A stretch of 64,000 bases of DNA from Carnobacterium viridans (GTDB taxonomy: Bacteria > Bacillota > Bacilli > Lactobacillales > Carnobacteriaceae). The position numbers were made by a program, and so were the translations under genes. This document shows positions 1 through 64,000 of this stretch, in pieces. Every line of letters starts with the position of its first letter. The first letter of the stretch is position 1. The stretch lies in assembly GCF_900102725.1 (NCBI RefSeq), contig NZ_FNJW01000008.1:1762501-1826500 (forward strand). The letters run 5' to 3'. The notes beneath the pieces were generated by a model, which was not told the origin of the DNA, ran no database searches, and worked only from the letters and a program-made list of their open reading frames with translations.

Positions 1-1535
<1,535 letters not shown>

Positions 1536-1624
1536 AAGCAATACCCGGTGTACGAAGGTAAGCAAACGAAAGACACTTTAGACTTTATCCAGTTTTGAGA
1601 GTCCAACGGACTTTCGATTGAAAT

Positions 1625-1742
1625 TGTGTGGTGATGAGGGCAAGAAGGTCACACCTGTTCCCATGCCGAACACAGAAGTTAAGCTTCTTAGCGCCGATGG
1701 TAGTGAAGGGTTTCCCTTTGTGAGAGTAGGACGTTGCCACGC
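1625..1742 (+). rRNA. 5S ribosomal RNA
   Basis: The 5S core CCATGCCGAACACAGAAGTTAAG is present in pieces (CATGCCGAACAC, GAAGTTAAGC) together with the conserved GAGAGTAGGACGTTGCCA 3' part. The ends TGTGTGG and CCACGCA pair to close helix I, giving about 118 nt. It lies about 90 nt after the 23S rRNA, as is normal for a 16S-23S-5S operon. Confidence 0.95.
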
Positions 1743-1769
1743 AGATTCAATTAAAATTTTATTTCCCAT

Positions 1770-1845
1770 GGAGGTTTAGCTCAGCTGGGAGAGCATCTGC
1801 CTTACAAGCAGAGGGTCGGCGGTTCGATCCCGTCAACCTCCACCA
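1770..1845 (+). tRNA. tRNA-Val (anticodon TAC)
   Basis: Cloverleaf with acceptor GGAGGTT/AACCTCC, anticodon loop CTTACAA and T-loop GGTTCGATCC. The terminal CCA is encoded. It is the first of eight tRNAs transcribed with the rRNA operon. Confidence 0.96.
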
Positions 1846-1846
1846 T

Positions 1847-1919
1847 GAGTCATTAGCTCAGTTGGTAGAGCATCTGACTTTTAATCAGAGGGTCGCAGGT
1901 TCGAATCCTGCATGACTCA
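1847..1919 (+). tRNA. tRNA-Lys (anticodon TTT)
   Basis: Acceptor GAGTCAT pairs with ATGACTC and the anticodon loop is CTTTTAA. CCA is not encoded, so tRNA nucleotidyltransferase must add it. The gene follows tRNA-Val after one base. Confidence 0.96.
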
Positions 1920-1960
1920 TAACTAATCATTCAAGTAAGGTTAGTTATGCCAGACTTTAT

Positions 1961-2045
1961 GCGGGTGTGGCGGAATTGGCAGACGCACTAGATTTAGGAT
2001 CTAGCGTCGAGAGACGTGGGGGTTCAAGTCCCTTCACCCGCACCA
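1961..2045 (+). tRNA. tRNA-Leu (anticodon TAG)
   Basis: Type II tRNA with a long variable arm. The acceptor is GCGGGTG/CACCCGC, the anticodon loop is TTTAGGA, and CCA is encoded. Confidence 0.96.
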
Positions 2046-2080
2046 TTTTTTAGTTGAATGATTAGTGAAGTACCACTTTA

Positions 2081-2153
2081 GCCGGCTTAGCTCAGTTGGT
2101 AGAGCATCTGATTTGTAATCAGAGGGTCGAGGGTTCAACTCCTTTAGCCGGCA
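2081..2153 (+). tRNA. tRNA-Thr (anticodon TGT)
   Basis: Acceptor GCCGGCT/AGCCGGC and anticodon loop TTTGTAA. The discriminator is A and CCA is not encoded. Confidence 0.96.
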
Positions 2154-2160
2154 TTTTTTT

Positions 2161-2232
2161 GCGAAAGTAGTTCAGTGGTAGAACATCACCTTGCCAAGGT
2201 GGGGGTCGCGGGTTCGAATCCCGTCTTTCGCT
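2161..2232 (+). tRNA. tRNA-Gly (anticodon GCC)
   Basis: Acceptor GCGAAAG/CTTTCGC and anticodon GCC in the loop TTGCCAA. The discriminator is T and CCA is not encoded. Confidence 0.95.
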
Positions 2233-2282
2233 TACTAGTTCAACTAGTGAGGTCATTTGTAAGAATGAAAAGCTGTTCTAAT

Positions 2283-2371
2283 GCCGGGGTGGCGGAACAG
2301 GTAGACGCACAGGACTTAAAATCCTGCGGTGAGTGATCACCGTGCCGGTTCGATTCCGGCCCTCGGCACCA
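2283..2371 (+). tRNA. tRNA-Leu (anticodon TAA)
   Basis: Type II tRNA. Acceptor GCCGGGG pairs with CCTCGGC with one G-T pair, and the anticodon loop is CTTAAAA. It has a long variable arm and encodes CCA. Confidence 0.96.
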
Positions 2372-2374
2372 TTT

Positions 2375-2448
2375 GCACCCATAGCTCAATTGGATAGAGT
2401 ACTTGACTACGAATCAAGGGGTTAGAGGTTCAAGTCCTCTTGGGTGCA
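2375..2448 (+). tRNA. tRNA-Arg (anticodon ACG)
   Basis: Acceptor GCACCCA/TGGGTGC and anticodon loop CTACGAA. The A at position 34 is the expected substrate of TadA, which is encoded at 7.5 kb in this window. CCA is not encoded. Confidence 0.96.
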
Positions 2449-2478
2449 TTTCTTTTGAAAAAAAGAACAACTCAGTAA

Positions 2479-2552
2479 CGGGAAGTAGCTCAGCTTGGTA
2501 GAGCACTTGGTTTGGGACCAAGGGGTCGCAGGTTCGAATCCTGTCTTCCCGA
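2479..2552 (+). tRNA. tRNA-Pro (anticodon TGG)
   Basis: Acceptor CGGGAAG/CTTCCCG and anticodon loop TTTGGGA. CCA is not encoded. It is the last tRNA of the rRNA-tRNA transcript and is followed directly by a terminator. Confidence 0.96.
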
Positions 2553-2561
2553 TAAATATTT

Positions 2562-2605
2562 AAAAAGATAATTTCTCTAATATTAGAGAAATTATCTTTT
2601 TTTGT
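2562..2605 (+). terminator. terminator of the rRNA-tRNA operon
   Basis: A perfect stem AAAAGATAATTTCTCTA / TAGAGAAATTATCTTTT has a short loop and runs into seven T. It lies ten bases after tRNA-Pro. Confidence 0.9.
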
Positions 2606-2679
2606 CTATTTTTTATATGAGTATGATTGTGAACAGAGGGGATTTACAAGCAGAATTAGGAGAAAGTGAGTAGAGATGC

Positions 2680-2708
2680 TTTTCAAATCTTCTTATTTCT
2701 CGTATAAT
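2680..2708 (+). promoter_or_regulatory. probable ctsR-clpC promoter
   Basis: A consensus -10 box TATAAT is preceded at 17 bp by TTTTCA, which matches 4 of 6 bases of the -35 consensus. It gives a leader of about 210 nt before ctsR. No other consensus -10 with good spacing was seen in the 320-base gap between the tRNA terminator and ctsR. Confidence 0.5.
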
Positions 2709-2711
2709 AAA

Positions 2712-2728
2712 AGTCAGTATTAGTCAAG
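2712..2728 (+). promoter_or_regulatory. candidate CtsR operator (degenerate)
   Basis: AGTCAGT-ATT-AGTCAAG resembles the CtsR direct repeat RGTCAAA-NAN-RGTCAAA, with 5 and 6 of 7 matches in the two half-sites. It lies just after the -10 box, where CtsR binding would block initiation. Autoregulation of ctsR-clpC by CtsR is well established in Firmicutes. The match is imperfect, so this is a candidate only. Confidence 0.4.
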
Positions 2729-2833
2729 AATGCTCCAGAAGCTAACTGGCAGCATCCTCCACTATTAGTTTAATTTGCTTTTAGCAATTTTAAGGGTAAG
2801 CTAAATAATACGTCTAGTGTTAGGACTAAAAGA

Positions 2834-2930
2834 AAAGGAGTGTTACTAAAAAAACACCATTGCAATGTAGAGTAATTAGAGCTAAAATTCTTACCATACA
2901 TTAACATGTTTTAGTAACAAGTACCCCATG
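2834..2930 (+). promoter_or_regulatory. ctsR leader: long-range stem placing a distant Shine-Dalgarno near the AUG
   Basis: The ctsR AUG has no Shine-Dalgarno immediately upstream (AGTACCCC precedes it). A good one, AAAAGGAG, ends at 2841. Directly after it TGTTACTAAAA (2842-2852) is perfectly complementary to TTTTAGTAACA (2909-2919). Folding loops out 56 nt and puts the AAGGAG 8 nt from AUG 2928. A nested AATGTA/TACATT pair (2865-2870 and 2897-2902) would compact the loop. The base complementarity is seen directly; the function is inferred. Confidence 0.5.
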
Positions 2931-3389
2931 CACAATCAAAACATGTCGGATATCATTGAAGCTTATTTAAAAAAAGTTTTAGGCCAAGATGAACAAGTCG
3001 AAATTAGGCGGAGTGAAATGGCAGATCGCTTTAATTGTGTTCCTTCTCAAATAAATTATGTGATAAATACTCGCTTTACGGTACAACAAGGCTATTTAGT
3101 TGAAAGTAAACGTGGTGGCGGCGGGTATATAAGAATCATTAAAGTGAAATTGTTAGATGAAGCTGAAATGCTGGATATGATGATCGATATTATTGGAAAA
3201 AAAATTTCTCAAAAGAATGCATATTCTATTATAGAAAGATTATTTGAATCTGAAATGTTGATTAAGCGAGAGGCAAATATCATGTTAGCAGTAATGGAAA
3301 AGTCACTCCTGAATTCTAGCGGAGCAGATGAAAATGAATTAAGAGCTAGATTACTAATAGCTTTTTTAAACAATTTAAAATATGAGTAA
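2928..3389 (+). CDS. ctsR: CtsR, class III stress gene repressor
   Basis: CtsR is a DNA-binding repressor of clp heat-shock genes and loses DNA binding on heating. The N-terminal winged helix-turn-helix is clear, with the family motif VPSQINYVINTRFT at about residues 38-51 and the glycine-rich wing SKRGGGGYIRI at about 59-69. The C-terminal helical domain completes a 153-residue protein of normal length. A second ATG five codons downstream (MSDIIEAYL) is a possible alternative start. The gene is followed after 24 bases by clpC. The genes mcsA and mcsB, which lie between them in Bacillus, are absent, as in most lactic acid bacteria. Confidence 0.95.
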   Translation: MHNQNMSDIIEAYLKKVLGQDEQVEIRRSEMADRFNCVPSQINYVINTRFTVQQGYLVESKRGGGGYIRIIKVKLLDEAEMLDMMIDIIGKKISQKNAYSIIERLFESEMLIKREANIMLAVMEKSLLNSSGADENELRARLLIAFLNNLKYE

Positions 3390-3413
3390 AGTATAAAAAC
3401 GGAGGCGAAATGA

Positions 3414-5906
3414 ATGGATGAATTATTTTCTGAAAAAGCAAGAATGGTTTTAATCATGGCGCAAGAAGAAGCAAAAGGATTTCGTCACCATTCTGTAGGA
3501 ACTGAGCACATTCTTTTAGGATTGATTATGGAGCAAAATGGTATCGCAGGAAAAACGTTGAGACAATTTTCTGTTACTGAAATGGATATTCGTGAAGAAA
3601 TTGAACACTTTACTGGTTATGGAACGATGAAGTATCTTTCTAAAAATGCGATTCTTCCTTATTCGCCAAGAGCCAAACAAGCTATTACGTTTGCAACAGA
3701 TGAAGCAAGGCGTATGGGCTCAGACCTTGTTGGCACAGAACATTTATTGTTAGGATTATTGCGTGAAGAAGATATTTTATCCTCTAAGATTTTAAACAAC
3801 TTAGACATTAATCTAAATAAAGCTCGTCAAATCGTATTGAAAAAAATCGGTTTGAGTGATGTAACAAATGGTAAAGGAAGAAAAGCCAAGCCAACTGCTA
3901 AACAAGTCGCCGGTACACCTACTTTGGACTCACTAGCTCGTGATCTAACAGCAGTCGCAAGAGAAGGGAAGCTGGATCCAGTTGTTGGTCGTCACAAGGA
4001 AATCCAACGTATTATCCAAGTTTTAAGCCGCCGAACAAAAAACAATCCTGTTTTAGTTGGGGAACCGGGTGTTGGTAAAACAGCGATTGCAGAAGGTTTA
4101 GCGCAAAAGATTATTGATGGAGAAGTTCCCGCTGCATTAGCCAATAAGCGGTTAATGATGTTAGATATGGGTTCATTGGTAGCAGGCACAAAATATCGTG
4201 GTGAGTTTGAAGAACGAATGAAAAAAGTGATTGATGAGATTTATCAAGATGGCGAAGTTGTCTTATTTATAGATGAGTTGCATACTTTAATTGGTGCTGG
4301 TGGAGCAGAAGGTGCAATCGATGCATCTAATATTTTGAAACCTGCATTAGCTCGTGGCGAGTTGCAAACGATTGGGGCAACAACTTTAGATGAATACCAA
4401 AAGTATATTGAAAAAGATGCAGCTCTAGAAAGACGGTTTGCACCCATTCATGTGGATGCTCCTTCAGAAGAAGAAGCTGAAGAGATATTGTTAGGCTTAC
4501 GTTCTCGTTATGAAGAACATCATGGCGTTGAAATTACAGATGAGGCAGTACATGCTGCTGTTAAGTACTCATCGCGTTATATTACATCAAGACAACTACC
4601 AGATAAAGCCATTGATTTGATAGATGAATCAGCTTCGAAAGTACGATTAGATGTATCGAGTAAACCTTCGCCAGTTGCAGCTGCAGTTACAGATTTAGAA
4701 GCTTTAATACAAGAAAAAGAAGAAGCTATTCAATTACAAGATTTTGAAAAAGCAGCAAAAATTCGTTCAAAAGAAATGAAGCAGCGTAAAAAGATTGAAA
4801 GTTTCATTCAAAAACAAGAAGGAAAAGCTGCTTCAAATTCTTTACAAGTAACGGAAAGAGATATTGCGGAAGTTGTCGCTTTATGGACAGGTATTCCAAT
4901 TCATCAAATGGAACAAAAAGAATCAGACCGTTTGATGAATTTAGAAAAAGTGTTGCATAAACGTGTAATTGGACAAGAGCAAGCTGTGGGTTCAGTTTCT
5001 AGAGCGATTAGACGATCTAGAAGTGGTTTGAAAGATCCAAACCGTCCTATTGGGTCATTTATGTTCTTAGGACCTACAGGTGTCGGTAAAACAGAATTGG
5101 CTAAGGCACTTGCGGAAGCTATGTTTGGAAATGAAGAAGCTCTAGTTCGAGTAGATATGTCTGAGTTTATGGAAAAATATAGTACGAGTCGTTTAATTGG
5201 TTCACCTCCCGGATATGTAGGTTATGATGAAGGTGGTCAATTAACTGAGAAAATTCGTCAAAAACCTTATTCCGTTATTCTATTTGATGAAGTTGAAAAA
5301 GCTCATCCGGATGTATTTAATATTCTATTACAAGTCTTGGATGATGGTCATTTAACAGATGCTAAAGGACGAAAAGTTGATTTCAAAAATACGGTAATGA
5401 TTATGACATCTAATTTAGGCGCAACAGCATTAAGAGATGAAAAAGCTGTTGGGTTTGGTACAGCAAGCAATAAAAAAGACCATTCAGCTATGGAAAAACG
5501 AATCATGGAAGAATTGAAAAAAACGTTTAAACCTGAGTTTATCAATCGGATTGATGATTCGATTGTTTTCCATTCTCTAGAAAAAGAAGATTTAACTCAA
5601 ATTGTTAAATTAATGGCACATACCATTATTAAACGATTGAAAGATATGGATATTGAAGTCAAAATCACTCAAGCGGCTATTGATGTGATTGCTAAAGCTG
5701 GGTATGATCCTGAGTATGGAGCACGTCCAATTCGTCGTGCACTTCAGAAAGAAGTAGAAGATCGATTGAGTGAAGAGTTATTGAGCGGCCGAGTTAAAAT
5801 TGGTGATCAAGTCACAATAGGTGCTTCAAAAGGAACGATTCGGATTACAGTAAAAGATCCAAAAAAAGCAAACGAAAAATTGTTGGCTACCAGTGAGAAC
5901 GTATAA
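3414..5906 (+). CDS. clpC: ClpC, HSP100 AAA+ unfoldase of the ClpCP protease
   Basis: ClpC unfolds proteins and feeds them to ClpP in the cytoplasm. It has a double Clp-N domain (about 1-145), a first AAA+ module with Walker A GEPGVGKT (216-223), a UVR-like coiled segment near 430-460 and a second AAA+ module with Walker A GPTGVGKT near 553. The C-terminal D2-small domain follows. Length (830 aa) and domain order are those of ClpC. The start has GGAGGCG nine bases upstream. It is cotranscribed with ctsR and so is probably CtsR-controlled. Confidence 0.97.
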
Positions 5907-5927
5907 TTCGATTGTTAACAAGAAAAT

Positions 5928-5966
5928 AAAAACATCTGCTATCTCTTAAAGATAGTAGATGTTTTT
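5928..5966 (+). terminator. terminator after clpC
   Basis: Stem AACATCT-CTATCT / AGATAG-AGATGTT has a five-base loop and is followed by TTTTT. It ends the ctsR-clpC transcript. Confidence 0.85.
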
Positions 5967-6033
5967 ATTCGTGTTTTAATTTTCTTTCTGCTATGATGAA
6001 AATAAAGAAATGACGAAAGGAAAGTGGCTATTC

Positions 6034-6417
6034 ATGAAAAATTCAACGAAAGCTTTATTAATAGGAGTTGGAACAGTCGTTGCAGTGGGAGCAATTATTG
6101 TTTCTTCTTCAAACATGGCAATGGAAAAAATCGAGTCTAAAATCAATCGTAAAAGAGCAAGATACTTTGTAAAAGAAAAATTAAAAGGAAACGAAAAAGC
6201 AATGACTGTTGTAGATGACTTATCAGATATGGAAGTAGCAAACTTATTGAGTGTCGTAGACAAGGTTTCAGATTTAAGAGGTAGCGTAAGCTCTTATGGA
6301 GATCATTTCAAAGACACGACTAGTGATTTTAGAGATGCTTTCATGGAAAAAAAACAGGATTGGAAACATGAACTTAAACACCATAAAAAAGATTTAAAAC
6401 ATAAATTAAAAAAATAA
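6034..6417 (+). CDS. small membrane-anchored protein, YtxH-like, unknown function
   Basis: I do not recognise a specific function. One N-terminal hydrophobic helix (about residues 6-26) is followed by a Lys/Glu-rich, probably helical cytoplasmic tail ending in repeated HHKKD/KHKLKK clusters. This layout resembles the loosely defined YtxH-type proteins. An upstream in-frame ATG at 6010 has no ribosome site, whereas 6034 is preceded by GAAAGGA at 12 nt, so 6034 is preferred (127 aa). The gene stands alone between two terminators. Confidence 0.6.
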   Translation: MKNSTKALLIGVGTVVAVGAIIVSSSNMAMEKIESKINRKRARYFVKEKLKGNEKAMTVVDDLSDMEVANLLSVVDKVSDLRGSVSSYGDHFKDTTSDFRDAFMEKKQDWKHELKHHKKDLKHKLKK

Positions 6418-6435
6418 ACTAAATTTTCATTCATA

Positions 6436-6487
6436 AAAAAGAAGACTCTTGCGTAAAGTTATGGCTTTACGCAAAAGTCTTCTTTTT
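6436..6487. terminator. bidirectional terminator between convergent genes
   Basis: A long stem AAGACT-TTGCGTAAAG / CTTTACGCAA-AGTCTT has A-runs on its left and T-runs on its right, so it can work on both strands. It overlaps the stop codon of the minus-strand regulator gene. Confidence 0.85.
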
Positions 6488-7349
6488 AGATTGTTAATAA
6501 GTAACAAAGAAGTAAATCATTTCTATTTTTTAATGAAAAACCGGATTCTTCATAGAAACGATCTAACCGGTATTGCAAAGTATTTCGATGGATAAAAAGA
6601 TATTTTGCTGCCAAGCTAATATTTCCTTGGTTTAACCATATGGCGGTGATCAATTCTTTAGTCTCTGGATGTGAGATCAGGTCTTTTTTTAAGTGTTGGA
6701 TAATAGAACTTTTTGAGAGAGCATCTGAAGCATAATAACTAAGAGCAACATCAGGTAATGAAAAGATTTGTTTGTTTCCTTTCAGTTGATTAAAAAATAT
6801 CGCTTGTTCTTCTTTAAAAAAACGTTTGAAGTCTATAGAAATGGGCCAATGTTGCCCGATATAGCCACTAGTTTTAGTAGAAAAATCATCATCTAAGGTT
6901 TGTAAAATCCCAATTGTTTCGTCTTGGGTGATTGAATAATCTGAATAACGGTGGATCAATAGCCCGTAGTGATCATTAATAAAAAAAGCCTCTTGTACAT
7001 CTTTAAAAAAGCTTTTAAAAGAACTTAGCCATAGTTTCTTATCAAATCGTGTATCTTTTTTATTAATATCAAATTGAATAATTCGATAAACTCCGGTTTC
7101 GACAGGCAAGTGCAGCTGATCATCTAATAAAAAGTCCGACCATTTTGATTGCGGATTACCTGTATTTTCGTTAGAAACCGTTTTGTTAAAGACAAGGTAA
7201 AGTAATTTTATTTCTGAAGAGGTTAATTGTTTTTTATCAAAGTGAATCCATTGATTATCGTAAGGAAACGTTAAATAATTCGGATCATTTTTTGTGTCAT
7301 CGGTTAAAAAGGCAGACGGGTAAATAGATTTAAACTGATTAAAATTCAT
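6486..7349 (-). CDS. PucR-type helix-turn-helix transcriptional regulator
   Basis: The C-terminal about 50 residues carry the PucR/CdaR-type helix-turn-helix (motif around LNQGNISLAAKYLFIHRNTL, then YRLDRF). This family domain binds DNA and usually controls small-molecule catabolism. The preceding about 230 residues match no domain I can name, so the ligand is unknown. The start has AAAGGAG seven bases upstream. The gene is convergent with the small membrane protein and divergent from tadA, and nothing nearby points to an obvious target operon. Confidence 0.7.
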   Translation of the reverse strand: MNFNQFKSIYPSAFLTDDTKNDPNYLTFPYDNQWIHFDKKQLTSSEIKLLYLVFNKTVSNENTGNPQSKWSDFLLDDQLHLPVETGVYRIIQFDINKKDTRFDKKLWLSSFKSFFKDVQEAFFINDHYGLLIHRYSDYSITQDETIGILQTLDDDFSTKTSGYIGQHWPISIDFKRFFKEEQAIFFNQLKGNKQIFSLPDVALSYYASDALSKSSIIQHLKKDLISHPETKELITAIWLNQGNISLAAKYLFIHRNTLQYRLDRFYEESGFSLKNRNDLLLCYLLTI

Positions 7350-7472
7350 AAAAGCACTCCTTTAAATGAAAACCATTACAATTAGTCTATAGTGCTATTC
7401 TATCATTTTTTTCATAAGTTTGTAGATAAATTATGCTATGATAAAGAAAAGAACAGGTAAAGGAATGGGAAG

Positions 7473-7997
7473 ATGTTAACCACAGAAGATAAAGCGTATT
7501 TTATGCAAGAAGCGATTAAAGAAGCTTACAAAGCCAAAGAAAAATTAGAAGTTCCCATTGGTGCAGTCGTTGTATTAAATGGAAAAATCATTGGTCGTGG
7601 ACACAATAGAAGAGAAGAATCGAATGATGCAACGACACACGCTGAAATGTTAGCTATTCAAGAAGCCAATCGAAATTTAGGGAATTGGCGATTGGAAGAA
7701 ACTCAGTTATTCGTGACATTGGAACCTTGTCCTATGTGTAGTGGCGCAATGATATTATCTCGTGTAAAAGAGCTTTATTATGGAGCTAGTGATCCTAAAG
7801 GTGGTACAGCGGGCACATTGATGAATTTACTGACGGATGAACGGTTTAATCATCAAGTTCAAATTGAATCAGGTCTTTTAGAACAAGAATGCGGCGAATT
7901 GCTAAGCAACTTTTTCAGAGAATTAAGAAAGCGTAAAAAAGAAGAAAAGTTACAAAGAAAAGCTAAACAAAACAAAACAGACGGTAACCAAGTATAA
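7473..7997 (+). CDS. tadA: tRNA-specific adenosine deaminase TadA
   Basis: TadA deaminates A34 to inosine in the anticodon of tRNA-Arg(ACG), an example of which is encoded at 2.4 kb. The zinc and proton-shuttle motif HAEM (about residue 55) and PCPMCSGA (about 86-93) are both present, as is the family fold through residue 155. A basic tail rich in Lys, Arg and Glu ends the 174-aa protein. In many Bacilli tadA lies just before the SRP RNA and dnaX. Here it is separated from them by about 12 kb, which indicates a rearrangement. Confidence 0.95.
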   Translation: MLTTEDKAYFMQEAIKEAYKAKEKLEVPIGAVVVLNGKIIGRGHNRREESNDATTHAEMLAIQEANRNLGNWRLEETQLFVTLEPCPMCSGAMILSRVKELYYGASDPKGGTAGTLMNLLTDERFNHQVQIESGLLEQECGELLSNFFRELRKRKKEEKLQRKAKQNKTDGNQV

Positions 7998-8018
7998 TAC
8001 AAGGTTACCGTCTGTTTT
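7975..8018. terminator. terminator between tadA and proC
   Basis: Stem AAACAGACGGTAACC / GGTTACCGTCTGTTT encloses the tadA stop codon in its loop. The flanking A and T runs allow it to serve both convergent genes. Confidence 0.85.
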
Positions 8019-8031
8019 GTGTTAAATGAGT

Positions 8032-8844
8032 TTACTGTTGCATCATATCTTGATCTTTTGTAATGACTGCTTGAGTCGCTTTAGTGATAGCAGATATAAA
8101 ACCAGTATCTTCTAAGGTTAGAATCCCTTCAACGGTTGTTCCACCAGGAGAAGAAACCTGGTCAATCAAATTCCATGGTGTTTCTTTACTGTCTAATACT
8201 AATTTTCCACTTCCAAGAACAGCTTGAGCAGCAATTTTAGTTGCTACGTCTTTAGACATTCCATTTTTTACAGCGGCTCTTGCTAATGAATCGATAAATA
8301 AAAAGACAAATGCGGGTGAACTCCCAGCAATCGCTGTGAAGGTACTAAAGTCCTTTTCAGGTAATACAATTGTTTCGCCAATCGCTTGGAACATATTTAA
8401 AACGAATGCTAACTGTTCCGGAGTAGTATAGTCATTTCCACAAAGGGCAGTCATCCCTTCACCAACTTGTGAGTTTAGGTTTGGCATTGCTCGTATGATA
8501 GGCGTTTGATGGCCTTCATTCAATAAGTCGGATAGCTTTTGAAGTGTGGTTCCAGCAGCAATAGAAACCACTACTGGTTGATGAGCAGCAATTTCCTCTT
8601 TTATGTCTGCTAAAATAGATGGAAAAACATTAGGTTTAGCTGCAAGTACTAACACATCAACTTTTGCTGCTAATTCTTTATTCGATGAACAAGCTTGTGT
8701 TCCAGTTTCACCAGTAAACTGCGTTAATTTTTCTGGAGTTGTATTGTGTACATAAATATCTTGATTCGAGGTATGTCCATTTTGTATCATTCCTTTAATA
8801 ATGGCACCAGCCATATTTCCAATACCAATGAATCCTACTTTCAT
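8032..8844 (-). CDS. proC: pyrroline-5-carboxylate reductase
   Basis: ProC catalyses the last step of proline synthesis, NAD(P)H-dependent reduction of 1-pyrroline-5-carboxylate. The N-terminal Rossmann motif GFIGIGNMA starts at about residue 4. The C-terminal dimer domain has the ProC signature region SSPGGTTVEGI. An ATG with GGAGGAG eight bases upstream sets the start (270 aa); a GTG three codons earlier overlaps that ribosome site. The partner genes proB and proA lie about 28 kb away at 36.4-38.4 kb. Confidence 0.95.
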   Translation of the reverse strand: MKVGFIGIGNMAGAIIKGMIQNGHTSNQDIYVHNTTPEKLTQFTGETGTQACSSNKELAAKVDVLVLAAKPNVFPSILADIKEEIAAHQPVVVSIAAGTTLQKLSDLLNEGHQTPIIRAMPNLNSQVGEGMTALCGNDYTTPEQLAFVLNMFQAIGETIVLPEKDFSTFTAIAGSSPAFVFLFIDSLARAAVKNGMSKDVATKIAAQAVLGSGKLVLDSKETPWNLIDQVSSPGGTTVEGILTLEDTGFISAITKATQAVITKDQDMMQQ

Positions 8845-8904
8845 AGTCAACACTCCTCCATTTTCATTTTCATTGTATATTTTACCATAGATAGAGAAAT
8901 TGTT

Positions 8905-9200
8905 TTATCGTATCTTCGTCAAATGGTGTTGATAGAAGAAAATAAAATTTCTTCTGGAATAGACGGGGTTGCTTGTGGAGAGCCATGGAATCGTCTCAAG
9001 CTGCTCTATTCTAGAACGTGTTTCAAAGAGCAGTCCTGACGTCCACTTTGTCATGGCTGTAGTTGCTTTAGCTACGTACAGACATGATACACTTAGGCAC
9101 AAGCCTACAGTGCTTCTATGTAATAATCGATGGTCGTTGACCATACTGCGCTTATTCGCTCCAGTTGCCCTAGCTCTTGCGGCTTCAGTCGCTTAGAGAT
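8905..9200. other. gene-free, hairpin-rich intergenic element of unknown nature
   Basis: The gap between proC and the next gene is about 620 bases and holds no gene I can support. This part looks GC-richer than its surroundings. It contains nested inverted repeats AGCCATG/CATGGCT (about 8981 and 9052), CTGCTCT/AGAGCAG (9001 and 9027), and the tight hairpins TAGGC-ACAA-GCCTA and TGGTC-GTT-GACCA. Overlapping short frames exist on both strands but lack ribosome sites. It could be a structured RNA or a relic of a mobile element. Confidence 0.4.
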
Positions 9201-9309
9201 AAGGTATGCGTTAGAAGATTCAGGTCTAAACGCTTTTAGTCACACTCCCAATGAAGCGCCAACGCTTTGTAATTCGCATTGAATTCAATGCATGGCTACA
9301 AGCAAATCT

Positions 9310-9372
9310 TATTCCTCCAAAAATTTCGGCCATTAATTTAACTAAGCTATCAACACTAAGAAGCATAAAGCC
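9310..9372 (-). repeat. dispersed repeat copy A (partner at 63801-63864)
   Basis: This 63-bp stretch aligns with the copy near the window end with one single-base gap. The core TTAATTTAACTAA(G/A)CTATCAACACTAA is nearly identical. Read on the minus strand both copies can encode the peptide SVDSLVKL and carry TGGAGGAATA at the 3' end. This could be the remains of a coding element or a repeated leader. Confidence 0.6.
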
Positions 9373-9468
9373 TTTTTATCTATCCCTTACAATAGCTAAG
9401 TAGAATTTTATTAGTAGTTAATAGTATGATAATATACAGGTATAGAAGCAGAAGTAGGGGGTTAGCTG

Positions 9469-10437
9469 ATGTTTGACAAGATACGCAATCCAATTCTTTT
9501 TCAAGGCACGTTAACCAAAAAGAACTATTTTGAGGGCTGGTACTATAAACAAGTTTCAATAGACGAAAAAGTCAGTATCAGTTTTATTCCAGGAGTGAGT
9601 TTAGTTAAAGGTGATGAGCATAGTTTTATCCAATATATCTATGTAACGTTAAGTGAACAAAATGAGCTAGTTACAAAAACAGGGTATATTCGGTACCGTT
9701 TAGATGAATTTAACTACCAACACAAACCATTTTCAGTTCAAATTGGAGATAATACATTCACAGAATCGTTTGTGTCGATCCAACTCAAGGATGAACAGGT
9801 AACTATCCAAGGAAAATTAACATTAAATGATTTTCAAGACATAAAAAGGACTGTGTTTTCCCCTTCCATTATGGGTGGGTTTGCCTATATTCCAAAAATG
9901 GAGTGCTACCATGGTGTAATCAGTATGAATCATACTTTAAAAGGTTTTTTGAATATAAATAATCAAAAAATTGATTTTACGATGGGGAAAGGCTACATTG
10001 AAAAAGACTGGGGTACTTCTTTTCCAAAGGAATACACATGGATACAATCCAATCATTTTAAAAATCCAAGTACTAGTCTCTTTTTTTCAGTAGCACATAT
10101 TCCATTTCATGTGATAACATTTAAAGGATTTATCTGTGCTCTAGTAGTAAAGGATAAAGAGTACCGATTTGCAACATACAATAACAGTAAAATTTCAATA
10201 AAAGATCAAAAAAGTGACACAATAACTATTTTTCTTGAAAATAAAGAAGCTGAACTAACTATCAAAGGCACTATCACAACTGCTGGTGAATTGATTGCTC
10301 CAAAAGAGGGCATTATGACTAAAGTGATAAAAGAAGGCTTATCTGGCGAAGTTGAAATTTTTCTGAAGGATAAGAAAAGTCAAACCGTGTACCAAGATTT
10401 TAGTAAATTAGCAGGTATAGAAATAGTAGAACCTTAA
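9469..10437 (+). CDS. tocopherol-cyclase-like family protein, unknown substrate
   Basis: The protein matches the family pattern of tocopherol-cyclase-like proteins. It has NPILFQG followed by YFEGWYYKQVS near the N-terminus and GYIEKDWGTSFP with a W/Q/N-rich stretch near residues 180-200. The bacterial members are soluble beta-rich proteins whose reaction is not known; true tocopherol synthesis is not expected here. No signal peptide is visible. It lies 17 bases before ogt and probably shares its transcript. The start has GGGGG eight bases upstream. Confidence 0.7.
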   Translation: MFDKIRNPILFQGTLTKKNYFEGWYYKQVSIDEKVSISFIPGVSLVKGDEHSFIQYIYVTLSEQNELVTKTGYIRYRLDEFNYQHKPFSVQIGDNTFTESFVSIQLKDEQVTIQGKLTLNDFQDIKRTVFSPSIMGGFAYIPKMECYHGVISMNHTLKGFLNINNQKIDFTMGKGYIEKDWGTSFPKEYTWIQSNHFKNPSTSLFFSVAHIPFHVITFKGFICALVVKDKEYRFATYNNSKISIKDQKSDTITIFLENKEAELTIKGTITTAGELIAPKEGIMTKVIKEGLSGEVEIFLKDKKSQTVYQDFSKLAGIEIVEP

Positions 10438-10454
10438 ACGAAAGGGATGGAAAA

Positions 10455-10991
10455 ATGACAAGCGACAAAAAGAAAATCTTTTATCATTTTTTTAATTATG
10501 AACTAGGAACGCTTTCTTTAGCTGCAACTGAAAATGGACTGTGTTTTGTAGGATCTTTAAACGAACCCTTGAGTGAACTGGAATTAGGAATCGCAAGAAT
10601 ATTCCCAAAGGCCATTTTAATTGAAGATGACATAAAACTAGAGATATATCATCATCAACTCATGGAATATTTTACGGAATCTAGAACCACGTTTACTTTT
10701 CCGATAGATGTTGATGGAACGCTTTTTCAACAAAAAGTATGGAGAGCTTTAAAAGGCATCCCATATGGCGAAACAAAATCATATGGAGAAATCGCTGCTC
10801 AAATTGGACAGCCGGGTTCTTATCGAGCTGTAGGAACAGCAATAGGAAGAAATCCATTGTTGATTGTCGTTCCTTGTCATCGAGTGATTCACAAAAATGG
10901 GAAATTATCTGGGTACCGAGGAACAGTAGAGATGAAAGAAAAATTATTGATGCTAGAAAAAACTGCTTTAAGTAGGCCCACTATGAACTAA
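10455..10991 (+). CDS. ogt: methylated-DNA--protein-cysteine methyltransferase
   Basis: This suicide enzyme repairs O6-methylguanine by moving the methyl group to its own cysteine. The active-site motif VVPCHRVI is present in the last third, and the DNA-binding wing GKLSGYRGT follows. The 178-aa length is normal for Ogt without the Ada activator domain. It appears to form an operon with the tocopherol-cyclase-like gene upstream, and a terminator follows closely. Confidence 0.93.
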   Translation: MTSDKKKIFYHFFNYELGTLSLAATENGLCFVGSLNEPLSELELGIARIFPKAILIEDDIKLEIYHHQLMEYFTESRTTFTFPIDVDGTLFQQKVWRALKGIPYGETKSYGEIAAQIGQPGSYRAVGTAIGRNPLLIVVPCHRVIHKNGKLSGYRGTVEMKEKLLMLEKTALSRPTMN

Positions 10992-11002
10992 TCTAAACTA
11001 TG

Positions 11003-11038
11003 GAATCATGCAATTTTCAATGTATGATTCTTTTTTTT
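11003..11038 (+). terminator. terminator after ogt
   Basis: Stem GAATCATGCA / TGTATGATTC (one G-T pair) has an eight-base loop and is followed by eight T. Confidence 0.85.
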
Positions 11039-11078
11039 CGATCCATGAAAAGAATGGACGAAATTGCAAGTTACGTAT

Positions 11079-11123
11079 ATACTATATGTAGAGTATATTT
11101 TTTAAAAATACTATATGTAGTAT
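11079..11123 (+). promoter_or_regulatory. two NrdR boxes upstream of nrdDG
   Basis: ATACTATATGTAGAGT and ATACTATATGTAGTAT match the NrdR box consensus (ACACWATATATWGTGT type). They start 29 bp apart, so both face nearly the same side of the DNA. NrdR is the ATP/dATP-sensing repressor of ribonucleotide reductase genes. A TATATT -10 candidate lies between the boxes. A similar pair precedes nrdJ at 46.2 kb. Confidence 0.85.
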
Positions 11124-11150
11124 TTAGTGGAAAGAAGAGGGTGTAAACGT

Positions 11151-13352
11151 ATGAGTTATGAAAAGAGTGTGAATATTTGTGAAACGTTGAACAAAACGGG
11201 GCTTAAAGTGTTGAAAAGAGATGGCCGTGAAGTTGAATTTAAGGAAGAAAAAATCTTTTTGGCGTTGTTGAAAGCACATCAGTCATTAGAAAAAGAGACA
11301 GATAAAGAAACGGTGCAAGTATTAAATGGAATTGTCACAAAAGTAAAAGAGGAAATTACAAAACGGTTTTCAGCAGATATCAAGATCTATGAAATTCAAA
11401 GTATCGTAGAACATACTTTATTAGAGGCTCACGAACATGATTTAGCAGAAGCTTATCTACTTTATCGGTCTCGTCGTGATTTGGAAAGAAGTCAGTCAAC
11501 GGATATCAATTACGCTATACACCATCTATTGCGCAAAGAACAAACTCTAGTTAATGAAAATGCGAATAAAGACAGCAATATCTTTAATACGCAAAGAGAT
11601 CTAACAGCTGGGGTGGTTGCTAAATCTATTGGCCTTAAACTATTACCAAATCATGTAGCTAATGCTCATCAAAAAGGAGATATTCATTATCATGACTTAG
11701 ATTACCAACCCTATTCCCCAATGACAAACTGTTGTCTGATTGATTTTAAAAGTATGTTCAATGATGGATTTAAAATTGGAAATGCAGATGTAGAAAGTCC
11801 TCGTTCCATCCAAACAGCTGCAGCTCAAATGGCTCAAATTATTGCTAACGTAGCTTCTAGTCAATATGGCGGATGTAGTGCCGACCGAATTGATGAAGTG
11901 TTGGCTCCATACAGCCGTTTAAATTATCAGAAACATTTAGAAACAGCTAAAGAATGGATTATTGGTGAAGAAAAACAGCAGCAGTATGCAAAAGACAAAA
12001 CAAAAAAAGATATTTATGATGCAATGCAAAGCTTAGAATATGAAATCAATACGCTTTATTCATCTCAAGGTCAAACACCTTTTACAACATTAGGATTTGG
12101 CCTAGGAACAGATTGGTTTGAAAGAGAAATTCAGCGTTCCATCTTACTTGTGCGCATTAATGGGTTAGGCAAAGAAAAAAGAACCGCTATTTTCCCAAAG
12201 CTGGTGTTTTCGCTTCAACGAGGGGTTAATTTAAATCCGGAAGATAAGAATTACGATCTGAAAAAATTAGCTTTAACTTGTTCAACGAAAAGAATGTATC
12301 CTGATGTCTTGATGTACGATAAAATTGTCGCCTTAACGGGTAGTTTTAAAGCTCCAATGGGGTGTCGCTCTTTTTTACAAGGATGGATAGATACAGAAGG
12401 AAATGAAGTGAACTCTGGGAGAATGAATTTAGGTGTGGTTACCATGAATTTACCGCGTATAGCCTTGGAGTCTAATGGGAATGTAGATTTGTTTTGGGAG
12501 ATATTGAATGAACGACTACTGGTTTGTCGTGATGCACTAGTTTATCGTGTTCAACGGACAAAAGAAGCTACACCTGAAAATGCACCCATTTTATATCAGC
12601 ATGGAGCTTTTGGAAAGCGACTCAAAAAAGATGCTCAGGTCGATGACTTGTTTAAAGACAAACGTGCTACGGTATCTTTAGGGTATATCGGATTATACGA
12701 AACAGCAACGGTATTTTTTGGGCCCAATTGGGAAAAGAATGAAGAAGCTAAAACATTTACTTTAATGATCCTCAAAAAAATGAAACAGAACGCAGATAAG
12801 TGGGGAGAAGAACAAGGCTACCATTTTAGTGTGTATTCAACTCCAAGTGAGAGTTTAACCGATCGCTTTTGTCGCTTGGATACGAAAAAGTTTGGCATAA
12901 TAGAGAATGTTACAGATAAAGAATATTATACAAATAGTTTTCATTATGATGTTCGCAAAAAACCAACACCATTCGAAAAAATTGAATTTGAAAAAGATTA
13001 TCCAGAATTTACTTCTGGCGGGTTCATTCACTATTGTGAGTACCCAAATATGCAACAGAATCCAAAAGCGTTGGAAGCCGTTTGGGATTACGCATATGAT
13101 CGTATTGGATACCTAGGAACCAATACGCCAATTGATCATTGTTACGATTGTGGATTTGATGGCGATTTTGATCCAACTGAACGAGGATTTAAATGTCCTG
13201 AATGCGGCAATACAAATCCAGAAACGTGTGACGTTGTAAAAAGAACCTGTGGCTATCTAGGTAATCCTCAAGCTAGACCAATGGTTCACGGAAGACATAA
13301 AGAAATCTTAGCTCGTGTGAAACATATACCGAATAATGAGGAAGAGAAATAA
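11151..13352 (+). CDS. nrdD: anaerobic (class III) ribonucleoside-triphosphate reductase
   Basis: NrdD makes dNTPs from NTPs without oxygen, using a glycyl radical installed by NrdG. An N-terminal ATP cone (about residues 10-100) is followed by the catalytic barrel. Near the C-terminus come the zinc site CYDCG...CPECG and the glycyl-radical motif RTCGYLG, with the radical glycine at about 701. The ATG is preceded by AGAAGAGGG; a GTG 24 bases upstream is less likely. nrdG follows with its start overlapping the sequence at the stop. NrdR boxes lie upstream. Confidence 0.96.
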   Translation: MSYEKSVNICETLNKTGLKVLKRDGREVEFKEEKIFLALLKAHQSLEKETDKETVQVLNGIVTKVKEEITKRFSADIKIYEIQSIVEHTLLEAHEHDLAEAYLLYRSRRDLERSQSTDINYAIHHLLRKEQTLVNENANKDSNIFNTQRDLTAGVVAKSIGLKLLPNHVANAHQKGDIHYHDLDYQPYSPMTNCCLIDFKSMFNDGFKIGNADVESPRSIQTAAAQMAQIIANVASSQYGGCSADRIDEVLAPYSRLNYQKHLETAKEWIIGEEKQQQYAKDKTKKDIYDAMQSLEYEINTLYSSQGQTPFTTLGFGLGTDWFEREIQRSILLVRINGLGKEKRTAIFPKLVFSLQRGVNLNPEDKNYDLKKLALTCSTKRMYPDVLMYDKIVALTGSFKAPMGCRSFLQGWIDTEGNEVNSGRMNLGVVTMNLPRIALESNGNVDLFWEILNERLLVCRDALVYRVQRTKEATPENAPILYQHGAFGKRLKKDAQVDDLFKDKRATVSLGYIGLYETATVFFGPNWEKNEEAKTFTLMILKKMKQNADKWGEEQGYHFSVYSTPSESLTDRFCRLDTKKFGIIENVTDKEYYTNSFHYDVRKKPTPFEKIEFEKDYPEFTSGGFIHYCEYPNMQQNPKALEAVWDYAYDRIGYLGTNTPIDHCYDCGFDGDFDPTERGFKCPECGNTNPETCDVVKRTCGYLGNPQARPMVHGRHKEILARVKHIPNNEEEK

Positions 13353-13353
13353 T

Positions 13354-13914
13354 ATGAGAAATCCTAAACCAAAAGAGTGGCTGGCTAAGGACTACAGCCA
13401 AAGCCGAATCGCAGACTATAAACCGTTTAACTTTGTTGATGGAGAAGGTGTGAGATGCAGTTTGTATATGAGTGGATGTTTGTTTGCATGTAAAGGATGT
13501 TACAACAAAATCGCTCAAAATTTTGCATACGGGTTTGAGTATACAACAGAACTGGAAGATATCATTATAGAAGATTTACGACAACCTTACGTCCAAGGTT
13601 TAACGCTTTTAGGTGGAGAGCCATTTTTAAATACTCAAGTAGCTGTTCCACTAGCCAAAAGAATTCGTTCAGAATATGGTGAAACAAAAGATATCTGGTC
13701 ATGGACAGGATATACTTGGCAAGAATTGATGCAAGAATCTGACGACAAGATAGAATTGCTTTCTTTGCTAGATGTTGTGGTAGATGGACGTTTTGAATTG
13801 GCAAAAAAAGATTTGACCTTACAGTTTAGAGGAAGTTCAAATCAGCGCATTATTGATGTACAAGCATCATTGAAACAGAATGAAGTTATTTTATGGGAAA
13901 ATCAGTTTATTTGA
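13354..13914 (+). CDS. nrdG: anaerobic ribonucleotide reductase activating protein (radical SAM)
   Basis: NrdG uses a [4Fe-4S] cluster and S-adenosylmethionine to generate the glycyl radical on NrdD. The cluster motif CLFACKGC (CxxxCxxC) lies at about residues 42-49, and GGEPFLN, a radical-SAM glycine motif, follows. The ATG overlaps the nrdD stop and has GAGGAAGAG eight bases upstream. An earlier in-frame ATG at 13336 would overlap that ribosome site. The length (186 aa) is normal. Confidence 0.95.
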   Translation: MRNPKPKEWLAKDYSQSRIADYKPFNFVDGEGVRCSLYMSGCLFACKGCYNKIAQNFAYGFEYTTELEDIIIEDLRQPYVQGLTLLGGEPFLNTQVAVPLAKRIRSEYGETKDIWSWTGYTWQELMQESDDKIELLSLLDVVVDGRFELAKKDLTLQFRGSSNQRIIDVQASLKQNEVILWENQFI

Positions 13915-14006
13915 ATAGAGAAGCGAGATATCCTTTATCTTGGGGAGAAGTAGCATGAAATGAAGAGAATGTGCTACACTACAACTAGTTAAAGGAGCGG
14001 ATAGCA

Positions 14007-14216
14007 ATGGATGGAAAATCAAGAGCGAATATTAAAATTGATGGATTAGTCGATATTGTTTTAAAAAAGGATCAGCGCACGAATAAACTAACTAGAGGAC
14101 ATGTGAAACGTATTTTAACAAATAGTGCTCAGCATCCACATGGCATTAAAGTGATGTTGAAAGAAGGAGACCAAGTTGGTCGCGTGCAAAAAATAGTAAC
14201 AGATGAGACTAAATAA
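14007..14216 (+). CDS. YwbE family protein (DUF2196), unknown function
   Basis: The 69-residue protein matches the YwbE family. It has an N-terminal NIKIDGLVDIVLKKDQRT segment and the conserved LTRGHVKRILTNS and HPHGIKV(M/R)L motifs, then a short beta-like GDQVGRVQKI end. The fold is small and soluble with basic patches, and no role has been established. It has a good AAAGGAG ribosome site, its own terminator and no operon partner. Confidence 0.85.
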   Translation: MDGKSRANIKIDGLVDIVLKKDQRTNKLTRGHVKRILTNSAQHPHGIKVMLKEGDQVGRVQKIVTDETK

Positions 14217-14226
14217 ACAAGCTGAA

Positions 14227-14270
14227 AAGGGTACCAAGAGAATGTGAAGACATTCTTGGTACCCTTTTTA
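14227..14270 (+). terminator. terminator after the ywbE-like gene
   Basis: Strong stem AAAGGGTACCAAGA-AATGT / ACATTCTTGGTACCCTTT is followed by TTTTT-A. It could also slow transcription of the convergent bioY transcript. Confidence 0.88.
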
Positions 14271-14310
14271 GTTTATGTAATAGTTACTTAAACTGTCTTA
14301 TTGTTTCCAA

Positions 14311-14841
14311 TTAGTTGGGCAGTCGGCGCACAAAAGGCTGCAAACGTGAACCAATAAGAAAAGCGAAAACAGCCTTAAGGATATCTCCTGGAATAAATAA
14401 TAAAAATCCGGTTTTTAAAATAAGACTCGTGCTCATTGTCAAATGAAGATAACCTCTTACAATAAGAGCCATATAAGGTAAGCCAAACAAATAAAAAATA
14501 CTTGAACCAATGAGGAGAGCTCCTATAGCAGATTTTGTTGTAAATCCTCTGCTTTCTAAAAACCAAGCCATCACATAAGCTCCAATAATAAAACCAAGTA
14601 CAAATCCAAAACTAGGACTTAAAAAGGATTGAAATCCTTTAAAGATCAAGATTAAAAATAAATGCAATACTTGTGCTGTAACAGCTGCTCGTTTTGGTAA
14701 AATCAGACCTGTTAACAAGACAAATAGAGTTTGCAATGTAAACGGGACTGGCCCTAAAGGTAAACTGATAAAGCTGCTAATATAAGTTAATGCTGCCATA
14801 AGACTGCAAAAAGTTATTTCTCGTATAGTTAATTTTGACAT
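14311..14841 (-). CDS. bioY: biotin transporter substrate-binding subunit BioY (ECF S component)
   Basis: BioY is a membrane protein that captures biotin. It works alone or with the shared ECF energizing module (EcfAA'T), which is not encoded here. About six hydrophobic helices span 176 residues. The family motif SLPLGPVPFTLQT lies near residues 26-38 and PLGPVPFT is diagnostic. It lies 29 bases downstream of birA on the same strand, so the two most likely form a biotin-responsive operon. Confidence 0.93.
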   Translation of the reverse strand: MSKLTIREITFCSLMAALTYISSFISLPLGPVPFTLQTLFVLLTGLILPKRAAVTAQVLHLFLILIFKGFQSFLSPSFGFVLGFIIGAYVMAWFLESRGFTTKSAIGALLIGSSIFYLFGLPYMALIVRGYLHLTMSTSLILKTGFLLFIPGDILKAVFAFLIGSRLQPFVRRLPN

Positions 14842-14870
14842 ATGAGTCTCCTTTTAATTGCACCAATAAA

Positions 14871-15857
14871 TTAGTGGAATGGTTTTTTCATAACAATCTC
14901 TCCGTAAGACAACGTCCGTTGATGGCCATCAGCCATTTGGATTACTAGCCCTCCTTGGGAATCAATATCAATTGGAATAGCTTCAAATTCTTGTTTGCGT
15001 TCTTTAAATGTTATCTTTTTGCCGATCACAAAACATCGCTTTTTATATTCATCCAGAAAAGAACGATCTTCAATAGTTTGGTAAATGTCATAGAAATGAT
15101 TCATAATTTCAGCCACTAAAAGGTTTCGGTCAAAATGTTCTGTTTCTGCAGAAGAAAGAAGGGATCCTGCAATAGTAGTCAACTCATCTGGGAAACCAGT
15201 GGAAGGTTCTTTAACATTTATCCCTATACCAACAATCAATGTCTCTACTTTTCCACTTTCGAAATCGGAGACAGCTTCTGTTAAAATCCCACATATTTTT
15301 GTTTCATCAAGATAGATATCGTTTACCCATTTAATTTGGGGTTGTTTAGTGGTTATTTTTTCAATAGCTAAGCAAACAGCCACAGCCGCTGCCGTAGTAA
15401 CAAGAGCAGCATCGGCCATATTTAAATTAGGTTTTAGAAAAAAACTCAAGTATACTCCAGTTTGATTAGGCGAATAAAATGATTTACCTAGTCGTCCTCG
15501 TCCGTTTGTTTGTTCTTCAGATACAACAAGTCCTTGATGTGTAGAATCCAGCATGGCAAGTTTTCGAGCTTCACTATTTGTAGAATCAATTGTTTTAAAC
15601 GGGTAGATTGGAAAATGTTGTAATGTAGGTTGTAAATAAGATTGAATCGCATCAGTAGAAATAATATCTGATTTTAAAGAAAGTTGGTAGCCTTTATTTG
15701 TGACCGCTTCAATAATATACCCTTCTTCTTGCAAAGCTTTGATACCTTTCCAAATAGAAGTCCTTGATAGACCCAAGCTATTTGCTAAGGATTGTCCAGA
15801 AATGCTGTTTCCTTTTTGTTCTTCTAATAAAGAAAGAATGCGTAATTTTGTAGACAT
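14871..15857 (-). CDS. birA: bifunctional biotin--protein ligase / biotin operon repressor
   Basis: BirA attaches biotin to carboxylases and, with biotinyl-AMP bound, represses biotin genes. The N-terminal winged helix-turn-helix (about 15-60, LANSLGLSRTSIWKGI) marks the repressor type. The ligase domain has the biotinyl-AMP loop GRGRLG (119-124) and KWVNDIY. The C-terminal SH3-like domain follows. The total of 328 aa is normal. The promoter overlaps a palindromic operator (see the next entry), and bioY follows in the same operon. Confidence 0.95.
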   Translation of the reverse strand: MSTKLRILSLLEEQKGNSISGQSLANSLGLSRTSIWKGIKALQEEGYIIEAVTNKGYQLSLKSDIISTDAIQSYLQPTLQHFPIYPFKTIDSTNSEARKLAMLDSTHQGLVVSEEQTNGRGRLGKSFYSPNQTGVYLSFFLKPNLNMADAALVTTAAAVAVCLAIEKITTKQPQIKWVNDIYLDETKICGILTEAVSDFESGKVETLIVGIGINVKEPSTGFPDELTTIAGSLLSSAETEHFDRNLLVAEIMNHFYDIYQTIEDRSFLDEYKKRCFVIGKKITFKERKQEFEAIPIDIDSQGGLVIQMADGHQRTLSYGEIVMKKPFH

Positions 15858-15875
15858 CAGTTCACCTCTTTTTTT

Positions 15876-15931
15876 AGTATAAGGGGTTAAAAACCAATTG
15901 TCAACTTAAAATAATTAAAAAGGTAACAATG
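15876..15931 (-). promoter_or_regulatory. birA-bioY promoter with overlapping BirA operator
   Basis: On the minus strand TTGACA, 17 bp, TATACT form a near-consensus promoter. Overlapping the -35 box are two inverted half-sites TTGTCAAC and GGTAACAA, each one base off TTGTTAAC/GTTAACAA, separated by 16 bp. This is close to the BirA operator described in Firmicutes (spacer 14-15). Binding there would block the promoter, giving autoregulation. The promoter is clear; the operator assignment is probable. Confidence 0.65.
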
Positions 15932-16066
15932 GGAAGGGTAGTTGGAATTATTTATTTCATTTAGGATGTAAAAAGGAGGAGTAATGCTTGTTTAAACGTT
16001 ACAAAAGTAGTAATATTAGAACATTCTACAAAAAATAAAACATACAAGAATTAAAGGAGAATAAAA

Positions 16067-18025
16067 ATGCCTGTAATGGAATTAAAACACGTGAATAAGT
16101 CCTATAAAATTAGTGGTGGAGAAACATTTCAAGCATTGAAGGATGTTAATTTGTCTTTTGAAAAAGGGGAATTGGTTTCCATCATTGGAGAATCAGGTAG
16201 TGGAAAATCGACACTGATGAATGTAATCGGCGGATTAGATTCTGATTTTCAAGGAGAAATTGTTGTTGATGGAGACAACATCGGCGAGTATTCTGAAAAA
16301 AATTTAGTACAGTACCATAAAGAAAAAGTCGGATTTGTATTTCAAAGTTTTAATCTGATCTCACATTTGTCGGTTCTAGACAATGTAACTTTAGCAATGA
16401 CGCTGTCGAACGTATCGAAGGCAGACCGCGAAAAAAGAGCCAAGGAAATTTTAAGCGCTGTAGGCCTGCAAGATCAATTATACAAAAAACCTGATGCGAT
16501 ATCTGGAGGACAGAAACAACGTGTAGCTATTGCTCGTGCGTTAGTGAATGATCCAGATATTATTATTGCAGATGAACCAACTGGAGCATTGGATTCAGAA
16601 ACAACGGAACAAGTTTTAGAAATGATCAAAGAAATTGCCGAAAATGGAAAACTTGTCATTATGGTAACCCATTCTGAAAGAGTAGCAGCTTATTCTAGTC
16701 GAGTTGTGACGATTGACGATGGACGAGTAATCAATGATCAAGTAAAAAATACCCTAACTGTTACAGACAATAAATACAAAACGAGCAAACCAAACCGTAA
16801 TAAGAATTTGAGTTTGTTTGGAGCAATGAAATTAGCATTGCTAAACATGAAAGAAAAGTTATCTCGTAATATTTTGATAGCACTAGGTGGAAGTATCGGA
16901 ATCATGAGTGTTATTTTGATGCTTTCTCTAGGTAGCGGAGTAAACGCCTATTTAACGGACACCATGAATAGTCAAGTGAATCCGTTAGTTAGTGAAGTTC
17001 ATATGCCAGATGAAGAAACAGGAAATCAGACAGATATAAATGAAATACAAGATCAAAATCCTATGTTAGGGTTATCTAGCGCAGCATCATTTGAAACTGA
17101 AAATATTGAAGAACTAGCTGGAATTAATCATGTAGAGGCTGTTGAAGAGGGCTTTACCAATTTTTCTATTGGAACAAACAAAGCAACGTTTGATGAAAAC
17201 ACTGCTCAATTTATGAGTGTAACAACTGTTTCTTCCATGATTACTAGTGCAGATATTATAGAAGGATCATTGCCTAAAGACGGCGAAGTTGTGATCACTC
17301 AAAACATGGCGGATACTTTAGGCGAAGATCTTGTAGGACAGGATATTCAGGTAGAAACAATTGTTAATGAAGAGTCCCTTGATCTAACCATGACTGTCAG
17401 CGGTATTTATGGTTCTGAAGGAGGATTAGACGCGGTATATTTGACCTATGAAGATTTAAAATCATTTGTAGAAGAAGCTGGTGGCGAACTAGATCCTAAT
17501 ATCGTTTACCTTGTTTCAGATAATGCAGCTAATACAGAGTCTATCAAAGCTGAAGTTGAGGATTTAAACTATAAGGGTTCAACAACAGAAGCATTGGCTG
17601 ATACGTTTAGTCAAATGTTGGATATTTTCACGTATGTACTAGCAGGAGTTGCTGGTATCTCGTTAATTGTATCAGCTATTATGATTTTAACTGTTCTTTA
17701 TATCAGTGTAGTTGAACGTACAAAAGAAATTGGGGTCATCAAAGCAATTGGAGGGCGTAAAAAAGACATTCGCCGCATTTTTGTATCTGAATCATTCTTA
17801 ATTGGTTTATTTAGCGGACTGTTTGGAGTTGGCATTGCTTGGGGATTATCACTAGCTGCTAACGCTGTAAGTACAAACTACTTCGAAATTGATATCATTG
17901 ATTTGACACCAATGTATGCTGTGTCTGGTATTGTGCTGAGTATTTTCATCAGTATGGTAGCCGGTTTAATGCCTGCAGCAAAAGCAGCCAAATTAGATCC
18001 GGTAGAGTCACTAAGAAGAGACTAA
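16067..18025 (+). CDS. MacB-type ABC transporter, fused ATPase and permease
   Basis: One chain combines an ATPase (Walker A GESGSGKS at 41-48, signature SGGQKQR near 146, Walker B IIIADEPTGALD near 163) with a MacB/FtsX-like permease. A first membrane helix lies near 269-290. A large extracellular domain (about 300-515) comes next, then three C-terminal helices. Such transporters act mechanically on the outer face of the membrane, often against peptides or in lipoprotein or cell-wall processes. The substrate cannot be read from the sequence. No two-component system or partner protein is adjacent. The start follows AAAGGAG. A candidate promoter TTGTTT-17-TAATAT lies about 55 bases upstream. 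Confidence 0.85.
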   Translation: MPVMELKHVNKSYKISGGETFQALKDVNLSFEKGELVSIIGESGSGKSTLMNVIGGLDSDFQGEIVVDGDNIGEYSEKNLVQYHKEKVGFVFQSFNLISHLSVLDNVTLAMTLSNVSKADREKRAKEILSAVGLQDQLYKKPDAISGGQKQRVAIARALVNDPDIIIADEPTGALDSETTEQVLEMIKEIAENGKLVIMVTHSERVAAYSSRVVTIDDGRVINDQVKNTLTVTDNKYKTSKPNRNKNLSLFGAMKLALLNMKEKLSRNILIALGGSIGIMSVILMLSLGSGVNAYLTDTMNSQVNPLVSEVHMPDEETGNQTDINEIQDQNPMLGLSSAASFETENIEELAGINHVEAVEEGFTNFSIGTNKATFDENTAQFMSVTTVSSMITSADIIEGSLPKDGEVVITQNMADTLGEDLVGQDIQVETIVNEESLDLTMTVSGIYGSEGGLDAVYLTYEDLKSFVEEAGGELDPNIVYLVSDNAANTESIKAEVEDLNYKGSTTEALADTFSQMLDIFTYVLAGVAGISLIVSAIMILTVLYISVVERTKEIGVIKAIGGRKKDIRRIFVSESFLIGLFSGLFGVGIAWGLSLAANAVSTNYFEIDIIDLTPMYAVSGIVLSIFISMVAGLMPAAKAAKLDPVESLRRD

Positions 18026-18085
18026 GATGACAGTGGTAAAAGAAATAGAATAATCAGCCCTACGCTGGTATAAAACCACCAAATA

Positions 18086-18131
18086 AAGCCTAGTGCATAC
18101 TGTGAATCAACAGTATGCACTAGGCTTTTTA
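18086..18131. terminator. bidirectional terminator between the ABC transporter and alr
   Basis: Stem AAAGCCTAGTGCATACTGT / ACAGTATGCACTAGGCTTT with loop GAATCA, flanked by AAATAAA and TTTATTTTT. Confidence 0.9.
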
Positions 18132-18144
18132 TTTTTATAGCTAG

Positions 18145-19317
18145 CTAATAGTGAATCAAACCAGCAATAGCTGTTTTCTTATTGTGATTGAGGTATACTC
18201 TAGGCACTCTTTTGCCAATTAAACAAGCAACTTCATAATGAATTGTATTCATTTGTGCAGCGACTTCGCCAATTGAAATGCAGTTATCTTTAGGATCTCC
18301 AAAAAGAACGATTTCGTTATCAAAATAGACTGGATCAATTTCAGTAAGATCTACCATTGACTGATCCATGCACACTCGTCCGACAATAGGTGCTTTATGC
18401 CCGTTTAGCGTGACATTTCCATTATTTGATAAGGCTCTTGAAAAACCATCTGCATAGCCTACAGGAATAGTTGCAATAATTGAATCCGTTGTTGTGGTAT
18501 AGGTTCGTCCATAACTGACACTTTGTCCGGCTGACACTCTTTTGATTAAAATCGGCTTCGTTTTAAAAGTCATCGCGGGTTTCAATTCAATGTGATCTTG
18601 TAAGTGTTGCTCTGGATACAATCCATAAAGCCCGATGCCGATTCGAACCATATCTAGGTGCATTTCAGGAAAAGCAATGGTTGCTGCGGTATTGCAGCAA
18701 TGTTTTATTGGAACTGTATATCCTGCTTCTTGGATTTTAGAAGCAACATGCATGAAGTGGTCAAACTGTTCGTGAACAAAGGTAGATTCAATAGCGTCAG
18801 CATCAGCAAAATGAGTGAAAATACCTTCCAAAAGCACATAATTTGAAGTAATGGATGCTACAACTTGCAATGCTTCTTCTGCAGTTCGTACGCCAATCCG
18901 GTTCATCCCACTATCAATTTTCAAATGAATGCGACAAACTTTTTTCTTTTGCTCAGCTAACTCTTGAATACTTTCAATAGCTTCTTTAGAGTATATTGTT
19001 AATGTAAGATCATAGTCGATTGCTTTTTCTATGGTTTCAATATCTAAACTCGTGTAACCAAGGATTAGAATCGGAGTGGAGAATCCGGCCTTTCGTAAAA
19101 CCACTGCTTCATCTAGAAAAGCTACAGCCAAATAAGTTGCCCCGGATTTAATAGCCGTTTCAGCAACTTCTTTTGCTCCATGCCCATATCCGTCAGCTTT
19201 TACAACAGCCATCAAAGCTGTATCTGATGAGAGGATTTTTTTGAAATTTTTTATATTGGTTTCTACGTTATCAAGAGATATCTCAACCCAAGTCTCTCTA
19301 GAGCTTCCTATTTTCAT
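18145..19317 (-). CDS. alr: alanine racemase
   Basis: Alr is the pyridoxal-phosphate enzyme that makes D-alanine for peptidoglycan. The PLP lysine is K40 in AVVKADGYGHGA. The second catalytic tyrosine sits in SVSYGRTY near residue 268, and the conserved VGRVCMDQ block follows. The length of 390 aa is normal. In many Firmicutes alr is followed by a MazEF-type toxin pair. None is present here, and a convergent terminator follows directly. Confidence 0.96.
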   Translation of the reverse strand: MKIGSSRETWVEISLDNVETNIKNFKKILSSDTALMAVVKADGYGHGAKEVAETAIKSGATYLAVAFLDEAVVLRKAGFSTPILILGYTSLDIETIEKAIDYDLTLTIYSKEAIESIQELAEQKKKVCRIHLKIDSGMNRIGVRTAEEALQVVASITSNYVLLEGIFTHFADADAIESTFVHEQFDHFMHVASKIQEAGYTVPIKHCCNTAATIAFPEMHLDMVRIGIGLYGLYPEQHLQDHIELKPAMTFKTKPILIKRVSAGQSVSYGRTYTTTTDSIIATIPVGYADGFSRALSNNGNVTLNGHKAPIVGRVCMDQSMVDLTEIDPVYFDNEIVLFGDPKDNCISIGEVAAQMNTIHYEVACLIGKRVPRVYLNHNKKTAIAGLIHY

Positions 19318-19572
19318 TCGTTCACTTCCTAAAAGTATCTAGTACGTTTTTTATAATGATACCACTTAACATTAGATTAATGTACTTTAAAAAATAAATT
19401 TAAGACAATTTCAAGAAAAAGAGTAATTTATTTAAAAGCTCTATTGCTGACTAAAATAAAAAAAGTATACGCAAAATACATGGTATACTAGTGTGGGAAA
19501 TGTGCAATATAGGTTAATAAAGTAATACATAAAGGTGTTCTATTATCACTGGTCAAAGATAGGGTGAATTAC

Positions 19573-19806
19573 ATGGGGAATATACAAGATTTTCGGAAAA
19601 ACTATTTAGCTATTCTTAAATCGACAAAACTAGATCAAAGCAAAAAAGACGAATTATTAACAGCCATTTTGAGTCAAATGGATCAAATTTTTGAAATCCG
19701 AACAGGTGAAATAGAGAAATACAATGCAGATAATTATGATGCGATTACTTTATATTTAGAAATTAAAGCGGCTTTAAAAATTCAAAACGAAAAGAAGAAT
19801 GTATAG
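19573..19806 (+). CDS. small protein of unknown function
   Basis: I do not recognise this 77-residue protein. It is hydrophilic and predicted mostly helical, with regularly spaced Lys, Asp, Glu and Gln and no signal peptide or membrane segment. AGGGTGA five bases before the ATG acts as ribosome site; a GTG three codons upstream overlaps it and is less likely. It is followed by a decayed deacetylase fragment. Coding potential looks real (good codon use, start and ribosome site), but its role is unknown. Confidence 0.55.
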   Translation: MGNIQDFRKNYLAILKSTKLDQSKKDELLTAILSQMDQIFEIRTGEIEKYNADNYDAITLYLEIKAALKIQNEKKNV

Positions 19807-19879
19807 AAGATAAAAAGAGTAAAGAAATTCTCTTTTACACTAGCGTAAAGAAAAAGGCAGATCTACCATCTCTAAGGTT

Positions 19880-20248
19880 ATGAGCAAGCAAGAATTGGAA
19901 GAGATGTTAGATGTAGTCGAATTGACTAATCACACAACGAATCTTCATAAGCGATACCTTGATGGAACGAGCAAAAAGCAGGTGACTTCTCTACAAGAAT
20001 TGAAAAAAGATTTAGCAGAGTGTGGAGAGTATGTGTCTTGCCCAGATGTATTTGCGTATTCATTTGGCATTTATGTACCTAAGGAGATAGAACGGTTAGC
20101 TGAAGCTGGTATAAATTATGCGTTTACGACGGTTCGGGGTGTGGATACATTAAGTACACCAGTACTCGAACTGCACCGGGATACTGTTATTCTTGGTTGT
20201 ACAGTAGAAACATTTAAAAAAATTGTAGAACAAGGAGCGAGAAAATGA
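19880..20248 (+). pseudogene. C-terminal remnant of a polysaccharide deacetylase
   Basis: The 122-residue frame resembles the C-terminal half of a NodB-type polysaccharide deacetylase. ELTNHTTNLHKR corresponds to the metal-site H-x(3)-H strand, FAYSFGIY to the FAYPFGxY motif and AFTTVRGV to the AFTTxxG strand. The N-terminal catalytic part with the TFDDG motif is missing upstream. The ATG has no convincing ribosome site (AAGG only three bases away). It therefore looks like a 5'-truncated relic and not a working enzyme. FAYS in place of FAYP fits relaxed selection. Confidence 0.6.
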
Positions 20249-20469
20249 AAAAGTTGGTTAGACTACTCATAGTACTGATACTATTATGGGTAGCCGCGTT
20301 AGTACTTGCGGCTTGTTCAAATGGTAATGAAGCAGTTCAAAAGAGTGAAACAAGTTCTTCAGAAAGTTCAAATGCGCTGTTTAGATTAGGCGCCTTACCA
20401 GCAGAATCGGCTATTCCAAGGATATTAGCAAAAGAAAATACGAACGAATTGGGAGTAATTAAGTCATGA
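20245..20469 (+). CDS. short putative lipoprotein, possibly a fragment
   Basis: A basic start and a hydrophobic stretch (about 5-21) lead to a lipobox LAAC with the cysteine near residue 24, then a Ser/Glu-rich linker. This is a textbook lipoprotein signal. The protein stops after 74 residues without a recognisable domain, so it may be the N-terminal stub of a longer lost lipoprotein. Its ATG overlaps the TGA of the deacetylase remnant (ATGA), and GGAGCGAG lies six bases upstream. It ends about 120 bases before the SRP RNA. Confidence 0.5.
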   Translation: MKKLVRLLIVLILLWVAALVLAACSNGNEAVQKSETSSSESSNALFRLGALPAESAIPRILAKENTNELGVIKS

Positions 20470-20591
20470 TTTAATCAATTCAGAATCGTATTTGATTTGA
20501 GTGGAGATAAAGAACTCAGCAGGTTTTGAAAATGGAGCTTGCTAAATTAAAAAAACACTGGCTTTTCGTTTGATATTCCTTTATAATAAGA

Positions 20592-20690
20592 AATGCCGCA
20601 AGGCCGTATGGCAATGATGAACTTTCGAATCGTGTCAGATCCGGAAGGAAGCAGCACTAAGGATGTTTCATCATGTGCCGTATGTACATA
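20592..20690 (+). ncRNA. ffs: signal recognition particle RNA (small bacterial type)
   Basis: The conserved domain IV hairpin GTGTCAGATCCGGAAGGAAGCAGCAC is present in the form GTGTCAG...GGAAGGAAGCAGCAC, with the GGAA tetraloop and the Ffh-binding internal loops. The flanking arms TATGGCA-TGATGAA and TTCATCA-TGCCGTA pair to extend the rod. The size of about 100 nt matches the short SRP RNA of lactic acid bacteria and not the 270-nt Bacillus form. A TATAAT -10 box lies at 20582-20587. It precedes dnaX, the usual neighbour. Confidence 0.92.
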
Positions 20691-20701
20691 GAACAAACAA
20701 A

Positions 20702-20737
20702 GAAACCGTTGATTATCTAATCAATGGTTTTTTTGTT
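20702..20737 (+). terminator. terminator of the SRP RNA gene
   Basis: Stem AAACCGTTGAT / ATCAATGGTTT (one G-T pair) is followed by seven T. The remaining 150 bases up to dnaX hold a TATAAT box at 20841 as probable dnaX promoter and nothing else I can identify. Confidence 0.85.
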
Positions 20738-20885
20738 TGTTTGCGATGATGGTTTAAGGGAAAGGCAATACAATAGACAAATGATCAATGAAACAAAAAA
20801 GAGTCACTGTCTAGCTGTTTAAATTTCCCTTCAAATAACGTATAATAAAGAGTAATAATAAACGGTTCAAGAAAGGGAGAAATGC

Positions 20886-22703
20886 ATGAGTTATCAAGCA
20901 CTTTATCGAGTATGGCGTCCACAACGATTTCAAGATATTGCTGGGCAAAAAGCGATTACACAAACGTTAAGAAATGCTTTAGCCCAAGAGAAAACAAGCC
21001 ATGCTTATCTCTTTACTGGGCCACGCGGAACAGGAAAAACGAGTGCAGCAAAAATTTTTGCTAAAGCAATCAATTGCCCCAACTTAAAAGATGGCGAACC
21101 TTGTAATGAGTGTGACATGTGTCAGTCTATTACACAAGGTCAGCTAAATGATGTGATTGAGATTGATGCGGCCAGCAACAATGGAGTAGAAGAAATTCGA
21201 GATATTCGGGATAAAGCTAAATACGCTCCCACTAGTGCAGAATATAAGGTTTATATTATTGATGAAGTCCATATGTTAACTACTGGAGCTTTCAATGCGT
21301 TATTAAAAACACTAGAAGAACCGCCTAAAAATGTTATTTTTATATTAGCTACAACAGAGCCTCATAAAATTCCATTAACTATTATTTCTCGAACACAGCG
21401 TTTTGATTTCAAACGGATCAGTGTTCGAGATAGTTGCGAACGCATGGCTTATATCTTAGGCCAAGAAAAAATAGATTACCAAGAAGAGGCGTTAACCGTC
21501 ATTGCTAGAGCTGCTGAGGGTGGCATGCGAGATGCATTGAGTATACTAGACCAAGCTATCTCATATGGAGACGATTCAGTGACCGTTGAAAATGCAATGA
21601 GTGTGACTGGAAGTTTGACGCAAGAATTAGTTTTAGATTATTTCGATTCTATTATTCAACACAATACGGAAAAAGGATTGTCTCTTTTGCAGAGTATCTT
21701 AGCAGAAGGAAAAGATGCCAGTCGTTTTGTAGAGGATTTGATTCTATTTAGTCGAGATTTGTTGGTTTATCAACAAGCTCCTCAGATGACTGATTTACTG
21801 GAAGGCGCAAATGTTGATGAAGGATTTAAAAGCCTAAGTCAAACGATTACAGCTCAACAGCTGTATAAAGTGATTGAACTTTTAAATGATACTCAACAAG
21901 AGATACGGTTTACGAACCATGCAGAAGTTTATTTAGAAGTTGCTACTGTAAAATTGACCCAATTAACGGATATTCAAGTATCAAACAATGTGTCAGTTGA
22001 AAAAACAAATGGCAATGAACTCGGGCAAGATGAGCAGCAAAAAATGATAGATATGGAAAAAGAACTCAGTCAAATGAGGAAACAACTTAAAGAACTGGCT
22101 AAGAATGGCAATACGCCTCAACCAGCAAAGAAAGCGCCTAAAGCGACTGCCAAACCTGGAAATAATCAATTTAAAACAAATACAACAATTATCTACAAAG
22201 TATTGAGTGAAGCCACAAAGGGAAATTTAGCACAGTTGATTGATATTTGGCCTGATTTATTAAATATGCTATCTGTCACTCAAAGAGCCATAATGAAAGC
22301 TTCTACACCAGTTGCAGCGAGTCCTAATGGCTTGATTGTTTCATTTGAATATGATATTTTGTGTCAAAAGGCCACTAATGATAATGAATTGCTTGAAGCC
22401 GTGAGAGAAGATTTAAGACGGTTAGTGGGCTATTCTCCACAGATGATCTGTGTTCCATCAGAACAATGGCCCGTTATTCGAGAACAATTCTTAAAGCAAA
22501 ATAAAGAGTTGTTGAAGAATCGTCCAGCTGAAAAAGTCGATTCTTCTGCTACTAAAAAGTCTAACCAAACGGCCTCAGATTTTGAGCAAGAGAATTTGAA
22601 TAGCTTAGAGTCGGCCTTGCCTGAGCCTGATGAGGAAGAAACGATTGTTACGGAAGCTATGCAGTTATTTGGAGAAGAAATAGTTGAAGTGAAAAATGAT
22701 TAA
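20886..22703 (+). CDS. dnaX: DNA polymerase III subunits gamma and tau
   Basis: DnaX is the motor and organiser of the clamp loader. It has a AAA+ domain with Walker A GPRGTGKT (45-52), a four-cysteine zinc site (C64, C73, C76, C79), a DEVHM Walker B and an arginine finger region (SRTQRF). Then come the collar and a Lys/Pro/Ala-rich linker (about 400-435). The C-terminal tau part contacts DnaB and polymerase. The length of 605 aa fits full-length tau. ybaB follows 29 bases later and recR after it, the standard order. Confidence 0.96.
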   Translation: MSYQALYRVWRPQRFQDIAGQKAITQTLRNALAQEKTSHAYLFTGPRGTGKTSAAKIFAKAINCPNLKDGEPCNECDMCQSITQGQLNDVIEIDAASNNGVEEIRDIRDKAKYAPTSAEYKVYIIDEVHMLTTGAFNALLKTLEEPPKNVIFILATTEPHKIPLTIISRTQRFDFKRISVRDSCERMAYILGQEKIDYQEEALTVIARAAEGGMRDALSILDQAISYGDDSVTVENAMSVTGSLTQELVLDYFDSIIQHNTEKGLSLLQSILAEGKDASRFVEDLILFSRDLLVYQQAPQMTDLLEGANVDEGFKSLSQTITAQQLYKVIELLNDTQQEIRFTNHAEVYLEVATVKLTQLTDIQVSNNVSVEKTNGNELGQDEQQKMIDMEKELSQMRKQLKELAKNGNTPQPAKKAPKATAKPGNNQFKTNTTIIYKVLSEATKGNLAQLIDIWPDLLNMLSVTQRAIMKASTPVAASPNGLIVSFEYDILCQKATNDNELLEAVREDLRRLVGYSPQMICVPSEQWPVIREQFLKQNKELLKNRPAEKVDSSATKKSNQTASDFEQENLNSLESALPEPDEEETIVTEAMQLFGEEIVEVKND

Positions 22704-22732
22704 AAAAATAACCAATTGAGAGGAAGAATACA

Positions 22733-23044
22733 ATGCGCGGAATGGGAAATATGCAAGGTATGATGAAACAAATGCAAAAAATGCAAAAAGATATGGCGAA
22801 AGCTCAAGAAGATTTAAATGCAAAAGAATTTATGGGAACATCTAATGGGGACTTAGTCACAGTAACGTTAACAGGAGAAAAGAAAATGAAAGATATCTCT
22901 ATTAAACCTGAAGCAGTGGATCCTGAAGATATTGAAATGTTGCAAGATTTGATTATATTAGCAACAAATGATGCTTTAGAAAAAGTAGAAGTAGAAACAC
23001 AAGCTACTATGGGGAAATACACTAAAGGGATTCCAGGACTTTAA
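22733..23044 (+). CDS. YbaB/EbfC family nucleoid-associated protein
   Basis: This is a small dimeric DNA-binding protein of the YbaB/EbfC family, thought to coat the nucleoid. The N-terminal Met/Gln/Lys-rich helix ([11 protein letters not shown]) and the core [14 protein letters not shown]...[15 protein letters not shown] are typical when compared segment by segment. The length of 103 aa is normal. It lies between dnaX and recR, as in nearly all Bacilli. Confidence 0.93.
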
Positions 23045-23144
23045 ACTAATGAACCAAACAGATAATGATCAAAATGGGATTCCTTGTGGGTCCCGTTTTT
23101 TGAATCCTATAATGTCCGCCTAAGGATTAAGAAAGGAAATGACT

Positions 23145-23741
23145 ATGCAATATCCAGAACCGATATCAAAATTAATGGACAGTTACATGAAATTACCTGG
23201 AATTGGAGCTAAAACAGCTGCGCGATTAGCCTTTTTTACGATTGATATGCGTGAAGAAGATGTAACAGATTTTGCTAAATCATTGATCAGTGCGAAAAGA
23301 GATTTGCATTATTGTTCCAATTGCGGCCAGATTACTGAAGATGATCCCTGTCAAATATGCCAAGATAAATCACGTGATAGAAGTACCGTTTTAGTTGTAG
23401 AAGATCCAAAAGATGTTATGGCATTAGAAAAAATGCGTGAATATCACGGACTATACCATGTGTTACATGGTGTTCTTTCTCCGATAGAAGGAACCGGTCC
23501 AGAAGATATCAATATACCAAGTTTAATCAAGAGGTTGCAGTCTGATGAAATAAATGAAGTGATTATTGCAACGAATGCATCTGCTGAAGGCGAAGCTACA
23601 GCGATGTATCTATCAAGGTTGATCAAACCAGCTGGAATTAAAGTAACCCGATTGGCTCATGGGCTTTCTGTAGGAAGTGACATCGAGTATGCCGATGAGA
23701 TCACATTGCTGAAAGCAGTGGAAGGGCGTAGAGAACTTTAG
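23145..23741 (+). CDS. recR: recombination mediator protein RecR
   Basis: RecR acts with RecO and RecF to load RecA at gaps. An N-terminal helix-hairpin-helix ([14 protein letters not shown]) is followed by a four-cysteine zinc finger (CSNCG...CQIC, near 56-71) and a Toprim domain with [12 protein letters not shown]. The ATG with AAAGGA at proper distance gives 198 aa. The in-frame ATG six bases upstream sits too close to that site. Confidence 0.96.
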
Positions 23742-23769
23742 ACAGGATTTAGGAAGGAGGCTTAAAAAA

Positions 23770-24009
23770 ATGCTATTTAAGAAAAAATACGCATTACGAA
23801 GAGAGTACGATGCAGCCTTGCTAAAATTGATGACGGAAACAAAAGGAAAATGGGAGTACTCTAAAAGAATTGAGCATTCCGTTATTGAAAAAGACAGTTT
23901 ACTGTTTGCCCAAACCAAATTAGCTAAAGCGAAGTATTTTTATTTATTCAAAGAAGCAAAAAAAAGGAACATTAAAGGTGACACGTCTACTTTAGAATTC
24001 TTTAAGTAA
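23770..24009 (+). CDS. YaaL family protein (DUF2508), unknown function
   Basis: This 79-residue basic helical protein is of the YaaL type, found just after recR across Bacilli. The pattern of an N-terminal FKKKYALRREYDAALL helix and a C-terminal YFYLFKEAKKR segment fits the family. No function is known. It has a strong GGAGG site and is followed after 23 bases by the decarboxylase gene, so all belong to one run from dnaX on. Confidence 0.85.
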   Translation: MLFKKKYALRREYDAALLKLMTETKGKWEYSKRIEHSVIEKDSLLFAQTKLAKAKYFYLFKEAKKRNIKGDTSTLEFFK

Positions 24010-24032
24010 ACAAAAAATAAGGAGGAGCGAGG

Positions 24033-25463
24033 ATGAGTAAGAAAACTAATGATGAAGAACAGCATCATCGCCCTCTATTTGAAGTTTTAAGTCAACATAG
24101 AAAGAGGGAAAAGGTTTCATTCCATGTACCTGGACACAAAAACGGTGTGAACTGGGATGAACACCTAACTTCTTTTCATACAATGCTTTCTTTTGACCAA
24201 ACGGAAGTTTCAGAATTGGACTATTTGCATGAACCGGTTGGTGCTTTAAAAGAAAGTCAAGATTTATTAGGTAAACTGTATGGCAGCAAGAAAAGTTATT
24301 ATTTGATTAATGGCTCGACTGTAGGTAATTTAGCAATGATTATGGGGTCAACAACTAAGGGAGATCAAGTATTTGTTGATCGAAACTGCCATCAATCCGT
24401 TATTCATGCATTAGAATTAGCAGAATTGCGTCCTATTTTTTTAACACCTGAACTGACAGACTCAGATACAACGCCTCTAGGAATTACTTTAGCATTGCTG
24501 GAAGAAGCTTTTACACACTATCCATCTGTAACAGCATTGATCATTACTTATCCTACATATGATGGAATGGTTTATCCTCTTGAAGAGTTAGTTGCCTATG
24601 CAAAAAAAAGAAAGTGCTTCGTTTTAGTAGATGAAGCTCATGGGCCGCACTTTACGCTAGGAGAACCATTTCCTGCATCAGCATTAGATTTAGGAGCAGA
24701 TGTAGTGGTACAATCGGCACATAAGATGCTGCCTTCTCTTACACAAACAGCTTATCTACATCTTGGACATCATGTACCCTCTCATATAAAATACAAAATT
24801 GAACACTATTTGCATGTGTTTCAATCGAGCAGTCCATCTTATCCAATGATGCTCTCCTTAGAATACGCCCGCTATTTTCTAGCCTTTTTTAATGAAAATG
24901 ACTTGAGAGCTACTTTAGCATATCGTGATTTGTGGAAAATTCAATTTGAAAAGGCTGGTCTAAAAATTTTTCAGAGTAGTGACCCGCTGAAACTAAGGGT
25001 ATCTTGGGAAAATCATAGTGGTGAAGTGCTAGCGGCACAACTAGAAAAACAAGGTGTTTATAGTGAAAAGGTAGACCAGTTTACAGTTTTGCTAACCTTT
25101 CCATTATTAAAGCAAACGACCGAAGTAAGAGAGCCTTTTTCTATCCAATTACCGCAACACTCAAAAATTAGTGAAATCGAAAACAAAAAAATTGAATTCC
25201 CAATAGCTTCTTATACGGAACTAGACTTGAGTTATGAGAGTCAAGCGAGCAGTAGGATGAAGCGTGTTCTTTTAGTGGATGCTGAAGGGCAAATTGCTGC
25301 ACAAAATATAACGCCCTATCCACCAGGCATCCCCTTTGTCTTAAAAGGGGAAAGAATTACAATTGAGCAGATCAGACAACTGAACCATTTTATCAAGCAG
25401 TCAATGAGAGTGGTTGGACTCGGAAATAAAATGGAACTCACTGTTTTTTCTGAAAATGACTGA
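24033..25463 (+). CDS. Orn/Lys/Arg decarboxylase family PLP enzyme (YaaO-type)
   Basis: This is a fold-type I PLP enzyme related to the major domain of ornithine/lysine/arginine decarboxylases. The family start FHVPGHKNG lies near residue 29. GSTVGNLAMI, the DEAHGPH cofactor motif and SAHKMLPS with the PLP lysine (about 231) follow in order. At 476 aa it lacks the N-terminal wing of the biodegradative enzymes. The same gene occurs between recR and tmk in Bacillus (yaaO). The substrate is not decided by sequence; arginine or lysine is plausible. Confidence 0.85.
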   Translation: MSKKTNDEEQHHRPLFEVLSQHRKREKVSFHVPGHKNGVNWDEHLTSFHTMLSFDQTEVSELDYLHEPVGALKESQDLLGKLYGSKKSYYLINGSTVGNLAMIMGSTTKGDQVFVDRNCHQSVIHALELAELRPIFLTPELTDSDTTPLGITLALLEEAFTHYPSVTALIITYPTYDGMVYPLEELVAYAKKRKCFVLVDEAHGPHFTLGEPFPASALDLGADVVVQSAHKMLPSLTQTAYLHLGHHVPSHIKYKIEHYLHVFQSSSPSYPMMLSLEYARYFLAFFNENDLRATLAYRDLWKIQFEKAGLKIFQSSDPLKLRVSWENHSGEVLAAQLEKQGVYSEKVDQFTVLLTFPLLKQTTEVREPFSIQLPQHSKISEIENKKIEFPIASYTELDLSYESQASSRMKRVLLVDAEGQIAAQNITPYPPGIPFVLKGERITIEQIRQLNHFIKQSMRVVGLGNKMELTVFSEND

Positions 25464-25566
25464 TTCTATGGTGAACAATAAAGAAAAGCTATTAGACTGT
25501 CAGCCATAGATACAGTATAATGAAAGTAGCTATAAAGCTAAATTAAGAAGTTAGGGGCTTAGAATA

Positions 25567-26202
25567 GTGAAAGGCACATTTATTACAATTGAAGGTCCCG
25601 ATGGTGCAGGTAAAACCAGCGTTATAAAGAAATTGATCCCAATGTTGGTACAAGCAGTTCAACAAGAGATTGTTGCAACAAGAGAACCTGGCGGAAGTCG
25701 GATCGCCGAAGAAATTCGTGAACTTATTTTAAATCCAACGAATACTGAAATGGATATACGTACAGAGGCATTATTGTATGCAGCCGGTAGAAGGCAGCAT
25801 TTAGTAGAAAAAATCATTCCAGCTTTAAAAGCCGGAAAAGTAGTGGTTTGTGATCGCTTTGTAGATAGTTCATTGGCTTATCAAGGAGTCGCTCGTGGTA
25901 TTGGAACCTCTGAGGTAGCTGAAATAAACCAATTTGCAACAGAAAATCTTTCTCCTGACTTAACGCTTTATTTAGATATTGAAGCTCATGCGGGTTTAGA
26001 ACGGATCAACCAAAATAAAAATAATCGCCAATTTGATCGTTTGGATCAAGAGACACTGGAATTTCATGAAAAGGTTCGATCGGCATATTTAACGATTGCA
26101 AAAGAGCAGTCTGAGAGAATTGTTCAGATTGATGCAAGCCAAGATTTAGAAACAGTTGTAGAACAATGTTACCATGTTATTATTGAGAAACTAAGAGTAT
26201 AA
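25567..26202 (+). CDS. tmk: thymidylate kinase
   Basis: Tmk phosphorylates dTMP to dTDP. It has P-loop GPDGAGKT (10-17), the DR[FY] motif in CDRFVDSSLAYQG and a LID region NKNNRQFDR. The start codon is GTG, with TTAGGGG about ten bases upstream. The length is 211 aa. Next come darA and holB at short spacing, the classic tmk-darA-holB order. Confidence 0.96.
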   Translation: MKGTFITIEGPDGAGKTSVIKKLIPMLVQAVQQEIVATREPGGSRIAEEIRELILNPTNTEMDIRTEALLYAAGRRQHLVEKIIPALKAGKVVVCDRFVDSSLAYQGVARGIGTSEVAEINQFATENLSPDLTLYLDIEAHAGLERINQNKNNRQFDRLDQETLEFHEKVRSAYLTIAKEQSERIVQIDASQDLETVVEQCYHVIIEKLRV

Positions 26203-26222
26203 AAAAGAGGGGTTGATGTGTG

Positions 26223-26552
26223 ATGAAATTAATATTAGCGATAGTTCAAGATAAAGACGGAGGACGTCTGTCTAATGAATTTGTAGATGCAGGCATACGT
26301 GCAACCAAGCTTTCAACAACTGGAGGCTTTTTAAAAGCAGGAAACACAACTTTTATTATAGGTGTTGAGGAAGAACGTGTAGATGACGTGTTAGACCTTA
26401 TTCGTAAAAATTGTCAATCTAGAGAACAATTTATGACTCCTCCTGTCAGTTTAGATGTTTCTATGGAAACAAATATGCCTTATCCAGTGGAAGTTCAAGT
26501 CGGTGGAGCTACTGTCTTTGTATTACCAGTTGATCAGTTTCAACAATTTTAA
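26223..26552 (+). CDS. darA: cyclic-di-AMP receptor DarA (PII-like, YaaQ)
   Basis: DarA/PstA is a PII-like trimeric protein that binds c-di-AMP; its output is not settled. The hallmark N-terminal MKLILAIVQDKDGGRL and TKLSTTGGFLKAGNTTF are present. The 109-aa length is typical. The ATG is preferred over the GTG one codon earlier. It lies between tmk and holB, as in Bacillus and Listeria. Confidence 0.93.
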   Translation: MKLILAIVQDKDGGRLSNEFVDAGIRATKLSTTGGFLKAGNTTFIIGVEEERVDDVLDLIRKNCQSREQFMTPPVSLDVSMETNMPYPVEVQVGGATVFVLPVDQFQQF

Positions 26553-26564
26553 ATCCGGGTCGTG

Positions 26565-27551
26565 ATGAAAATCGAAGAAAAATTAATTTGGCTACAGCCT
26601 TTATTACTTAAGCAATTCAAAAAGACAGCACAACAAAAGCAATTAGCTCATGCGTACCTTTTTGAAGGCGTTTCAGGAACCGGTAAAAAAGAGATGAGTT
26701 TGTGGTTAGCAGCTAGTTTACTTTGCAAAGAAGGTTCTGAAAATCTCCCTTGTGAAAACTGCCAAAACTGCCGACGCGTCTTTGATCATCAACATCCAGA
26801 TGTGATAGAAATTGTGCCAGATGGCTTATCTATAAAAGTAGAACAAGTTCGTAATTTAAAAGCGGAGTTTTCAAAAAGCGGAGTAGAAAGTCAACAGAAG
26901 ATCTTCATTGTTGAAGATGTTGAAAAAATGACTCCAGGGGCTGCGAATAGTTTGCTCAAATTTTTAGAAGAACCTGAAGGTAGCGCCGTAGCATTTTTAT
27001 TGACAACTGCTAAGAACCGGATACTCCCAACTATTTTATCGAGATGTCAGTTGGTTCATTTTCAATCTTTAACTAAAAAGAAATTGATGACTGAACTTGA
27101 AGCTAAAGGACTTTCAACTAATCAGGCATCATTGTTGGTGCAATTGACCAATAGTGTAGAAGAAGCGCTGGAACTGAATGAAGATGAGTGGTTTCAAGAA
27201 GCTAAAACAATTATTTGGAAATGGTTTACACTGATTACAAATAAAGATAATCAAAGTTTTGTTTATGTACAAACAACGATTATGCCTCATTTTAAGGATC
27301 GCGATGCACATCGAAGGTTAGTAGATTTAATTTTGTTAGCCTACCGAGATATATTGATGCTCCATTATGGTACAGTTGATGTATTAGCATATGCACGGTA
27401 CCAAAAAGAATTAGATCACATTAAAACACAGTATTCAAGTAAAGCCATTGTGCAAGCTATTGAAGCAGTCTTACTCAGTCGCAAAAAACTAGAGAGCAAT
27501 GTTAATGCTCAAGGTGTTTTTGAACAACTAGTTTTACAATTAATGAAGTAA
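26565..27551 (+). CDS. holB: DNA polymerase III subunit delta'
   Basis: HolB is the stator of the clamp loader. It has a AAA+-like fold with a P-loop remnant GVSGTGKKEMS (about 34-44), a zinc site CENCQNCRRV, and SRCQ near residue 165 corresponding to sensor and arginine-finger regions. The protein is 328 aa from an ATG one codon after a GTG. It is 12 bases from darA. The gene yaaT (ricT) that often follows holB is missing here; yabA comes next. Confidence 0.93.
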   Translation: MKIEEKLIWLQPLLLKQFKKTAQQKQLAHAYLFEGVSGTGKKEMSLWLAASLLCKEGSENLPCENCQNCRRVFDHQHPDVIEIVPDGLSIKVEQVRNLKAEFSKSGVESQQKIFIVEDVEKMTPGAANSLLKFLEEPEGSAVAFLLTTAKNRILPTILSRCQLVHFQSLTKKKLMTELEAKGLSTNQASLLVQLTNSVEEALELNEDEWFQEAKTIIWKWFTLITNKDNQSFVYVQTTIMPHFKDRDAHRRLVDLILLAYRDILMLHYGTVDVLAYARYQKELDHIKTQYSSKAIVQAIEAVLLSRKKLESNVNAQGVFEQLVLQLMK

Positions 27552-27604
27552 AAAAGTATAAGATGGCTAAAACGATGATCCTAGCAAAGAGTGGGTGAAA
27601 ATGG

Positions 27605-27949
27605 ATGGACAAAAAAACTTTATATGATAGTTTTACTCAAATAGAACTTGATACGGATACTACTCTTCATCAAATTTCTAAAATTAAAAAAGAGGTTGAA
27701 ACATTGGTCGAAGAGAATGCTACTCTTCGTATTGAAAATCAACACTTGAGAGACCGGTTAAGTGATCTTGAAAAGCTGCAACGATCAGATGAGGAAGTTG
27801 TGGAACCAGAAATGAGTAAATCGCGTTTAAATCTTGAAAAATTGTATGAAGACGGATTTCATGTGTGTAATGTATTTTATGGTTCAAGAAGAGTAAATGA
27901 CGAGCCTTGCGCTTTTTGTTTAGATGTTATTTATGGCGAAAGAAGATAA
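27605..27949 (+). CDS. yabA: replication initiation control protein YabA
   Basis: YabA bridges DnaA and DnaN and limits re-initiation. The N-terminal half (about 10-65) is a Leu/Glu/Ile-rich coiled coil for tetramerisation. The C-terminal zinc-binding domain has H-x-C at HVCN and CAFC. The length of 114 aa is normal. A terminator follows, so the cluster from dnaX may end here. Confidence 0.93.
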
Positions 27950-27968
27950 CCGCGAACTGAATAAAAAA

Positions 27969-28007
27969 GACTTGTAACCGTATGGATGAAATGGCTACAA
28001 GTTTTTT
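27969..28007 (+). terminator. probable terminator after yabA
   Basis: ACTTGTA...TACAAGT stem with a GC pair inside, then TTTTTTG. The loop is rather large, so the strength is uncertain. Confidence 0.65.
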
Positions 28008-28136
28008 GTGTTTATCCTCGATTTTGATCATACAGCCGTTAGTTTAGTGGATGAGTAGTTAAAGAAGGTTCATATAAAAGACAACCGTTCCATGTTATAG
28101 TGAAATTAACTGAAAACGAAGGAGGAATTGCAGATA

Positions 28137-29123
28137 ATGAAAGCTGTATCCATTAAAAATCCAGGTGGTAGCGAAGCATTAGAGATCCAAGAAAAACCAA
28201 TTCCGGAAGCCAAAGAAGGTCAGTTGTTAGTTAAGGTTAAAGCCAGTGCTATAAATAGAACCGATATCATGACGCGCGAAAATAAACAATTGTCTAAGCC
28301 GTATCCAATATTAGGAGTGGAAGTTGCAGGGGTTGTAATTGAAAATAATAATGTGAATCATAAAGAATTGGTTCCTGGAACACGCGTTGCAGGACTAGTG
28401 AATCATGGTGGTTATGCAGAGTATGTAGCAATGCCTTCAGATCGCGCCATTATCATACCGGATAATATGAGCGATGAAGAAGCAGCAGCTATCCCAGAAG
28501 TTTTTCTAACGGCCTACCAAACCCTTTATTGGTTAGGGAATTTAAAACCAGAAGAAACGGTTTTGATTCATGCAGGAGCAAGTGGTGTAGGAACAGCGGT
28601 TATTCAGTTGGCAAAAAAGATGACCAAAGCACAAGTCATTGTTACTGCTGGTTCGGATGAGAAATTGCAGTTTTGTAAGGAACTGGGTGCAGATAAACTA
28701 ATTAATTATAAAGAAGAAGAGTTTGATCAAATCGTACTAGACTACACTAAACAAAAAGGTGTTGATTTGATACTAGATTTCATTGGGGCTTCATATTGGA
28801 AAAAGAATTTTAACAGCATAAAAACCGATGGACGATGGATTGTTATCGGCGTATTAGGTGGAGCAATAGTCGAAAATGTCAATTTAGGTATGTTATTGCA
28901 AAAACGAATCACCCTAAAAGGTACGTTGCTAACACCGAGAAGCGATGAGTATAAAGCTCAGTTAACCAATGAATTTATTGAAAATGTTATGCCTTATTTT
29001 GAAAAAAAATTAATCAAACCTATTGTAGATACTATTTTTATGCTTGAGGATGTAGCCAAAGCTCATCGTTATATGGAAGAAAGTAAAAATACAGGAAAAA
29101 TTATTTTGAAAATTAAAGAATAA
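28137..29123 (+). CDS. MDR-type NAD(P)H:quinone oxidoreductase / zinc-independent alcohol dehydrogenase
   Basis: The medium-chain dehydrogenase fold is clear. An N-terminal GroES-like domain is followed by a Rossmann domain with LIHAGASGVGTAVIQLAK (AxxGxxG, near 143-160). The cysteine zinc ligands of classical alcohol dehydrogenases are absent, which points to the quinone-oxidoreductase branch. The substrate is unknown. ATG with GGAGGA upstream gives 328 aa. It sits as an insertion between yabA and trmN6, which are usually adjacent. It has its own probable promoter region, with a terminator upstream. Confidence 0.85.
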   Translation: MKAVSIKNPGGSEALEIQEKPIPEAKEGQLLVKVKASAINRTDIMTRENKQLSKPYPILGVEVAGVVIENNNVNHKELVPGTRVAGLVNHGGYAEYVAMPSDRAIIIPDNMSDEEAAAIPEVFLTAYQTLYWLGNLKPEETVLIHAGASGVGTAVIQLAKKMTKAQVIVTAGSDEKLQFCKELGADKLINYKEEEFDQIVLDYTKQKGVDLILDFIGASYWKKNFNSIKTDGRWIVIGVLGGAIVENVNLGMLLQKRITLKGTLLTPRSDEYKAQLTNEFIENVMPYFEKKLIKPIVDTIFMLEDVAKAHRYMEESKNTGKIILKIKE

Positions 29124-29213
29124 ACGAGTCACAAATAGAAAATTACTTACAACCTGTTGGGGAAAATACTATTTTATACAGTCAAAACGAAGATAATTGA
29201 AGGAAGTGTCATA

Positions 29214-29966
29214 GTGAATCAGTGGTTACAAGGTGATGAACGGATGGATCAGTTGCTCAGTCACAACTTATCCATCATCCAGAGCCCATCAGTCTTTTCA
29301 TTTTCATTAGATGCAGTATTGTTAGCGGATTTTGCTCAACCTGCTAAACACAATCGCGCCAAAGTGGTTGATTTATGTGCAGGCAATGGAGTTGTTGGTT
29401 TATTGCTCAGTCAAAAAACAAGTAGTCCGATTATTGGAATTGAAATACAAGAAAGACTGGTTGGCATGGCAAAAAGAACGATCCAATTAAATGAACTAGA
29501 ACACCAAGTTTCTATTCTCCATGGAAATTTAAGTGACGCAACCAAGTGGATTCAAAAAGATACTGTGGATACAGTGACGTGTAACCCACCATACTTTGCT
29601 GTGGGAGAAAAAAGTATAAAAAATCCTAATTCTCATTTAGCAATTGCCAGACATGAGTTGCATACGAATTTAGATGAGGTCATGAAAGTTTCGAGCGATC
29701 TATTGAAAATGAATGGGAAAGCTTACTTTGTCCATCGTCCTGATCGATTAATTGAAATTTTGGAAACCATGAAAAAACACCGAATTGCTCCTAAAAAGAT
29801 GCGTTTGGTTTACCCTAAAGTTGGGAAAGAAGCCAATACATTGCTGATTGAAGGGATAAAAGATGGGAAAGATACAGGCTTTCGTGTTTTACCTCCGTTA
29901 TTTGTATATAGTGAGGATAACAATTATCTACCAGAAGTGAGTGCGATGCTGCATGGAATCCGTTAG
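29214..29966 (+). CDS. trmN6: tRNA1(Val) A37 N6-methyltransferase (YabB)
   Basis: This is a class I SAM methyltransferase of the YabB/TrmN6 family. It has the SAM-binding motif VVDLCAGNGVVGLLL (near 51-65) and the N6-adenine motif NPPY (near 126). The GTG start has AAGGAAG eight bases upstream; the longer frame from a TTG has no such site. The length is 250 aa. It overlaps the start of the GIY-YIG gene, and rsmI follows, giving the conserved trio. Confidence 0.92.
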   Translation: MNQWLQGDERMDQLLSHNLSIIQSPSVFSFSLDAVLLADFAQPAKHNRAKVVDLCAGNGVVGLLLSQKTSSPIIGIEIQERLVGMAKRTIQLNELEHQVSILHGNLSDATKWIQKDTVDTVTCNPPYFAVGEKSIKNPNSHLAIARHELHTNLDEVMKVSSDLLKMNGKAYFVHRPDRLIEILETMKKHRIAPKKMRLVYPKVGKEANTLLIEGIKDGKDTGFRVLPPLFVYSEDNNYLPEVSAMLHGIR

Positions 29967-30309
29967 TTACTTTTATGTCTTATATTGTCAAGATGGTAGT
30001 TTGTATGGCGGATATACGACAGATCTTGAGAGAAGAGAATCAGAGCACAATCAAGGTGTTGGGGCTAAGTATACTAAGCCCCAAACGAGAAGACCGGTAA
30101 AAATGATTTATGCAGAAGGGTACTATTCTAGAAGCGAAGCGACAAAAGCAGAATATGCTTTTAAAAAACAAACAAGGAAAAATAAACTCATTTATTTAAC
30201 CAATCAAGGAATTACGTTTCCCATTGAATCAACAAATCCTTGTTTAATAAATATGGAACAAATGAACATAAAGGAAGGTGAAAAAAATGCAGAGTCAAAA
30301 GAGTTTTGA
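29953..30309 (+). CDS. GIY-YIG domain protein, YazA/UPF0213 type
   Basis: This small single-domain GIY-YIG nuclease-fold protein starts with YFYVLYCQDGSLYGGYTTD, which holds the YV-YGG core. The Arg and Glu of the fold follow (R31-type arginine, AEYAFK). Family members of about 90 aa occur between yabB and rsmI; this one is 118 aa with a C-terminal extension. The biological role is unknown. The start overlaps trmN6 and the end overlaps rsmI, so translation is coupled. Confidence 0.88.
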   Translation: MESVSYFYVLYCQDGSLYGGYTTDLERRESEHNQGVGAKYTKPQTRRPVKMIYAEGYYSRSEATKAEYAFKKQTRKNKLIYLTNQGITFPIESTNPCLINMEQMNIKEGEKNAESKEF

Positions 30310-31165
30310 GCAATCTCAAGGTGGAAGTTTATACCTTGTCCCTACGCCTATTGGCAATTTGGAAGATATGACGTTTAGAGGAGTAAGATTGTTAAAAGAA
30401 GTGGATTTGATTGCTTCTGAAGACACACGTACAACACAAAAATTGTTGAATCACTATGAAATAAAAACTCCTCAAATCAGTTTTCATGAGCACAATACAC
30501 AAGAAAGAATCCATCAACTGATTGAAAAATTAGAAACGGGAATGATGATTGCGCAAGTAAGTGATGCAGGAATGCCTTCTATTAGTGATCCTGGTCATGA
30601 ATTAGTGGTAGCTTGTATCCAAGCTGGGATTCCAGTTATTCCTTTGCCTGGAGCAAATGCTGGACTAACAGCATTGATTGCTTCAGGGATAAGCCCTCAG
30701 CCGTTTTATTTCTTTGGCTTTTTACCGCGTAAGAAAAAAGATCAACTCTTTGCTTTAGAAGAGTTGAATCATCGCCCTGAAACGATTATTTTATATGAAT
30801 CGCCACACCGTTTAAAAGAAGTTTTGAAAAATATGTCAACCGTTTTTGGAATGAATCGCCGTATTGTTTGTTGCCGTGAATTAACGAAACGCTATGAAGA
30901 ATTTATCAGAGGAACGATTGAAGAAGCGATTGAATGGTCTATGACAAATGAAATTAGAGGCGAGTTTTGTTTAATTATTGAAGGAAATAGTGAAGGAACT
31001 CTGCTAGCAGAAGAAGACACTAGTTGGGAAGATTTATCACTAAAAGAGCATGTTGATGTAATGATAAGCGACAGAGATATTACTAGTAAAGAGGCTATTA
31101 AAGAAGTTGCTAAATTACGAGGGTTAAAAAAACAAGAAGTCTATGCAGCATTTCATGAATTTTAG
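30287..31165 (+). CDS. rsmI: 16S rRNA C1402 2'-O-methyltransferase RsmI
   Basis: RsmI methylates the ribose of C1402 in the ribosomal P site. The start of the tetrapyrrole-methylase-like fold, LYLVPTPIGNLEDMTFR, and EDTRTTQKLL are diagnostic. VSDAGMPSISDPG and PLPGANA follow in order. ATG with AAGGAAGGTG upstream gives 292 aa. It overlaps the GIY-YIG gene by 23 bases and ends the yabB-yazA-rsmI operon. Confidence 0.95.
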   Translation: MQSQKSFEQSQGGSLYLVPTPIGNLEDMTFRGVRLLKEVDLIASEDTRTTQKLLNHYEIKTPQISFHEHNTQERIHQLIEKLETGMMIAQVSDAGMPSISDPGHELVVACIQAGIPVIPLPGANAGLTALIASGISPQPFYFFGFLPRKKKDQLFALEELNHRPETIILYESPHRLKEVLKNMSTVFGMNRRIVCCRELTKRYEEFIRGTIEEAIEWSMTNEIRGEFCLIIEGNSEGTLLAEEDTSWEDLSLKEHVDVMISDRDITSKEAIKEVAKLRGLKKQEVYAAFHEF

Positions 31166-31184
31166 AGTTCTAAAAATAAGTTTA

Positions 31185-31241
31185 AAAAAGCATTTGCCTT
31201 CTTCATGGAATAGTCTTCCAGAGGAAAGCAAATGCTTTTTA
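31185..31241 (+). terminator. terminator after rsmI
   Basis: Stem AAAAAGCATTTGC / GCAAATGCTTTTT with a 30-base loop that contains a minor TGGA/TCCA hairpin. It lies just before the convergent mscL gene and is symmetric enough to serve both. Confidence 0.8.
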
Positions 31242-31280
31242 ATGCTATTAGTGCTTAAGTGCTAAGCTATTACCTAAAAC

Positions 31281-31688
31281 CTAGCTGTTACGATTTTTTT
31301 TATCTTCTGCTAATAAATCGCGAATTTCTTTAAGGTATTGTTCCGCTACCGGAATTTCAACTTCATCAACAACTTCTTCGGCTTTTTTAAATTTATTTGC
31401 AGCATTATTAATGAGTTTAATAAAGATAAAAATAACAAGTGCAATTAGAATGAAATCCACAACTGCTTGCAAGAAAGCACCATATTCTAATTTAGCGCCT
31501 CCAACTTCGATGGATAGATTTTGGATATCCGTTCCACCGGTTAAAATACCTACAAGAGGCATAATAATAAAGTTGACAAGAGCAGTAACAATGGCAGTAA
31601 AGGCAGAACCAATAACAACACCGACGGCTAAATCAAGAACATTTCCTTTGAAAGCAAATTCTTTAAATTCGTCCATAAATTTTTTCAT
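31281..31688 (-). CDS. mscL: large-conductance mechanosensitive channel MscL
   Basis: MscL is a pentameric membrane valve opened by tension during hypo-osmotic shock. The N-terminal amphipathic segment FMDEFKEFAFKGN and first helix VLDLAVGVVIGSAF are canonical. The second helix (about 68-92) and a charged cytoplasmic helix follow. The length of 135 aa is normal. The gene is alone, with a GGAGG site upstream. Confidence 0.96.
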   Translation of the reverse strand: MKKFMDEFKEFAFKGNVLDLAVGVVIGSAFTAIVTALVNFIIMPLVGILTGGTDIQNLSIEVGGAKLEYGAFLQAVVDFILIALVIFIFIKLINNAANKFKKAEEVVDEVEIPVAEQYLKEIRDLLAEDKKNRNS

Positions 31689-31925
31689 ATTTCACCTCCA
31701 TATAAGGATAAAACAAACATCTTTTAGCATTCAACTATCCTGTTCATTCATTTAACTATAACAGAAGGTTTGTTTTATTGTCAACCATCATGCAGAACAC
31801 TTCATAAAATCAAATGAAATAATGCTTAAATAATAAAATTTCACTAAATTATTTTAAATGAATGAGGAGTTAGATGAAATAAGATATAATAACAGTAAGA
31901 AAAAGTTTTACAAGGAGGAAAAGAA

Positions 31926-32786
31926 ATGAAAAAAAATTGGAGTCGTCTATTAATCATCTCTTTAAGCATGGTGGCATTAAGTGCTTGTGGAACGAATAAT
32001 GAAAATGAAGGAGCAACTTCTGAAGCAACACAATCAGAGTCTGTTGTATCAGAATCAACTGTATCGGAGTCAACTGTATCCGAATCAACATCCTCACAAG
32101 CAACAGATTCATCAACAGAAGAAGTTTCATTACAAGAAACCTATAATAAAATGTATACAGATGGATTAGCTCAGTATGATGCTGAAAAATATGATGAAGC
32201 TGCAGGTACAATTGGCCTATTGCTACAAAATGACTTATCTGAGTACAATGATATCGAAACAAAAGCTACAAGTTTAAAAGAAGACATAACGTTTGCTCAA
32301 GCCCAAAAAGCTAAAGCAGATAAAGCTACAGCGCTTATTGAAAATTCTACTTATAAAACGGAACGAACTTCTGATTTAGCTGCTGAGGAATTTACAACAG
32401 CTACAGGTAAGGATATCAAAACTGCTTCAGATGACGAAATTGGTAGTTGGTTAACAGAAAAAGACACAGCTGCTAAGAAAGCAGCAGAAGAAGCTAGTAA
32501 AGAAACCACTGAAGCAACACCGACACCTGAAGAAGAGCTGAATACAGTATTAGATAAAGTTGTTTCGATTACTGGAATATCGCCAGAAGATAATCAGTTT
32601 TATGCAACGAAAACAACGGAACAAATCTATACAATTGAAATTCGTCATTCACATGAGGTGGATGGAGTAGGAATCTCAAATATGGTGGGCATGTTCGAAT
32701 ACAATTTAGCAACAAATGAATTGAAAAAAATGGATCCATTAACAGGTGAATACTCTGTATTCACTGGAACAGATTCTACTCTTTAG
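31926..32786 (+). CDS. lipoprotein of unknown function with Ser/Glu/Thr-rich linker
   Basis: I do not recognise the family. A signal peptide ends in lipobox LSAC (cysteine near residue 21). A low-complexity linker with repeated VSEST units follows (about 37-58). A helical, TPR-like middle region (YTDGLAQYDAEKYDEAA...) comes next. A C-terminal domain of about 90 residues begins after TPTPEEE and has alternating beta-strand patterns. The linker and lipid anchor suggest a protein displayed across the cell wall. GGAGG lies seven bases upstream; a TATAAT box lies about 35 bases before the start. Confidence 0.65.
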   Translation: MKKNWSRLLIISLSMVALSACGTNNENEGATSEATQSESVVSESTVSESTVSESTSSQATDSSTEEVSLQETYNKMYTDGLAQYDAEKYDEAAGTIGLLLQNDLSEYNDIETKATSLKEDITFAQAQKAKADKATALIENSTYKTERTSDLAAEEFTTATGKDIKTASDDEIGSWLTEKDTAAKKAAEEASKETTEATPTPEEELNTVLDKVVSITGISPEDNQFYATKTTEQIYTIEIRHSHEVDGVGISNMVGMFEYNLATNELKKMDPLTGEYSVFTGTDSTL

Positions 32787-32796
32787 ATACTAAAAA

Positions 32797-32836
32797 ATAA
32801 GGAATTGAGATAACTATCTCAAGTCCTTATTTTTTT
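32797..32836. terminator. bidirectional terminator
   Basis: AATAAGGA-TTGAGATA / TATCTCAA-TCCTTATT stem, T-rich on both sides, between convergent genes; it covers the stop region of the minus-strand oxidase gene. Confidence 0.85.
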
Positions 32837-33949
32837 AATGTAATGTTCAACTGGATAGTTAGAGAGTGGTAAGTCAGTAGCTTCACCTGAGATAATTTGG
32901 CTTAACATGTGACCAATCAACGGGCCAGAAGTTAAACCTGAAGACCCTAAACCACTAGCTGTAAAAAGGTTAGGGTACTCGGGAACAACGCCAAAAAAAG
33001 GTGCAAAGTCAGACGTATAGGCTCTTGTCCCTACTCGTATTCCCGTAATGGTGGCATTTTTTAATCCAGGAGCAATATCTATCGCTTCTTCTAGCATGAG
33101 CTCTAATTTTTCTGTAGTAGGAGTTAAATCATAGCCGCCATCATTTTCATGTGTAGCTCCTACAATAATTTTTCCATTTGCGAAAGGTATGATATCCTTT
33201 TCACCATCAGGCATGATAACAGGCCAATTTGACATCTCTTCTTGTAAATGAAGTTGAATTAACTGTCCTTTTTGTGGACGAATATCAACGTTTAAACCAA
33301 GTGGAGCTAATAATTCGGGTAGCCAGGCACCAACTGCTAAAACAACAGTATCATACGTTTTAGCATGGGTTTTGGTATGGATAACATATTCACTTGAATT
33401 TGTGGAAGAAAGGGTGACTTTTTCTGAATAATACCCAAGACCATTAGATTGAGCTTGAGTGATCAGCTTTTCTGTCAATAAAGAGCCGTCAACTCGCGCA
33501 CCACCTGAAGCAAATAAAGCCGAGTCTTCAGAGTCATATAATGGGAACTTAGCTTTGATTTCTTTCGGAGATAGAAGAGCCAGTTCCCCAATCTCTGAAG
33601 CGGTTTCTAAACGTTTGAGCGCTGTTTTTTCTAACTTTTTTAATAAACCAAGATTTTTTTTAAAGACTAAAGCACCTACTTGTTGATAAATATCTGAATG
33701 AGTAAGCGATTCGCCTAAATCATCCATTAGTTGTGGATAAAAAGCAGCTCCTTTTGAAGCCAGTTGGTACCATTCTTTATTGCGCCTTTGAGATAGCCAT
33801 GGGCATATGATCCCAGCTGCAGCAGAAGTGGCTTGTCCTACACCATCGTCATAAAGAGTTACTTCATAATTTTTTTGACTAAGGTAAAATGCAGCGGTCG
33901 CGCCTACGATACCACCGCCGACTAGTGCAATTCGTTTACGTTGTGTCAT
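32819..33949 (-). CDS. FAD-dependent oxidoreductase of the DAO family (D-amino-acid oxidase/dehydrogenase-like)
   Basis: The N-terminal FAD dinucleotide motif ALVGGGIVGATAAFYL (about 8-23) and a C-terminal GLGSSGLTSGP flavin-contact motif define the DAO family. This family includes glycine oxidase and DadA. The likely reaction is oxidative deamination of a small or D-amino acid; the exact substrate is not evident. The length is 376 aa. aspA lies downstream of nothing shared: the 219-base gap to it contains only small inverted repeats (CTTGGAT/ATCCAAG near 34016 and AAAAGTG/CACTTTT near 34134). Confidence 0.82.
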   Translation of the reverse strand: MTQRKRIALVGGGIVGATAAFYLSQKNYEVTLYDDGVGQATSAAAGIICPWLSQRRNKEWYQLASKGAAFYPQLMDDLGESLTHSDIYQQVGALVFKKNLGLLKKLEKTALKRLETASEIGELALLSPKEIKAKFPLYDSEDSALFASGGARVDGSLLTEKLITQAQSNGLGYYSEKVTLSSTNSSEYVIHTKTHAKTYDTVVLAVGAWLPELLAPLGLNVDIRPQKGQLIQLHLQEEMSNWPVIMPDGEKDIIPFANGKIIVGATHENDGGYDLTPTTEKLELMLEEAIDIAPGLKNATITGIRVGTRAYTSDFAPFFGVVPEYPNLFTASGLGSSGLTSGPLIGHMLSQIISGEATDLPLSNYPVEHYIKKIRT

Positions 33950-34168
33950 TAATCCTCATCCTTTTCATTACAACCGTACTTTGCGTATAGGTATAAAAAA
34001 ATTCTTTATATCATTCTTGGATCAACTATCCAAGACCAATAAAAAGAATCATAATATGACTAAGTATAAAACAAATAGTAATTTTTATAAATGAGATTTA
34101 CTGAAAGAATGGAAAAACTTATCGTTCATTATGAAAAGTGGTCACTTTTAACGAGTATCTCAAACTAG

Positions 34169-35590
34169 TTAAACTATTATGGAGATTGGGACATGATTTG
34201 ATGAAACAATACCTTTAGCTATTTTTTCTAAATCAAGAAGTTCATTGATTTTTTCTGGTGATAGCCAATTCTTTTCAAGGAGAATATGGCGAATGGAACG
34301 TCCAGTTTGTAAAGATTCTTTTGCTAATTCACTTGCCTTTTGATAACCGATCAAAGGACAAAGAGCGGTAACGATTCCGGGACTTTGTTCAACTTGATTC
34401 CGACAGTGTGCTTCATTGGCAGTAATGCCGATAATGCAGTTATCTGTTAAGGTCATCACGGCATTTGTCAGCAGTTCTATAGAGCTGAAAAGATTCCGGA
34501 AAATAATAGGTTCAAATGGATTTAGTTCAAGTTGACCAGATTCGGCAGCCATGGTAATCGTAAGATCATTTCCTATAATTTGAAAAGCTACTTGAGAGAC
34601 GACTTCTGGAATGACCGGGTTAACTTTTCCAGGCATGATTGAAGAGCCATTTTGCATTGCGGGCAAATTGATTTCTCCGAAACCCGTTTTTGGGCCGCTA
34701 GACAATAAACGGAGGTCATGGCACATTTTAGAGAGAGTAACAGCAGCTGTTTTTACAACTCCTGAAACACGAACGAATCCATCAACGTTTTGAGTAGCAT
34801 CGTATAAATCATCAGCTTGCTGTAAGGGCAACTTCAGTTCATGGGCAAGATTTTTGGCAATTGTCGCTGAATAACCTGCTGAGGCATTAATGCTATTTCC
34901 AATAGCTGTAGCGCCAATGTTAAGAGTATACATCTCACTTGTTATCGTAGTTAACTGTTGAATGTCACGTTGAACAGCGGATTGATAGGCTTTGAAAGAA
35001 CGTCCCAAAGTTGTAGGTACAGCATCTTGCAATTGCGTTCTTCCCATTTTAATAACGTTTGAAAATTCTGTTGCTTTTCGCTCCAATGTTTTTTCTAAAG
35101 AGGTAAGAGTTGAGATGAGTTGTGGCAGCAGTTCTAAGACCGTTAGCTTTCCGGCTGTTGGAAAAACATCATTCGTTGATTGAGAACAGTTCACGTGATC
35201 ATTAGGGTGTACCAGTTCATAAGTTTCTTTTGTTCCTCCAAGAATTTCACTGGCACGGTGTGCAATAACTTCATTCATATTCATATTTGCTGAAGTTCCG
35301 GCACCTCCTTGAATAGCATCAACAATAAAATCATCTTGAAAGTGTCCCGCAATAATTTCATCACTTGCTTTACAGATAGCTTCTGCAATTGAAGCGGATA
35401 GGTTTTTTTCTTGATAATTAGTGAGTGCAGCTATTTTTTTTATGAGTGCTAATTTTTTTATGAGGATAGGATGCAGCATTTCACCAGATAAGGAAAAATT
35501 TTTTTTTGCTCTTAGAGATTGTACTCCGTAATAAGCTTCATTTGGAATGGGTAAGCTGCCGATTGAGTCAAATTCTATTCGTGTATTCAT
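34169..35590 (-). CDS. aspA: aspartate ammonia-lyase
   Basis: Aspartase converts L-aspartate to fumarate and ammonia. The fumarase/aspartase signature GSSIMPGKVNPV lies in the last third. Other conserved blocks are GGAGTSANMNMNE and SQSTNDVFPTA. These, with the overall match, favour aspartase over fumarase. ATG with GAGGAG upstream gives 473 aa; the longer frame (495 aa) adds a segment without a site. A divergent Lrp/AsnC regulator 260 bases away is a plausible controller. Confidence 0.88.
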   Translation of the reverse strand: MNTRIEFDSIGSLPIPNEAYYGVQSLRAKKNFSLSGEMLHPILIKKLALIKKIAALTNYQEKNLSASIAEAICKASDEIIAGHFQDDFIVDAIQGGAGTSANMNMNEVIAHRASEILGGTKETYELVHPNDHVNCSQSTNDVFPTAGKLTVLELLPQLISTLTSLEKTLERKATEFSNVIKMGRTQLQDAVPTTLGRSFKAYQSAVQRDIQQLTTITSEMYTLNIGATAIGNSINASAGYSATIAKNLAHELKLPLQQADDLYDATQNVDGFVRVSGVVKTAAVTLSKMCHDLRLLSSGPKTGFGEINLPAMQNGSSIMPGKVNPVIPEVVSQVAFQIIGNDLTITMAAESGQLELNPFEPIIFRNLFSSIELLTNAVMTLTDNCIIGITANEAHCRNQVEQSPGIVTALCPLIGYQKASELAKESLQTGRSIRHILLEKNWLSPEKINELLDLEKIAKGIVSSNHVPISIIV

Positions 35591-35785
35591 TTCTGTCACA
35601 CTCCTCAAATGTAGGGTAAAAGACTTTTGTAAAAATCTATTTTTAAAAGATACCATGCTGGAACCGAGGAGTAAATAGCCAAAGAATAAGAAAAAACAAA
35701 TGATTGGTATAGGTGTTTTTTAAATTAGATAATACGATATTTGACTGATTAAACTTTGTTTTATTAAGCGTAAAGTTTTTTAAGT

Positions 35786-35813
35786 TTGAAATGTCTACCT
35801 CAATCTGTATAAT
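35786..35813 (+). promoter_or_regulatory. promoter of the Lrp/AsnC regulator gene
   Basis: TTGAAA, 16 bp, TATAAT, with the start codon about 40 bases further on. The 260-base divergent region toward aspA is AT-rich and shows no other clear motif. Confidence 0.7.
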
Positions 35814-35852
35814 CTAAATAGAAAGAAAATCTTAAGAAAAGGATGGGATAAA

Positions 35853-36290
35853 ATGGATAGTATTGATAAACAGATTATTCAATTATTGGGAGATAATGCA
35901 CGAGCATCATTAAAAGAGATTGCTGCTGAAACATTTTTATCCTCTCCAGCCGTCTCTGCACGGATTGCTCGTTTAGAGAATGAAGGGATTATTACAGGCT
36001 ATTCAGCTCAAATAAATTTACATAAGTTAGGTTATCATATTACTGCGTTCATCAATTTGGAATTGAGCCCTAAGCAAAAACCAACATTTTATCCATTTGT
36101 AAAAGCGTGTCCTAATATTCTTGAATGCAATTGTGTAACCGGAGAGTACTCCATGCTTTTAAAAGTAGCTTTTCCATCTACAGTTGAGCTGGATGGGTTT
36201 ATCGGTGAATTACAGCAGTTTGGAAAAACTTATACACAGATTGTTTTTTCAACTAGCATAGAACCAAGAGGGATTCAGTTAAAAGAATAG
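35853..36290 (+). CDS. Lrp/AsnC family transcriptional regulator
   Basis: The N-terminal helix-turn-helix (DKQIIQLLGDNARASLKEIA then SSPAVSARIARLENEGII) is followed by a RAM ligand-binding domain (about 65-145). This is the standard two-domain Lrp/AsnC layout at 145 aa. The family senses amino acids. Its divergent position suggests control of aspA and perhaps of itself, which is inferred from location only. Confidence 0.88.
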   Translation: MDSIDKQIIQLLGDNARASLKEIAAETFLSSPAVSARIARLENEGIITGYSAQINLHKLGYHITAFINLELSPKQKPTFYPFVKACPNILECNCVTGEYSMLLKVAFPSTVELDGFIGELQQFGKTYTQIVFSTSIEPRGIQLKE

Positions 36291-36298
36291 AAGGACAT

Positions 36299-36341
36299 AA
36301 AAAAGATCTCGCTTTCTATGGGAAAGTGAGATCTTTTTTTA
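36299..36341. terminator. bidirectional terminator between the regulator gene and proA
   Basis: AAAAAGATCTC-CTTTC / GGAAAG-GAGATCTTTTT stem with loop TATG, flanked by A and T runs. Confidence 0.88.
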
Positions 36342-36356
36342 TTTTATGGCTAAGTT

Positions 36357-37601
36357 TTATCGAATCTGTCCTTCACCAAAGATAATGTATTTGGATGAAG
36401 TCAGTTCATTTAGACCCATTGGTCCACGGGCATGTAATTTTTGAGTGCTTATTCCAATTTCTGCACCAAATCCAAATTCGAAACCATCCGTAAAACGAGT
36501 AGAAGCATTAATGTAAACAGCAGCAGAGTCAACTTCGCGATGAAATTGGAGACCTGAAGCATAATCATCTGTCACGATGGCTTCAGAATGGCCAGTACTG
36601 TAACGGTCAATGTGTTCAATCGCTTCATCTAGAGAAGAAACGACCTTAACAGCTAAGATAAAGTCTAAGAATTCTGTTTCCCAGTCTTCTTGAGTAGCTG
36701 GTATGGCTTTTTTTAAATAGGATAAGGCTTTTTCATCTGCTCTTAATTCAACATTCCACGGAGCTAAAGCTTTTTCAATTACAGGCAAAAAGCTTTCCGC
36801 TACGTCTTCATGAATCAATAAGGTTTCAGCAGCATTGCATACAGAAGGTCTAGAACATTTGGCGTTTACAATAATATCAGTTGCCATTGCTAATTGAGCA
36901 TCTTTATCAATATAGATATGGCAATTTCCTGTTCCAGTCTCAATTACAGGGACGGTAGCTGTTTCTAAAACGGCTTGAATTAATTTTGCTCCACCACGTG
37001 GAATCAAAACATCCAAATAACGATTTAATCGCATCATTTCGTTAGAACTTTCGCGTGTGATATCTTCAACCAATTGAATCGTTGTAGCAGGAAAAACTGT
37101 TGTTTCAAGTGCATCTTGCAAGATGCGAACGAGCGCTTTATTTGAATGGATGGCTTCCTTACCGCCCCGTAAAATGACCGCGTTACCGGCCTTGAAACAC
37201 AATGATCCTGCGTCGGTCGTTACATTTGGACGAGATTCATAAATGATCCCAATGACTCCTAATGGAACACGTTGTTTTCCAATCGTCAATCCAGCTTCGT
37301 TTTTCCACATTCCATCAACTTTTCCAATTGGATCGGGTAAGTCGGCTATTTTAAGGATTCCATCAGCCATAGCTTCGATGCGTTCCTTAGTTAAGATTAA
37401 ACGATCCATCATATTTTCTGATATTCCGTTTTCTTTAGCAGCTGTTAAATCTACCTTATTTGCTGTAAGAATAGTGTCTGTGTGAGCAATCAAAGCTAGG
37501 CTCATTAATTTTAATGCTTCATTTTTTTCAGGTGAAGTAGCTCTTGCAAGCGAGCGTGCCGCTTTCTTTGCTTTTTCACCTAATTGAATCAATGTTTCCA
37601 T
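36357..37601 (-). CDS. proA: gamma-glutamyl phosphate reductase
   Basis: ProA reduces glutamate-5-phosphate to the semialdehyde in proline synthesis. The aldehyde-dehydrogenase-type fold carries the nucleophile region [15 protein letters not shown] (catalytic Cys near residue 251). [14 protein letters not shown] and [10 protein letters not shown] are conserved. The 414-aa length is normal. It lies 18 bases downstream of proB in the same direction, forming a proBA operon. Confidence 0.96.
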
Positions 37602-37619
37602 AAAAACACTCCTTCTAAT

Positions 37620-38441
37620 TTAGTCAGCTGAGAATAAGGTTCCTATTTGTTTGCCATCAATAATATCAAAAATAATCGTGGGGTCTTCACCATTAGCCAA
37701 TACCATTTGACTGGTATTTTTTAAAATATGATTAGCAGCAATCAACTTGGTAGACATTCCGCCAGTTCCATAGCTAGATCCTTTTCCACCCGCAAGAGCG
37801 TATAAGTCATCCGTAATGGTGTGAATTTCGTGAAAGAGAACAGCGTCAGGCTCATCGTTTGGGTTTTTATCATAAAACCCGTCAATATCTGATAACATAA
37901 TCAGCAAATCAGCGTCCGTAATTTCTGCAACAATAGCGGATAGACGATCGTTATCACCGAATTTAGTTAAGTGATCCAATTCATCAACTGCAACAGTATC
38001 ATTTTCATTTACGATTGGAATAATACCTTTTACAAGCAATTGTTCAAAAGTGTTAATTGCGTTTAGACGGCTAGTTGGAAATTCTACAATATCACGTGTC
38101 ATTAAAACTTGGCCGATGATTTGTCCATAGCCGTAAAAGAATTTACTGTATAAATTCATCAATTCGGTTTGGCCTACAGAAGCTACAGCTTGTTGTTCGG
38201 GAATTGTTCTTGGTCGCTCACTAAGATGCAGACGAGAGATACCTACTCCCACAGCTCCAGAAGATACTAGAATTACTTCTTTACCTTGGTTTTTTAAATC
38301 AGATAAGACAAAAGCTAATTTTTCTAAACGTTGTAAATTAATAGTACCATTAGGATACATGATTGTGCTGGTTCCAACTTTTACAACGATCCGTTTACAA
38401 GAAGATAATAATTGTCGAGAAGTAGTCGTCATTTTTTTCAT
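37620..38441 (-). CDS. proB: glutamate 5-kinase, lacking the PUA domain
   Basis: ProB phosphorylates glutamate and is the usual proline feedback point. The amino-acid kinase fold begins RIVVKVGTSTI, and EQQAVASVGQ, NENDTVA and KFGDNDRLSA follow. At 273 aa it ends after the kinase domain; the C-terminal PUA domain of the about 370-aa enzymes is absent, as in several other lactic acid bacteria. It heads the proBA operon. Confidence 0.95.
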   Translation of the reverse strand: MKKMTTTSRQLLSSCKRIVVKVGTSTIMYPNGTINLQRLEKLAFVLSDLKNQGKEVILVSSGAVGVGISRLHLSERPRTIPEQQAVASVGQTELMNLYSKFFYGYGQIIGQVLMTRDIVEFPTSRLNAINTFEQLLVKGIIPIVNENDTVAVDELDHLTKFGDNDRLSAIVAEITDADLLIMLSDIDGFYDKNPNDEPDAVLFHEIHTITDDLYALAGGKGSSYGTGGMSTKLIAANHILKNTSQMVLANGEDPTIIFDIIDGKQIGTLFSAD

Positions 38442-38678
38442 CCATTCTATACTTGATAAACCTGAAATAGTTGTTTTGATTTAACCAATAACGTCATTAA
38501 ATCATCATCTACTCTATTCCTTTTATTTTACCAGTTTCTAAGACAAAAAACTAATTTTTCTCATTTTTGTACTTTCTGAGGTAGAAGAGTTTTTTTCATT
38601 TAAGGGACATTAATGTGTAAAAGAATTTGATGAAACTTGTACTTGAGAACAGCACTCTATCACCGTACCGTAAATGCT

Positions 38679-39146
38679 CTATACGTACTGTATGTGCCAA
38701 CTAAAACGAAGCATACGGTACTTAAAAGCCCTATACGTACCATAAGCGTCAATTAAAACGAATCATATGGTACTTAAAAGCCCTATACATACTGTATGTG
38801 CCAATTAAAACGGATCATACGGTACTTAAAAGCCCTAAACGTACCGTAAGCGTCAATTAAAACGAATCATATGGTACTTAAAAGCCCTATACATACTGTA
38901 TGTGCCAATTAAAACGAATCATATGGTACTTAAAAGCCCTATACATACTGTATGTGCCAATTAAAACGGATCATACGGTACTTAAAAGCCCTAAACGTAC
39001 CGTAAGTGCCAATTAAAACGAAACATACGGTACTTAAAAGCCCTATACGTACCATAAGCGCCAATTAAAACGGATCATACGGTACTTAAAAGCCCTAAAC
39101 GTACCGTAAGTGCCAATTAAAATGAAGCATACGGTACTTAAGAGCA
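38679..39146. repeat. nine 52-bp direct tandem repeats with inverted arms
   Basis: The 835-base gap between the cation ATPase and proB contains nine full 52-bp units plus partial units at both ends. Each unit runs CTATACGTAC...CAATTAAAACG...ATACGGTACTTAAAAGCC. Units 3 and 6 are identical and the others differ at few positions. Within a unit GTACCGTA and TACGGTAC are inverted. In unit 2 both arms change together (GTACCATA/TATGGTAC). There are no unique spacers, so it is not a CRISPR array. No reading frame spans it. The rest of the gap (38442-38678) holds the proB upstream region with no further motif I can name. Confidence 0.93.
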
Positions 39147-39162
39147 TTATACGTACCAAAAG

Positions 39163-39218
39163 CTAAAAAAATCGCCAAGCAGAAAGGCTGTTTCCAGTCT
39201 TTCACTTGACGATTTTTA
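39163..39218 (-). terminator. terminator of the cation ATPase gene
   Basis: On the minus strand AAAAATCGTCAAG...CTTGGCGATTTTTTT forms an imperfect stem with an inner GAAAG/CTTTC pair and a T-run. It lies about 60 bases past the ATPase stop codon and separates that gene from the tandem repeats. Confidence 0.75.
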
Positions 39219-39276
39219 TTTTTAGAGTTTTTTATAAGAGTTTAGGGAATCAAAAATCATTTATTTAACAACCGCT

Positions 39277-41919
39277 TTAAAACGTTTTATTCATTTTACG
39301 CATAATGAATTTTTGTAGTTCAACTACTATAAGAATAGTAAGTGATAGTCCAATAGCGATCAACCAATGCATCATACTGATAGCAACTAAGTTAAAAATA
39401 CCAGCTAAGAATGGTACAGTAGCCACTAGAGTAATCAATGCAATTGAGAGCATTGCTAACCAGAACAAGTTCATGTTGGATGTGATCCCAACTTTGAAAA
39501 TAGATTCTTTGCTACGTGCATTGAAAATATGCAGTACAGAAGACCAACCAAGAATTAAAAATGCCATTGTTTGACCAACTTCATGACTTGCGGTAATCGA
39601 AGAATCAATATCAATAAATGAGCCAACATAGAAACCAATAAGAGTCGTAATGGTGAACGTTAGAGCTGCAATCGCAATATTTCGATAGCCGCCTTTAGCG
39701 AAGATGCTTTCACCTTTAGCTGTTGGTTCATTAGTCATAATAGTTGGATCAGCTTTTTCTCTGCTTAATGCAAAACCAGGAATTCCATCCGCTACTACAT
39801 TAACAAATAGTAGTTGGATAGCAATGACTGGTAAGCCCCAGCCCATAATAACAGCAATTAACATAATGAGAATTTCTGAAATGTTACATGATAATAGGAA
39901 ATAAACGGTTTTTTTGATGTTTTCATAAACACGTCTACCTTCTTCAACAGCATGAACAATGGTATCAAATTTGTCATCGGTCAAGATCATGTCCGAAGCA
40001 CTTTTAGCAACCTCAGTACCGGTAATTCCCATAGCAGTACCAACATCAGCTGCTTTTAAGGCGGGTGCATCATTGACACCGTCTCCGGTCATGGCTACAA
40101 CTTCTCCATGTGATTGCCAAGCTTTAACGATTCGAATCTTGTCTTCAGGAGACACACGTGCATAAACGGAATAATCACGAATGGTTTCTTTTAATTTTTC
40201 ATCTGAAAGTTTACCTAATTCAGCACCTGTGATGGCTTTATCGCCTTCTTCAAAAATACCGATTTGATTAGCAATAGCAGAAGCTGTAGCAGCATGGTCA
40301 CCAGTAATCATAATGGTTTTAATACCAGCGGACTTGGCTTCTTTAACGGCTTGGATACTTTCTTCTCTTGGAGGATCAATCATTCCAACGATCCCAGCAA
40401 ATGTAATCCCATCTTCAAGTTCTTCGGGACTTAAATCTTCTGGAAGTGTGTCGTATGTTTTATATCCAACAGCAATAACACGTAAAGCATCATTAGCAAA
40501 TGAGTCATGGATATCTCGTGCATTTTGACCTACTTCATCTGTAATAGACGAAAATTCAACGGGTAAACGATCAAAAGCTCCCTTAGTAATGGAAATGTAA
40601 TGCCCATCTATCTCATGAACAGTCGTCATCAACTTACGACTAGAATCAAAAGGGATTTCGTGTACACGTGGATAAGACGCATCTAAATCATCTTTTTGCA
40701 GTCCTTTTTTCTGTAGCAAGCGGATAATCGCTGTTTCAGTAGGATCTCCACTAATAACTTCCTCGCCATCACGATCTTCAATAGCCGCATTTGAGGCTAG
40801 GCTCATCATCTTAAGAACCCATTTTTCATCATCGCCAAACTCATTTTTTACATTTATTGGTTTATGAGGAAAAGCCCAAAGCTTTTGAATGGTCATTTGA
40901 TTTTGAGTTAATGTTCCTGTTTTATCTGAAGCAATAACAGAAGCACTACCTAAAGTTTCAACGGAAGGGATGGTCCGGATGATCGCATTACGATCTACCA
41001 TGTTTTTCACACCATTAGCTAATGAAATAGTGACGATAACAGGTAAGGTTTCAGGAACGGCTGCAACAGCAAGTGATACAGCTGTCATTAGGCTAAGGAT
41101 AAAAGCTTCTCCTTGAAGGAAGCTTAAAGTGAAAATAATGATCCCAGCAATTAAAGCTATAACACTTACTTGTTTTCCTAAACCATCCATTCTAGATTGT
41201 AAAGGTGTTTTTCCTTGTTTGGTACTGTTCAATAAGTTTGCAACAGAACCCATTTCTGTTTCCATACCAGTTGTTACAACGATAGCTTTTGCTCGTCCAT
41301 TGGTAACTAAGGTTCCAGAAAAAACCGTATTAAATACGTCACCAACAGGGCTGTCTTCTTCAATTTCGGCGTTTTCGTCTTTTTCAACGGGCACACTTTC
41401 GCCAGTTAAAGCAGACTCTTCGACTTGTAAATCACCACTAGAAATTAAGCGAGCATCTGCAGGTATTTGATCACCTGCTTCTAATAGTATAATGTCTCCT
41501 GGTACTAACTCGATAGCGTCAACAACGTCTTCTTGACCATCTCGTATAACGCGCGCTTGTGGAGCAGATAAACTCTGCAGCGAAGCCAAAGCTTTTTCCG
41601 CTTTTCCTTCCTGTCTTAGAGCAATAACAACGTTGATGACAATAATAGAGAAGATGACAATAGGTTCTGAGAAATCGTCGGGGTGTTCAGTGATGGCAAT
41701 ATACGTGGAGATAATTCCGGCAAGGATCAAGATAATAACGGTGACATCTTTTAGTTGATCAAGAATCTTTGAAAATAAAGAAACACTTTCCTCTTCATCA
41801 AATTGGTTGGCACCAAATTGTTTTTTGTGTTCTTCTACTTCCTTCGGGGATAACCCTGTTTCTGCGTTACTGTTGAACTGTGATATAATGGAATCTAATT
41901 TTTTTGTTCTAAAATCCAT
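39277..41919 (-). CDS. P-type cation-transporting ATPase, calcium-type
   Basis: This is a P2-type ATPase pump. The phosphorylation motif DKTGTLT has its aspartate at residue 332. TGES (actuator loop) lies near 172, MTGDGVND in the hinge, and about ten membrane helices are visible. Helix 4 carries VPETLP, where calcium pumps usually have IPEGLP. The total of 880 aa and the missing C-terminal regulatory tail match bacterial PMCA/SERCA-like pumps. Calcium export is likely, not proven. ATG with AGGAGG upstream; a longer frame upstream lacks support. Confidence 0.88.
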   Translation of the reverse strand: MDFRTKKLDSIISQFNSNAETGLSPKEVEEHKKQFGANQFDEEESVSLFSKILDQLKDVTVIILILAGIISTYIAITEHPDDFSEPIVIFSIIVINVVIALRQEGKAEKALASLQSLSAPQARVIRDGQEDVVDAIELVPGDIILLEAGDQIPADARLISSGDLQVEESALTGESVPVEKDENAEIEEDSPVGDVFNTVFSGTLVTNGRAKAIVVTTGMETEMGSVANLLNSTKQGKTPLQSRMDGLGKQVSVIALIAGIIIFTLSFLQGEAFILSLMTAVSLAVAAVPETLPVIVTISLANGVKNMVDRNAIIRTIPSVETLGSASVIASDKTGTLTQNQMTIQKLWAFPHKPINVKNEFGDDEKWVLKMMSLASNAAIEDRDGEEVISGDPTETAIIRLLQKKGLQKDDLDASYPRVHEIPFDSSRKLMTTVHEIDGHYISITKGAFDRLPVEFSSITDEVGQNARDIHDSFANDALRVIAVGYKTYDTLPEDLSPEELEDGITFAGIVGMIDPPREESIQAVKEAKSAGIKTIMITGDHAATASAIANQIGIFEEGDKAITGAELGKLSDEKLKETIRDYSVYARVSPEDKIRIVKAWQSHGEVVAMTGDGVNDAPALKAADVGTAMGITGTEVAKSASDMILTDDKFDTIVHAVEEGRRVYENIKKTVYFLLSCNISEILIMLIAVIMGWGLPVIAIQLLFVNVVADGIPGFALSREKADPTIMTNEPTAKGESIFAKGGYRNIAIAALTFTITTLIGFYVGSFIDIDSSITASHEVGQTMAFLILGWSSVLHIFNARSKESIFKVGITSNMNLFWLAMLSIALITLVATVPFLAGIFNLVAISMMHWLIAIGLSLTILIVVELQKFIMRKMNKTF

Positions 41920-42090
41920 AACATTCCTCCTAATAAGTATTTTTAACAAAATGGATGTAACAAGTAAGTTAGACAAGCAACCACTTGTTTGTTTATATAA
42001 GTATACCAATTTTTTTTTGTTTTTGTCAAGTTAGGAGCTTGAAAAAAAGTAAGTAATATTAAAAAATTAGTAGGGCAATATTAATTTAGG

Positions 42091-42175
42091 CAAAAAAAAA
42101 CCCACCCATATAAAAAGGGTGGTAGAGGAGTCATTGCCATTTACTTTGGAGGAGAAAAGGCAATATAAAAAAGTT
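42091..42175 (-). ncRNA. candidate small RNA 1 with C-rich (anti-SD) loop and own terminator
   Basis: Read on the minus strand, ATTGCC/GGCAAT closes a 20-base loop containing TCTCCTCC, complementary to Shine-Dalgarno sequences. A pyrimidine-rich linker GACTCCTCTA follows. A terminator CCACCC/GGGTGG with nine T ends the element. Size is about 80-90 nt. The plan repeats in the neighbouring candidate. The 5' end and promoter are not clear. No reading frame is present. Confidence 0.6.
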
Positions 42176-42264
42176 GGTTGTTATTGGTATAAGTAAACTA
42201 TAACGATAAGTTATGAAGAAAATGTGATGAAAGTTTTATATATCTCTTAAGGTAATGGTAAAAA

Positions 42265-42366
42265 TAAAAAAGCTACCTCAATTAAGAGATAGCTAGGGGA
42301 TAAGACTCTTTTCAATAGGGGGAGAAAAGAGAGTGAAAATAAATTCAGTTTATTTTAACAACACCT
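42265..42366 (-). ncRNA. candidate small RNA 2, paralogue of small RNA 1
   Basis: On the minus strand ACTCTCTTTT/AAAAGAGT (with a two-base bulge) closes a loop containing CTCCCCC. The linker is CTTATCCCCT. A nine-pair terminator AGCTATCTC/GAGGTAGCT with TTTTTTATTTTT follows. The segment TTTTCTCC(T/C)CC is shared with small RNA 1 at 10 of 11 bases. A promoter TTATCA-17-TATGAT lies upstream, predicting about 100 nt. It could instead serve only as the terminator of the PfpI gene. Confidence 0.6.
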
Positions 42367-42373
42367 ATAATTT

Positions 42374-42402
42374 ATCATAACCAACTAAATATCCTATGAT
42401 AA
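42374..42402 (-). promoter_or_regulatory. candidate promoter of small RNA 2
   Basis: On the minus strand TTATCA (4 of 6), 17 bp, TATGAT (5 of 6). The predicted start is near 42366. It lies downstream of the PfpI gene in the same direction. Confidence 0.4.
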
Positions 42403-42451
42403 ACAAGTAAAAAATTTAATGGAATTAAATTAAAAATTAATTATTTAATCC

Positions 42452-42970
42452 TTAATCCGCTAAAGCATTCACGATTGCTTTATTAAAAGCGGGAAGATCT
42501 TCTGGTGTACGGCTGGAGATAATGCCGCTTTCGTCTTCTACAACTTCGCTGTCCTCAAATAATGCACCTGCATTTTTTAAGTCGACGCCCACTTGTTTAA
42601 CAGCCGTCATTTTTTTGCCTTTAACAACTTCAGCGTTAATAAGAAGTTGTGGACCGTGGCAAATTGAAAAAATAGGTTTTTTAGCATCAGCGAATGCCTT
42701 GGTAAACGCTAAAAATCGATCATCTGATCTTAATTGATCTGGTGAAAAACCACCGGGAATCAATAGTGCATCGAACTCTTCCGGTGAAACATCATCAATA
42801 CCTTTATCAATGGTAATGGTGGTTTCTCCTTTTTTACCGGTAACAGTATTTCCTTCTTTTTTCTCGATAGTGATCACTTGATGACCGGCATTTGTTAAAG
42901 CCTCTTTTGGAGAAGTGAATTCGACATCTTCAAATAAATTGGTCACAACTGTTGCAATTTTCTTTCCCAT
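42452..42970 (-). CDS. DJ-1/PfpI family protein (general stress protein 18 type)
   Basis: This is a class I glutamine-amidotransferase-like fold. The nucleophile elbow has SICHGPQLL with the cysteine near residue 106, and LLIPGGFSPDQLR lies before it. Members of this subfamily (YfkM, YraA) are stress-induced proteins linked to carbonyl damage; protease activity is not established. The length of 172 aa is typical. The neighbour mgsA, divergent, makes the reactive carbonyl methylglyoxal, which fits a protective role as an inference. Confidence 0.88.
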   Translation of the reverse strand: MGKKIATVVTNLFEDVEFTSPKEALTNAGHQVITIEKKEGNTVTGKKGETTITIDKGIDDVSPEEFDALLIPGGFSPDQLRSDDRFLAFTKAFADAKKPIFSICHGPQLLINAEVVKGKKMTAVKQVGVDLKNAGALFEDSEVVEDESGIISSRTPEDLPAFNKAIVNALAD

Positions 42971-43139
42971 GTATAATCCCTCTTTCCTTAAAATTTAACT
43001 ACAATAAGTGTAACGCAGATGAAAAGTGTCTTCAAGTAATAGGCTTTTCTACGTAAAGTAATCGCTAACATAGTCTTATCTTTTTTATCAAGTACATGTT
43101 ATCATTAAATAATAAAAGGTAGAATGGAGTTGGAAAGAG

Positions 43140-43568
43140 ATGAATATTGCATTTATTGCTCATGATAAGAAAAAAGACGAAATGGTAAAATTAACTACAG
43201 CTTATCGAGAAATTATCAAGGATCACCAAATATTTGCGACAGGAACTACTGGACAGCGGATTATTGAAGCAACTGGTTTAGATGTTCATCGCTTTAAATC
43301 AGGCCCACTTGGTGGAGACCAACAAATCGGGGCATATGTATCGGACAATAAAATTGATTTAGTTATATTTTTGAGAGATCCGTTAACGGCACAACCGCAT
43401 GAACCAGATATTTCAGCATTGCTTAGGTTATGTGATGTCTATGAGATACCTTTAGCAACAAACCTCGGAACAAGTGAAATTTTATTACGAGGCTTAGGAA
43501 ATGGCTTTATGGAATGGCGCAAAGTACAACGGGAAGCCCAATTAAAAGAGCTAGAAGAATATGAATAA
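43140..43568 (+). CDS. mgsA: methylglyoxal synthase
   Basis: MgsA converts dihydroxyacetone phosphate to methylglyoxal, a bypass that frees phosphate. The conserved start [12 protein letters not shown] and ATGTTG phosphate loop are present. GGDQQIGA and FLRDPL carry the catalytic aspartate. The length of 142 aa is normal. It is monocistronic, with a strong terminator, and divergent from the PfpI-type gene. Confidence 0.95.
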
Positions 43569-43608
43569 AAAGATGGAGCTGGGACAATTTCCTAGCTCCA
43601 TCTTTTTA
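43567..43608. terminator. bidirectional terminator between mgsA and nrdJ
   Basis: AAAAAGATGGAGCT / AGCTCCATCTTTTT stem with a 13-base loop, T-run on both strands. Confidence 0.9.
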
Positions 43609-43609
43609 T

Positions 43610-46159
43610 TTACAAGCCACATTTTAATTGAGCATTGCAGTTAGTACAAGTATTGCAACCGCCTAAATCTTCTACTGTTCCTTGTCGACAGATGGGACAA
43701 GTATCTCCAACTTCATTTCCATACTTGTTTTGTTCGCTAATAGGAGCGACTTGAACCGTTTTTTGTGCTGAGGGTGACAATTCTTCTTTGGTTTCTTCAT
43801 CCCATATTGTTTCTTCAGCTTTTAAGGTCAAGACTTGTGTATCACGGCTACCATCTACATAAACTGTGCCGCCTTTTGCTCCGCCTTTATAAAGACGCTC
43901 ATAAATGGACTGAACTTGTTCCACTGTATACCCTCTAGGAGCATTGACTGTTTTAGAAATAGAACTGTCAATCCATCGTTGAATCGTACATTGAACATCA
44001 ACATGAGCTTCCGGTTTTAGGCTCATTGCAGAAACAAATTGTTTAGGCAACCGTTCAGGATCCGTTTCTGGATGATAATCTAGGTATTCTTGAACGATAT
44101 CAGCCTTTACTTCGATAAATTTACCCAAGCGTCCGCTTCTAAAATAACTGAAAGAATAGTAGGGTTCAAGACCAGTGGAAACACCAACCATGGTACCTGT
44201 CGAACCTGTTGGAGCGACCGTTAATAAATGTGAATTGCGTATCCCATGTCTCATAATCCCTTCATGGATATGTCTTGGCATTTTCTTCATATAACCAGAT
44301 TGAAGGAACTTTTCCCTTAGACTAGTGGTCTCTGCTTCAGTTTTTCCAATTAGAAATGGAAAGCTGCCTCGTTCTTTTGCTAACTCGATAGAAGCCTCAT
44401 AGGCAGAAACCGCAATAACTTCAAATAGCTTATCTACTAACTGATTTCCTTCTTGAGAACCGTATTCTGCGCCACAGTAAATCAATAAGTCAGCGAGCCC
44501 CATAATGCCTAAACCAACACGGCGTTCGCCTAAAGCTTGTTTTTCGTTTTCTGCTAAGAAGTAAGGAGTGGCATCAATCACGTTATCTTGCATACGTACA
44601 CCGACTTGAACGGTTTGCTTTAATTTATCAAAGTCAATTGTTCCAGATTTCTTATTTGCCATTTCAGCTAGATTGACAGCTGCTAAATTACAAACAGAAT
44701 AAGGAGCAAGAGGCTGTTCGCCACACGGATTTGTAGCAACGATTTTTTGACCATAAGCAGAAGCATTCGTCATCTGATTTGCATTATCGATAAAGAAAAT
44801 GCCAGGTTCAGCAGCGTAAGTCGCACAAATAGTAATGAGTTTCCATAATTCACGAGCAGGGATGGTTCGATACGTATGAACACGATGCCCTGAAGCTTCC
44901 CATTCACGGACATCGCCAACTTCTGACCAACGAGCATTGTATTCTTCCATTTCCTTTGAGCTGTATGTTTCGACGGCAGGGAAGCGAAGAGGGTAGTCTG
45001 CGTCTTTTTCAACAGCCTCCATAAAATCAGTTGTTAGACAAACTGAAATATTTGCTCCAGATAAAAAGTCTGGATCGTGTACACTGTATGTGCCGCCTTC
45101 GTTTAATTTAGCCGCCGCTTCTTTTATTAAAGTTGCATCAAATCCACCATAACCAGGTACATTTTTATAATTTAAAATGCTTTGATACATAGCGATTTCA
45201 CGTTCAGTAAAAGGTGTGAACTGTAACTTATCGGTAGCTAATTTCTTTATTTGATCGTCTGTTGTATTTTCAATCAAATAACGTAGAATACGAGGGTTTT
45301 GCATTTTTGAAATAATGAATTCAAGAATATCTGGATGCCAATCAGCTAACATAATCATTTGAGCTCCGCGACGACTGCCTCCTTGTTCCACCAAATGAGT
45401 CAACTTAGCGATGTCATCTAACCAAGAAACAGCTCCTGAGGATTTGCCATTCACCCCACGTGCTAGCGTATGACGTGGGCGAAGTGTAGAACCGTTTGTT
45501 CCAACGCCGCCGCCACGGCTCATGATTTCCATTACTTGTTTTCGATGATCTGAAATACCTTCGCGTGAGTCAGGGACAAAGGGCATCACATAACAATTGA
45601 AGTAAGTGACGTCAGTTTCTGAGCCCGCGCCATATAAAACGCGACCTGCCGGAACAAAATTCAAATTCTTTAGTTCTTCATAAAAAGCAGTGTAAGCATC
45701 CTTTCTTTTTTCGGGAGTTGATTCGATAGCCGCTAAACCTGTTGCGTTTCGTTTTGCAATTTGTTCGTAAAAGATTTCAAGTGGTTTTTCAATCACATCT
45801 AAGCTGCAAGTGATCAGCCCTGTTTTTTGTTCATGCTCCTCTTCAATGGATCCTCGGAATTCCTCATCAATTAAAATTGAAGCAGTGTGGTTAGAATAGT
45901 TGATGCTTGTAACAAATCCAGTGCCTCTTGTAGGGTATTGAGGGTCAGCTTTAATCGTTAAAACAACTAAGTCTCCGATAGAAAGAGTAGACTTAGAAAT
46001 GTCTTTAAATGAATAACGATCTAACATAACTAAACGGGAAACACCTTTATAGGTTAAACTCATATCATCCGTTATTGGATGGACTTGTGGGAAAGCTTGT
46101 ATAGCCTCATTTAATTTGTCGATATTTAGGTGCACATTTGTAGAGGTATTTGCAATCAT
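43610..46159 (-). CDS. nrdJ: adenosylcobalamin-dependent (class II) ribonucleotide reductase
   Basis: NrdJ reduces ribonucleotides using coenzyme B12 in place of an iron or manganese cofactor, with or without oxygen. GGGVGTNGSTLRPR, the substrate-site motif NPCGEQ with the thiyl-radical cysteine, and GSTGTM near residue 625 are all conserved. A C-terminal Cys-rich tail (CPIC...CNTCTNC...CGL) supplies the re-reducing thiols or a metal site. ATG with AAGGAG gives 849 aa. Two NrdR boxes lie upstream. No cobalamin synthesis genes are in the window. Confidence 0.93.
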   Translation of the reverse strand: MIANTSTNVHLNIDKLNEAIQAFPQVHPITDDMSLTYKGVSRLVMLDRYSFKDISKSTLSIGDLVVLTIKADPQYPTRGTGFVTSINYSNHTASILIDEEFRGSIEEEHEQKTGLITCSLDVIEKPLEIFYEQIAKRNATGLAAIESTPEKRKDAYTAFYEELKNLNFVPAGRVLYGAGSETDVTYFNCYVMPFVPDSREGISDHRKQVMEIMSRGGGVGTNGSTLRPRHTLARGVNGKSSGAVSWLDDIAKLTHLVEQGGSRRGAQMIMLADWHPDILEFIISKMQNPRILRYLIENTTDDQIKKLATDKLQFTPFTEREIAMYQSILNYKNVPGYGGFDATLIKEAAAKLNEGGTYSVHDPDFLSGANISVCLTTDFMEAVEKDADYPLRFPAVETYSSKEMEEYNARWSEVGDVREWEASGHRVHTYRTIPARELWKLITICATYAAEPGIFFIDNANQMTNASAYGQKIVATNPCGEQPLAPYSVCNLAAVNLAEMANKKSGTIDFDKLKQTVQVGVRMQDNVIDATPYFLAENEKQALGERRVGLGIMGLADLLIYCGAEYGSQEGNQLVDKLFEVIAVSAYEASIELAKERGSFPFLIGKTEAETTSLREKFLQSGYMKKMPRHIHEGIMRHGIRNSHLLTVAPTGSTGTMVGVSTGLEPYYSFSYFRSGRLGKFIEVKADIVQEYLDYHPETDPERLPKQFVSAMSLKPEAHVDVQCTIQRWIDSSISKTVNAPRGYTVEQVQSIYERLYKGGAKGGTVYVDGSRDTQVLTLKAEETIWDEETKEELSPSAQKTVQVAPISEQNKYGNEVGDTCPICRQGTVEDLGGCNTCTNCNAQLKCGL

Positions 46160-46207
46160 GGGTATCACTCCTTAATAATGTATGTAAATCAATAGATAGA
46201 AATGAAA

Positions 46208-46254
46208 ATACTATATGTCGTTATACGATTCTTATATTACACTATATGTAGTGT
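46208..46254 (-). promoter_or_regulatory. two NrdR boxes upstream of nrdJ
   Basis: ATACTATATGTCGTTA and ACACTATATGTAGTGT, starting exactly 31 bp apart (three helical turns). The second is nearly the perfect NrdR consensus. Together with the pair before nrdD this predicts that one repressor controls both reductases. nrdR itself is not in the window. Confidence 0.87.
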
Positions 46255-46292
46255 TTTTGCATTAAAAAAGAGAATGAAAAATCATGAAAAGT

Positions 46293-46327
46293 AAAAATAT
46301 TGAAGCGAAAACAACTCGCTTCAATCT
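46293..46327 (-). terminator. terminator of the metNPQ operon
   Basis: ATTGAAGCG / CGCTTCAAT stem, loop of nine, followed on the minus strand by ATTTTTAC. It lies 45 bases past the M20 gene stop. Confidence 0.75.
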
Positions 46328-46371
46328 TTTACAAAACTTTTTCAAAAAATAAATTAAAAAAATAGTTGACG

Positions 46372-47571
46372 TTACTGTTCGCCATTTAAAAAATCAAGTG
46401 CATAGTTGACATGTAATTCTGTAGCGATAGCTAATCCGCGTTCATCAATATCAAAATTTTCGTGGTGATGTCCATACCACGTCTCCGGATTAGAAGGGTC
46501 TTTTGTTCCAACACGAGCATAAACGCCTTCTGCAACAGCCAAAAAGTCAGCGAAATCATCTGCTCCTAAGCTTTTTGGATTATCTTGAATGATATTTTTT
46601 GCGCCTACAATGTCAGCTCCAACACGAGCTGCACGACTTGCCGCAGTTTGGTGATTGATAAGTGGAGCAGCCGCATCGTAATTTTCAAATTCAACTGTAG
46701 TACGATGGGCTGTTGCCACATCTCGTGCCACACGTTCAACAGCCTCTAAGACAAATTGACGTGTTGTGTGGCTGAAAGTACGAACTGTTCCTTCAAGAGA
46801 AGCTTCATTGGCAATAATATTGTAACGAGTTCCGGCATTTAATACGCCTACAGCAACTACGACATTATCTAAGGGACTAACTTCGCGAGCAACAATGCTT
46901 TGTAATTCGACAGTAATAGCAGCAGCAGTCAGTAAAGCATCTCTTCCTAAATCTGGTCTAGCAGCATGCCCACTTTCGCCAGTCACTTTAATTTTAAAAA
47001 TATCACAAGATGCATTCGTTGGACCAGCAGTAGAAACGATTTTTCCAGTTTCAATAGAAGAGTCGACATGGATACCAAAAACTTGATCGACATTGTGAAC
47101 AAACCCGCCAGATACAAATTGTCTTGCACCAGCGCCGATTTCTTCAGCTTGTTGGAAAGCTAATTTGATAGTGCCTGCAAAATCTGCTTCGTGATTTTTT
47201 AAAATTTTTGCGGCCCCTAATAAAGCTGAGGTATGGCCATCATGACCGCAAGCATGATGTAAGCCTTCATTAAGTGACTTGTAGGGTTTATCTTTTGCGT
47301 CTTCTAATTCAAGAGCATCAATATCAGCTCTTAAAAGAATGGTTTTTCCAGGTCCTTTCTGGCCATTTATTATTCCGATAGCTCCTGTTTCACCAACAGA
47401 TTCGTAAGGGATTTCTAATTTATCTAATTGATTTTTGATGAATTTAATCGTTTCATATTCTTTTAAGCTTGGTTCAGGATGTTGGTGAAGATAACGACGC
47501 AATGCAATAACCTCTTGAGCTCCTTGTTGAACTTCTTCGTGTATTGTAGATTGAGTAAGTAGTGTTGACAT
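46372..47571 (-). CDS. M20 family amidohydrolase (N-acyl-amino-acid hydrolase type)
   Basis: This is a zinc metallohydrolase of the M20D group (hippuricase/aminoacylase/IAA-amino acid hydrolase type). The metal motifs HACGHDGHT (near 110), QQAEE (near 143) and GHAARP are present, and HHENFD supplies the C-terminal ligand. The length of 399 aa is normal. It is the last gene behind metNPQ, 48 bases after metQ, under the same Met T-boxes. It probably frees methionine from an N-acyl or peptide precursor taken up by the transporter; this is inferred from context. Confidence 0.87.
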   Translation of the reverse strand: MSTLLTQSTIHEEVQQGAQEVIALRRYLHQHPEPSLKEYETIKFIKNQLDKLEIPYESVGETGAIGIINGQKGPGKTILLRADIDALELEDAKDKPYKSLNEGLHHACGHDGHTSALLGAAKILKNHEADFAGTIKLAFQQAEEIGAGARQFVSGGFVHNVDQVFGIHVDSSIETGKIVSTAGPTNASCDIFKIKVTGESGHAARPDLGRDALLTAAAITVELQSIVAREVSPLDNVVVAVGVLNAGTRYNIIANEASLEGTVRTFSHTTRQFVLEAVERVARDVATAHRTTVEFENYDAAAPLINHQTAASRAARVGADIVGAKNIIQDNPKSLGADDFADFLAVAEGVYARVGTKDPSNPETWYGHHHENFDIDERGLAIATELHVNYALDFLNGEQ

Positions 47572-47619
47572 TAATGATCATCCTCTCTAATTTAGTTGAC
47601 ACTTTCTATTTGTATCTAA

Positions 47620-48444
47620 TTACCAAACTGGAATAGAAGAACCTTTTGATGTTTCTGCGATGACTTCTTTTGTATCTTCTGCTTGATAAGCTTCTATAAT
47701 TTTTTGGAACACTTCATTATCTTTATCTTCTTCTCTTGAAACAATCGTATTGTAATAAGGATCAGATGATTCAGTAACCGGTTCTAAGAAAACTGCATCT
47801 TCAGTTGGAATGAAGCCAGCATCAACGGCCATTCCGCTATTAATAACGGAAGCAGTCACATCTTCTAAAGCACGAGCAGTTTGAGAAGAGTCCAATGTTT
47901 CAAATGTTAAATTCAAAGGGTTGGAAGTAATATCTTCGACTACAGGGATTTGTTTTTTTGCAGGATCAACTTCAATTAAACCGGCTGTTTGAAGTAATAG
48001 TAAAGCTCTTCCTTCGTTAGATACATCATTTGGAATAGCAATCACATCATTTTCTTTTATTTCAGATACGTCTTTAATCGTTGATGAATAAATACCAAGA
48101 GGAGCGATAACCGTATCAGCTATAGCGACTAAATTTTCTCCATGGTCTTCATTAAATGAATCCATAAAAATTTTAGTTTGAAACGAGTTTAAATCTAATT
48201 CTCCTTCAGCAAGAGCGACATTTGGTGTAGCGTAATCCGTAAATTTAACTAATTCAATCTCAACGCCGTCCGAGGCTAATTTTTCTTTCACAAAATCCCA
48301 AACTTCATTCACTTCACCAACTACTCCAATTTTAATGGGTTCAGATGCTTTAGCATCTGAAGTCGCATCCGTTCCACAAGCTGTTGTTACCAGAAGTCCT
48401 AATGCTAATGTTAATCCTAAAAATCCTTTTTTTAATCTTTTCAT
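47620..48444 (-). CDS. metQ: methionine ABC transporter substrate-binding lipoprotein
   Basis: The signal peptide ends in a lipobox (VTTAC, cysteine near residue 23), anchoring the protein on the outer face. The mature protein is of the NlpA/MetQ family (IKIGVVGEVNEVWDFV start, ELDLNSFQTKIFMDSF, IAIPNDVSNEGRALLLL). ATG with GGAGGA eight bases upstream gives 274 aa. It follows the permease gene with 21 bases between. The specificity (methionine) rests on family and T-box. Confidence 0.92.
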   Translation of the reverse strand: MKRLKKGFLGLTLALGLLVTTACGTDATSDAKASEPIKIGVVGEVNEVWDFVKEKLASDGVEIELVKFTDYATPNVALAEGELDLNSFQTKIFMDSFNEDHGENLVAIADTVIAPLGIYSSTIKDVSEIKENDVIAIPNDVSNEGRALLLLQTAGLIEVDPAKKQIPVVEDITSNPLNLTFETLDSSQTARALEDVTASVINSGMAVDAGFIPTEDAVFLEPVTESSDPYYNTIVSREEDKDNEVFQKIIEAYQAEDTKEVIAETSKGSSIPVW

Positions 48445-48465
48445 GTTATTTTCCTCCAATGTCAT

Positions 48466-49146
48466 CTAGTGACTCGTTTTTTTAACTAACGTATTTCCTA
48501 TAAATTGACTAATAAAAACAATCAGTAAAATAATAATGGTTGCGACTAATGTCACATCGTTCTGGAAACGATTGTACCCTCGAGAGATGGCTAAATTTCC
48601 TAACCCGCCGCCTCCAATGGCTCCAGCCATGGCTGTTAAACCAATCAAGTTAATAATGGTTACTGAAGAGACACGAATAATGGCTGTCAGTCCTTCTTTT
48701 AAATACACACGAAAAATGATTTCTAAAGGGCTGGAACCCATAGATTCTGCAGCCTCTATAACGCCAGGATCAACTTCTAGAAGAGCATTTTGAATTTGTC
48801 TTGCAAAGAAAGGCACAGTTCCAATGACCAAAGGGACAATAGCCGCGGTTGTTCCAATTGATGTATCAACAAGAAAACGGGTAAAGGGAACAACTAGAGC
48901 CATCATAATAATGAATGGCAAAGAACGAAAGAGATTAACGATTTGATCGAGTAAACGGTAAAGGCGCGGTCTTTCTAAAATGCCACCGCGGTCTGTGACA
49001 ACAAGAATAACGCCTAAAATTAAACCAAGGATACCTGCAATAAATCCTGTAACAGTTACCATGTACAATGTTTGTAAAGTACTTTCAATAATTTCCTCTT
49101 TTAACGGAATAACATTTTCAAAATAGGTTGTAAGAAATTCAGTCAT
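48466..49146 (-). CDS. metP: methionine ABC transporter permease
   Basis: This integral membrane subunit has about five helices. The ABC-permease EAA-type loop is EAAESMGSSPLEIIFRV near 133-149, the contact with the ATPase. The length of 226 aa fits MetP/MetI. It is placed between metN and metQ with short spacing, as in other metNPQ operons. Confidence 0.92.
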   Translation of the reverse strand: MTEFLTTYFENVIPLKEEIIESTLQTLYMVTVTGFIAGILGLILGVILVVTDRGGILERPRLYRLLDQIVNLFRSLPFIIMMALVVPFTRFLVDTSIGTTAAIVPLVIGTVPFFARQIQNALLEVDPGVIEAAESMGSSPLEIIFRVYLKEGLTAIIRVSSVTIINLIGLTAMAGAIGGGGLGNLAISRGYNRFQNDVTLVATIIILLIVFISQFIGNTLVKKTSH

Positions 49147-49159
49147 AGTCGTTCACTCC

Positions 49160-50233
49160 TTAAACAATATAGTGTTCTTTTTTTAATGGAATAACTCGTT
49201 GATGATGGTGGATCAAGGTTACTTTTACATTTTTTGACTGTAGATAAGCTAAGGCTTTGTCTCTGCGCCCTGGTTCGCCACTTAAAACAACAATCAGATT
49301 ACCAACAGGCGTTTCTTGTAAAATCTCAACATTCCCAAATAGAATATTGGTGGTAATTCCAAAACGAGTAGTCAATGTAGCAATTAGTGGATCACTTGTA
49401 CTTGCACCAACGTAAGAAATGTTAGCCAAGACATCATTAGTCTGCAAATCGAGTAGAGTAGGGTGTTTTAAAATGCTTTCCAATGCTTGATCAACATGAG
49501 TTGAAGTGTTGATAAAGTCTTTTGTAATCCTTTCTTTAGGTTCGGTGAAAATAGAAACCAAATCGCCTTCTTCAACAACATGACCGTTTTCCATAACAGC
49601 TACTTTGTTGCAAATTTCTTTTACGACTTGCATCTCATGTGTGATGATGACGATTGTCAGTGCTAATTTTTTGTTCAACTCCTTCAATAATTCTAGAATC
49701 GAAAGGGTTGTTTTTGGATCTAAGGCACTTGTGGCTTCATCACATAATAAAACTTCAGGATCATTGGCTAAAGAACGAGCAATAGCTACACGTTGTTTTT
49801 GTCCACCAGATAATTGAGAAGGGTACGCGGAACTTTTATCCGTTAATCCTACCAGCTGCAATAATGCGGCAACTTTTTCTTTAATTTGCGGTTTAGTTAA
49901 ACCTGATTTTCTTAAAGGATAAGCAACATTTTCAGCAATCGTGCGAGAGCCCATTAGGTTGAAATGTTGAAAGATCATTCCAATTTTTTTTCGCGCAGCT
50001 CGTAATTCCTTGGGTTTTAAACTTAATAAATCTTGACCTGAAACAATTACTGATCCTTCTGATGGTCGTTGAAGAAGGTTGATGGTACGAACTAAAGTGC
50101 TTTTCCCAGCACCACTATAGCCGACAATACCAAAAACATCTCCTTTTTCAATCGTTAACTGAACATTTTCTACTGCTTTTATAGTTGTTTCTTTACCTTT
50201 AAACGTAACGCTGACATTGTTTAGTGTAATCAT
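49160..50233 (-). CDS. metN: methionine ABC transporter ATP-binding protein
   Basis: The ATPase has Walker A GYSGAGKS (38-45), signature LSGGQKQR and Walker [13 protein letters not shown]. The C-terminal NIL domain (about 265-345) is typical of MetN and binds methionine for trans-inhibition. It is the first gene of the operon with AAGGAGG before the ATG. It lies downstream of two Met-specific T-boxes, giving strong contextual support for methionine. Confidence 0.95.
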
Positions 50234-50253
50234 CTATATTCCTCCTTAAAATA

Positions 50254-50540
50254 GAAAAAAGCATTCGCCCATTAACCTACTGCTGTAGATTAAAGGACGA
50301 ACGCTTTACCGCCGTGTTACCACCTTTATTTGAGTTGTTCTCACAAACAACCCCTTATCAAGTACGAGAAGAAAACTTCTGATACTTTAGCACTGTAATG
50401 GGTGCACCCATGATAGCCTAATGTTTAAAACACTTGGTATCCCACTCAGAGGCCATTTTCTTTTTACTTCTGCAAACCTGTTCTCAGCATTCAGGCTCTC
50501 TGTTTTTGCATTCTGTAAAAATACTTTTCTCTTCATTGCG
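50254..50540 (-). promoter_or_regulatory. T-box riboswitch 2 (Met), proximal to metN
   Basis: On the minus strand the T-box motif AGGTGGTAACACGGCG (50310-50325) is followed by the terminator stem AAAGCGTTCGTCCTTTAA / TTAATGGGCGAATGCTTT and T-run. Stem I contains the specifier ATG (50454-50456) in GAAAATGGCC, followed by the GAGTGG turn. Uncharged tRNA-Met would stabilise the antiterminator and allow metN transcription. Confidence 0.9.
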
Positions 50541-50562
50541 TTTAGTTATGTAATTTTAAAAA

Positions 50563-50860
50563 TAAAAAAAGTCCTCACAAAGAAACGAAATCGTTTCTTT
50601 GTAAGGACGAAAGTCAGTTATCTGCTTCGTGTTACCACCTTAGTTTATAAGTACATTGCTATACTTACCTTATCCAGTACGTCAAGCATAGGTTGCTTTT
50701 TTTATACTGTGACACTGTAACGGGTGTTCCCGTAGAAAGCTGACACATTTAAAAAGTGTTTCGCTAACTCCACTCAAAGACCATCTTCGGTTCAATCTGA
50801 CTAACCCATTTTCAGCAACTTACTGGGTTCTCTAAAGTAGACAGGTATAAAACGTACTCT
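50563..50860 (-). promoter_or_regulatory. T-box riboswitch 1 (Met), distal copy
   Basis: On the minus strand a complete second T-box has motif AAGGTGGTAACACG (50628-50641). Its terminator is GTCCTTACAAAGAAAC / GTTTCTTTGTGAGGAC with seven T. The specifier ATG is at 50782-50784 in GAAGATGGTC, followed by GAGTGG. It precedes T-box 2 in the same leader, so RNA polymerase must pass two methionine-gated terminators. Confidence 0.9.
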
Positions 50861-50911
50861 TCTTTTCATAGTGTTTTATCATTTAATTATCATATTTATT
50901 AACTTGTTCTT

Positions 50912-50940
50912 AATATACAGAAGATAAAAATGATTGTCAA
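50912..50940 (-). promoter_or_regulatory. promoter of the met operon
   Basis: Minus-strand TTGACA, 17 bp, TATATT; predicted start near 50905. This gives a leader of about 670 nt that spans both T-boxes. Confidence 0.85.
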
Positions 50941-51061
50941 TAACTAAATTTAATTTTAAAGAATAGAGTTTAATTAACTGTATTCGCTACTATCCGAAAT
51001 GGATAGAATGTGCTATAGTGAATTTGCCTAAAATACCGGCTAAATAGTTTAGGTAATATAC

Positions 51062-51162
51062 CAGAGTAGGAGACAAAGCGTTAAGTGTCGTAGGGATGGG
51101 ATGTTGCCCACGGACGAAAAATTGTTTAGGCAATTTGCGGTTTTGTTTTTGCATTCGCTGCA
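51062..51162 (+). promoter_or_regulatory. tetrahydrofolate (THF) riboswitch
   Basis: The conserved THF riboswitch segments occur in order: AGAGTAGG, GCGTTAAGTGTCG, GGATGGGATGTTGCC, GGACGAAA, GCGG, and GCATTCGCTGC. It directly precedes folT. Alternative pairing between GCCTAAA upstream (about 51026) and TTTAGGC (about 51125) may couple ligand binding to expression. A TATAGT -10 candidate lies about 45 bases upstream. Confidence 0.85.
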
Positions 51163-51203
51163 TAAAATTTTATGTGTGGAGCTCTTCAAAGGAGATCTTC
51201 AAA

Positions 51204-51719
51204 ATGAGTGAGAACAAGTACGATGCAAGAAGTATTTCTAAAATTGGGTTATTGATGGCATTAGAAATCGTATTGACCCAATTTATTTCAATTGAAACAC
51301 CGATAGTCCGCATTGGTTTTGGTTTTTTACCAATAGCTATTATTGGGATGCTGTACGGCCCTTGGATAGCTGGAATGGCTTCGGCTATCACAGACATAGT
51401 AGGGACGATATTATTTGGGGGAGGAGTCTTTTTCCCAGGATTTATCTTATCTGCATTTATCGGAGGAATGATTTATGGTCTAATTCTTTACAAGAAACCA
51501 AAATCATTAAAGAGGATCATTATCGCGATTCTGTTGGTTACCGTGTTTGTAAATTTAGGAATGAACACAATCTGGTTAACCATCATGCTAGATAAAGCTA
51601 TTCTAGTAATTTTCCCGACACGACTAGTGCAAAATCTTGTTCTAGCACCGGTTAATATCCTGTTGCTATACTTTGTTGTTCAAAATAAGACTTTGCGAAA
51701 AGCAATCGGAATTGATTAA
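51204..51719 (+). CDS. folT: folate ECF transporter S component FolT
   Basis: FolT is the membrane substrate-capture subunit for folates and works with the shared ECF module. Six hydrophobic helices span 171 residues. The family pattern VRIGFGFLPIAIIGMLYGPW lies near 40-58 and GMASAITDIVGT follows. ATG with AAAGGAGA at nine bases is the start; a longer open frame begins inside the riboswitch and is not real. The THF riboswitch upstream supports the folate assignment. Confidence 0.92.
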   Translation: MSENKYDARSISKIGLLMALEIVLTQFISIETPIVRIGFGFLPIAIIGMLYGPWIAGMASAITDIVGTILFGGGVFFPGFILSAFIGGMIYGLILYKKPKSLKRIIIAILLVTVFVNLGMNTIWLTIMLDKAILVIFPTRLVQNLVLAPVNILLLYFVVQNKTLRKAIGID

Positions 51720-51754
51720 GGTTTAATATAGAAACAAGCTACAACATCCAATCA

Positions 51755-51787
51755 AAAGACAGTTCAAATTTGAGCTGTCTTTTTTTC
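51755..51787 (+). terminator. terminator after folT
   Basis: AGACAG-TCAAA / TTTGA-CTGTCT stem, then seven T. Confidence 0.85.
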
Positions 51788-51845
51788 CTATATAGAATAT
51801 AATAAGATTGGAAGATGAGATTTTGATGAGGGTGAGGAATGCGGA

Positions 51846-52313
51846 ATGGGAGTAAAAACATTTGGTATGAAGATTGAGAATCAGATTTATCGCACGCGTA
51901 TAGGTGTACACTTTGTGATTTTTGACCAAGAGAGAAAACAAATTTTAATTGTTTCACCACCGAATGGTTCTTTTTTACTGCCAGGTGGAGAAATTGAAGC
52001 AAATGAAACACAGGAAGAAACTGCAAAACGGGAATCTATGGAGGAGCTAGGTTTTGAAATAGAGCTCGGGGAGTTTATCGGTGAAGCTGAGGATTACTAT
52101 TATTCTAAACATCGTAAGCAGCATTACCATAATCCTGCATATTTTTATACAGTTAAGTCTTGGAAATCCATCTGTGTTCCGCTAGAGGATTTTAATCGGT
52201 TAGAATGGATGACTATCCCTGAAGCGTTAACTAAGTTAAAAAGAGGTAGCCATAAATGGGCCGTGCAACAATATGAAAAAATGTATGTAGAGATGAGTCA
52301 AACAATAGAATGA
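51846..52313 (+). CDS. NUDIX hydrolase
   Basis: The Nudix box GGEIEANETQEETAKRESMEELGF is seen in pieces: GGEIEANE, then REsmEELGF (about residues 49-72), matching GX5EX7REUXEEXGU. Such enzymes hydrolyse nucleoside diphosphates linked to another group, often for clean-up. The substrate is not evident. The length is 155 aa. A GTGAGGA site precedes the ATG. It has no clear operon partner. Confidence 0.88.
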   Translation: MGVKTFGMKIENQIYRTRIGVHFVIFDQERKQILIVSPPNGSFLLPGGEIEANETQEETAKRESMEELGFEIELGEFIGEAEDYYYSKHRKQHYHNPAYFYTVKSWKSICVPLEDFNRLEWMTIPEALTKLKRGSHKWAVQQYEKMYVEMSQTIE

Positions 52314-52324
52314 TAAACACACAA

Positions 52325-52356
52325 AAGGGAGGTGCGACAAAAGTCCCACCTCCCAC
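52325..52356 (-). terminator. probable terminator of ohr
   Basis: Strong stem GGGAGGTG / CACCTCCC with a 12-base loop. On the minus strand it is followed by TTTTG, a short T-run. Confidence 0.65.
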
Positions 52357-52370
52357 TTAAGAATAGAGTA

Positions 52371-52811
52371 TTAGTTGCCTGCTTCGTAATCAACAGCAGT
52401 GACAGTTACGTCGATATTGCCACTTGTAGCTTTTGAGTAAGGACAAAAAGCATGAGCTTTCTCTGCTAATTTTTGTGTAGTTGCTTCATCTTGTCCTTCA
52501 ATTCCAACATCTAATTTTACTGCGAGCTTAAACCCATTATCAGTTGGGTCTGAATGCAATTCAACAGTTGCGGTAACTTGGCTTTTACCAGTTACTTTTT
52601 CTTCTTTCATCATATGTTCTAAAGCTGAATTGAAACAAGCGCTATAGCCTAGTGCGAATAATTGTTCTGGGTTGCTTCCTTGTCCAGGACCACCCATATC
52701 TTTTGGAGTTGAAACACGTACAGAAAATGACTTATCTGGTAAATGGCTTTCTCCATTTCGTCCACCAGTATTAATCGCTGTAGTTTGATACATTAATTTT
52801 GAATCTGCCAT
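52371..52811 (-). CDS. organic hydroperoxide resistance protein, Ohr/OsmC family
   Basis: Ohr is a thiol peroxidase that reduces organic hydroperoxides. The first catalytic cysteine is in YSACFNSAL (near residue 52) and the second in HAFCPYSKA (near 119). NPEQLFALGYSACF is the Ohr signature. ATG with GAGAGGAG upstream gives 146 aa. No adjacent OhrR regulator was seen. Confidence 0.92.
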   Translation of the reverse strand: MADSKLMYQTTAINTGGRNGESHLPDKSFSVRVSTPKDMGGPGQGSNPEQLFALGYSACFNSALEHMMKEEKVTGKSQVTATVELHSDPTDNGFKLAVKLDVGIEGQDEATTQKLAEKAHAFCPYSKATSGNIDVTVTAVDYEAGN

Positions 52812-52976
52812 ATTTGTAATTCTCCTCTCTAAATTATCGTACACACTAAGTATACTAATAGTAAGGCTAAAACTCTAATAATCTGTTTGCAGCAGTTTAA
52901 AAGTAAAAAACTAGTTGAAAATTAAAAAGTGTATCGCTAAAATTGAAAGAAGAACACATGGAAAGGAGAGAACTTT

Positions 52977-53156
52977 ATGCCATTTGTACATGTTGAATTA
53001 GTTGAAGGTCGGACTGCAGAACAAAAAGCAGGTCTAGTTAAAGACATTACGCAAGCAGTAGTAAAGAATACCGGAGCAACAGAAGATCGAGTTCATGTTA
53101 TTATAGAAGACATGAAAAAAACGAATTACGCTGTTGGTGGGAAATTACTGGGTTAA
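52977..53156 (+). CDS. 4-oxalocrotonate tautomerase family enzyme
   Basis: This 59-residue protein starts [13 protein letters not shown]. The catalytic N-terminal proline (Pro1 after Met removal) and RVHVIIEDM are conserved in the tautomerase superfamily. AAGGAGAG lies seven bases upstream of the ATG. It is short enough to be missed by usual length cut-offs. The physiological substrate in Firmicutes is unknown. Confidence 0.88.
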
Positions 53157-53159
53157 ATA

Positions 53160-53202
53160 AAAAATAAGCTATGAGTTTCTATACTCATAGCTTATTTTTA
53201 TT
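53160..53202. terminator. bidirectional terminator
   Basis: AAATAAGCTATGAGT / ACTCATAGCTTATTT stem with a six-base loop, between the convergent tautomerase and HAD genes. Confidence 0.9.
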
Positions 53203-54037
53203 TAGTATAGTTCTCAGCAGGAAGTGTTTCAAAAGCAATGGCTTCAATAGCCGTAGCAACTCCATCGTGTTCGTTTGTATCAGTAACGTAATTACTGATT
53301 TCTTTTACGCTGGCGATTGCATTTCCCATAGCTACACCCATACCAGCATATTCAATCATGTCTTTGTCGTTTTCATTATCGCCAATGGCCATGATGTTTT
53401 CTCTTGGTATGCCTAAAATTTCTCCCAGATCTTTTAGTGCTTGTCCTTTACTAGCAGACTTATTTAAAACTTCTAGATAAAAAGGTTCGCTTTTTAAAAT
53501 AGTGTACTCATCATAAAAATCTTCTGGGAACTTGGCAATAGCTGCATCTAAAATGTCAGGTTCGTCGATCATCATCATTTTACTGATTTCAAGACTTGGA
53601 TTCATTTCTTCAACTGTGCGGTAACGAATAGGCATATTGACTAAAAATGACTCTCTAACGCTGTAAGGACTGATGTCTCTGTTGGTAGTATAAATATATT
53701 TTTCGTCGATTGTATGGCAGTGTACGTCGACTTGACGACTCATTTCTTCAATTCTTAAAAAATCCTTATGGCTTAAAGTATGGTGTGCGATAGCTTTACC
53801 GTTATGTGATTGTTGGACTAATGCGCCATTATACGTAATCACATAATCGCCCTCTTCTTCTAGATTTAAGGCTTCTAAGATGGGTGACACTCCTGGTAAT
53901 GGACGGCCAGTACAAACAACAACTTTGATGCCTTTGGTTTTAGCAATCTCAATCGTTTCTTTTACTTTAGTCGTTATTTTTCTTTCCGGGGTTAATAATG
54001 TACCGTCTAAATCGATAGCAATTAATTCGATAGTCAT
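53198..54037 (-). CDS. Cof-type HAD-IIB phosphatase (YidA-like)
   Basis: The HAD motif I DLDGTLL (near residues 8-14), motif II CTGRP (near 42) and motif IV GDNENDKDM are all present, with a large C2B cap between. Such enzymes hydrolyse sugar phosphates or related metabolites. The substrate is open. The length is 279 aa. The ATG overlaps the stop of the HD-domain gene upstream (ATGA), so translation is coupled. Confidence 0.9.
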   Translation of the reverse strand: MTIELIAIDLDGTLLTPERKITTKVKETIEIAKTKGIKVVVCTGRPLPGVSPILEALNLEEEGDYVITYNGALVQQSHNGKAIAHHTLSHKDFLRIEEMSRQVDVHCHTIDEKYIYTTNRDISPYSVRESFLVNMPIRYRTVEEMNPSLEISKMMMIDEPDILDAAIAKFPEDFYDEYTILKSEPFYLEVLNKSASKGQALKDLGEILGIPRENIMAIGDNENDKDMIEYAGMGVAMGNAIASVKEISNYVTDTNEHDGVATAIEAIAFETLPAENYTK

Positions 54038-55428
54038 TTAAGTGAATCCTCCACTGGTTTATTTGGGTCTGTAATAGTCCCATTTTTAATATAACGATTA
54101 AATTCATGATACAAGTCTTCAAATAACGTGATTTCTTCAGAACTTCTAGGTTTTAAAAATTCTTTTGGTACATAAAAACGTTCGTCGCCACGAACTTTTC
54201 CTGTGATAGATGACACGATTTCGCTGACTTTAGATAGTTCTACTAATGTACCATCTTGATAGACCAATTCAATTTGCGTACGATTCGTATCCTGATTTGG
54301 TCGATAAAAGTCATAGGGTAAATCATAGCTGTTATTAATCGCTGTATAATAATCTGTATCGTAACCAGCTTCACGAATAATAACTTTTAAATCTTCAATC
54401 AAATTCATGTCTGTTTTACTAGAAAATTTAATGGACTTGAAAGGGTGTCGATCAAGAAAACGTGTAGCTAAATCGCTTAATATAGGATCTTTTTCATCTT
54501 TCCATAACGTAAAGTAAGTAGCCAAAACACCGTCGTCCAGTTTTAAATAATCTTTAAGTGTAAACTTCTTTTCAAAAAAAGGAATGAGTAGATTTAGTTG
54601 GTCGTTAAATTGAATCTCTGGGTTAAGGTACATTTCTTTTGCGCGTTTCAGTAAATGATCTAAAATGACCTCCATACCTCGTGAAACAGGATGAAAATAA
54701 ACTTGCATATACATTTGATAGCGACTCACAATGTAATCTTCAACAGCATGCATACCAGATAACTGGAAATAGATGCCGTCTTTGTAAGGACGAATCACCC
54801 TAAGGATACGAGTTAAGTCAAATGTACCATAATTCACACCTGTATGGTAGGCATCTCTTAACAAATAGTCCATACGATCAGCGTCTATTTGACTAGAAAT
54901 AAGTTGGACCACTTGTGGATTAGGATACGTTTTTTGAATGACACTGGCAACTTGTGCTGGAAAATCTTCACTAATTTTAGCTAACACTTTGAAAACTTCA
55001 GTTTCTGGAGAGGTGATAATGGCTACCGTAATTTCTTCGTGATTGGTTTTAAAGATATGTTCAAATGTATGAGAATAAGGTCCGTGTCCAATGTCGTGTA
55101 AAAGTGCTGCGCATAAGGCAACCAAGCGCTCATTGTCATCCCAACCGCCATCATCTGGTGTTTGAGTAGCATAATTTCGCTGGAATTTATCACAGATTCG
55201 ACGAGTAATCTCGTATACACCTAACGAATGAGTGAAACGGGTATGTTCTGCACCATGAAATGTTAAGGAAGAAGTACCCAATTGTTTTATTCGACGTAAG
55301 CGCTGAAATTCACTTGAATTAATTAAATCTAAAATAATTTGATGTTGCACATGAATATAATCATGGACTGGGTCGCGAAAAACATGTTCTATTGGTAATG
55401 AAAAATTGACATCGTATAGGTTGCTCAT
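54034..55428 (-). CDS. HD-domain phosphohydrolase (YwfO-like)
   Basis: The N-terminal HD domain has H-x-R...HD metal motifs (FTHSLGVYEITRR, then ALLHDIGHGPYSH near residues 100-112). This group is related to dGTP triphosphohydrolases; Bacillus YwfO and enterococcal homologues are known. The 464-aa length is normal. It lies between lipL and the HAD gene with four-base overlaps on both sides. The tight three-gene unit suggests a common transcript, though the functional link is unclear. Confidence 0.88.
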   Translation of the reverse strand: MSNLYDVNFSLPIEHVFRDPVHDYIHVQHQIILDLINSSEFQRLRRIKQLGTSSLTFHGAEHTRFTHSLGVYEITRRICDKFQRNYATQTPDDGGWDDNERLVALCAALLHDIGHGPYSHTFEHIFKTNHEEITVAIITSPETEVFKVLAKISEDFPAQVASVIQKTYPNPQVVQLISSQIDADRMDYLLRDAYHTGVNYGTFDLTRILRVIRPYKDGIYFQLSGMHAVEDYIVSRYQMYMQVYFHPVSRGMEVILDHLLKRAKEMYLNPEIQFNDQLNLLIPFFEKKFTLKDYLKLDDGVLATYFTLWKDEKDPILSDLATRFLDRHPFKSIKFSSKTDMNLIEDLKVIIREAGYDTDYYTAINNSYDLPYDFYRPNQDTNRTQIELVYQDGTLVELSKVSEIVSSITGKVRGDERFYVPKEFLKPRSSEEITLFEDLYHEFNRYIKNGTITDPNKPVEDSLK

Positions 55429-56294
55429 TCGATTAACTCCTTATCAATAGAATTGCCAAGCATTTGTTGGTTGCGCCGAATCATTTTTTCAAATCCTTCA
55501 CTATAGTCGGCTAATAGTTCTGAAGAATAAACGCCTGGTGAAATGGTACAGTTCTTTTGAAGCAGAGTATTTAAGATCAACTGTTTCATTTCATCCACAG
55601 TTAAAGAAATAGACAGCAACTCTTCTAAGGTAGCCATAACAGACGGATCGACTGATGGGAAGTGCCATTTGACTGATTCACCTTTTAGACCTGCTTGGTA
55701 AAAATCACGAATCATTTCAGCTCTTTTTTCTTGGTTACCGTTTACACTGATGTAGATCATGATTGCTACGCCATTTTTTAAGCGTCTTTGCGAAATGCCT
55801 GCAAATTTTTTACCATCAATACTTAAATCAAAATCTCCAGGACAGTAAGAATCTTTGATTTCATAGGCCTCACTTATTTTTCCGAAAGGTTTGATAGCTT
55901 CATTAATTAAATGAAACATAAATTCATATCCAGTATTAATTGGCATTTTTTGTTGAGGATGTTCAGGCAATATAAGAGAAAAATTCAATACGCCTTCATC
56001 TCCTACTACAGCTAATCCACCTGAATTTCGTACGATAAATGAATGGTCATAGTTTTTTATAATCTCTAGCGCATCTTTGAAGTAAGGCAATTTTGTATCC
56101 ATCATACCTAAGATAACCAAATTCGACGTTGGCCAAAAATGCAAACTATTTTTTTTATACTTTCCTACATAATGCAATAAACTATCTGTTAATGCGAAGT
56201 GAGAAATGGTTTTATTTGTAAAGGGCATTGTTGTTGATTCATAAAGTTCATAAGAATGACTGGTTAAAAAGTCTTTAGTTTCAGTAGTATTCAT
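55425..56294 (-). CDS. lipL: LipL-type lipoyl/octanoyl transferase
   Basis: This is a biotin/lipoyl ligase fold protein of the LipL (YwfL) group, which moves octanoyl or lipoyl groups from GcvH to E2 subunits. The key cysteine lies in DSYCPGDFDLSI (near residue 148) and KKFAGISQRR supplies the lysine motif. RNSGGLAVV is the substrate loop. The length of 289 aa fits. In Bacillus ywfL and ywfO are also close together, supporting the call over a generic lipoate ligase. Confidence 0.83.
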   Translation of the reverse strand: MNTTETKDFLTSHSYELYESTTMPFTNKTISHFALTDSLLHYVGKYKKNSLHFWPTSNLVILGMMDTKLPYFKDALEIIKNYDHSFIVRNSGGLAVVGDEGVLNFSLILPEHPQQKMPINTGYEFMFHLINEAIKPFGKISEAYEIKDSYCPGDFDLSIDGKKFAGISQRRLKNGVAIMIYISVNGNQEKRAEMIRDFYQAGLKGESVKWHFPSVDPSVMATLEELLSISLTVDEMKQLILNTLLQKNCTISPGVYSSELLADYSEGFEKMIRRNQQMLGNSIDKELIE

Positions 56295-56501
56295 TGGTTT
56301 TACTTCCTTTATTTAATTAGAAATAATAATTCTTCCTTATTATAGCAAATATTGTTGTCGTGTTCTCCTTTTACCGTTTTAAAAAAGCATAATAATCTTA
56401 CAATTTATGATAAGATAGATATGCAATAAGGTGAAATCAACTAGCTAAAATTATTGGCTTATAGTTAATAGACAGGAATAAAAAATATGAGGTGAAATAA
56501 A

Positions 56502-56933
56502 TTGGATTTATCAAAAGGAAGAGTAGCTCAGGTACATTTAGAGACAATTATCTCTCAAGGCAATGAAACCGAAAAACATGTGTTTGATGAAGTCGGTAAA
56601 GTCGTTCAAATGAATTCATCGTATTACATTCGTTTTCAAGAAACTTATGAAACAGGAGTTGTTCCTGTGACAGTTAAAATCGACCCTGCTGGTATTGTGA
56701 CTCTTACGCGTAAAGGTGAGACAACTACACGCATGAGATTTGATAAAGGTGAACGATTTGAAACGCTTTATCGTACGCCTCAAGGTACAGTGAATATAGA
56801 GACCATGACAAAAGATTTGCAGATCAGTTATACAGATAAACCTTTTTCTGGAAGTGTCTCTATTGAATATGATTTATTTTTAGGAAAAGAAAAATTAGGA
56901 GATTACAAATTACAATTGCTTTTTACTATTTAA
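56502..56933 (+). CDS. DUF1934 family protein (YwiB-like)
   Basis: This is a small beta-barrel protein of the YwiB/DUF1934 family. It has repeated hydrophobic strands and the conserved YYIRFQET and TLTRKGETTTRM(R/F) stretches. The function is unknown. The start codon is TTG with GAGGTGA upstream. The length of 143 aa is typical. It stands 44 bases upstream of rpoE and may share its transcript, as in other Bacilli. Confidence 0.82.
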   Translation: MDLSKGRVAQVHLETIISQGNETEKHVFDEVGKVVQMNSSYYIRFQETYETGVVPVTVKIDPAGIVTLTRKGETTTRMRFDKGERFETLYRTPQGTVNIETMTKDLQISYTDKPFSGSVSIEYDLFLGKEKLGDYKLQLLFTI

Positions 56934-56977
56934 ATATTGTATGATAAAGAATAGACTGTTGAAAGGACGTGGCTTTC

Positions 56978-57595
56978 GTGAAATTAACACAATTTGACGG
57001 GCAAAACAAAAATGAATTGTCAATGATTGAAGTAGCTCATGCCATCTTAGATCAAAAAGGAGAGATCCTTGATTTCTCAGCTTTACTAAAAGAAGTACAA
57101 GAATTTTTAAACATAAACTCTAAAGAACTTGCTAATGCAACTTCTCAATTTTATACAGACTTAAATATTGACGGTAGTTTTATTTCCTTAGGAGAAAACC
57201 GTTGGGGACTACGTTCATGGTATCCAATCGATTTTATCGATGAAGAAGTAACTCAAGGAAATGAAGATGAAGCTCCACGTCGTAAAAAACGTAAAAAGGC
57301 TAGCGCATTTGTTACAGGGGAAGATGATATTGATTACAATGATGATGATCCTGAAGACGATGATTCTCCTGAAGAGGAAGAAGATGACGATGCTACTACT
57401 TACGGTGGTCGTGTAACGGTTGATGACCATGGTGTAATGATCGACGATGAAGACAAAGAAGATCTAGGCGAATACAAGGCAGATTTATCTGAATTAGGTA
57501 CCGATGATGAAGAAGATGAATTGCCTGACGGTGTTGAAGGAGATCTTACAATCATTGAAGACGAAGATGAGGACGATTCTGAAGAAGAGTATTAG
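56978..57595 (+). CDS. rpoE: RNA polymerase delta subunit
   Basis: RpoE (delta) raises promoter selectivity and recycling of RNA polymerase in Firmicutes. The N-terminal folded HARE-HTH domain (about 1-85, LSMIEVAHAILDQKG and WGLRSWYP) is followed by a very acidic, disordered tail rich in Asp and Glu (about 95-205). A GTG start with AAAGGA ten bases upstream gives 205 aa; an earlier GTG lies too close to that site. It precedes pyrG, the classic rpoE-pyrG order. Confidence 0.93.
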   Translation: MKLTQFDGQNKNELSMIEVAHAILDQKGEILDFSALLKEVQEFLNINSKELANATSQFYTDLNIDGSFISLGENRWGLRSWYPIDFIDEEVTQGNEDEAPRRKKRKKASAFVTGEDDIDYNDDDPEDDDSPEEEEDDDATTYGGRVTVDDHGVMIDDEDKEDLGEYKADLSELGTDDEEDELPDGVEGDLTIIEDEDEDDSEEEY

Positions 57596-57648
57596 CAGAC
57601 AATTTGCTAATGGTTTTCTGGGTGAAAAAGTCTGTCTTTAAAAATTAC

Positions 57649-57775
57649 TTGACGGTTCTCGCAGAGCTGTGTATTATGTATACTGGGCTCCCTTAAATTC
57701 ATTTTTAAGGGACAAGAACGGAAAGTAATTAAAAAAGCTCCCTATTCTACTATGAATAGGGAGCTTTGTTTTTTC
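57649..57775 (+). promoter_or_regulatory. pyrG promoter and CTP-responsive attenuator
   Basis: TTGACG, 17 bp, TATTAT form the promoter. Seven bases on, the transcript is predicted to start GGGCTCCC at 57685. Downstream is a terminator AAAGCTCCCTATTC / GAATAGGGAGCTTT with a T-rich tail (57734-57775). In Bacillus subtilis pyrG, low CTP causes repeated G addition at GGGC; the poly-G pairs with the C/U-rich terminator arm and prevents termination. All parts are present here. A small CCCTTAAA/TTTAAGGG hairpin follows the start. Confidence 0.8.
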
Positions 57776-57835
57776 ATTATCCAAGTGAGAAGCAATAAAA
57801 GTTACAATTGTTTCTTTTACCCTAATTAAGATTAG

Positions 57836-59449
<1,614 letters not shown>

Positions 59450-59582
59450 TTATGAAAAGGTTATGAAAACTAGATAAGTATTATAATATTTATGGATATT
59501 TTAGCGTGTGTTTGGTATAATAACAACGTTGACTAAGAGCATCTTAGTAAATAAAAAGATTTCCTTAAGGAGGAAAAGATAT

Positions 59583-60440
59583 ATGAGTCGTTTAGTTAGT
59601 ATGACAGATATGTTAAATAAAGCATTAGAGGGTAAATATGCTGTAGGTCAATTCAACATCAACAACCTTGAATGGACACAAGCTGTATTGGAAGCTGCAG
59701 AAGCAGAAAAATCACCAGTTATTTTAGGTGTTTCTGAAGGAGCAGGTAAATACATGGGTGGCGTTAAAGTTGTATCAGCAATGGTTGAAGCTTTGATGGA
59801 AACAATGAACATTACAGTCCCAGTTGCATTACACTTAGACCATGGTTCTTCTTTTGAAAATTGTAAATCTGCAATAGATGCTGGTTTTTCTTCTGTAATG
59901 ATTGATAACTCTGCATTTGTAATTGATAAAAATATTGAGGAAACTAAAAAAGTTGTAGAATACGCTCATTCAAAAGGTGCATCAGTAGAAGCAGAAGTTG
60001 GAACTGTTGGTGGTACTGAAGATGGCGTTACTGGTGGAGTAAACTACGCAGACGCACAAGAATGTCTACGTATGGTAACTGAAGCTAAGATTGATGCTTT
60101 AGCTGCAGCTTTAGGATCAGTACATGGTGACTATGAAGGCGAACCTGTTCTAGGTTTTGACGAAATGAAAATCATCTCTGATTTAACTAAAACTCCTTTA
60201 GTATTACATGGCGGATCTGGAATTCCAGAATTCCAAATTAAAAAAGCTATTGAAAATGGACATTCTAAAATTAACGTAAATACTGAATTACAACAAGTTT
60301 GGACAAAAGCTGTACGTGAAAAATTAAGCTCTGACGCTAAAGTTTACGATCCACGTAAAGTTATTGCACCTGGTAAAGATGCAATCATTGCAACAGTTAA
60401 AACTACAATGCAAAGATTTGGATCTTCTAACCAAGCTTAA
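59583..60440 (+). CDS. fba: fructose-bisphosphate aldolase, class II
   Basis: This zinc-dependent aldolase of glycolysis has the zinc ligands in LHLDHGSS (near 82-89), [17 protein letters not shown] and VLHGGSG, matching class IIA/B fold order. ATG with AAGGAGG ten bases upstream gives 285 aa; the open frame extends further upstream without support. It is monocistronic with a strong terminator, fitting high expression. Confidence 0.95.
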
Positions 60441-60451
60441 TCGAATAAACT

Positions 60452-60488
60452 AAAAAACCTTGCCCTTAATAAAGGGCAAGGTTTTTTT
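60452..60488 (+). terminator. terminator after fba
   Basis: AAAAAACCTTGCCCTT / AGGGCAAGGTTTTTT stem with a five-base loop and T-run. The following 220 bases up to murZ contain a nested hairpin (60549-60599) and no gene. Confidence 0.92.
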
Positions 60489-60712
60489 AGTTTGGTAAAG
60501 GATATAGTAATTGTAAGTTGTTACAAGGTATAGTAAGATTAGAACAGCTTATTTCACATGAAAAAAGAGCTGGAATCATCAAATCTCTTTCTGAAATAAA
60601 ATTATCTGAATACAATAAAAAGCAACCACTCAAACTAAATAGATAAAAATGCAAGATGATTTTTAACGTTTTTGATTTACAAGTAAATTTTAGAAGATAA
60701 TGGAGGTATAAC

Positions 60713-61981
60713 ATGAAGAAATTAGTCATTAATGGTGGCAAGAAATTATCCGGTGAAGTAACCATCAATGGGGCAAAAAATAGTACGGTTGCTTTGATAC
60801 CAGCAGCAATACTGGCAGATTCACCTGTTATTTTAGAGGGTGTACCAGATATTCAAGATGTCCATTCATTAATTGATATTCTGAATGTAATGAAGGTAGA
60901 AACGACTTTTGATGGCTCGACACTTACGATTGACCCTACAAATATCGTTTCTATTCCTATGCCGAATGGAAAAATCAAAAGTTTACGAGCATCGTATTAC
61001 TTCATGGGAGCGCTACTCACTAAATTTGGTAAAGGTGTCGTTGGATTACCTGGTGGATGCTTTTTAGGACCACGTCCGATAGATCAGCATTTAAAAGGAT
61101 TTCGCGCTTTAGGAGCTAGTGTAGAGAATGAGATGGGCGCTATGTACCTAAGAACCGATGAAGCACGTTTGGTAGGTACAAGAATGTATCTAGATGTTGT
61201 ATCCATTGGTGCGACCATTAATATTATGCTTGCTGCAGTAAAAGCAAAAGGAAAAACAATCATTGAAAATGCCGCACGTGAACCTGAAATCATTGATGTT
61301 GCAACTCTACTAAATAATATGGGTGCTAAAGTGAGAGGTGCAGGCACCGACATTATTCGTATAGATGGCGTTGATGAATTGCATGGATGCCGTCATACGA
61401 TTATACCAGACCGAATCGAAGCGGGCACTTATCTTGCGCTAGCGGGAGCTGTGGGTACAGATATCACGATTAAAAATGTTATCGTTGAACATTTGGAAGG
61501 TCTATTGGCTAAAATGGAAGAAATGGGTGTCCCAATGGAAATTGGAGAAGACAGCATTCGCATAAAGGAAGCCAAGAGTTTAAAAGCTGTAAATGTCAAA
61601 ACGCTTCCTTATCCTGGATTTGCAACGGATTTACAACAACCTTTAACACCTCTTCTGTTAAAAGCAACTGGCACTTCTTTAATTACGGATACAATCTACC
61701 CTAAACGTGTTAAGCACATCCCAGAGTTGGTTCGTATGGGTGCAAAAGCGCGGGTTGAAAGTGATATGATTTTAATTGAAGGTCCGAATCAATTGCAAGG
61801 TGTAGAAGTAGAAGCAAGTGATCTAAGAGCTGGAGCATGTTTGATAACAGCTGGATTAATGGCACAAGGGACCACAACCATTACTGGTGTTGAAAATATT
61901 TTACGCGGATATGATCAAATCGTAGAAAAATTAACAGCTTTAGGTGCAGATGTTCAAATGATTACAGATGACAACAAATAG
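60713..61981 (+). CDS. murZ: UDP-N-acetylglucosamine 1-carboxyvinyltransferase (second copy, MurZ type)
   Basis: This enzyme adds enolpyruvate to UDP-GlcNAc, the first committed step of peptidoglycan synthesis. The active-site cysteine is in [12 protein letters not shown] (near residue 117; this site is attacked by fosfomycin). INGAKNS at the N-terminus and the repeated inside-out alpha/beta barrel are typical. The length is 422 aa. Low-GC Gram-positives carry two copies; the one between fba and rho is MurZ (MurAB/MurA2). Confidence 0.92.
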
Positions 61982-61994
61982 GAGTTAACCAAAT

Positions 61995-63290
61995 ATGAGT
62001 GATTTAGTAACATTAGTCGAGTTAGAAGGAAAAACATTAAAAGAAATTTATAATTATGCAAAGGAACTTAAGATTCCTTATTATAGCCAAATGAATAAAA
62101 AAGAATTAGCGTTAGCCGTTATACGCGCGCAAGAAGAAAAACAAGGATTTTTTATTGTCGAAGGTGTATTGGATATTATGGCGCAACAGGATTTTGGTTT
62201 CTTGCGCCCTATAAACTACACGCCAAGTAAAGAAGATATCTATATTTCTTCTTCTCAAATCAAGCGTTTTGGGCTGAGAAATGGAGATAAGGTATCGGGT
62301 AAAGCCAGACCACCAAAACCTTCAGAGCGTTATTATGGTTTGATGCAAGTTAATTTTGTAAATGGAAAAAATCCAGAAGATGCAAAAGAACGTCCCCATT
62401 TTCCAGCATTAACGCCTCTTTATCCTGAGAGACAAATTTCTCTCGAAACAACGCAAACAAAAATTTCCAATCGCATGATTGATATTTTAGCTCCTGTAGG
62501 CTTTGGCCAGCGTGGATTGATTGTAGCTCCTCCAAAAGCTGGTAAGACAAGTTTGTTAAAAGAAATTGCAAATGGGATTGCTGAAAATTATCCTGATGCT
62601 GAATTGATTATTTTATTGATTGATGAACGTCCAGAAGAAGTGACGGATATTGAAAGAAGCGTTAAAGGTGAAGTTGTTTCTTCAACATTCGATCAACAGC
62701 CACAAAACCATGTGCGTGTAACAGAATTGGTTCTAGAAAGAGCGATGCGATTAGTAGAAGATAAACGAGACGTCATTATCTTAATGGACAGTATTACCCG
62801 ATTAGCTCGTGCTTATAACTTAGTTCTTCCACCAAGCGGAAGAACGTTGAGCGGAGGACTTGATCCAGCAGCTTTGTACCGACCTAAGCGCTTCTTTGGA
62901 GCGGCGAGAAATATTGAAGAAGGCGGAAGTTTAACTATTTTAGCAACTGCATTAATCGATACTGGAAGTCGAATGGATGATATGATTTATGAAGAATTTA
63001 AAGGTACAGGGAATTCTGAGTTGCATTTATCAAGAGAACTTTCTGAACGTCGTATCTTTCCAGCAATTGATATCAAGAAATCAAGTACTCGAAAAGAAGA
63101 ACTTCTATTGGAAAGCAGCAAGTTAGAAGTAATTTGGAAATTGCGTCACGCAATGATCGGAGATTCCTTAGATTTAACAGATCAGTTTATAAAAAAATTG
63201 CAAAAGTCAGAAAATAATCAACACTTTTTTGCTAATTTTACAGATAATACACTTACTCAAACGAAAAAAACAAGAAATTCTCATCGCTAA
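61995..63290 (+). CDS. rho: transcription termination factor Rho
   Basis: Rho is a hexameric RNA helicase that ends transcription. It has an N-terminal Rho-N helix domain (about 5-45), an RNA-binding cold-shock-like domain (about 50-125; GFLRP and YISSSQI) and a RecA-type ATPase with P-loop APPKAGKT (near 178). DERPEEVTD and LARAYN follow. The length of 431 aa is normal. It is 13 bases after murZ, as in Listeria and Bacillus. Confidence 0.96.
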
Positions 63291-63431
63291 AAGACAATCA
63301 GTCGCATGTAAAATTCCCAATAAAAAGAATTGCTTTGCTAATAAAAATATGCTATTATGCTAATGTTGTCTAAAGACAAAAAAACAACTCTGATTCAGCA
63401 GATGTATCAGGGCATAAGGAGAGATTTATAT

Positions 63432-63701
63432 ATGAAACAAGCAATTCATCCAGATTACAGACAAGTTGTGTTTATGGATACTACAACAGGTTATAAATTC
63501 TTATCAGGATCTACTAAAAATTCAAGCGAAACAGTTGAATGGGAAGACGGTTCTACTTACCCAATGATTCGTGTTGAAATCTCATCTGACTCACACCCAT
63601 TCTACACAGGACGTCAAAAATTTACACAAGCAGACGGACGTGTGGACCGTTTCAACAAAAAATACGGTATTGCAGACGCAAACAAAAAAGAAGAAGTATA
63701 A
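63432..63701 (+). CDS. rpmE2: ribosomal protein L31 type B
   Basis: The protein starts [16 protein letters not shown] and has [14 protein letters not shown] near the centre. It lacks the CxxC zinc pairs of type A L31, so it is the zinc-independent form. ATG with AAGGAGA at eight bases gives 89 aa; a longer frame starting 75 bases upstream is not supported. A strong terminator follows. Confidence 0.95.
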
Positions 63702-63717
63702 TAGCTATCTACTTTTT

Positions 63718-63753
63718 AAAAGAGACCAGACAACTGTCTGGTTTCTTTTTTTT
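63718..63753 (+). terminator. terminator after rpmE2
   Basis: AAAGAGACCAGACA / GTCTGGTTTCTTT-type stem with a three-base loop and eight T. Confidence 0.9.
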
Positions 63754-63800
63754 GGTTGAAGTTAGTTAACGTATTAATGGGACTCTTAGTCAAACCCGGC

Positions 63801-63864
63801 TATTCCTCCAGAATTTTCGTGCTATTAATTTAACTAAACTATCAACACTAAAAAATATAGAGCC
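63801..63864 (-). repeat. dispersed repeat copy B (partner at 9310-9372)
   Basis: Sixty-four bases align with copy A with one single-base gap and scattered changes; the 26-base core differs at one position. It lies in the gene-free 250 bases at the window end, after the rpmE2 terminator. Nothing else was recognised in that stretch, apart from the window edge. Confidence 0.6.
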
Positions 63865-64000
63865 ATTAGTGGCAGATGATAGGATAATTGTGCTTTCTCT
63901 TATTTAAGAGTACTTTAATTTGTGCTAACAGATTACGTGCTTTTCAACAGCTAATTTGGTACGATACTAAAAAGAGACAGTCAAAGTTAGTTTTACTCTA

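Follow-up and report, generated by a model that had tools for sequence, protein, structure and literature searches.

Within the window, the whole 64-kb stretch of Carnobacterium viridans DNA that was analysed, the gap between a DJ-1/PfpI family gene (42452..42970) and a P-type cation ATPase gene (39277..41919) contains two small-RNA-like modules, A and B. All four features are on the minus strand; the PfpI gene, assigned like the ATPase gene by Pfam, is upstream of module A, and the ATPase gene is downstream of both modules. The nearest named relative of PfpI is that of C. jeotgali MS3 (94% identical), and no relative was found in the viral contigs searched. The start codon of the ATPase, ATG at 41919-41917, is preceded by GGAGGA (by eye), the start of the longest open reading frame being 42009; the ATPase probably has a start of its own, because a TTGACA-18-TATACT promoter-like site (42000..42029, minus strand, a consensus match only) precedes it. 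Between this site and the start codon is an inverted repeat, ACAAGTGGTTGCTTGT (41988-41973), which is shared with C. jeotgali (L009) and may be an operator. Elsewhere in the window, a T-box leader (50290-50545), a THF riboswitch (51060-51162) and a small SRP RNA (20603-20689) were recognized at curated Rfam cut-offs.

Modules A and B are built on one plan, consisting of a hairpin, a C-rich linker and a terminator with a T-run, as the first-pass annotation of this DNA had described: the motif TTTTCTCCYCC (TTTTCTCC[T/C]CC) occurs exactly twice in the window (42158-42148 and 42328-42318, minus strand), once per module, compared to a mean of 0.09 and never two in the shuffled window, and both folds were recovered. 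Module A (42265..42362, approximately 98 nt) has the hairpin CUCUUUUC-UCCCCCUAUU-GAAAAGAG with a C-rich loop (42306..42331), predicted by folding and conserved in relatives, and a terminator stem-loop (42271..42294) with a T-run to 42265; its fold (42368-42260) has an energy of -24.4 kcal/mol (z -4.15), a value equalled by none of 200 shuffles. Module B (42092..42190, approximately 99 nt) has a hairpin (42132..42165) with CTCCTCC at 42154-42148 and a terminator, CCACCC/GGGTGG (42102..42122), with a T-run to 42092; its fold (42185-42086) has an energy of -19.0 kcal/mol (z -2.20), with 3 of 200 shuffles as good. Both 5' ends are estimates based on the -10 boxes. The placing of the motif in each hairpin loop held insofar as a C-rich loop is exposed in both modules, but in module A the TTTT is mostly within the stem and the exposed loop is UCCCCCUAUU; most B-type copies in relatives have the loop CCUCCAA. 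The C-rich loop exposed in each predicted fold is complementary to the Shine-Dalgarno sequence.

At curated Rfam cut-offs, no family matches in the gap between the PfpI and ATPase genes. At a lax threshold, module B matches Ref84 (RF02846, "Enterococcus sRNA 84") with 45.9 bits (E 9e-5; cut-off 52), aligned over the full model (1-87 of 87) through leader, hairpin, linker and terminator, and the syntenic copy of module B in genus genome G002 scores 62.9 bits, above the cut-off. Matches to Ref84 at E <= 0.01 were found in all 18 family genomes (one to three in each; one genome above the cut-off) and in 56 of 148 order genomes representing 21 of 48 genera (17 genomes above the cut-off). Judged by its sequence, module B belongs to the Ref84 family; because of this match it is not undescribed, and the annotation, which saw no sequence match assigning the modules to csRNAs or LhrC, is incomplete in this respect. 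The modules had also been presented as a pair, which is right for the tandem of A and B but not for the number of copies, which exceeds two: a further Ref84-type copy is found in the same genome (C8:816750-816903; 35.3 bits, below the cut-off), and DNA similar to it is present in 6 of 6 genus genomes. In genus g18, Ref84-type copies form arrays of three or four near-identical members, 195-213 nt apart and each with its own promoter region, seen in three genomes among those examined (L236, L239, L241).

The hairpin of module B was compared among relatives on an alignment without gaps, anchored at the motif, which used 30 of 35 rows (five with other loop lengths were dropped before the count), because the first MAFFT alignment (A1) had left the hairpin unaligned. 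Thirty of 31 unique B copies fold with a hairpin around CTCCTC(C), through 17 distinct perfect stems when stems are fitted per sequence, and the longest stem has a mean of 6.8 versus 3.9 in shuffled flanks. The covariation that the annotation expected in relatives appears in module B as pairing kept through changes of the stem, in 81.3% of cells, a value reached in 0 of 500 shuffles, versus at most 54.0% when the pairing is slid. Other measures are shared with the slid or shuffled controls: cells changed on both sides number 35, compared to 13.9 in shuffles and 34 when slid by -1; the covariation score is 0.285, compared to 0.126 in shuffles and a nearly equal 0.277 when slid by -1; and pairs changed on both sides number five, as in shuffles (4.8). 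The loop core is invariant among rows that had been chosen for a CTCCTCC core. A constant loop on a changing stem is the trace that a presented loop would leave.

Module A matches no Rfam family at its cut-off, and scores 19.7 bits against Ref84 (E 5.6), below the cut-off of 52. The A+B stretch was recovered by DNA search in 5 of 6 genus genomes. A covariance model of module A (R2) matches it in 13 of 18 family genomes (E 6.2e-9 or better) and also in named Desemzia, Pisciglobus and Lacticigenium; named and coded genomes overlap and hence are not separate occurrences, the A stretches of G063, G017, G014 and G003 being identical to those of Lacticigenium, Pisciglobus, Desemzia and C. jeotgali, respectively. 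Among 148 order genomes, R2 matched 16, namely the same 13 plus G063, G020 and G076. The match in G020 (42.8 bits) is a ribosomal L10 leader and was set aside alongside that in G076 (37.1 bits), and those of G011 and G016 were discarded (E 0.7-0.9); given a false match at 42.8 bits, R2 scores below approximately 45 bits are not trusted alone. In Alkalibacterium, module B is present and the A loop motif was not found in the locus examined. The loop UCUCCCC of module A and its stem are nearly invariant across six genera, Lacticigenium included, and because the stem hardly varies, module A yields no covariation test. We regard module A as a conserved unit in its own right. The proposal that the pair may be undescribed fails for module B and stands for module A, which is undescribed within the material searched.

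The relation of the modules to each other and to LhrC of Listeria was assessed with a model (R1) of 31 B-type copies of the family that includes no A or Listeria sequence; R1 holds just seven terminator pairs, a consequence of the unaligned hairpin in A1, and its brief calibration gives bit scores more weight than E-values. Full-length R1 matches module A in the window with 39.5 bits (E 4e-5) and module A of C. jeotgali, Lacticigenium, Pisciglobus and Desemzia with 40.3, 38.0, 33.7 and 31.1 bits, respectively. Of 20 LhrC loci from three named Listeria species (where the Rfam model has 26 matches), R1 matches 18 with 27.0-44.8 bits and the other two with 20.6 and 17.8 bits. Its background is at most 20.3 bits in 360 kb, 21.2 bits in 245 kb and 23.0 bits in the rest of the window, with one unexplained match of 22.8 bits in L012. 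In a search with stricter filters over 299 genomes of the class, a sample whose Listeria membership was not stated, 10 genomes matched at E <= 0.01, all of the same order. When the B profile is cut before the terminator, module B scores 49.0 bits, but the 2.8 bits of module A (E 7.4) are no more than chance would give. The terminator-less model finds 16 of 19 LhrC leaders at E up to 10, with a best score of 14.5 bits and five at 13.0 bits or more, a score that one of 950 shuffles attained as the best of them. R2 matches B copies with 25.8-26.4 bits (L009, L011), less than its false match. The claimed relatedness of the modules thus draws support from the full-length model and loses it without the terminator. 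Module A is probably a paralogue of B, and both are probably distant relatives of LhrC; these links are not proven because the terminator-less scores are weak and R2 scores B below a false match. Likewise, a superfamily comprising Ref84, module A and LhrC is likely but not proven, because the signal of R1 mostly vanishes without the terminator. LhrC, which the annotation had named as a parallel, is a good one, and the matches to 18 of 20 loci suggest that the likeness is perhaps distant homology.

Upstream of module A is a promoter box, TTTACTTGTTTATCAT (42396..42411, minus strand), that fits the 11-nt direct repeat TTCAY-N6-TTCAY at 8 of 10 positions and is approximately 20 nt before a -10-like TAAATT (42374-42369, by eye); the box of module B, ATCACATTTTCTTCAT (42213..42228, minus strand), was located by the repeat scan and has a -10 box TATAGT at 42202-42197 (by eye). 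By eye, the distance from repeat to -10 is approximately 9 nt in B copies and 9 or 20 nt in A copies. Within this window alone the repeat is not significant. Among relatives, whose copies are related and hence not independent counts, it fits at 9-10 of 10 positions in 23 of 30 B copies, where shuffling gives a mean of 1.5 and a maximum of 5, and in six of 14 A copies (mean 0.4, maximum 3); 12 of these 14 A copies reach 8 or more (mean 4.0). A fit at 9-10 positions is also found in six of seven extra copies of families f4, f8 and f9 (shuffled 0.2), at distances that are not all equal, in 4 of 23 f8 copies (shuffled 0.4, most 3), in one of 21 copies from a group composed mainly of f2 (with three of f8) and in 0 of 21 LhrC copies. 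Of 21 LhrC promoters, 14 have a different element, TTCTTAR, at position -62 exactly. This element recurs in f8 copies at -73/-74 (16 of 23), and eight of the 34 Carnobacteriaceae copies have it between -78 and -71; shuffled sequences give a mean below 1 each time. According to the accessible part of PMC4132741, the response regulator LisR is indispensable for LhrC in L. monocytogenes and nucleotides -55 to -75 matter, no LisR consensus being known at the time. By analogy, an OmpR-type response regulator that acts via the TTCAY repeat is a natural guess. A genome scan allowing one mismatch found 16 repeat sites versus 11 for the reversed control, and so no regulon is called. Apart from those at the two sRNA promoters, a single site looks promoter-like and most others are in or beside open frames; at this site (L195, 1501-1516), the repeat, with one mismatch, and a -10-like site precede a membrane-protein gene, a possible further regulon member. 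Between the box and the start of module A there is also an inverted repeat, TTATCATA..TATGATAA (42402-42372), present in L091/L130 as well. In G004, its 15-nt spacer reads as the reverse complement of that in other species (a count by hand against C. jeotgali gave 13 of 15 versus 8 of 15 matching positions), possibly a micro-inversion inside the promoter.

Modules A and B would each be transcribed independently as a trans-acting sRNA of approximately 100 nt, in which the C-rich loop and the single-stranded C-rich linker are predicted to block ribosome binding by pairing at the Shine-Dalgarno region of target mRNAs. The C-rich loops fit the ribosome landing site, and so A and B probably switch off other genes. 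The available portions of PMC5880928 and PMC4132741 report that a CU-rich loop of LhrC4 acts on the Shine-Dalgarno region; by analogy, the loops of A (UCCCCC) and B (CCUCC) should likewise block ribosome binding. An OmpR-type response regulator would probably activate both modules through the 11-nt direct repeat upstream of -10, perhaps in envelope stress, as with LhrC. The targets may be envelope lipoproteins and transporters; those of LhrC, in the part of PMC13350326 available, are LapB, OppA, TcsA, Hbp1 and Hbp2. Candidate targets were picked by sequence pattern and serve as leads only. The candidate for module A is a lipoprotein-like gene that matches no Pfam family; TAGGGGGAGAAA precedes its ATG in three of six genus genomes, where the predicted duplex has -33.4 to -33.7 kcal/mol compared to -30.3 for the best of 144 background sites. 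For module B, a solute-binding/permease fusion with TACTTTGGAGGAG in two of six genus genomes is not better than background, and the same holds for most other candidates when compared to background Shine-Dalgarno sites.

Alternatively, module A might be no more than the end of the PfpI transcript, its 3' untranslated region and terminator, perhaps with an sRNA processed from it. The A loop is indeed 118-128 nt past the PfpI stop codon in 12 of 13 loci that have both (246 nt in Lacticigenium), and a consensus scan located no other terminator between PfpI and A, although the same scan missed the terminator of B. Of 17 loci examined, some of them identical, PfpI is present in 14 and module A in 13 of those 14, but three loci of genus g2 have module A without a PfpI gene in the approximately 1.5 kb upstream. 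Module A is also preceded by a -10-like box and by the direct repeat, which reaches at least 8 of 10 positions in 12 A copies out of 14, against a shuffled mean of 4.0. The three loci disfavour the prospect, raised in the annotation, that the module serves only as the terminator of the upstream gene, and we consider the 3' untranslated region an unlikely account of module A. The same promoter repeat, read as TTCAYA-N5-TTCAYA, could make the modules part of a phosphate-starvation regulon, since Pho boxes also have a period of 11 nt. This was rejected: TTCAY-N6-TTCAY was found upstream of 0 of 30 pst-type loci of the family, and a Pho box in this position is highly improbable. In these loci (L206-L235), TTTACR-N5-TTTACA is upstream in 20 of 30 and is likely the local Pho box.

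The annotation had also set the modules beside the CiaR-dependent csRNAs of streptococci (RF02379), which have C-rich loops and are multicopy, and here too the loops are alike and the copies tandem. The sole csRNA match in the gap, however, is 19.3 bits (cut-off 57) at 41971-42048, outside both modules; the CiaR direct repeat, TTTAAG-N5-TTTAAG, was not found between 42000 and 42450 with up to two mismatches; and no csRNA match at E <= 5 was found in three relatives of genera g13 and g18. The csRNA parallel therefore finds no counterpart at the modules, and membership in that family is hardly credible. The idea that the multicopy tandem matches of g18 are streptococcal csRNAs was unsupported by Rfam scans of L166 and L169. 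If the C-rich loops bound protein rather than mRNA, the modules would act as a sponge, comparable to GGA motifs that take up CsrA; protein sponges are known among multicopy sRNAs whose loop motif is repeated, a possibility discussed for LhrC in the available part of PMC4132741. Against it, the CCUCC loop is the exact complement of the Shine-Dalgarno sequence and pairing with mRNA is reported for LhrC loops (PMC4132741 and PMC5880928, each in part), and we regard a sponge as improbable.

Starting from the family match of B, the recurrence and synteny of A and B, the stem pairing and constant loop of B and the promoter repeat, we consider it quite probable that A and B are independently transcribed, trans-acting sRNAs that block Shine-Dalgarno sequences under OmpR-type control, B being Ref84 and A its probable paralogue; transcription and its 5' ends, mechanism, regulator and targets are the parts that we infer. 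Module B is a new member of the known Ref84 family and module A apparently an undescribed relative of it. An open-access literature search returned nothing naming "Ref84" together with "Enterococcus", and no function for Ref84 was found in the literature searched. Within the accessible text of the literature on LhrC relatives, Carnobacterium sRNAs, the ref series and anti-Shine-Dalgarno sRNAs, no link between Ref84 and LhrC was found: neither "ref84" nor "LhrC" occurs in the available parts of PMC7724050 and PMC10117718, "ref84" does not in that of PMC3166299, and neither "Enterococcus" nor "Ref84" does in that of PMC13350326. LhrC is a well studied Gram-positive sRNA that is treated as a Listeria matter in the available text of that literature. 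If its link to Ref84 and the partnership of module A hold, scattered entries become one multicopy regulator across a large bacterial order, for which a hypothesis that joins stress, a response regulator and Shine-Dalgarno blocking is at hand and can be tested in harmless Carnobacterium.

Among known systems, Ref84 is the closest to module B, sharing its 5' leader UACCAA-AACAACC, hairpin, ACUCCU linker and terminator; the CCUCC loop of B is absent, by eye, from the highest-scoring Ref84 copies (L148-L156), whose promoters are without the TTCAY repeat (1 of 21 in the group that is mostly theirs). In these top-scoring copies the ACUCC linker is kept and the promoter is different (by eye). The UCCC motifs of RsaE and FsrA, which in the available part of PMC4132741 are shown to bind targets, are also similar to the modules, and families of this type have no match in the gap at curated Rfam cut-offs. 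LhrC1-5 (RF00616) share with the modules stem-loop A, a single-stranded CU-rich stretch and a terminator (PMC13350326, in part), as well as the leader AACAAC..AACUUUUUCAUU, multicopy tandem organization and matches to the Carnobacteriaceae model. In contrast to the modules, LhrC has a CU-rich motif in its terminator loop too (PMC5880928, in part) and promoters without the proximal TTCAY repeat, and the LhrC model scores module B at 16.9 bits (cut-off 110), module A not being among its matches. It is possible, though doubtful, that a single ancestral anti-Shine-Dalgarno sRNA gave rise to Ref84, the A family and LhrC, tandem duplication having carried it through Lactobacillales and Listeria under one retained envelope-stress response regulator; the distances from the DNA repeat of this regulator to -10 (approximately 9, 20 and 31-32 nt, by eye) would then differ from one another by whole helical turns, and the loops (CCUCC, UCCCCC and UUUCCC) would have diverged and split the targets among them.
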